Source: a virus
Strand: one strand, 5' to 3'
Virus record (IMG/VR): IMGVR_UViG_3300034198_013174
Location: 1-25,375 of that record
Length of the DNA stretch: 25,375 nucleotides
Each line of letters starts with the position of its first letter. Position 1 is the stretch's first letter. Both the position numbers and the translations under genes were made by a program. This document shows positions 1 to 25,375 of this stretch, one piece after another. The notes below the pieces were generated by a model that saw nothing but the letters and a program-made list of their open reading frames with translations, did no database searches and was not told where the DNA came from.

Positions 1-3000
1 AATGCCGGTATTAACTATACCAACTCTGTTCCAACAGTAAACGGTTCAGGATATAATGCAGTGGCATTCCAAGACGAATTCCGTGATGCAGGTGTATTTG
101 AAACTCGTTTGATTGATCCAAACAACACTGGTTTAACAGGCGGAACAAGTTATGTGAGCGCAGTTAACGTTGGACAGGTTAATGCTAGAGGTCCAGGTTA
201 TCAATTAATTGCGGCAGCTGATAGCGCATTATCTAATACCTACAATGGTATGAATATGTTAATCACAGCTGGTACAGGTGTTGGACAGTATGCAACAGTA
301 TTAACTTACGATAATACTAGCAAGTATGCACAGATTATTCGTCCAACATTTAAGACATTAAGTGTAACAGCAAGTACAACTACAACTGCTACTACAAGTA
401 GTAGTGCAATTATTGCAACGTATGCTGGACAATATCCAACATTAGTCGCACCAGTTGTTGCATCTGGTACTTTTGTTGCAGGTATGTTCTTAACAAGTAG
501 CGGTACAATTACAGCTGGTACATACATTACAGCAATAAACAGTGGTACAATTACTGGTGCAACTATTACTAGTTCAACATATAGCTCAACTGGAACAATT
601 GGTTCTACAATCACTGGTTCTGGTACAGCATCTAGTCCATGGGTAGCAACTATCACAGGTATGAGTAGTACTAGTGGTTTTGTAGTAGGCGCACAGATTA
701 CTGCTACAAACGGTACAGGTACATTATATGGTAGCACTCCAACCAGTGTTATTGTAACAAGTATTCCAAGTACAACTAGTATTACATATAGTGTAATTGG
801 CGGAACAATTCCTACAGCAGGAACTGTTACTAACGTTCAACAAACTATATTGTCAGGATCTGCATTTAGTAACTTGTTGCCAGGTATGGTATTGAGTGGA
901 GGTAGTGTAATTGCTAGTTATGTTGCAGGGCAAGTAACTGCTACTGGTACTGCTCTTGCTACAGCTACATTTACTGGATCAATTGGTACAAGTACACTAA
1001 CATTGACTTCGTTTACTGTTGGTTCTGTATACACTATACAACCAGGTCAGTTTGTAGGTCAGATTAGCGGTATTCCAGCAGGTACACATGTTACCGCAGT
1101 AAACCCAGCTACTGGTGTTATAACAATTAACACTACTTTATATGGTGCAGTATCTGGTAGCACAAGTACATATACAGCAGGCGGTGCAGGAACTTATGCG
1201 TTGACAGCTAATAGTTTTACAACGATTACTGGAACACCGACAACTGGTACTCAGACATTGTTGAATATTGCACAGACTCAAGTAGCCGCTACAATTACCG
1301 GCACACAAAACACGTTGACAGTAAGTAGTAATGCTACATTGTACAATACAATGCCAATATATTTGGGCACAGCAGTTGCTCCATTAGCTGGTGTTGCTAT
1401 TGGTTCGTCTGGCGCAATAACATTTACATCAACTACAACTGCATTACCAGCTAATACTCAAGTTGTAGTTACTGGTGCTAACGTTGGTACTGGTGTAGTA
1501 GCAACTGGAACATTTTTTGTTGCCGCAAGCCCAACACCAACAGCAACTGGTGTAACATTATTAACTGCTCTTTCAGGCGGTACAGCTATCAGTACAACAG
1601 CTGGTACTGTTATAACTAGCGGTAACCTAGCATCAGTTAACATTGGCGCATCGGGTAACTTGACATTTACTGCACTGGGCGCGGCTTTACCAGCTGGCAC
1701 TCCAATTGTAATCAGTGGATCAAACAGTGGCGGCGGATCAATTGCTAACGGAACATACTATGTTGCGGCAACTCCAACACCAACTACAAGTGCTGTAACA
1801 CTAGTTACTACAAGCGGAGGCTCAACAAGCCCAACAACAACTAGTGGTACACCAACTGGTTTGACATTTGCATTTAGTTTAGTTAATCCGTTGACATTTA
1901 CCTATACATTAACTGCACCATTTGGTCTAACATCTTACTCAACCTATTATGTACAAGGTGTAACAAACGCCGCAGGCGTTCCAGGTACAACATTTAGTGT
2001 AACAACAACATCTAATGGTACTAGTCCAACCGCAGTAAATACTATTACTGGACAATCTGTATCCTTGTATGCGGCTGGATGGGATCATATTGTTCCAGGA
2101 ACTGCAATTAATACTACAACTGACTTAACTACAGCTTATATTATTGAGCCAGCAGTAAGTTATACAAGCCCAGGTTACACTCAAGCCGCAAGAACACTAG
2201 CAACTAGTGCAAGCTATACTGGTGTAGCGTATGGTTCTGGTAACTACGTAGCTATATCAACTGGTGCAACAACCACTCAATATAGTACAAACGGTAGAAC
2301 ATGGAGTAACGGCGGCGCATTGCCAAGTACAGCTTCATGGAACGCTGTTACATATGGTGGCGGCCAAGGTGCTCAAGCAACAGTAACACTGGGCGGTTTT
2401 GGTGGGTCTGGTGCAGTACTAACAGCCAACGTAGTAGGCGGACAAGTGACAAGTATCACTATTGTTAGCGGTGGATTTAACTACAATACCGTTCCAACAA
2501 TTTCAATTACTCCTGTAGGTGCTGGTGCTGGTGCAACTGCAATATGTACTGTTCTTAATGGTGCAATTACAACAGTAACTATGACTATTAACGGTTCTGG
2601 TTACACATCAGGTGCTAACGTAACAGTTGTTACAAGTTCAGTATCGTCAGTAACTCCAATTACCTGGGGTAAAAACTATGGATATAATAGTACAGCGCCA
2701 TCAGTCACACTAAGTGCTCCATTTAGTGGTACAGTTTGGAGTAGTAGTGGATCAGGCACAAGCGGTAGTTACTACTATTTCTTGAATACAGGTGTAACAC
2801 CTAACGTAACTAACTACTACCAAGCTACAAGTACAGGAACATTTACTACAAGTGGTCCAACACATACTAGCGGTACAGTAGCTAACGGTACTGTGAACTT
2901 ATTGTATGTAGGAACTCAAGCTGTTGTAACTCCAACATTAACCAACAACGGTATCAGCAGTTACACAGTAACAGTGGCTGGTTTTGGTTATACTACTGTT

Positions 3001-5106
3001 CCAACAATTACTATTGCAGATTTGTCAGCAAGATTTGTTGCAATTAGCCCAACAACAGCAGGTGCAAACGTTGCACCAACAGGTGTAGCAGGTGCATGGA
3101 ACTCAATGACAACACCAAGTGCAGGTTACAATGCTATTGTATACGGTAGCGGCCAATATGTTGTTGTAGGCGGAACAGCTGGCGCTGGTATTATTGCAAG
3201 TAGCGGTGACGGATCTAGCTGGAGTGCAAGAACAGTTCCAGCGGCTGCCGCAACTCAGTATTTCAGTGCAGTTGCGTACGGTTCAACAGGTACAGGACTT
3301 TCAGGCAACACCACAACTGGATTGTTTATAGCTATTCCTACATATGGTAATATTCCTGTAACAAGTACAAACGGTAGCACATGGGCTATTCCACAAACTA
3401 GTGGTGGTTCAAACGTAACTCTTCCTGCCAGTTTAGCATGGAGTAGCATTGCCTACGGTAATGGACGCTTTATAGCTATTGCTAGCAACAGCACAAGTGT
3501 TGCTTATACAATCAACGGTGGAGGTTCATGGAACTTGGCAACAGTTGGTGGCGGTGCAGGACTTCCAGGTGTGTATAGCTGGTCAAGTATTGCTTACGGT
3601 GAAGGACAATTTGTAGTAATTGCCGCAAACAGCAACGTAAGTGCTACAAGTTGGGACGGTATCAACTGGACTGTACAGACATTACCAGCAACACAAAACT
3701 GGAGTAGCATAACATTTGGTAATCCATTAGCTACTACTATTGGATACAACCCATTGTTTGTAGCTGTAGCAAATACAGCAGGTACAACAGCGGCAGTAAT
3801 CCACACTGGTGCAACTCCGCTAGGTCGTGTAAAAGTATTAAGTAACGCTGTGAGTGAAGTACGTATGGTTGAACCAGGTAGCGGCTTTGCTAAAGGTAAC
3901 GTTACAGCAACTACAGCTGGTACTAACATAATCACAGCAGATAACATTGAAGGTTTGCAAGCCAACCAGCCAATTGAATTCAACCTAGTTGGTTCAGGCG
4001 GATTGACTGTACAAACTACATACTATGTAATCGGCTCAAGTATTACTACAACAGTTGCTCCGGCAGGTACTTTCCAGGTAGCTACTACTTCGGGCGGCAC
4101 AACACCTGTAACACTAACAACTACAGCACCAACAGGTATGATATATACCACTGGTCCAATAGTAACTATTACTGATCCAAACCGTATTAATGCGGCATTG
4201 GTTCGTGTGAGAACAGGCGACGGTGTACTTGGTAATCCTAGCTTCCCTAACAGAGGCGCGGCAAACGCAACAGCAACAGCAAGTCAAGCAGGCGACGGCT
4301 ATAGTGATATCTACCAAACTAGTACTTACATCAACGTAAGTAACTTGTATCAAGCTCCAACAGCTGGTGCAAACGTACAGTTTGCATCAATTTCAAATGC
4401 TTGGTACAAATTGGTTGCAGTAACTAACTTGTTAGGTGTTGCAGGTAACTATACAGCTACCTTCCAAATTAATCCTGGATTGAGTGTATATCTTGCACCT
4501 GCTACTGGTAACTTAATTACTACAAGATTGAAGTACAGTCAAGTACGCTTGACTGGACATGACTTCTTGTACATTGGTACTGGTAACCAAACATTGACAA
4601 ACTATCCTAACGTTGTTCCAAGTAATGCAATATCTGCTAATCAGACATTGAACAATATTGGTGGACGTACATTCTTTACAAGTACTGACCAAGACGGTAA
4701 CTTTAACGTTGGTAACTTGTTTGGAGTACAACAAGCAACTGGTACTGCAAGTTTGAATGCTAGCGCATTTAACTTGGCTGGATTGCAAAGTTTGACATTG
4801 GGATCTGTTACAGTAGGTATTGGTTCAGCTACGATTACATCGTTTAGTACAGACCCGTATTTTACTGCCAATAGTGACAATATTGTTCCAACACAAAAAG
4901 CTATCAAGAGCTATATTACAGCTCAGATAGGTGGCGGTTCGAGCAGTTTGAACGTAAATACACTAACGGCGGGTGTGATATTTGTTGGTAACAACCAAAT
5001 TTATAACACCACTGGATATCAACAAATTTACGTAAGCAGTAAAATGCTATTTACAGGTGGAATTGATGGGGCACCCGTTGCTCTTACATTCTTCGCACAA
5101 AGATAA
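1..5106 (+). CDS. giant tail-fibre/adhesin-like virion structural protein (5' partial)
   Basis: The frame is open from the first base, so this gene starts upstream of the window. A GTG at 61 is an internal codon, not a convincing start. About 1,701 residues are visible, extremely rich in Ser, Thr, Gly and Ala with short beta-strand-like repeats and almost no Cys. Roughly 2218-3784 holds several copies of a block of the form SSIAYGxGxFVAIA followed by xNGxxW, which resembles BNR/sialidase-type beta-propeller blades. This block is interrupted by modules of the type GxGYTxxPTITI (2371-2640 and 2911-3020). The C-terminal part, with GGRTFFTSTDQDGNFNVG (about 4660-4710) and VPTQKAIKSYI (about 4886-4920), looks like a conserved end of large virion proteins of aquatic T4-like phages. 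I infer a distal tail or fibre protein that contacts the host surface. The exact T4 counterpart cannot be named. Two small structural genes follow on the same strand. Confidence 0.8.
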   Translation, partial: NAGINYTNSVPTVNGSGYNAVAFQDEFRDAGVFETRLIDPNNTGLTGGTSYVSAVNVGQVNARGPGYQLIAAADSALSNTYNGMNMLITAGTGVGQYATVLTYDNTSKYAQIIRPTFKTLSVTASTTTTATTSSSAIIATYAGQYPTLVAPVVASGTFVAGMFLTSSGTITAGTYITAINSGTITGATITSSTYSSTGTIGSTITGSGTASSPWVATITGMSSTSGFVVGAQITATNGTGTLYGSTPTSVIVTSIPSTTSITYSVIGGTIPTAGTVTNVQQTILSGSAFSNLLPGMVLSGGSVIASYVAGQVTATGTALATATFTGSIGTSTLTLTSFTVGSVYTIQPGQFVGQISGIPAGTHVTAVNPATGVITINTTLYGAVSGSTSTYTAGGAGTYALTANSFTTITGTPTTGTQTLLNIAQTQVAATITGTQNTLTVSSNATLYNTMPIYLGTAVAPLAGVAIGSSGAITFTSTTTALPANTQVVVTGANVGTGVVATGTFFVAASPTPTATGVTLLTALSGGTAISTTAGTVITSGNLASVNIGASGNLTFTALGAALPAGTPIVISGSNSGGGSIANGTYYVAATPTPTTSAVTLVTTSGGSTSPTTTSGTPTGLTFAFSLVNPLTFTYTLTAPFGLTSYSTYYVQGVTNAAGVPGTTFSVTTTSNGTSPTAVNTITGQSVSLYAAGWDHIVPGTAINTTTDLTTAYIIEPAVSYTSPGYTQAARTLATSASYTGVAYGSGNYVAISTGATTTQYSTNGRTWSNGGALPSTASWNAVTYGGGQGAQATVTLGGFGGSGAVLTANVVGGQVTSITIVSGGFNYNTVPTISITPVGAGAGATAICTVLNGAITTVTMTINGSGYTSGANVTVVTSSVSSVTPITWGKNYGYNSTAPSVTLSAPFSGTVWSSSGSGTSGSYYYFLNTGVTPNVTNYYQATSTGTFTTSGPTHTSGTVANGTVNLLYVGTQAVVTPTLTNNGISSYTVTVAGFGYTTVPTITIADLSARFVAISPTTAGANVAPTGVAGAWNSMTTPSAGYNAIVYGSGQYVVVGGTAGAGIIASSGDGSSWSARTVPAAAATQYFSAVAYGSTGTGLSGNTTTGLFIAIPTYGNIPVTSTNGSTWAIPQTSGGSNVTLPASLAWSSIAYGNGRFIAIASNSTSVAYTINGGGSWNLATVGGGAGLPGVYSWSSIAYGEGQFVVIAANSNVSATSWDGINWTVQTLPATQNWSSITFGNPLATTIGYNPLFVAVANTAGTTAAVIHTGATPLGRVKVLSNAVSEVRMVEPGSGFAKGNVTATTAGTNIITADNIEGLQANQPIEFNLVGSGGLTVQTTYYVIGSSITTTVAPAGTFQVATTSGGTTPVTLTTTAPTGMIYTTGPIVTITDPNRINAALVRVRTGDGVLGNPSFPNRGAANATATASQAGDGYSDIYQTSTYINVSNLYQAPTAGANVQFASISNAWYKLVAVTNLLGVAGNYTATFQINPGLSVYLAPATGNLITTRLKYSQVRLTGHDFLYIGTGNQTLTNYPNVVPSNAISANQTLNNIGGRTFFTSTDQDGNFNVGNLFGVQQATGTASLNASAFNLAGLQSLTLGSVTVGIGSATITSFSTDPYFTANSDNIVPTQKAIKSYITAQIGGGSSSLNVNTLTAGVIFVGNNQIYNTTGYQQIYVSSKMLFTGGIDGAPVALTFFAQR
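634..840 (+). repeat. shared fibre module, copy 1
   Basis: About 69 residues running from SPWVATITGM through VVGAQITATNGTG to GGTIPTAGTVTN. The same pattern recurs in the S74-terminated fibre gene at 6430-6630. It looks like a mobile or duplicated fibre domain. Confidence 0.7.
2218..3784 (+). repeat. BNR/beta-propeller-like repeat array inside the giant fibre gene
   Basis: At least five degenerate copies of a 45-60 residue unit are visible. Each has an AYGxGxF/YVAI strand and then a T/SxDG or NG turn ending in W. Clear copies lie at about 2218-2301, 3130-3222, 3442-3531, 3583-3669 and 3703-3784. The array is split by a roughly 250-residue insertion of different glycine-rich modules. The repeats are visible at protein level. 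The propeller fold is inferred. Confidence 0.6.
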
Positions 5107-5127
5107 AAATTTTGGAGAAATAATAAC

Positions 5128-5478
5128 ATGGCAACAGGACGATTTATAACACCACAAACAGCTGGTTCAGTACAGGTAACTAACTCGGGTTATACAATAT
5201 TGTATACCGTACCTAGTAACACTTACAGTATTTTTAACGTTTCGTTAACTAATACTAGTGCTAGTGCAGTTACAATTAAACTAGCAATGTGTACAACAGC
5301 TAACGTAGCATCCCCACTAGCGTCAGACTTTATTGAAAGTTTAACTACTATTGTTGGATACGGTGTATTTGAACGTACAGGTTTAGTTATGCAAGCAGGT
5401 TTGAACATTGTGTGTCAAGCAAGTGCGGCATCGACAGTAAACGCAACTGTGTACGGTATTGAAACATCTACACAATAA
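5128..5478 (+). CDS. small virion structural protein, probably fibre-associated
   Basis: A 116-residue protein preceded by a good Shine-Dalgarno (GGAG at about 5114-5117). It is rich in Thr, Ser, Ala and Val and predicted by eye to be all-beta, with the pattern TVPSNTYSIFNVSLTNTSAS followed by IKLAMCTTA. I know similar small beta proteins beside tail-fibre genes in T4-like phages, where they may act as fibre caps, trimeric connectors or decoration proteins. It lies 21 bases after the giant fibre and 24 bases before the S74 fibre, so it is almost certainly co-expressed with both. No signal peptide or membrane segment is visible. The specific role is unknown. Confidence 0.65.
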   Translation: MATGRFITPQTAGSVQVTNSGYTILYTVPSNTYSIFNVSLTNTSASAVTIKLAMCTTANVASPLASDFIESLTTIVGYGVFERTGLVMQAGLNIVCQASAASTVNATVYGIETSTQ

Positions 5479-5502
5479 TAGGAATACAAGAGAGAATAAA
5501 TT

Positions 5503-7440
5503 ATGGCACGTTATAATACATCAGCAGTTGCTACACTTAGTTCACAAACTGTTATATCGACTCCAAGTCAGGGTCTAGTAACAGAATTGATAGGAAGCCC
5601 ACCATATGCGGTGACTATTCCAGATCCAACTATCTACTATGGTGCAACACAAACATTTTACAACAACTCGGGCGGTGTTGTTACACTAAACACACCTGCC
5701 GGTACGTTCACTGGACCAGGCAGTTCAGGCTCAACAGGTTTGGCTATGCCAAACCAAAGTGTTGTGGTATTAGCATCTGATACAACCAAGTATGTAATTG
5801 TGTCATTTGATGGCGGCCCAACTTATACTCAAACAGGTAACGGTAACAGTAGTACCTATGCATTGTTGATGAACGGCGACCTAGTACAAAGTGCATCCAC
5901 AATGAACTTGGCCAATACCAACACTACTACAGTAAACGCTTTTGGCGCGGCAACCAGTGTTAACATTGGTGCAAGTACTGGTACAACTACTATTAACAAC
6001 AACTTGTATGTTAAAGGTGGTATCGTAACAGTTAACTCAAGTAGTGTACTAGTCGAAGATAAAAATATTGAAATTGGTTTCATTAACCCTATCAACTTTG
6101 GTTCAGGTACTGTAACAACTATTGGTGGATCTATTACAGGTTCAACAACATTCCTTTCAATTGCAGGTACAAAAATTCCATCAGGTTATACTGGTACAGT
6201 GACTAGTGTCTCACAGTTTAGTACAAGCGGTAACGGTACAGGCGCAACATTTAACATTACAATTACCGGTGCTGGTACAACCTATACTGGTGTCACTACA
6301 ATTACTATCAACCAAGGCGGTTCAAACTATGCACTTGGTGATACAATCACTATTGGCGGTGCAGTATTTGGTGGTACAAGTTCAAACGGTACTAACAACT
6401 TGACATTTGTACTTGGTAACGTAAACGGTAGCCCATGGCTTGCCACTGTTACTGGTTTGACAACCACTACTAACTTGGTTGTAGGTAGTGCAATTTCAGC
6501 AACAAACGGTACTGGTAGTTTTGGTTCAGGTAATACTTCACAGTTGATTTCAAGTGTACCTAGCGGTACTAGTGTTATTGTTGTAGTTACAGGTGGTACA
6601 ACTCCGGTAGCAGGAACTGTTTCAAATATTACACCGGGTTCTAACGATGCTTATGCAAACGGTGGTGGTATTAAACTATACGGTTCAACTAACAAATTCT
6701 TTGTTTGGACCAATACTGCAACAGGCCCGTCAAGCGGTAACGTTAGTCAGCCATCATGGCAAACATCAGAAGGTATTAGTTTTAATACTTCTGTAGCTAG
6801 TAACTTTGGTATACAAACATATCCAGGACAAGGTACAGGTTTCAACTTCTTGACTAACGGTGTTACCAATGGTACAGTTAACCTTGCTACCAATGCCGTT
6901 ACGCTGAACTTAGGTACCGCATCTACAACAACTAACATTGGTGTTTCTGGTGGTACGATGACACTAGGTGCAACTACACTTACTCTAAGTGGTACTACTA
7001 CAATCAATGCTAGTAGTAGCCCGACATTCTCAGCAACTGGTTTGTGGGGACAATGGTCAAAAGCAAGTTTTGGTACAACAGCAGATCCAGGCGGTGGCGC
7101 CATTCTTGCAACTGGTAACATTACAGCTTACTACTCAGACGATAGACTAAAAACACGTTTGGGCAATATTGAAAATGCTCTTGAAAAATTAGAAACATTG
7201 ACTGGATTTTACTATGAAGCAAACGATCTTGCTCAAAGTTTAGGGTATGAAGCAACTCGCGAAGTTGGTGTGTCAGCTCAAGATGTACACAAGATCCTGC
7301 CAGAAATTGTAAAACCTGCACCTATTGACGCTAAGTACATGACAATTCATTACGAAAAGTTAACACCATTAGTAATTGAAGCGGTTAAGGAACTAAGTGC
7401 AATGGTAAAAGAGTTGAAAGCCAAGATTGATAAGGAATAA
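5503..7440 (+). CDS. tail fibre protein with C-terminal S74 intramolecular chaperone domain
   Basis: A 645-residue fibre. Residues 1-540 are Ser/Thr/Gly/Asn-rich beta repeats. They include a segment (NTTTVNAFGAATSVNIGAS and the later TLNLGTASTTTNIGVSGG) typical of trimeric fibre shafts, plus a module shared with the giant upstream gene. Residues 545-645 match the Peptidase_S74 family: SDDRLKTRLG, then GFYYEAN, then VGVSAQDVHKILPEIV, then YEKLTPLVIEAVKEL and a terminal coiled coil. In this family the chaperone trimerises the fibre and is cut off by itself just before the Ser-Asp pair, here Ser545-Asp546. Both residues and the following Arg-Leu-Lys are present, so autocleavage is expected. The stop is directly followed by the Asn-Cys-rich gene, whose Shine-Dalgarno (AAGGA) lies inside the end of this gene. 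Confidence 0.88.
   Translation: MARYNTSAVATLSSQTVISTPSQGLVTELIGSPPYAVTIPDPTIYYGATQTFYNNSGGVVTLNTPAGTFTGPGSSGSTGLAMPNQSVVVLASDTTKYVIVSFDGGPTYTQTGNGNSSTYALLMNGDLVQSASTMNLANTNTTTVNAFGAATSVNIGASTGTTTINNNLYVKGGIVTVNSSSVLVEDKNIEIGFINPINFGSGTVTTIGGSITGSTTFLSIAGTKIPSGYTGTVTSVSQFSTSGNGTGATFNITITGAGTTYTGVTTITINQGGSNYALGDTITIGGAVFGGTSSNGTNNLTFVLGNVNGSPWLATVTGLTTTTNLVVGSAISATNGTGSFGSGNTSQLISSVPSGTSVIVVVTGGTTPVAGTVSNITPGSNDAYANGGGIKLYGSTNKFFVWTNTATGPSSGNVSQPSWQTSEGISFNTSVASNFGIQTYPGQGTGFNFLTNGVTNGTVNLATNAVTLNLGTASTTTNIGVSGGTMTLGATTLTLSGTTTINASSSPTFSATGLWGQWSKASFGTTADPGGGAILATGNITAYYSDDRLKTRLGNIENALEKLETLTGFYYEANDLAQSLGYEATREVGVSAQDVHKILPEIVKPAPIDAKYMTIHYEKLTPLVIEAVKELSAMVKELKAKIDKE
6430..6630 (+). repeat. 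shared fibre module, copy 2
   Basis: About 67 residues from SPWLATVTGL through VVGSAISATNGTG to GGTTPVAGTVSN. They align along their length with residues encoded at 634-840 in the giant fibre gene. Confidence 0.7.
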
Positions 7441-7442
7441 TA

Positions 7443-7964
7443 ATGTCAGATCAAACTAACGATAACAAGCCAGTTGATCCTAATATTGTTAATCCTTTAA
7501 CTTTACCTGGCTCAAACATCAGCTTTGCTAATATTTCTAGCGAAACTGGTTATCCTCTCACTAATATGGGTTTGGGATTTTTGCATGGTTATGTTGCACC
7601 CAGTTTGGGCGGCTATTTTCAAAATGCACCTAACGGCGGCAACTGTGTAGGTTATAATAGTAACTGCGGATCTAGTCCGAGACCCACATTCCGCGACACT
7701 TATCCTGATTTGGCTGAATTTAGAAATTTAACTTATTTCAACAGTCAGAATAAAGGACAATGTAATAACGGTAATTGTACCAACAATAACTGTAATTGCG
7801 GAAATATTAACTGCTTCAATTGTACTATCAATGGTCATATTAACTGTCAGAACTGTGACGGACAAGCATGGTTACAAGCAAATTGTAACTGTGCCTGCAC
7901 AATGAATTGCAACTACACTAGCTACAGCGTAGCATGTAATTGCAACTGTAACTGTAATTGTTAA
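7443..7964 (+). CDS. Asn-Cys-rich protein, candidate RiPP-like precursor or fibre-tip component
   Basis: A 173-residue protein I do not recognise. Residues 1-65 are an ordinary, Cys-free N-terminal part with NISSETGYPLTNMGLGFLHG. From residue 67 on it carries 19 cysteines, at 68, 75, 107, 112, 117, 119, 124, 127, 135, 138, 148, 150, 152, 156, 165, 167, 169, 171 and 173. Sixteen of these directly follow Asn, and the protein ends in four NC pairs with Cys as the last residue. No zinc-finger spacing or secretion signal is evident. The start is supported by AAGGA 8-12 bases upstream. A radical SAM/SPASM enzyme begins 17 bases after the stop, so the Cys-rich tail is a plausible substrate for thioether or other radical-based crosslinks. 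Alternatives are a metal-binding tail or a disulfide-rich tip protein of the virion. The precursor role is inference from gene order. Confidence 0.75.
   Translation: MSDQTNDNKPVDPNIVNPLTLPGSNISFANISSETGYPLTNMGLGFLHGYVAPSLGGYFQNAPNGGNCVGYNSNCGSSPRPTFRDTYPDLAEFRNLTYFNSQNKGQCNNGNCTNNNCNCGNINCFNCTINGHINCQNCDGQAWLQANCNCACTMNCNYTSYSVACNCNCNCNC
7641..7961 (+). repeat. Asn-Cys (AAY-TGY) codon repeat tract
   Basis: Repeated AAY TGY codon pairs, densest at 7764-7961 and ending in an uninterrupted run of NC pairs. The mix of AAC/AAT and TGC/TGT codons shows it is not a simple DNA slippage tract, so selection at protein level is likely. Confidence 0.75.
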
Positions 7965-7981
7965 TAGACTAAAGGTAACCC

Positions 7982-9439
7982 ATGAAATTTGAAATATTGG
8001 CATCACGGAACAAAGACGACGAAAAGATATTTTACTACGATAACCAAACAAATGTACTCAGCGATGAAACTGGATTTGTTTACGAGTATCCTAAAGCCCT
8101 AGCAGGAGTTGTACATACTCATGTGCAACAACCTTATACTAGTTTTGATAAGGATCGTCCTCTTAAAAAATCTAAACTTGCTCGCATAGTAAAAATTCAG
8201 ATGGGTCTTAGTTGCAACTATAGTTGTGATTATTGTAGTCAAAAGTTTGTAGAACGTCCAAGAGAAACTACTCCGAAAGATATTGAAAACTTTATGGAGT
8301 TGTTTAATAATTTAGAATTTGACGAACAGCAAGGACTTAAAGTAGAGTTCTGGGGCGGTGAACCTTTTGTCTACTGGAAAACTATGAAACCGCTAGCCGA
8401 AGCGATTGCAGATCGCTTTGAAAGCTGGCAGAAAAAACCACAATTCAGTGTTATCACTAACGGTAGTTTATTAACAGAAGAAATCTGTGCGTGGTTGTAT
8501 AGTATGAATTTTGGTGTAGCCATCAGTCATGATGGCCCAGGACAACATGTTCGAGGTCCAGATCCTTTTGAAGATCCTAAGAAACGTGAAATTGTTTTAG
8601 ATCTTTATCAGATCTTACGTCCATTAGACCGTATTAGTTTTAACAGTATGTTAAACAGCAAAAATACTAGTCGTAAAGCAATTTATGATTGGTTTGTAGA
8701 ATTCACCAATGACCCAAGTGTTATCCTAGGTGAAGGTGCGTTTGTCGATGCATATGATGCAGATGGGCTAGAAAATTCCATGAAGACCAAAGCTGAACAT
8801 TTTGCTTTTAGACAGCGTGCCTTTGGAGAAATTTATGCGTCAAATGGCGACATTGGTTTTACCGGTATACTACAAAAAGTAGACGATTTTACTGAAGCTG
8901 TACTCACACATAAGAGTGCAGAATTCTTAGGTCAAAAGTGTGGAATGGATGACGAAAGTATCATTGCATTTGATCTAAAAGGTAATGTTATTACTTGCCA
9001 GAATGTTAGTGCATTAGAAATTGGCAAAAATGGTGAGTCACACTTGGGTGGCAATCTAGCTGATTTAAACAGTGTGGAAATTAAAACATCTACACATTGG
9101 AGCAATCGTAAAGAATGTAGCGGTTGTCCAGTACTACATATTTGTAAAGGAGCATGTATGTTCCTAGATGGCGAGTATTGGACTGCAAGTTGCAATAACG
9201 CATACAGCGATGCGATTCCTTTATTTGCTACAAGTATTATGAAAATTACAAACGGGTATATTCCTTTAACCATAAAAGCTGAAGGATTACCTACAGAACG
9301 TCAGGATATCTTTGGGACCATGATGAAACATGAAGAATGGGCACAGAAAAAGATGATTCCTATCAAAGTTGTTAGCGAAAAAGTAGCTGTTATTGACAAT
9401 GTAGAAGTCTACGGACAAAGCACTGTGATAAATAGTTAA
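7982..9439 (+). CDS. radical SAM/SPASM domain peptide-modifying enzyme
   Basis: A 485-residue enzyme. The radical SAM motif CX3CX2C is at Cys78, Cys82 and Cys85 (GLSCNYSCDYC) and binds the 4Fe-4S cluster that cleaves S-adenosylmethionine. The GGEP motif that contacts SAM is at 125-128. The SPASM region fits the family pattern exactly: Cys320-x13-Gly334-x4-Cys339, then Cys379-x2-Cys382-x5-Cys388-x3-Cys392, then Cys404. This can hold two auxiliary 4Fe-4S clusters. Enzymes of this architecture mature ribosomal peptides (sactipeptides, ranthipeptides, mycofactocin, PQQ) or act on protein residues as anaerobic sulfatase maturases. The nearest candidate substrate is the Asn-Cys-rich protein directly upstream. 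The first 70 residues form an N-terminal domain whose role I cannot assign. AAAGG precedes the start. The family is certain. Substrate and chemistry are inferred. Confidence 0.92.
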   Translation: MKFEILASRNKDDEKIFYYDNQTNVLSDETGFVYEYPKALAGVVHTHVQQPYTSFDKDRPLKKSKLARIVKIQMGLSCNYSCDYCSQKFVERPRETTPKDIENFMELFNNLEFDEQQGLKVEFWGGEPFVYWKTMKPLAEAIADRFESWQKKPQFSVITNGSLLTEEICAWLYSMNFGVAISHDGPGQHVRGPDPFEDPKKREIVLDLYQILRPLDRISFNSMLNSKNTSRKAIYDWFVEFTNDPSVILGEGAFVDAYDADGLENSMKTKAEHFAFRQRAFGEIYASNGDIGFTGILQKVDDFTEAVLTHKSAEFLGQKCGMDDESIIAFDLKGNVITCQNVSALEIGKNGESHLGGNLADLNSVEIKTSTHWSNRKECSGCPVLHICKGACMFLDGEYWTASCNNAYSDAIPLFATSIMKITNGYIPLTIKAEGLPTERQDIFGTMMKHEEWAQKKMIPIKVVSEKVAVIDNVEVYGQSTVINS

Positions 9440-9461
9440 AGAGAACACAAGGAGCCTTAGC

Positions 9462-10427
9462 ATGAATTTATATCTATCTGTTGGAACTGCTGAACCAACA
9501 TTTGCGTTGGATGTTACTATATCAGAAACAGGATTGACTTATAAAACATATCCTGCATACCCTATCGAAGAACTAAAAAAAGCATGGAAACAACAGGTAG
9601 AAAATCCAATGTTTGCACCTATGAACATGCCCACTCCTGATGAAAAACCATTATGGACTACAGACAAATTTGCTGTCTATGAGCATACTACTGTAACACA
9701 TAATGATCCAGTAAAAGGAACTGTAGTTATTTCTCATCAAGAAAGTAATTCAGTAGATTTTGATGGCATCACCAAATTGCCCGACTTCAGCGATCATGCA
9801 ATATATCAAATTTACACACCAGACAGCCCTATAAATATAGTTGAGAAATCCAGTTTGCCTTTGACCTATTCTAGGCAAGTGGCAAACAGATCAGCTGTTG
9901 CTGTGATACACAACTCCGTTGCTCATACGGCCACTAGTAAACTTAATCCGTTTTCCTGGGCCAATCTAGGAAAAAATAATGCAATGATTGCTATTGTTGT
10001 ACCATTAGCAGATATGCCACCTTCAGAGTGGGATATTGTAGTTTCTATAGCAGAAGAAGGCTTGGCCAGAATTAATGCTCCAGTACAACCGACTCCATTA
10101 ACTGTAGCTAAAGGTATGCTATTACATACACACATGCCAAAAATATGGTTTAAAAATAAAACTGCTGAAGTAACAGCAGATAATTATGTAGATTTAGAAT
10201 TTTTCTTAGGAACAGCAACAGGTGCTCCATTAGATACTGAACATACTGCAATAGTTTATTTAAAAACTACAATGGGTGTGCTCAATAAGCAACAAGTTAA
10301 AACTGTTGATGGTAAAGGAACAGTTCGTTTAATTGCTAGTCATTTAGAAGCAGGGGATATAGCAACTGTTAGTTGTGGATTCCAGTATTGGTCAGGAACA
10401 GACGACTGTGTTGTTACAGTAAAATAA
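9462..10427 (+). CDS. unknown protein, third gene of the radical SAM cluster, possible C-terminal Ig-like domain
   Basis: A 321-residue protein I do not recognise. It has a strong AAGGAG Shine-Dalgarno 8 bases before the start and follows the radical SAM gene by 22 bases, so it belongs to the same transcript. Residues 1-150 are mixed alpha/beta (ISETGLTYKTYPAYPIEELK, EKPLWTTDKFAVYEH). Residues about 225-321 alternate beta strands (AEVTADNYVDLEFFLGTATG, HTAIVYLKTTMG, CVVTVK) and end like an Ig or big-like domain. No signal peptide, membrane segment or catalytic motif is seen. A bidirectional terminator begins at its stop codon. It could be a virion protein that presents or receives the modified Cys-rich protein, or a fibre-assembly partner. 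That is guesswork from position only. Confidence 0.7.
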   Translation: MNLYLSVGTAEPTFALDVTISETGLTYKTYPAYPIEELKKAWKQQVENPMFAPMNMPTPDEKPLWTTDKFAVYEHTTVTHNDPVKGTVVISHQESNSVDFDGITKLPDFSDHAIYQIYTPDSPINIVEKSSLPLTYSRQVANRSAVAVIHNSVAHTATSKLNPFSWANLGKNNAMIAIVVPLADMPPSEWDIVVSIAEEGLARINAPVQPTPLTVAKGMLLHTHMPKIWFKNKTAEVTADNYVDLEFFLGTATGAPLDTEHTAIVYLKTTMGVLNKQQVKTVDGKGTVRLIASHLEAGDIATVSCGFQYWSGTDDCVVTVK

Positions 10428-10451
10428 AAAAGCACCGCAAGGTGCTTTTTT
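10426..10451. terminator. bidirectional intrinsic terminator with GCAA tetraloop
   Basis: An A6-GCACC stem pairs with GGTGC-T6 around a GCAA loop, exactly between two convergent genes. The flanking A and T runs make it work in both directions. Confidence 0.85.
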
Positions 10452-10456
10452 AATGA

Positions 10457-10906
10457 TTAAATTAAATCTACTAAATCAAATACTGTTTGAAGTTTAGTAC
10501 GTATAGTCTTACTGCTAAAACTATTACGTAGACCTTGATGTAAGGGTTTAGGTGCTCGATCTATTACAGTCCATGCCCAACCTAGATGCTCTTCGCTTAG
10601 TATTGGAACAAATTCATTTTCTACTACACACAAGTATGTGTGAAAATTAAAAACACGATCGTTAGATACAAATGTTTCTAAAGGAATTGTTTTAATTAAC
10701 GAAGGTATACTTCCAATTTCTTCTGTGATTTCTCGTTGAAGTCCCTGCCACGGAGTCTCACCTTGTACATTAGTACCTCCAACCAGCCCCCACGTACCTT
10801 CGTGTTTGCCTGCTTTCTTTTGCAGTAAAAGAAAACGCCTAGTGCTTTTTGCATAAAACAAAGCACCACTACAAACTATTTGATCTTTTAAAGTACGATT
10901 TTCCAT
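10457..10906 (-). CDS. Nudix hydrolase
   Basis: A 149-residue protein with a Nudix box at residues 44-65: Gly44-x5-Glu50-x7-Arg58-Glu59-Ile-Thr-Glu62-Glu63-Ile-Gly65. All metal-binding glutamates are present. Upstream WGLVGG is also typical. The family hydrolyses nucleoside diphosphates linked to another group, such as oxidised dNTPs, NADH, ADP-ribose or capped RNA. The substrate cannot be read from the sequence. It is the last gene of the minus-strand gp14-gp15 operon and overlaps the end of gp15 by 19 bases. The nearest Shine-Dalgarno-like GAAGGTGA is rather far upstream (about 16 bases), so translation may depend on gp15. It ends just inside the shared terminator. A role in nucleotide-pool sanitation or NAD-related metabolism during infection is likely but unproven. 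Confidence 0.88.
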   Translation of the reverse strand: MENRTLKDQIVCSGALFYAKSTRRFLLLQKKAGKHEGTWGLVGGTNVQGETPWQGLQREITEEIGSIPSLIKTIPLETFVSNDRVFNFHTYLCVVENEFVPILSEEHLGWAWTVIDRAPKPLHQGLRNSFSSKTIRTKLQTVFDLVDLI

Positions 10907-12354
10907 TGGTCAGCAGTATATTCACCTTCAAAGCTCTTGACCCATGAAACACCATTCCATAAGTATTGAACTCCAGTATATATATTCGTTTGCCAGACCA
11001 TGACCGTTGTTTCTTGAGTATGTGCAAATATAACATGCCACGCGGAACCTGTATATTCTATAATGTCATTAGCAGATGCTACTAAAGCACCCCATGCAGA
11101 TGCAGGAACTGAATTTATAGTACTGCCAATATCTTCTATGATAAGATATCTAGTTCCGGCTGCCACCGTACCAGGATTATAAGTTAACGGATTAATGATA
11201 GCATCAAATGTGCCAGGGCTATTAGGTCTATAAGATGTTGCGGCATTGTAATGCGACACATCGTAACTTAAATATCCGCTACTATCAATACCAGTATTAG
11301 ATGTAAGACTATCTGGATTATAATTAACTGTAAGTTTAGTTGAATCTAATGGATTAACAGCAACAGTTCCAATAACATAGGTTCCATTAGGTTGTTGCAA
11401 ATATAGTGTGCTACTGCCAGCAACATATTGTCCAGGGTACTGACTAAACAAAACGTTCCAATCGATAGGAGCACCAGTAGGAGTTGGTATTCCTAAGGTA
11501 GGTTCTATGGGATTGAATCCGTCTGTTTGGTTTAATAAAATAGCCTGACCGTTGTATATTTGGATTGTATAACCTGTAATGGTTGTAGTTTCTGTAGCTA
11601 ATAACGTGTTAAATCCAGTAGTGTTTCCGTCACTTTGAACTGCTGGGTCTATGCCTAGACCTTGTTCGTAACCTGTTGGATATGTAGTTGCACCGCCATA
11701 GACGCTGGCAATAATTTTTGTAATAACGCCAAGATGTTTGACCTTAACAGGCGGACTGATCCAAATTGGACTATCAAGGGTCAAACTGGCAACTTCAATA
11801 GGTGTGTCATTTCCTACAGGAACTTGCCTACTACTCCAGTTGATTGCTCCTAAGTTCAACACGCTTATACTGGTCCAGTCAATATAATTATCTGTAGTTT
11901 GCAATTCTAAACTTGGATTAAACAAGACCAAGATCTGTTCAAGTATTTGTAATTTTTGTTCTGTACTACTAGACCAAATGTCACACTTCATAGTCAACTT
12001 ATATGGTGTTGGCATTAAACGCTCTACAGTATAATTACGTCCTTGCCCTGTAGTATACTGATTACTACTATTAACATCACGTTCTCTGAAATTTAATTTG
12101 CTGACAAATGATTGATCTGCTAAACGTTCTCTATCAAGATCTAATCCGCTAATATAGATGCTGATTCGTGGAACGCTATTAACAACATTTTCGCTATTCT
12201 GTCTAATGATACTTGCAACTGCACGATCAGGATCTCCATACATAACTGGTACTTGGTGTAAAGTACCGTCTCCGTATTTTACAACAAAATTACTAAATGC
12301 ACGAATTGTTTGTGTAAGATAACGTCTTACCTGTCCATCATAAAAAAACTGCAT
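10888..12354 (-). CDS. gp15: tail completion/sheath stabiliser protein, T4 gp15-like, with large C-terminal extension
   Basis: Residues 1-205 follow the T4 gp15 pattern as I remember it: FYDGQVRRYLTQTIRAFSNF, VPVMYGDP, VPRISIYISGLDLDRERL, MPTPYKLTMKCDIWSSSTEQ and QILEQILVLFNPSLELQTT. In T4 this protein caps the tail tube and sheath and joins the tail to the neck. T4 gp15 is about 272 residues and this one is 488. The extra C-terminal half holds an AGTRYLIIEDIGS segment and NDIIEYTGSAWHVIF and YLWNGVSWVKSF blocks, a type of aromatic module also found in the gp14 and gp18 homologues here. The start overlaps the gp14 stop as TAATG, which indicates translational coupling. It may add surface modules at the neck. 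Identity is from motif recall, not alignment. Confidence 0.8.
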   Translation of the reverse strand: MQFFYDGQVRRYLTQTIRAFSNFVVKYGDGTLHQVPVMYGDPDRAVASIIRQNSENVVNSVPRISIYISGLDLDRERLADQSFVSKLNFRERDVNSSNQYTTGQGRNYTVERLMPTPYKLTMKCDIWSSSTEQKLQILEQILVLFNPSLELQTTDNYIDWTSISVLNLGAINWSSRQVPVGNDTPIEVASLTLDSPIWISPPVKVKHLGVITKIIASVYGGATTYPTGYEQGLGIDPAVQSDGNTTGFNTLLATETTTITGYTIQIYNGQAILLNQTDGFNPIEPTLGIPTPTGAPIDWNVLFSQYPGQYVAGSSTLYLQQPNGTYVIGTVAVNPLDSTKLTVNYNPDSLTSNTGIDSSGYLSYDVSHYNAATSYRPNSPGTFDAIINPLTYNPGTVAAGTRYLIIEDIGSTINSVPASAWGALVASANDIIEYTGSAWHVIFAHTQETTVMVWQTNIYTGVQYLWNGVSWVKSFEGEYTADQWKIVL

Positions 12355-13808
12355 TATAGATCCGCCCTGGGTTTGAGTGCTTTGCTAAGACTATTTCTTT
12401 GAGCATCTCGTGTATTATATAGTGAAACAGTATACTGCCCGCTATAAAGAATGGTCTGTTGTACAGCACTTACAACTGGTAAATTAATTTGTAAACAAGC
12501 AGTCACTACACCGGTGATACTGGTATAGTTATATGTGGAATATAACGATGGGTAATCGCTTAATGCATATTCTAATGTAGTCACACCAATCTTAATTACA
12601 ACATACGGCGCAGTATGTCCTAAAGAATATAATATTCTAGTAGAGATTGTCGATGCACCAACAACAAGTGTAACTACATCACTAGCTATTTGATTGTTGT
12701 AAGTATAATTGTTATTATTAATGAAACTTGTTTTTAATGTATTTCTTGTGTCAGTATTGGTCATATCCATACGTACACTATCCTCTACTTTGACCCATGT
12801 TTGTCCTACACCATCAAATCTAAATAATCTGTTAGGTAAGAAATCTGTTCTTAAGAAGAAATCATTTGACGCTGGTTGTTCTGGGAATTGTACTCCAAAC
12901 CCAAATGCATAACCATTTTGTGGATATCCGTCGCCTACTAGATAACCTGTATAGCCTGTACGTACCGGCACTTCACTGACACTACTTGCAAGGTAACTAG
13001 TATTGCTACCATCTAGTGTTGTTTCGTCTACTGATGTTAGTAACGGTTTGCCATTAGCCGGATCAACTGCCAGTGTATAAAACTGACGGGTTTCATAACC
13101 ACTCTTAGGAGCATCTGCTTGAGCCTGTGCTACTACTTGGTTATTGATTTGAATTTCTTTATTGTAAGTGCTTAATAAATCTCGTAGAGTAGTATTTGCA
13201 ACTGGATCACCGTTAGCATCTTTTGCCTGTTCATTAAAGATACTAGCAAATTTCTGATTATCTGTGATTCGTTTAATTCTTAATCTATATAAATGCGGGA
13301 ACCAAGTAACACTAAACCCTTCGCTGGCACGGCCTACATCTTCTATCACATAGTAGCGAGGCAAACTAAAATCAAAATCGTTAAGAGCAAAATCATCGCG
13401 CAAGTGTGGCAACTCTATTACATCTCCGCTAATAGGTTTACGACCAACATATTTTACAAAATCGTTAATATGCACAGTCATATACAACGTATCATTGTCA
13501 ATAAACAGGCCAAATTGGCTTAGGTTAAAGTCGATATTTTGTACATTATAAATTCCTCGGATACGATAGATTTGTGTATCATAAGTACTATCACGATTTT
13601 CTAAAAAAAGTAAGTCTTGTATATTACCTACACTAGTATTGGCATAAAACGGCTGATCAGCCGTGGCATTAGCTGATGTAGTATTAGCTCCAAGATACTT
13701 GTGAATATATACATCGGTTCCGCCAGCTTGAAACATCTCGCTGGCTTGGCGATCTATAAACTTATAGTCGTTGCTTTTTTCTGGTCTATATAAGGATAAT
13801 CTTGGCAT
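12354..13808 (-). CDS. gp14: neck protein, T4 gp14-like, with C-terminal extension
   Basis: A 484-residue protein against about 256 in T4. The N-terminal 220 residues carry QASEMFQAGGTDVYIHKY, then FGLFIDNDTLYMTVHINDF, PISGDVIELPHL, and YYVIEDVGRASEG with FPHLYRLRIKRI, in the order seen in gp14 neck proteins. In T4, gp13 and gp14 close the portal after packaging and form the tail docking site. The second half is an extension with DFFLRTDFLPNRLFRFDG and TWVKVEDSVRMDM, which I associate with T4-like phages of aquatic bacteria. Gene gp13 stands head-to-head on the opposite strand only 42 bases away, and gp15 follows with a one-base overlap. There is no Shine-Dalgarno: the start codon is preceded by a GATAAATA box. 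Assignment rests on pattern and neighbourhood. Confidence 0.75.
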   Translation of the reverse strand: MPRLSLYRPEKSNDYKFIDRQASEMFQAGGTDVYIHKYLGANTTSANATADQPFYANTSVGNIQDLLFLENRDSTYDTQIYRIRGIYNVQNIDFNLSQFGLFIDNDTLYMTVHINDFVKYVGRKPISGDVIELPHLRDDFALNDFDFSLPRYYVIEDVGRASEGFSVTWFPHLYRLRIKRITDNQKFASIFNEQAKDANGDPVANTTLRDLLSTYNKEIQINNQVVAQAQADAPKSGYETRQFYTLAVDPANGKPLLTSVDETTLDGSNTSYLASSVSEVPVRTGYTGYLVGDGYPQNGYAFGFGVQFPEQPASNDFFLRTDFLPNRLFRFDGVGQTWVKVEDSVRMDMTNTDTRNTLKTSFINNNNYTYNNQIASDVVTLVVGASTISTRILYSLGHTAPYVVIKIGVTTLEYALSDYPSLYSTYNYTSITGVVTACLQINLPVVSAVQQTILYSGQYTVSLYNTRDAQRNSLSKALKPRADL

Positions 13809-13812
13809 ATGA

Positions 13813-13820
13813 TATTTATC
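13813..13820 (-). promoter_or_regulatory. late-promoter-like box before gp14
   Basis: GATAAATA on the minus strand resembles the T4 late promoter TATAAATA. It ends 4 bases before the gp14 ATG, so transcription from it would begin at or in the start codon. Confidence 0.45.
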
Positions 13821-13824
13821 GCCA

Positions 13825-13834
13825 GCTAAATATA
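13825..13834 (+). promoter_or_regulatory. late-promoter-like box before gp13
   Basis: CTAAATATAC lies between the divergent gp14 and gp13 genes. It overlaps the region just before the gp13 Shine-Dalgarno (AGGAG), so it is only a candidate. Confidence 0.35.
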
Positions 13835-13850
13835 CTAGGAGAACAAAAAC

Positions 13851-14636
13851 ATGGATGATTTAGCACCGTCAGTACAGTCGAATTCAACGGCAGAACGCAA
13901 CAAAGTCTTTGATTATATTAAAACTATGTTGGGCGACGGCATGATTGAAGTTGAGCTAGATCCCGTGCATTACGAAACAGCATTAGATCGTGCATTGAAT
14001 CGTTTTCGCCAACGCAGTCCAAATGCTGTAGAAGAAAGTTATTTGTTCCTAGAACTAATACAGGATCAAAATGAATACAGATTACCAGATGAAGTTATTA
14101 CAGTACGTCAAGTGTTCCGTCGTGCTATTGGGTCTCGTAGCGGCATTGGTGCTGGCGGCAGTTTGTTTGAACCCTTTAACTTGGCATATACAAATACATA
14201 TTTGATGTCAGGAAGTATGATGGGCGGACTTGCAACTTATGATGCATTTGCTGGCTATCAAAAACTAGTAGGACGTATGTTTGGTAGCTACATTGAATTT
14301 TTATGGAAACCTACTAGCCACTTACTAGATATTTTACAACGTCCATTTGCACAAGGCGAACAAATTCTTATTCAAAGTTATAATTTCCGTCCTGATTGGG
14401 TACTATTACAAGATGTGTATGCCAAGCAGTGGCTCAAAGATTATTCACTAGCAACTGCAAAAATGATGCTAGGAGAAGCTCGTAGCAAGTTTGGATCTAT
14501 TGCCGGCCCAGGCAGTCCTATTACACTTAACGGTACTGCTTTACTACAGGCCGGCAAAGATGAATTAGAAAAATTAGATAAAGAATTAGAAAATTTAGTG
14601 TCCGGCGGTACTGGATATTACATGGTCATTGGATAA
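13851..14636 (+). CDS. gp13: neck protein, T4 gp13-like
   Basis: A 261-residue protein with the layout of gp13 neck proteins. An N-terminal helix leads into MIEVELDPVHYETALDRALN. Then come a QNEYRLPDEVITVRQVFR strand, the central FGSYIEFLW region, IQSYNFRPDWVLLQDVYAKQ, and the characteristic end WLKDYSLATAKMMLGEARSK with ITLNGTALLQAGKDELEKLD. In T4, gp13 binds the portal together with gp14 to complete the head. AGGAG lies 9-14 bases before the ATG. It is divergent from the gp14 homologue, whereas in T4 the two run in tandem. The following oxygenase gene begins only 16 bases after the stop. Confidence 0.82.
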   Translation: MDDLAPSVQSNSTAERNKVFDYIKTMLGDGMIEVELDPVHYETALDRALNRFRQRSPNAVEESYLFLELIQDQNEYRLPDEVITVRQVFRRAIGSRSGIGAGGSLFEPFNLAYTNTYLMSGSMMGGLATYDAFAGYQKLVGRMFGSYIEFLWKPTSHLLDILQRPFAQGEQILIQSYNFRPDWVLLQDVYAKQWLKDYSLATAKMMLGEARSKFGSIAGPGSPITLNGTALLQAGKDELEKLDKELENLVSGGTGYYMVIG

Positions 14637-14642
14637 TCATAC

Positions 14643-14650
14643 TATATAAA
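14643..14650 (+). promoter_or_regulatory. late-promoter-like box before the oxygenase gene
   Basis: TATATAAA ends two bases before the ATG, and no Shine-Dalgarno is present. CATAC (14638-14642) and GTATG (14651-14655) flank it as an inverted repeat containing the start codon. Confidence 0.35.
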
Positions 14651-14652
14651 GT

Positions 14653-15177
14653 ATGAGAAAAGTAATTGATAATTTTTTACCTCTGGACGATCTTGAATGT
14701 TTACAATCAACCTTATTAGGATTTAATAACGGTTTTCCTTGGCAATTATCAGTAGTGGTTACACCTGATGCAATATTAGAATGTGACGAATTAAACAACT
14801 GGCAACTATGCCATTATTTTTATAACAAAGGTACTAGCCTTTCAAAAAATCCAACAGTTACACTGATAACTCCCCTTATAGAAAGATTACAACCTGAGAC
14901 TTTAATAAGAGTCAAAGCTAATTTAAACCCCAGAACAGATAAAATTAATATACACGCATATCATACAGATATACCAAATGAACAAGTTACCGACTTGTGT
15001 AAAACTGCTGTATTTTATGTAAACACTAACGATGGTTATACCATTTTTGAAGACGATGGCGAAAAAGTTCCAAGTCTTGCCAATAGACTTGTTATGTTTG
15101 ATGCAACTCAATCTCATAGTGGTACAACTTGCACAAATGAGCAATTTAGATGTGTAATTAATATCAATTGGATCTAG
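14653..15177 (+). CDS. 2OG-Fe(II) oxygenase, prolyl-hydroxylase-like
   Basis: A 174-residue protein. The iron-binding triad is visible: His104 and Asp106 in AYHTDI, and His155 in NRLVMFDATQSHSG. Arg166 sits in the position that binds the 2-oxoglutarate carboxylate. Such small oxygenases are frequent in T4-like phages of aquatic bacteria. Known members of the superfamily hydroxylate proline or other residues, or nucleic acid bases, using O2 and 2-oxoglutarate. The substrate here is unknown. Its place between the neck gene gp13 and nucleotide metabolism gives no clear hint, though hydroxylation of a virion or host protein is possible. No Shine-Dalgarno precedes the ATG, which is preceded by an AT-rich box and lies inside a small inverted repeat. 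Confidence 0.85.
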   Translation: MRKVIDNFLPLDDLECLQSTLLGFNNGFPWQLSVVVTPDAILECDELNNWQLCHYFYNKGTSLSKNPTVTLITPLIERLQPETLIRVKANLNPRTDKINIHAYHTDIPNEQVTDLCKTAVFYVNTNDGYTIFEDDGEKVPSLANRLVMFDATQSHSGTTCTNEQFRCVININWI

Positions 15178-15184
15178 AAAAATC

Positions 15185-15213
15185 TTGACCTTGTAACAAA
15201 ACTGTTATATACT
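15185..15213 (+). promoter_or_regulatory. sigma70-like promoter for the dNMP kinase gene
   Basis: TTGACC and TATACT are separated by exactly 17 bases, 21 bases before the kinase ATG, which has an AGGGGG Shine-Dalgarno. This matches the host-type -35/-10 consensus, so the gene can be expressed early. Confidence 0.75.
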
Positions 15214-15234
15214 AGAGTTACTTTAGGGGGCTCT

Positions 15235-15930
15235 ATGATTATAGGTGTGTGCGGTTTTATCGGTTCTGGCAAAGATACTATTGCTGATTATCTTACTAAC
15301 TTTCACGGTTTTAGACGAGAATCATTTGCTAACAGTTTAAAAGATGCGGTGGCACAAGTGTTTGGATGGGACCGTACTATGTTGGAAGGCCGTACAACTC
15401 AGGCTCGTGCGTGGCGAGAACAAGTAGATCCATGGTGGGCAGAACGTTTGAATATGCCCAATCTCACACCGCGTTGGGTACTACAGTATTGGGGTACTGA
15501 AGTTTGCCGCAAAGCCTTTCACGATGATATTTGGATCGCTAGTCTAGAAAACAAACTGCGTACAAGCAAAGATAATATTGTTATCAGTGATTGCCGTTTT
15601 CCTAACGAAATTAAATCAATCAAAGCCGCTGGTGGATTAGTGTTACGAGTTGTTCGTGGACCAGAACCTGAGTGGTTTGAAGTGGCAAAATATGCCAATG
15701 AAGGTAAGGAAATGTTCAAAGAAAAATTATCTAGTTATGGAATTCATGCTAGCGAAACAGCATGGGTTGGCACTAATTTTGATTATACCCTAGATAATAA
15801 TGAAACTATCGATGATTTATACACACAAGTTAAAAATGTTATAAATCTGGCACAAGATCCCCTTGTCGCCATTGATACCCTTCTCGATGAAGAACCCGTT
15901 GACAATTGGCGCACACTGTCTTTAAGTTAG
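15235..15930 (+). CDS. gp1: deoxynucleoside monophosphate kinase, T4 gp1-like
   Basis: A 231-residue P-loop kinase. Residues 7-15, GFIGSGKDT, form the Walker A loop. FANSLKDAVAQVFGWDRTML, then PRWVLQYWGTEVCRKAF and DNIVISDCRFPNE with the Arg-Phe-Pro-Asn-Glu signature are typical of phage dNMP kinases (T4 gp1, about 241 residues). The enzyme makes dNDPs from dNMPs, recycling products of host DNA breakdown for phage DNA synthesis. It is the only clear nucleotide-metabolism gene in the morphogenesis block and has its own sigma70-like promoter and strong Shine-Dalgarno, which fits early expression. Its last 92 bases overlap the minus-strand HNH-like gene in an end-to-end (convergent) arrangement. 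Confidence 0.9.
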   Translation: MIIGVCGFIGSGKDTIADYLTNFHGFRRESFANSLKDAVAQVFGWDRTMLEGRTTQARAWREQVDPWWAERLNMPNLTPRWVLQYWGTEVCRKAFHDDIWIASLENKLRTSKDNIVISDCRFPNEIKSIKAAGGLVLRVVRGPEPEWFEVAKYANEGKEMFKEKLSSYGIHASETAWVGTNFDYTLDNNETIDDLYTQVKNVINLAQDPLVAIDTLLDEEPVDNWRTLSLS

Positions 15931-16165
15931 TATGTTTACAATTATTTAAATTACCGTCCACATGAAATACTGCAAATATATCTGTGTATGGTGATTTAAA
16001 TCCGCATTTATCGCAAGAGTTTTTAACACGATATCCGGCCTTCAGCCATCTGGGCACTTTTACACCGCGTAAACAATGCCCGCACTGAGTCCTGTAATAG
16101 GGCTTTTTATTTTTATAATAATTAATAGCTACTGGGTGTAGCCCACAAGTGCATAAAGGTCGCAT
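15839..16165 (-). CDS. HNH-endonuclease-like zinc-binding protein
   Basis: A 108-residue protein. Cys5, Cys7, Cys28 and Cys31 make a first zinc-binding set. Cys51-x2-Cys54 and Cys85-x2-Cys88 make a second, which encloses FHVDGNLNN (His68, Asp70, Asn72) and NLKTVCANC. This is the HNH (beta-beta-alpha-Me) pattern HxDGNxxN...NLxxxCxxC. The usual His after the last Cys pair is Gln89, and His93 might substitute. I recall close relatives in T4-like cyanophages ending, as here, in W-x-x-x-DL-x-P-D. A free-standing HNH protein could be a homing-type endonuclease, a packaging accessory nuclease or a non-catalytic DNA-binding remnant. Its end overlaps the dNMP kinase on the other strand. A TTAAATAA box stands before the ATG and no Shine-Dalgarno is seen. 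Confidence 0.75.
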   Translation of the reverse strand: MRPLCTCGLHPVAINYYKNKKPYYRTQCGHCLRGVKVPRWLKAGYRVKNSCDKCGFKSPYTDIFAVFHVDGNLNNCKHTNLKTVCANCQRVLHREGYQWRQGDLVPDL

Positions 16166-16169
16166 ACAA

Positions 16170-16177
16170 TTATTTAA
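16170..16177 (-). promoter_or_regulatory. TTAAATAA box before the HNH-like gene
   Basis: Minus-strand TTAAATAATTGT directly precedes the ATG. It matches the 12 bases before the gp17 ATG at 11 of 12 positions. Confidence 0.4.
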
Positions 16178-16230
16178 GCCTTTTTGACACCTTTTCTCGA
16201 GGCTATTCGAGCTACAAATTAATCAAAAGC

Positions 16231-16238
16231 CATAAATA
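16231..16238 (+). promoter_or_regulatory. T4-type late promoter before the sheath gene
   Basis: CATAAATA differs from the T4 late consensus TATAAATA at one position. It lies 32 bases before the gp18 ATG, leaving a leader with a GGAG Shine-Dalgarno at 16259-16262. Confidence 0.6.
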
Positions 16239-16270
16239 CATGAACAACATGTCATCATGGAGATCATACA

Positions 16271-19200
16271 ATGGCCATACTTCAGTCACCAGGCGTTAGC
16301 GTAACAGTAGTAGACGAATCGTTCTACACACCAGCCGCGCCAGGCACCGTACCTTTAATCGTAATTGCTACAGAATCAAATAAGCAAAATGCCGCTGGCA
16401 CAGGAATTGCACCAGGCACACTGGCCGCTAATGCAGGCGACGTGTATTTGCTAACAAGTCAAATGGATCTAGGAGCTACTTTTGGTATTCCTATGTTCCA
16501 AACTGATGCAGAAAATAATCCTATACACGCAAGCGAAATTAATGAATACGGACTACAAGCCGCTTATAGTTTCCTTGGAGTTAGCAATCAAGCATACGTA
16601 GTACGTGCTGATCTTGATCTAGGACAACTACAAGGTAGTGGTGTAACTCCAGCAGGAAGTCCTGTGGATGGAACATACTGGTGGGATACTGCAACAACTA
16701 GTTTTGGTGTTTTTCAATATACTACCGGTGGCGATGCATCTAATACAGCATTTAGCGTTAAGCCAGTTAGTGTAATTACTAGCTCAGCTTATACAACTGG
16801 TTCAGGAACTTATGCTCCATTAGGTAGTTATGGACAAGCAGGTGACTACGCTGTTGTAGCGTTAGGTTCAACTTATCCTACCAATACATTATATTTTAAA
16901 AAATACAATACACTGAGCGATGGTACTGGCGGAAGTACTGCTGGTAACAACGTAGCATGGGTAGCAGTGGGATCAACAGCATGGGTAGCCAGCTGGCCTA
17001 CAGCAGTTGGTACAGCATCTGGTGTAAGTTTTATCAGTAGCGATACACTAATTATTAATGGATTCACAGTAACAGGTCAAACAACCTACGGCGGACTTGT
17101 CACAGCTATTGGTTCAAACGTTACAGGTGTTACAGCAAGTGTACAAAACGGATACTTGAATTTGTATTCAACAGGTGTAGACATTGTGATCAGTGGTACA
17201 CTAACTAGCGGTGCCAAAACAATTATTGCCGCTGGTACGTACAAAGCTCCTGCGTTAACAATCAGCCCACACTATACTGTTCCACAATACAGTAGCTATT
17301 TGAATCCAACTACAGTAGCAGGTTATCCAACAGGTAGCCTATGGATCAAAACTACTACTGTAAATCAAGGTGCTAACTGGGACATTGAAAAATACAATGC
17401 TACTACAAGTACATGGATTCGTCAATCAATCAGTCAACTATATTCAAACAACCAATCAGCTATGGCCGCATTGGATGTAAGTGGCGGTGGTATCAATATT
17501 CCAGTAGGACAAACTTATGTTAAGTTTAACGATACAGAAGCAAGTCCTGCACAGGCTAACTTTAAAATCTATCAACGTCAAGTAACTGGTGCTACAGTAA
17601 CTACATCTGCTATTATTGGAGCATCTACACTAACTGCTGGTTCAAACACATTTACTATAACAAGTAGTCAAACTGGTAGTAGTGCATTGCCTAGTGCAAT
17701 CACAGTTACGTTTACAGCGGCTGGTACAAGTGCAGATGCTAATACACTAGCATCAGCTATCAATGCTCAAACAGTTAGCCTAGCTAATGTTAAAGCATCG
17801 GTAACCAGTAGTAATCAAATTACAATTCAACATATTTACGGTGGTGATATTCGTTTAGTAGACGGCACCGCTACTCCACTCTCTAAGTTGTTTAGTGTTA
17901 CAACAAGTGCAAACTATGATCCAGATCCAGCTAGTACTGGTAGTGATGGCAAGTATATCATCACTGCATGGGCCTCAGTTAACGCTAGTAATGTAAGCCT
18001 TGTTACACCGGGTGCAACTGCTCCTACTACAAATCCGGCTAATGGTACATTGTGGTACAATACTAATATCGATGTTGATATTATGGTTAACGATGGTACA
18101 CGTTGGCAAGGTTATTTGACTACTGCGGGTAAAGCAGTGGTTAATCCTGGAGTTGGTTTTGCCAGCGGAACAACAAGTACAGATCCTAACGGTCCTATTA
18201 TTGCTGCCGTGGCCCCAACAACTCGTAGTGACGGGCTTGGTTTAAATCATGGCGATATTTGGGTAAGTACAGCAGACTTGAGCAAGTTCCCAACAATTTA
18301 TAGATACAATTTCTTAACGAAGAAATGGGTATTAATTGACGTAACTGATCAGACTAGCAATCAAGGTATCTTGTTTGCTGATGCACGTTGGAGCGACAAC
18401 AGTACAAACTCTGGAGTTAGTACAGGTGCTGGAACACCAGGAACTATTACTAGTTTGCTAGCCAGCAGTTTTGTTGACTTTGATGCTCCAGATCCTACCA
18501 TATATCCAAAAGGTATGATTTTGTATAACCTACGTCGTAGCGGATTCAACGTTAAGAAGTATGTAACCGGTTATGTAAACACCAACGCCTACAACACAAG
18601 AGTATCAGGTAGTCCGTTAATGACTAACTATAATCCAGATCGTTGGATTACAGCTTCTCCTAACAACTACAAAGGCGTTGGCCAGTTTGGATCAAATGCT
18701 CAACGTGCAGTAGTAGTACAAGCACTAAATGCATTGATCCAAAGTAATCAACAAATCCGTGACGAAGATAGCAGAGTATTCAACTTGCTAAGTTGCCCAG
18801 GTTATTTAGAAACTACACCTGCACTAGTTGGTTTGAATACTGATCGCGGTTTATTATCGTTCATTGTTGCAGATGCTCCAGCACACCTAACACCAGATGC
18901 TACATCATTAAGCAACTGGGGTAGTAATGTGAATAAGGCAACAGTAGATGGTCCAGACGGACTTATTGAAACTCATCCATACTCAGCAGTTTACTATCCA
19001 TGGGGTTATACAACTGACTTGATGGGCAATAACATTGTTGTTCCTCCAAGCCACATTATGTTGCGTACAATCGCTCTAAGTGATAATGTTTCTTATCCAT
19101 GGTTTGCACCAGCTGGTGTACGTCGTGGCGGCGTAACAAATGCTAGTTCAGTTGGGTATGTAGATTCACAAACAGGTGAATTTAATCCTATTGCATTGAA

Positions 19201-19639
19201 CGCTGGACAGCGCGATACATTATCTACAGTACATGTAAACCCAATTACATATATTGGCGGAGTTGGCCTAGTAGCATACGGACAAAAAACACGTCAGCTA
19301 GTAGCTAGTTCGTTAGATCGTATAAATGTAGCACGTTTAGTAATTTACTTACGTTATCAACTAAACACAATTTCTAAACCATTTATATTTGAACCTAACG
19401 ATACAATTACTCGTAACACGATTAAACAACAGATTGAAAAACTATTGCTTAACCTAACGGCAGAACGTGCTCTATACGACTTCTTAGTTGTATGCGACAG
19501 TTCAAACAACACACCAAGCAGAATTGATGCTAATGAGCTACATGTAGATATAGCCATTGAACCAGTCAAGGCAGTGGAATTCATTTATATTCCTCTACGT
19601 CTAGAGAATACTGGTGCAATCAAAGGTCTGAGCAAATAA
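16271..19639 (+). CDS. gp18: contractile tail sheath protein, T4 gp18-like, with very large insertion
   Basis: An 1122-residue sheath protein, against 659 in T4. Residues 1-125 carry the sheath start (LQSPGVSVTVVDES, then GLQAAYSFLGVSNQAYVVRA). Residues from about 787 to the end carry the conserved C-terminal core: YKGVGQFGSNAQRAVVVQAL, RDEDSRVFNLLSCPGY, PSHIMLRTIALSDN, PWFAPAGVRRGGV, NPITYIGGVGLVAYGQKT and the closing beta hairpin. The core polymerises around the tube and contracts during infection. The central 660 residues are inserted modules that should point outward. They include four DGTxW-type blocks (residues about 134, 354, 591 and 660) and two hook-IN-like segments (VTAIGSNVTGVTASVQNGYL and a later copy). 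Insertions are common in sheaths, but this one doubles the protein. The tail tube gene follows by 12 bases. Confidence 0.92.
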   Translation: MAILQSPGVSVTVVDESFYTPAAPGTVPLIVIATESNKQNAAGTGIAPGTLAANAGDVYLLTSQMDLGATFGIPMFQTDAENNPIHASEINEYGLQAAYSFLGVSNQAYVVRADLDLGQLQGSGVTPAGSPVDGTYWWDTATTSFGVFQYTTGGDASNTAFSVKPVSVITSSAYTTGSGTYAPLGSYGQAGDYAVVALGSTYPTNTLYFKKYNTLSDGTGGSTAGNNVAWVAVGSTAWVASWPTAVGTASGVSFISSDTLIINGFTVTGQTTYGGLVTAIGSNVTGVTASVQNGYLNLYSTGVDIVISGTLTSGAKTIIAAGTYKAPALTISPHYTVPQYSSYLNPTTVAGYPTGSLWIKTTTVNQGANWDIEKYNATTSTWIRQSISQLYSNNQSAMAALDVSGGGINIPVGQTYVKFNDTEASPAQANFKIYQRQVTGATVTTSAIIGASTLTAGSNTFTITSSQTGSSALPSAITVTFTAAGTSADANTLASAINAQTVSLANVKASVTSSNQITIQHIYGGDIRLVDGTATPLSKLFSVTTSANYDPDPASTGSDGKYIITAWASVNASNVSLVTPGATAPTTNPANGTLWYNTNIDVDIMVNDGTRWQGYLTTAGKAVVNPGVGFASGTTSTDPNGPIIAAVAPTTRSDGLGLNHGDIWVSTADLSKFPTIYRYNFLTKKWVLIDVTDQTSNQGILFADARWSDNSTNSGVSTGAGTPGTITSLLASSFVDFDAPDPTIYPKGMILYNLRRSGFNVKKYVTGYVNTNAYNTRVSGSPLMTNYNPDRWITASPNNYKGVGQFGSNAQRAVVVQALNALIQSNQQIRDEDSRVFNLLSCPGYLETTPALVGLNTDRGLLSFIVADAPAHLTPDATSLSNWGSNVNKATVDGPDGLIETHPYSAVYYPWGYTTDLMGNNIVVPPSHIMLRTIALSDNVSYPWFAPAGVRRGGVTNASSVGYVDSQTGEFNPIALNAGQRDTLSTVHVNPITYIGGVGLVAYGQKTRQLVASSLDRINVARLVIYLRYQLNTISKPFIFEPNDTITRNTIKQQIEKLLLNLTAERALYDFLVVCDSSNNTPSRIDANELHVDIAIEPVKAVEFIYIPLRLENTGAIKGLSK

Positions 19640-19651
19640 TAGGAGATTATA

Positions 19652-20284
19652 ATGGCAATTGCGGCACTATCAAACTTTACGGTACCTCTAGCTTCAGATC
19701 AAAGCGCAAGTTCACAAGGCATGTTAATGCCCAAGTTGAAATATCGTTTTAGAATTTCATTTGAAAACTTTGGAGTAAGTACACCAACAACAGAACTAAC
19801 TAAGCAGGTTGCAGAAGCGGCTCGTCCAAAAGTTGAATTTGAAAATCAAACTATTGATATTTACAACAGCAAGGTATACTTTGCTGGTAAGCCTAAGTGG
19901 AGTCCTATCGCAATTAAATTGCGTGATGATGTAACTAATGCTGTATCTAAACTAGTTGGCGAACAGAATCAGAAACAATTTGACTTTTTTGAGCAAAGTT
20001 CTGCGGCATCTGCCGGCGACTACAAGTTTACTATGCGTATTGAAATCCTTGACGGTGGTAACGGTACAAGCACTCCTAACGTTCTTGAAACATGGATCTG
20101 TTATGGTTGCTATATCCAAAGTACCAACTGGAATGATTTAAAATATAGCGAGCAAGGTCCAGTAATGATTGATTTAAGTATTCAATTTGATAATGCTGTA
20201 CAAGCTCCAAGCGAATTAGCTATTGGTAGCCCAACATCTGTACAAACTAATCGTGGTAATAATAATAACGCATTAGGCGGTTAA
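19652..20284 (+). CDS. gp19: tail tube protein, T4 gp19-like
   Basis: A 210-residue protein with the gp19 pattern. LMPKLKYRFRISFENFG leads into TKQVAEAARPKVEFENQTID and YNSKVYFAGKPKWSPIAIKL. Then come DFFEQSSAASAGDYKFTMRI, ETWICYGCYIQSTNWNDLKY and PVMIDLSIQFDNAV. It forms the hexameric rings of the inner tube through which DNA is delivered. The length is slightly above the T4 protein (163), mostly from the N-terminus and an Asn-rich end. AGGAG lies 9-13 bases before the start. Sheath and tube form one transcript that ends in the intrinsic terminator just downstream, as expected for two proteins made in equal amounts. Confidence 0.92.
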   Translation: MAIAALSNFTVPLASDQSASSQGMLMPKLKYRFRISFENFGVSTPTTELTKQVAEAARPKVEFENQTIDIYNSKVYFAGKPKWSPIAIKLRDDVTNAVSKLVGEQNQKQFDFFEQSSAASAGDYKFTMRIEILDGGNGTSTPNVLETWICYGCYIQSTNWNDLKYSEQGPVMIDLSIQFDNAVQAPSELAIGSPTSVQTNRGNNNNALGG

Positions 20285-20288
20285 TTAT

Positions 20289-20312
20289 AAAGCCTACGAA
20301 AGTAGGCTTTTT
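20289..20312 (+). terminator. intrinsic terminator with GAAA tetraloop after the tail tube gene
   Basis: A 9-bp stem AAAGCCTAC/GTAGGCTTT closes a GAAA loop and runs into T residues, 5 bases after the gp19 stop. It should isolate the sheath-tube transcript. Confidence 0.85.
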
Positions 20313-20344
20313 AATGGCTAGTCATTAACTACGTACTTTATATA

Positions 20345-20355
20345 TTAAATAAATA
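20345..20355 (+). promoter_or_regulatory. late-promoter-like box before the tube-fold gene
   Basis: TTAAATAAATA ends 5 bases before the ATG with no Shine-Dalgarno between. It lies after the gp19 terminator, where a new promoter is needed. Confidence 0.45.
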
Positions 20356-20360
20356 ATAGT

Positions 20361-21353
20361 ATGTCCTTTACCTCTAATCCAAATTTAAAACACGATCCTG
20401 CATATAACTTGCGAGATCAGCGTCATGCCAGCAGATTGTTTACAGCGGATCAGTTTAGACTTGCTCCTAAACAAAACTTTTTATTCCATGTGGCATTTGG
20501 TATTAATAAAGGTGCATTAATAAATTCAGAACTTGTGCAACGTTACGGCAACGAAATTAATATGTTGGTGAAAAGTGCAGACTTGCCAAATATTTCAATA
20601 AAAACAGATACCGTAAATCAGTATAACAGAAAAAAAAATGTACAGTATACAAGTGATTTCACAGATTTGAATATTAAGTTCCACGACGATAATATGGGGT
20701 TGATTAATCACCTGTGGCAAAACTACTATACATACTACTATGCAGATCCAAGATCTGCAACAGTAAATGGTGCATATAGCAGAAACGCCGCAAAGAACAG
20801 TAATTTTATTCCAACAGCTTATGGTCTAGATAATAAAAGTACAAGCCCATTCTTTGATTACATTAAGATATATCAAATGGCCCGCCACGAGTATGTTGAG
20901 TATTTTTTACATAATCCTATCATTACTAATTGGAATCACAATAAAGTAGATTACAGTACAGGTAATTCATCTCGAGAATTTGATATGAAAATAAAATACG
21001 AAGCAGTGAGTTATAGCCAAGGTAGTGTTAATGCCCAAGACGATGCGCCAGAAGGATTTGGACAAACACATTACGATTTTACACCTAGCCCACTGAGCGG
21101 TATCAATCCAGACCCTAGCACAATAAATCCTAGTTTTGTTCAAGCATTAGATATAGAAACGCTTGCCCCAGGAATCATTAATAGTGTAATACAACAAATT
21201 AATTCGGGACAGAATACTAAACAATCATCTGCACCGCCGAATGCCAGTGTGTTGTCTCCAAACAATACTTCTGGTCAAGGCGGGTTGCAAGGGTATAATT
21301 TCCCACAAGACAACAATACAAATAATACAACTACTGCTACCCCACGCACATAA
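20361..21353 (+). CDS. tail structural protein, probable tube-fold (gp19/gp54-like) with disordered C-terminus
   Basis: A 330-residue protein. Residues 38-230 have the look of a tail-tube fold: QNFLFHVAFGIN strand, MLVKSADLPNISIKTDTVNQ, NRKKNVQYTSDFTDLNIKFH, DDNMGLINHLWQNYYTYYY, and a late strand FDMKIKYEAVSYSQG. The tube protein in this window shows the same order (receptor-like strands, then xxDxxxxLxxxWxxYY). T4 uses tube-like folds also in gp54 and gp48 at the baseplate, so a baseplate-tube adaptor or tube initiator is likely. Residues from about 245 on are Pro/Asn/Gln/Ser-rich and probably flexible. No Shine-Dalgarno precedes the start, which directly follows a TAAATAAATA box. The next gene starts 2 bases after its stop. 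Confidence 0.6.
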   Translation: MSFTSNPNLKHDPAYNLRDQRHASRLFTADQFRLAPKQNFLFHVAFGINKGALINSELVQRYGNEINMLVKSADLPNISIKTDTVNQYNRKKNVQYTSDFTDLNIKFHDDNMGLINHLWQNYYTYYYADPRSATVNGAYSRNAAKNSNFIPTAYGLDNKSTSPFFDYIKIYQMARHEYVEYFLHNPIITNWNHNKVDYSTGNSSREFDMKIKYEAVSYSQGSVNAQDDAPEGFGQTHYDFTPSPLSGINPDPSTINPSFVQALDIETLAPGIINSVIQQINSGQNTKQSSAPPNASVLSPNNTSGQGGLQGYNFPQDNNTNNTTTATPRT

Positions 21354-21355
21354 TT

Positions 21356-21718
21356 ATGATTAATAACTTACCTAGCATCACAAATAGTCCAGTAGCAGTG
21401 AAACAATTCTTTGACAATTACTTTACTGGTACTGTAACATTTCCTGCAAATCAAATTGATGCCACAACTGCATTTTTTACTAAACGTGGATTTGATAAAG
21501 TTAGTGCGGCATCTACTGCAATAATATTGCTTAATCAAGCCAAGGCAGAAAATGTCAGTGTATTCACATTATTAGACAAATTCAAAAGTCTTACAGATGT
21601 GCAACTCAATCAGATCATTGTACAAGTTTTAAATGCATACAGAGAAAAAACTAGTTTACTAGGATATAGAACTGCTGTTCAAACTGATACATTTGAAGCT
21701 CGTAATATTTTAGTATAA
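21356..21718 (+). CDS. small conserved-looking protein of unknown function in the head-tail operon
   Basis: A 120-residue protein. It has a short strand segment (YFTGTVTFPANQIDATTAFF) followed by a helical body (FDKVSAASTAIILLNQAKAE, NVSVFTLLDKFKSLTDVQLN, QIIVQVLNAYREKTSLLGYR). I recall small proteins of this kind beside tube or portal genes in T4-like cyanophages, where they are listed as structural, but I cannot assign a role. It starts 2 bases after the tube-fold gene and its stop overlaps the gp4 start as TAATG, so it is translated as part of the same operon. No signal or membrane segment is visible. Confidence 0.65.
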   Translation: MINNLPSITNSPVAVKQFFDNYFTGTVTFPANQIDATTAFFTKRGFDKVSAASTAIILLNQAKAENVSVFTLLDKFKSLTDVQLNQIIVQVLNAYREKTSLLGYRTAVQTDTFEARNILV

Positions 21719-22146
21719 TGGCCAGTAAATTTGCTCGCGGTAAGTTTACCATGACCGCTCCTGAAAAATATGTAGGAACTAAAATGCCTACCTATCGTAG
21801 TAGCTGGGAGCTTACATTCATGCGATTTTGCGATACAAATCCTAGTATTTTAAAATGGGCTAGTGAAGCAATACAAATTCCTTACAAAGATCCGCTAACT
21901 GGTAAAAGTACAGTTTATGTACCTGATTTTTTCATACAGTATGTAGACAAGCAAGGTCGCATGCTTACAGAATTAATAGAAATAAAACCCAGTAGTCAAC
22001 AAATATTAGAACGTGTAGGAAAGAATAAATTTAACCAAATGCAGTTTGTTAAAAATCAAGCCAAATGGGCCGCCGCAGGTGCTTGGTGCAAACAGCAAGG
22101 ATTACGATTCAGAATACTGAACGAAAATGATATATTCCACGTTTGA
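21718..22146 (+). CDS. gp4: head completion nuclease, T4 gp4-like
   Basis: A 142-residue protein, close to the T4 length of about 150. YRSSWELTFMRFCDTNPSI, WASEAIQIPYKDPLTGKSTV, YVPDFFIQYVD and TELIEIKPSSQ follow the gp4 head-completion family, which has a TnsA-like PD-(D/E)xK nuclease fold. Glu31, Asp70, Glu88 and Lys90 are the expected active-site residues, and all are present. In T4, gp4 acts after packaging to trim or seal the DNA end so that tails can join. Here it lies next to the small terminase gene, which fits that role. It is coupled to the preceding gene by a TAATG overlap. Confidence 0.85.
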   Translation: MASKFARGKFTMTAPEKYVGTKMPTYRSSWELTFMRFCDTNPSILKWASEAIQIPYKDPLTGKSTVYVPDFFIQYVDKQGRMLTELIEIKPSSQQILERVGKNKFNQMQFVKNQAKWAAAGAWCKQQGLRFRILNENDIFHV

Positions 22147-22150
22147 TCTG

Positions 22151-22163
22151 GATAAGTAATTGT
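22151..22163 (+). promoter_or_regulatory. ATAAGTAATTGT element directly before the gp16 start
   Basis: These bases match the pre-start elements of the HNH-like gene and gp17 at 10 of 12 and 9 of 12 positions. They replace a Shine-Dalgarno at this start. Whether this is a promoter or a translation signal is open. Confidence 0.3.
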
Positions 22164-22646
22164 ATGACTAAAAAACTAGAGGAAGTTTTAAATCTTCCAG
22201 AAAACAAAAAGATCATTAAAGACGAAGAAAAACGTCAGGTTAAAGCTGAAGTTGCCGCGCCGTTTATTCGCGATATAAGTGAGTTTGATAAAATATCAGC
22301 CGCTTTGCCGCAGGTCAAAGGTTTGGGCGATTTAGGTGATAGCGAACTAGATGCCTTGGCACAAAAAGCACAGGATGCTTACGAAGATATTATGGATCTT
22401 GGTATGAACGTTGAAGCTAGATACAGCGGCCGATTATTTGAAGTTGCTGCCAGTATGCTAGGGCATGCAATACAGGCCAAGACTGCTAAACTAGATAAAA
22501 AATTAAAAATGGTTGATTTACAGTTGAAAAAACAAAAAATTGACCAAGACGCTATGGGCATTGATGATAGCGTGACCTTGCAAGGCGAGGGTGTAATTGT
22601 TACAGATCGCAATAGCCTATTAGAAAAATTAAAGAATTTAAAATAA
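22164..22646 (+). CDS. gp16: terminase small subunit, T4 gp16-like
   Basis: A 160-residue protein from the ATG at 22164. A TTG at 22143 would add seven residues (MIWISNC) but has no support. The core YEDIMDLGMNVEARYSGRLF, EVAASMLGHAIQAKTAKLDK and KLKMVDLQLKKQK has the helical pattern of gp16, whose central coiled coil forms the DNA-recognition ring. The C-terminus, ending VIVTDRNSLLEKLKN, also resembles the family. The protein selects phage concatemers and stimulates the gp17 motor. It is separated from gp17 by two probable internal-protein genes, whereas in T4 the two are adjacent. It follows gp4 by 17 bases. Confidence 0.8.
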   Translation: MTKKLEEVLNLPENKKIIKDEEKRQVKAEVAAPFIRDISEFDKISAALPQVKGLGDLGDSELDALAQKAQDAYEDIMDLGMNVEARYSGRLFEVAASMLGHAIQAKTAKLDKKLKMVDLQLKKQKIDQDAMGIDDSVTLQGEGVIVTDRNSLLEKLKNLK

Positions 22647-22650
22647 ATAC
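22641..22650 (+). promoter_or_regulatory. late-promoter-like box before the first internal-protein gene
   Basis: AAATAAATAC lies 17 bases before the ATG at 22668, with AGGA (22657-22660) between as a weak Shine-Dalgarno. The spacing fits a T4-type late promoter. Confidence 0.45.
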
Positions 22651-22667
22651 ATGACTAGGATCCCAAC

Positions 22668-23300
22668 ATGAAATCATTTACCGAATATTTAACAGAGAGC
22701 AAAAAAGTTTACCAATTCAAGGTAAAAATTGCTGGTGAGCACCCTGACAATGCTGTTGAACAAATCAAAGGGTCATTAGACCAATTCCACGTTAGTAGTG
22801 TTAGCAAAGGCACAACTACGCCAATCCAAGAACGACATAGCGAATTTCCAGAGCACAGAAACATTGGTATGACCATTTATGATGTGACTACTGATTACCC
22901 AGCAAACGCACCACAGATTCGTGACATGGTTGCCACCGGGTTAGGAATTACACATAGCCATGTTATTGTACGTAATATGGCTGAAGAGCGCGAGCACGAA
23001 ATTAATCACGAATATGATGATCGTACACATACTGCTTTAGTTGGAACACAACAAAATCCTAGCAATCATGGTGACATGGTCAACGATACATACAAATATA
23101 ATTTGCTTAAAGAACTAGGCAAAGAAAAACATTCTATGACACAAGTCAAAGGATTTAATGATCAAATCTTAGCTAAAAAAGCTCCAGGGCCAGCTAAAGA
23201 ATACGGTAAGAACAAAACAACAACAAAAAAATCTGGGACTATCAGTGCCATGGGTACTACACAGAACAAAATCCCTGATCCAATGAAGGGAGCAAAATAA
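22668..23300 (+). CDS. probable internal head protein with T4-type capsid targeting sequence
   Basis: A 210-residue protein starting MKSFTEYLTES. This matches, position by position, the T4 internal-protein capsid targeting sequence MKTYQEFIAE, and Leu8-Thr9-Glu10 fits the (L/I)xE prohead protease site. In T4 such proteins enter the prohead, are cut by gp21 after Glu, and are ejected with the DNA to act in the host. Residues 12-115 look like a compact alpha/beta domain (YQFKVKIAGEHPDNAVEQIK and GMTIYDVTTDYPANAPQIRD). The C-terminus is Lys-rich and flexible (KKAPGPAKEYGKNKTTTKK). I recognise no known effector or enzyme domain. It lies between the small and large terminase genes and overlaps the next gene by one base (TAATG). 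Confidence 0.7.
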   Translation: MKSFTEYLTESKKVYQFKVKIAGEHPDNAVEQIKGSLDQFHVSSVSKGTTTPIQERHSEFPEHRNIGMTIYDVTTDYPANAPQIRDMVATGLGITHSHVIVRNMAEEREHEINHEYDDRTHTALVGTQQNPSNHGDMVNDTYKYNLLKELGKEKHSMTQVKGFNDQILAKKAPGPAKEYGKNKTTTKKSGTISAMGTTQNKIPDPMKGAK

Positions 23301-24517
23301 TGCAGTTATACGATTTAATAGCAAAATTAAAAACAATAGAAGAAGATACTGCTAGTATCGGCGGAACTACAGTTCAGGATCCAAGAAATCCAGATATGAT
23401 TACTTGGACTGATCTAGTACAAAAGGGAATGTCTAACCAGATGATTCAAGCCAAATACCCAGGTCTAGATCCTAAACAAGGATTAGTTTCTATTTGGCGA
23501 CTACAGCAACAAGTTAATAAAACGTATCCAGATATTAAATTTCGTCGTACCGACGGAAGTATAGGGTTTGATGGCCGCAATGGTCCGGATACGATTGCAC
23601 AATTTGAAAAAGCTCTCAAGTACGAAGAGATGAAAAAACAACAAGCCGGTAACAATGCGGCCGCACAAACCCCAGACAATTATAATAGCGGTTATAATTT
23701 AGTTGACAACTTAAAAAAATGGGTAAGTGCAAATGTCATTGCTCCAATAACTGGTGCTAGCGATGCATATAATGATGCATCTAGGCGTGTTCCACAACCG
23801 CAGACTGCCAATAATTCACCTATGGAAAGTATTCATAGTTTAGCAGAAAAAATGCGTAGATTAGATGAAGGTTTGGAAATTATGCCTATGATGCCAGGAC
23901 ATGATGGTCAACAAGACAATGTGTCTATGAGTATCAATGTTAACGGTCAAGGGGAAGGTGGCATTCGTAGTATTATGAATATTCTACGTGACATCGAAGG
24001 CAATGATAGTCACGGACATCAAGGCCAAGAGCATGATCCAAAAGAGCCATTAATCGGCGACATGGTAAAAGATATGCACGATGATATCGATAATGATACA
24101 GGTGAAGAAAGTCCATTATCAGATGCTCCTGAAGAAGAAATGGAAGAAGCAAACGAAAATGATGATGCAGAGACATGGGCAAATAGTGCTCACGGTGATG
24201 TGGGACATCATACACATGGAGTTGATGCTGTTACGTTCAGCGGCGACGATATGAATAGCAAAGGTAAGATTAGCCCAGTTGCTCGTGCTCCGGGTACAAA
24301 TCCACTACGTGAACCTAGCCAATTTGACGAATCTTTAGTAAACCGTTTATCAGCAATGTATCAAGAAATTAAAGAAGCAGGCGATAAAAAGACAATGAGT
24401 CGTGCGGCCAAAGGCAACGAAAAATATGGCAAGGATGGCATGAAAGCTCTTGCTAAAGCAGGCCGAGAAGGCAAGAGTCTTGAGCCTATTAAAGCCAAAT
24501 ATAACAAATACGATTAA
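23300..24517 (+). CDS. probable internal or core head protein with charged segments and prohead-protease-like sites
   Basis: A 405-residue protein of unknown function. Residues 25-107 form a folded part in which DGSIGFDGRNGPDTIAQFEK recalls a peptidoglycan-binding repeat (DGxxGPxT...F), though weakly. Residues 225-300 are strongly acidic and His-rich (HDDIDNDTGEESPLSDAPEE). The last 46 residues after Ile357-Lys-Glu359 are basic (13 Lys/Arg against 6 Asp/Glu) with SRAAKGNEKYGKDGMKALAK. IxE or LxE sites that a gp21-like prohead protease could cut occur after Glu15, Glu183, Glu190 and Glu359. Acidic scaffold-like and basic DNA-binding pieces are typical of T4 core and internal proteins. Translation is coupled to the previous gene (TAATG), and a terminator follows. 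Confidence 0.6.
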   Translation: MQLYDLIAKLKTIEEDTASIGGTTVQDPRNPDMITWTDLVQKGMSNQMIQAKYPGLDPKQGLVSIWRLQQQVNKTYPDIKFRRTDGSIGFDGRNGPDTIAQFEKALKYEEMKKQQAGNNAAAQTPDNYNSGYNLVDNLKKWVSANVIAPITGASDAYNDASRRVPQPQTANNSPMESIHSLAEKMRRLDEGLEIMPMMPGHDGQQDNVSMSINVNGQGEGGIRSIMNILRDIEGNDSHGHQGQEHDPKEPLIGDMVKDMHDDIDNDTGEESPLSDAPEEEMEEANENDDAETWANSAHGDVGHHTHGVDAVTFSGDDMNSKGKISPVARAPGTNPLREPSQFDESLVNRLSAMYQEIKEAGDKKTMSRAAKGNEKYGKDGMKALAKAGREGKSLEPIKAKYNKYD

Positions 24518-24551
24518 GTTTCGTCGCAGTTAGCACTCTGTTTCTAGTGCC

Positions 24552-24579
24552 AAATAGACCCTCCGGGGTCTATTTTTTT
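24552..24579 (+). terminator. intrinsic terminator with TCCG tetraloop before gp17
   Basis: A 10-bp perfect stem AAATAGACCC/GGGTCTATTT closes a UNCG-class loop and continues into T residues, 34 bases after the preceding stop codon. Confidence 0.88.
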
Positions 24580-24581
24580 GA

Positions 24582-24593
24582 TTAAATAAATGT
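24582..24593 (+). promoter_or_regulatory. TTAAATAAATGT element directly before gp17
   Basis: It directly follows the terminator and abuts the gp17 ATG. It resembles a T4 late promoter, and no Shine-Dalgarno is present. Confidence 0.45.
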
Positions 24594-25375
24594 ATGGCAA
24601 AATCACTAGACGGCGTCTTAACCAAAAAAGCGCACAGCAAAGAAAAGTTCACGGAAGAACAAGTACAGCATTTATTATTGTGTTCTGACCCTGTTAACGG
24701 GTATGCTCACTTTGCTAGAAATTTCTTTCACATACAGCATCCTGTCAAAGGCAAGATGTTGTTCCAGCCGTTTGAATATCAAGATAGACTACTGCAAAGT
24801 TATCACGACTACAGATTCAACATAAACATGTTGCCACGTCAAAGTGGTAAGACCACTTGTGCATCAGCATACTTGCTATGGTTTGCCATGTTCCATCCGG
24901 ATCAGACCATTCTGGTGGCTGCACATAAGTACACAGGCTCACAGGAAATTATGCAACGTATCCGATATGGATACGAATTATGCCCAGATTTTTTAAGGGC
25001 AGGTGTTGTAAGTTATAACAAAGGGAGTATAGATTTTGACAACGGATCAAGAATTGTATCAGCTACTACTACTGGTAATACCGGTCGTGGTATGTCCATA
25101 TCCTTATTATATTGCGATGAGTTTGCTTTCGTACAACCTAACATTGCTACGGAATTTTGGACCTCAATATCACCAACCCTGGCAACTGGTGGACGAGCAA
25201 TCATTACCAGCACACCCAACAGTGACGAAGACGAGTTTGCCATCATCTGGAAAGAAAGCCAAAATCTCTTAGATGAATATGGCAATGAAAAAACTAATGG
25301 GTTAGGACTTAATGGGTTCCACGGGTTTCGTGCAGAATGGCACGAACATCCAGATCGAGATGATGCATGGAAAGC
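24594..25375 (+). CDS. gp17: terminase large subunit, T4 gp17-like (3' partial)
   Basis: The frame runs off the right edge, so 260 residues, about the N-terminal ATPase half, are visible. FQPFEYQDRLLQSY contains the adenine-binding region. PRQSGKTT (residues 81-88) is Walker A. LLYCDEFAFV (171-180) is Walker B with Asp175 and catalytic Glu176. ITSTPN (205-209) is the coupling motif. This subunit is the packaging motor and headful nuclease, docking on the portal and working with the gp16 ring. The nuclease half lies beyond the window. The start is the first ATG after the terminator. The next Met (residue 55) would remove conserved sequence, so the start is trusted despite no Shine-Dalgarno. 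Confidence 0.93.
   Translation, partial: MAKSLDGVLTKKAHSKEKFTEEQVQHLLLCSDPVNGYAHFARNFFHIQHPVKGKMLFQPFEYQDRLLQSYHDYRFNINMLPRQSGKTTCASAYLLWFAMFHPDQTILVAAHKYTGSQEIMQRIRYGYELCPDFLRAGVVSYNKGSIDFDNGSRIVSATTTGNTGRGMSISLLYCDEFAFVQPNIATEFWTSISPTLATGGRAIITSTPNSDEDEFAIIWKESQNLLDEYGNEKTNGLGLNGFHGFRAEWHEHPDRDDAWK

Follow-up and report, generated by a model that had tools for sequence, protein, structure and literature searches.

The question raised by this locus is what a radical SAM enzyme encoded among the tail-fibre genes of a phage does, and on which protein it acts. The window analysed here covers positions 1 to 25,375 of the IMG/VR viral contig IMGVR_UViG_3300034198_013174 (25,375 nucleotides in total). 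Judged by a gp15-like stabiliser, a contractile sheath, and a terminase-like reading frame, the latter located at the window end and read by eye, it is a contig of a T4-type myovirus. We consider it probable that the locus makes a post-translationally cross-linked tail-fibre tip, in which a gp38-like adhesin is thioether-bridged by the adjacent radical SAM/SPASM enzyme.

The initial annotation had described a three-gene unit at positions 7443-10427, placed directly after fibre genes and ending at a terminator, and all of these elements were recovered. The three open reading frames are present on the plus strand and encode an Asn-Cys-rich protein of 173 amino acids (7443-7964), a radical SAM/SPASM enzyme of 485 amino acids (7982-9439), and an Ig-like phage protein of 321 amino acids (9462-10427). 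The first of these genes starts two bases past the stop codon of a gp37-like tail-fibre gene on the same strand (5503-7440), which contains a C-terminal S74 intramolecular chaperone (PF13884, E 7.7e-10) and matches long-tail-fibre PHROGs down to E 5.9e-25; the arrangement is similar in close relatives. Another 17 bases (7965-7981) separate the Asn-Cys gene from the enzyme gene. A terminator scan identified a symmetric hairpin at positions 10425-10452, which closes the unit and is shared with the convergent genes on the minus strand. All three genes look maintained under purifying selection, with dN/dS values against close relatives of about 0.05-0.07 for the Asn-Cys gene, 0.03 for the enzyme gene, and 0.07-0.21 for the gene of the 321 amino acid protein.

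Pairing of the enzyme with Asn-Cys-rich proteins

A search with the enzyme sequence from the window identified 30 viral loci, and a 17-row enzyme profile identified 547 confirmed relatives in IMG/VR, the best 80 of which were included in the analysis. With the same profile, 30 loci were also located in bacterial genome contigs from Polynucleobacter, Limnohabitans, Burkholderia paludis, Paraburkholderia, Rhodobacteraceae, Halomonas, and several MAGs. An independent search with a profile of the Cys-rich protein yielded 128 relatives, of which the best 80 were included. After the removal of near-identical enzymes, there were 105 non-redundant viral and prophage loci, 84 found via the enzyme and 21 via the Asn-Cys protein.

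An Asn-Cys-rich protein or fibre tail was identified near the enzyme in 100 of the 105 loci, and the two were no more than 100 bases apart in 66 of the 100 pairs. The pairing holds in both directions, as would be expected from the functional link proposed in the initial annotation. Among the loci found via the enzyme, 79 of 84 contained a nearby Asn-Cys protein or a fibre with NCNC-type repeats at its end. Three of the five misses (L114, L154, and L165) were cut by contig ends, while the other two (L123 and L129) are genuine and represent loci in bacterial genomes that contain the enzyme without a recognisable Asn-Cys protein. Conversely, the enzyme was present in 76 of the 77 loci found via the Asn-Cys protein, and in 21 of 21 in the non-redundant subset; the sole exception (L059) ends at a contig edge. 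These counts cover the nearer viral relatives, namely the best 80 matches in each viral scan, and within the sampled loci the enzyme has no constant partner other than the Asn-Cys protein. Random adjacency of the two genes is ruled out by the pairing in both directions.

Signature of the Asn-Cys-rich protein and proposed chemistry of the enzyme

The Asn-Cys-rich protein in the window was identified as a candidate adhesin and substrate from its composition, its relatives, and weak matches to its N-terminal module. It contains 19 Cys residues, all from residue 68 onward, which agrees with their earlier assignment to the C-terminal two-thirds of the protein. As many as 16 Asn-Cys dipeptides are present, a number that was reached in none of 20,000 shuffles (shuffle mean 4.0). 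The protein consists of an N-terminal module at approximately residues 19-60 and a Cys-rich module at residues 105-173, with extra Cys residues at positions 68 and 75. The AlphaFold2 model had a pLDDT of 53 overall and 81-86 in the N-terminal module, while most of the Cys-rich part was not predicted; since only the N-terminal module was modelled fairly well, we make no claim about the fold. A PHROGs search with the Cys-rich family gave marginal matches only, and a tblastn search with the window protein against cultured phages gave no match.

Among 58 relatives, the residue before Cys was Asn (714), Ala (161), Asp (57), or Gln (54) in 986 of 1009 cases (98%), and the entropy at this site was 1.4 bits, as compared to 2.8-3.4 bits at other offsets. 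Despite this restriction, Gly, Ser, Thr, and Tyr are frequent in the Cys-rich region. A single CX3D motif, C135-X3-D139, is nearly invariant, the repeats being of the Xaa-Cys type, and Tyr and Trp residues are also conserved inside the module. The strict rule for the residue before Cys suggests that it is either a bonding partner or a recognition element of the enzyme, and the preference for Asn, Ala, Asp, and Gln points to chemistry at Xaa-Cys.

The enzyme contains the radical SAM motif C78-X3-C82-X2-C85, a GGEP motif at position 125, and the SPASM set C320-X13-G334-X4-C339, C379-X2-C382-X5-C388-X3-C392, and C404. The initial annotation had listed these motifs as complete, and we found that the radical SAM Cys residues, GGEP, and all seven SPASM Cys residues are invariant in 17 relatives. 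The protein matches PF04055 (E 1e-8) and scores above the threshold for the SPASM model TIGR04085 (32.9 bits, cut-off 27). Because the SPASM Cys residues are all invariant and dN/dS is near 0.03, we argue that the enzyme works. It belongs to phrog_1802 (profile match E 9.5e-63), a family of phage radical SAM domain proteins without a functional description.

The nearest named families in NCBIfam are PapB (NF047865; 75.8 bits, cut-off 340) followed by QhpD (TIGR03906; 71 bits, cut-off 453), the latter with an alignment that covers the radical SAM core alone. With both scores far below the cut-offs, the bond formed by the enzyme would be a putative thioether. PapB and the ranthipeptide maturases are similar to the phage system in that a SPASM radical SAM enzyme is encoded beside a Cys-rich substrate. 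However, the substrate of PapB is a short peptide with repeated CX3D motifs, whereas the candidate substrate here is a fibre-tip protein of 130-370 amino acids with Xaa-Cys repeats. PapB forms non-alpha thioethers from Cys to Asp or Glu (S-Cbeta/gamma), and a Cys-Asn S-Cbeta bond has been documented for another radical SAM enzyme (PMC11002830). PapB also tolerates spacings down to n = 0 in Cys-Xn-Asp substrates (PMC11048544). QhpD, the maturase of quinohemoprotein amine dehydrogenase, resembles the proposed system in that it installs Cys-Asp/Glu thioethers within a structural subunit, but this subunit belongs to a bacterial enzyme and not to a virion. In the enteropeptins, which are small bacterial peptides, Cys is reportedly bonded to the alpha-carbon of an adjacent Asn, giving a thiomorpholine. 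They may provide a precedent for radical SAM chemistry at Asn-Cys, which we take as a lead only.

In the mechanism that we propose, the Asn-Cys protein would be a gp38-like distal adhesin, or a C-terminal tip domain where it is fused to the fibre, and the adjacent enzyme would use 5'-deoxyadenosyl radicals to link the sulfur of each Cys to a carbon atom of a residue close by. The partners would most likely be the Asn, Ala, Asp, or Gln residues located just before each Cys, or other residues nearby. A flexible Cys-rich chain would thereby become a rigid, oxidation-proof tip that is exposed on the virion, and in related phages the same tip would probably also undergo hydroxylation, or halogenation at a C-terminal Trp. 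The assignment of the Asn-Cys protein as the substrate, the thioether chemistry, and the role in adsorption are all parts of the mechanism that we infer.

A different possibility is that the Cys-rich module of the tip coordinates metal or contains disulfides, and that the radical SAM enzyme introduces other modifications than thioethers, such as epimerisation or C-C bonds at Tyr or Trp. In favour of this are the metal-binding capacity of CXC-rich motifs, the conservation of Tyr and Trp in the module, and the hydroxylases and halogenases at related loci. We nevertheless find this unlikely, as the strict rule for the residue before Cys fits Cys chemistry better and the enzyme resembles SPASM enzymes that form thioethers.

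Location of the Asn-Cys module and candidate substrates

In the window and in the loci L002/L143, L004/L145, and L006/L147, the Asn-Cys protein has a small gene of its own, located immediately downstream of an S74 fibre gene. The module is instead fused in frame to the fibre in L156/L082, where the S74 chaperone begins right after the sequence ...NCNCACFW. S74 domains cleave themselves off, and the Asn-Cys module would therefore be the mature C-terminus of these proteins. A collagen-type fibre in L124 (PF01391, E 3.5e-43) ends with NCNCNCACDCC. The module also forms the C-terminus of a Gly-rich protein in L153, which has both Gly-rich and Asn-Cys motifs, and of other fibre-like proteins in L116, L118-L120, L125, L126, and L140. 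In the Achromobacter phages JWF and 2-1 and in B. paludis MSh1, a fibre-like protein ends in NCNC... repeats and then a Hint domain, and a Hint domain likewise comes after the module in Halomonas.

In the free form, the N-terminal module showed weak matches (E about 0.01) to small proteins whose genes immediately follow fibre or fibre-like genes in the Vibrio phage BUCT194 and the Pseudomonas phage Cygsa01, and a C-terminal domain of the long form recurs in a Synechococcus phage protein that adjoins a fibre gene. The post-fibre protein in Cygsa01 contains poly-Gly stretches reminiscent of the Gly-rich gp38 tips.

The tip adhesin gp38 of T2-type phages contains Gly-rich motifs and hypervariable parts (PMC12892980). 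Like the gp38 adhesins in PP01 and S16, which are small gene products that bind the receptor from the tip of a gp37-type fibre, the protein in the window is encoded directly after the distal fibre gene. However, the gp38 adhesins are Gly-rich, whereas the window protein is Cys-rich, has no Gly-rich motifs, and is paired with a radical SAM enzyme; the comparison is one of position.

Taken at the level of gene and domain order, placement at the fibre tip is well supported, as all forms of the Asn-Cys module point to it. Equally well supported is that many freshwater phages and some prophages encode an Asn-Cys protein at the fibre tip, almost always beside a radical SAM enzyme. The idea put forward in the initial annotation of a maturase and a Cys-rich substrate in a fibre locus is strengthened both by the reciprocal pairing and by the location of the module at the C-termini of fibres in the fusions.

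The same annotation had also suggested that the product might be a modified peptide made during infection. Such a free peptide, in the manner of a classic RiPP, would be secreted or intracellular and would have the host or competitors as its target. The gene order is similar to that of RiPP clusters and the short form of the protein, 130-170 amino acids, would suit such a product. Against this explanation, several lineages have the module as part of a virion fibre, with in-frame fusions to chaperone, collagen, and Hint domains. Moreover, the module adjoins fibre genes, and the recurrent neighbour families included no recognisable exporter or peptidase. We therefore regard it as quite improbable.

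The 321 amino acid protein had been thought to complete the unit. We obtained an alignment of 20 family members and an AlphaFold2 model with a pLDDT of 85 and a pTM of 0.83. The C-terminal part of the protein contains an Ig-like domain of the Big-1 type, with matches to intimin D0, and the full-length chain matches unnamed phage proteins. A tblastn search with two of the Ig-like proteins against cultured phages gave no match. Since the family is present in only about 23 of the 105 loci, the gene is accessory rather than obligatory, and is ruled out as the main partner of the enzyme. The protein is probably another fibre-associated or structural protein.

If the Asn-Cys protein were only a frequent neighbour, the enzyme could act on another protein, such as the Ig-like product or a host protein. 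The Ig-like gene follows the enzyme gene in the window clade and is located upstream of it in prophages, which would agree with such a role, but the family is missing from most loci while the Asn-Cys partner is nearly universal, and we judge this to be, if anything, a shade more improbable than a free peptide. Formylglycine formation by an enzyme similar to the anaerobic sulfatase maturases, which is suggested by a distant similarity and by the deposited annotation of phage JWF, is ruled out by a score of 52.2 bits against a cut-off of 349 (TIGR03942) and by the sulfatase-type motif [CS]x[PA]xR, a check on the sulfatase alternative raised earlier, being present in 0 of 58 relatives of the Asn-Cys partner.

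Further tailoring genes and implications

The recurrent neighbours at the related loci include 2OG-Fe(II) oxygenases, members of the Asp/Asn beta-hydroxylase family and the flavin halogenase family, desaturase-like proteins, and radical SAM proteins with a weak B12-binding match. Outside this context, genes for halogenases, hydroxylases, and radical SAM enzymes tend to be interpreted as auxiliary metabolic genes. In L143, the closest relative of the window among the matches listed (enzyme 93% identical), a halogenase-family gene is located directly after the homolog of the 321 amino acid protein, while the window contains no such gene. In whole contigs, with positions compared by hand, the halogenase match adjoined the enzyme in 9 of the 10 records that had one.

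Among the short-form proteins whose flanks are complete, 12 end in Trp, and a gene of the Trp-halogenase family was located nearby in all 12 cases (Fisher p 1.6e-5). However, the enzyme tree contains only two changes in the Trp tail and four in the halogenase, and halogenases are present without the Trp tail in the clade of the window. With so few independent events in the tree, we consider the coupling of the halogenase to the Trp tail to be a lead and not a proof. Many 2OG oxygenases are located near the locus, but they are also present far away in the same phage contigs, and their association was therefore not used as main evidence.

These neighbours raise the possibility of a widespread tailoring of phage fibre tips, in which thioether rings at Xaa-Cys of the distal adhesin would be combined, in many relatives, with modification of the same tip by halogenases acting on the C-terminal Trp as well as by Asp/Asn beta-hydroxylases, by 2OG oxygenases, and by radical SAM enzymes of the B12 type. 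The receptor-binding surface would then be a chemically altered one that the genome sequence alone would not reveal. We put this forward tentatively, as possible rather than probable.

A literature search, with preprints and most subscription papers outside its scope, returned no account of such a system. The class of enzyme and the position at the tip are each known, and within the literature covered their combination in a virion is undescribed. If the proposed cross-linking is correct, phages use radical chemistry of the RiPP type to build the portion of the virion in contact with the host, which would add a new level to the maturation of phage proteins and would make it harder to predict receptor binding from sequence alone. 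It would also make available more than 500 relatives of the enzyme for the cross-linking of large protein domains, and it would explain why genes for halogenases, hydroxylases, and radical SAM enzymes are kept beside the fibre genes.

Genes beside the radical SAM pair

Tryptophan-halogenase-family genes adjoin the pair of radical SAM/SPASM enzyme and Asn-Cys-rich partner at the related loci L143 (10468-11634) and L145 (10409-11620) and in the L176 region, and 12 of 16 partner proteins end in a C-terminal Trp. A second radical SAM protein is encoded close to the pair in L176 (5996-7522) and at 14 further loci; these proteins show a weak B12-binding match and could be methyltransferases. The L174 product (11477-12043), a member of a 181-aa family that recurs in the clade with the long form of the partner, contains an internal Cys cluster (CADCTVEKFCAGECQC). 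In L198, a protein with an SGGVDS PP-loop-like motif (3497-4615), encoded close to a partner with 31 Cys, appears by eye to be asparagine-synthetase-like and had no Pfam match. The radical SAM copy of Polynucleobacter necessarius (L139) is decayed and frame-broken, and is located close to a fibre-like protein ending in NCNCDRNCGC.

Other genes in the window

At a distance of 5 kb from the radical SAM unit, the gene at 14653-15177 weakly resembles 2OG-Fe(II) oxygenases, its match to PF13640 (E 0.0035) falling under the cut-off. Set among the tail genes, 21718-22146 encodes a TnsA-like nuclease domain (PF08722, E 6.3e-22) and may represent a head-completion-type protein.

Asn-Cys modules in fibre-like proteins

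The Asn-Cys module is fused in frame to the S74 intramolecular chaperone in L156 (7318-7989; equivalent to L082), with a Trp immediately preceding the S74 start. In the fibre-like proteins of L034 (6679-8127), L121 (7778-9253) and L142 (6627-7961), NCNC-type repeats directly abut an intein-like Hint domain, the first Cys of which follows the repeats, an arrangement that possibly leads to C-terminal thioester chemistry.
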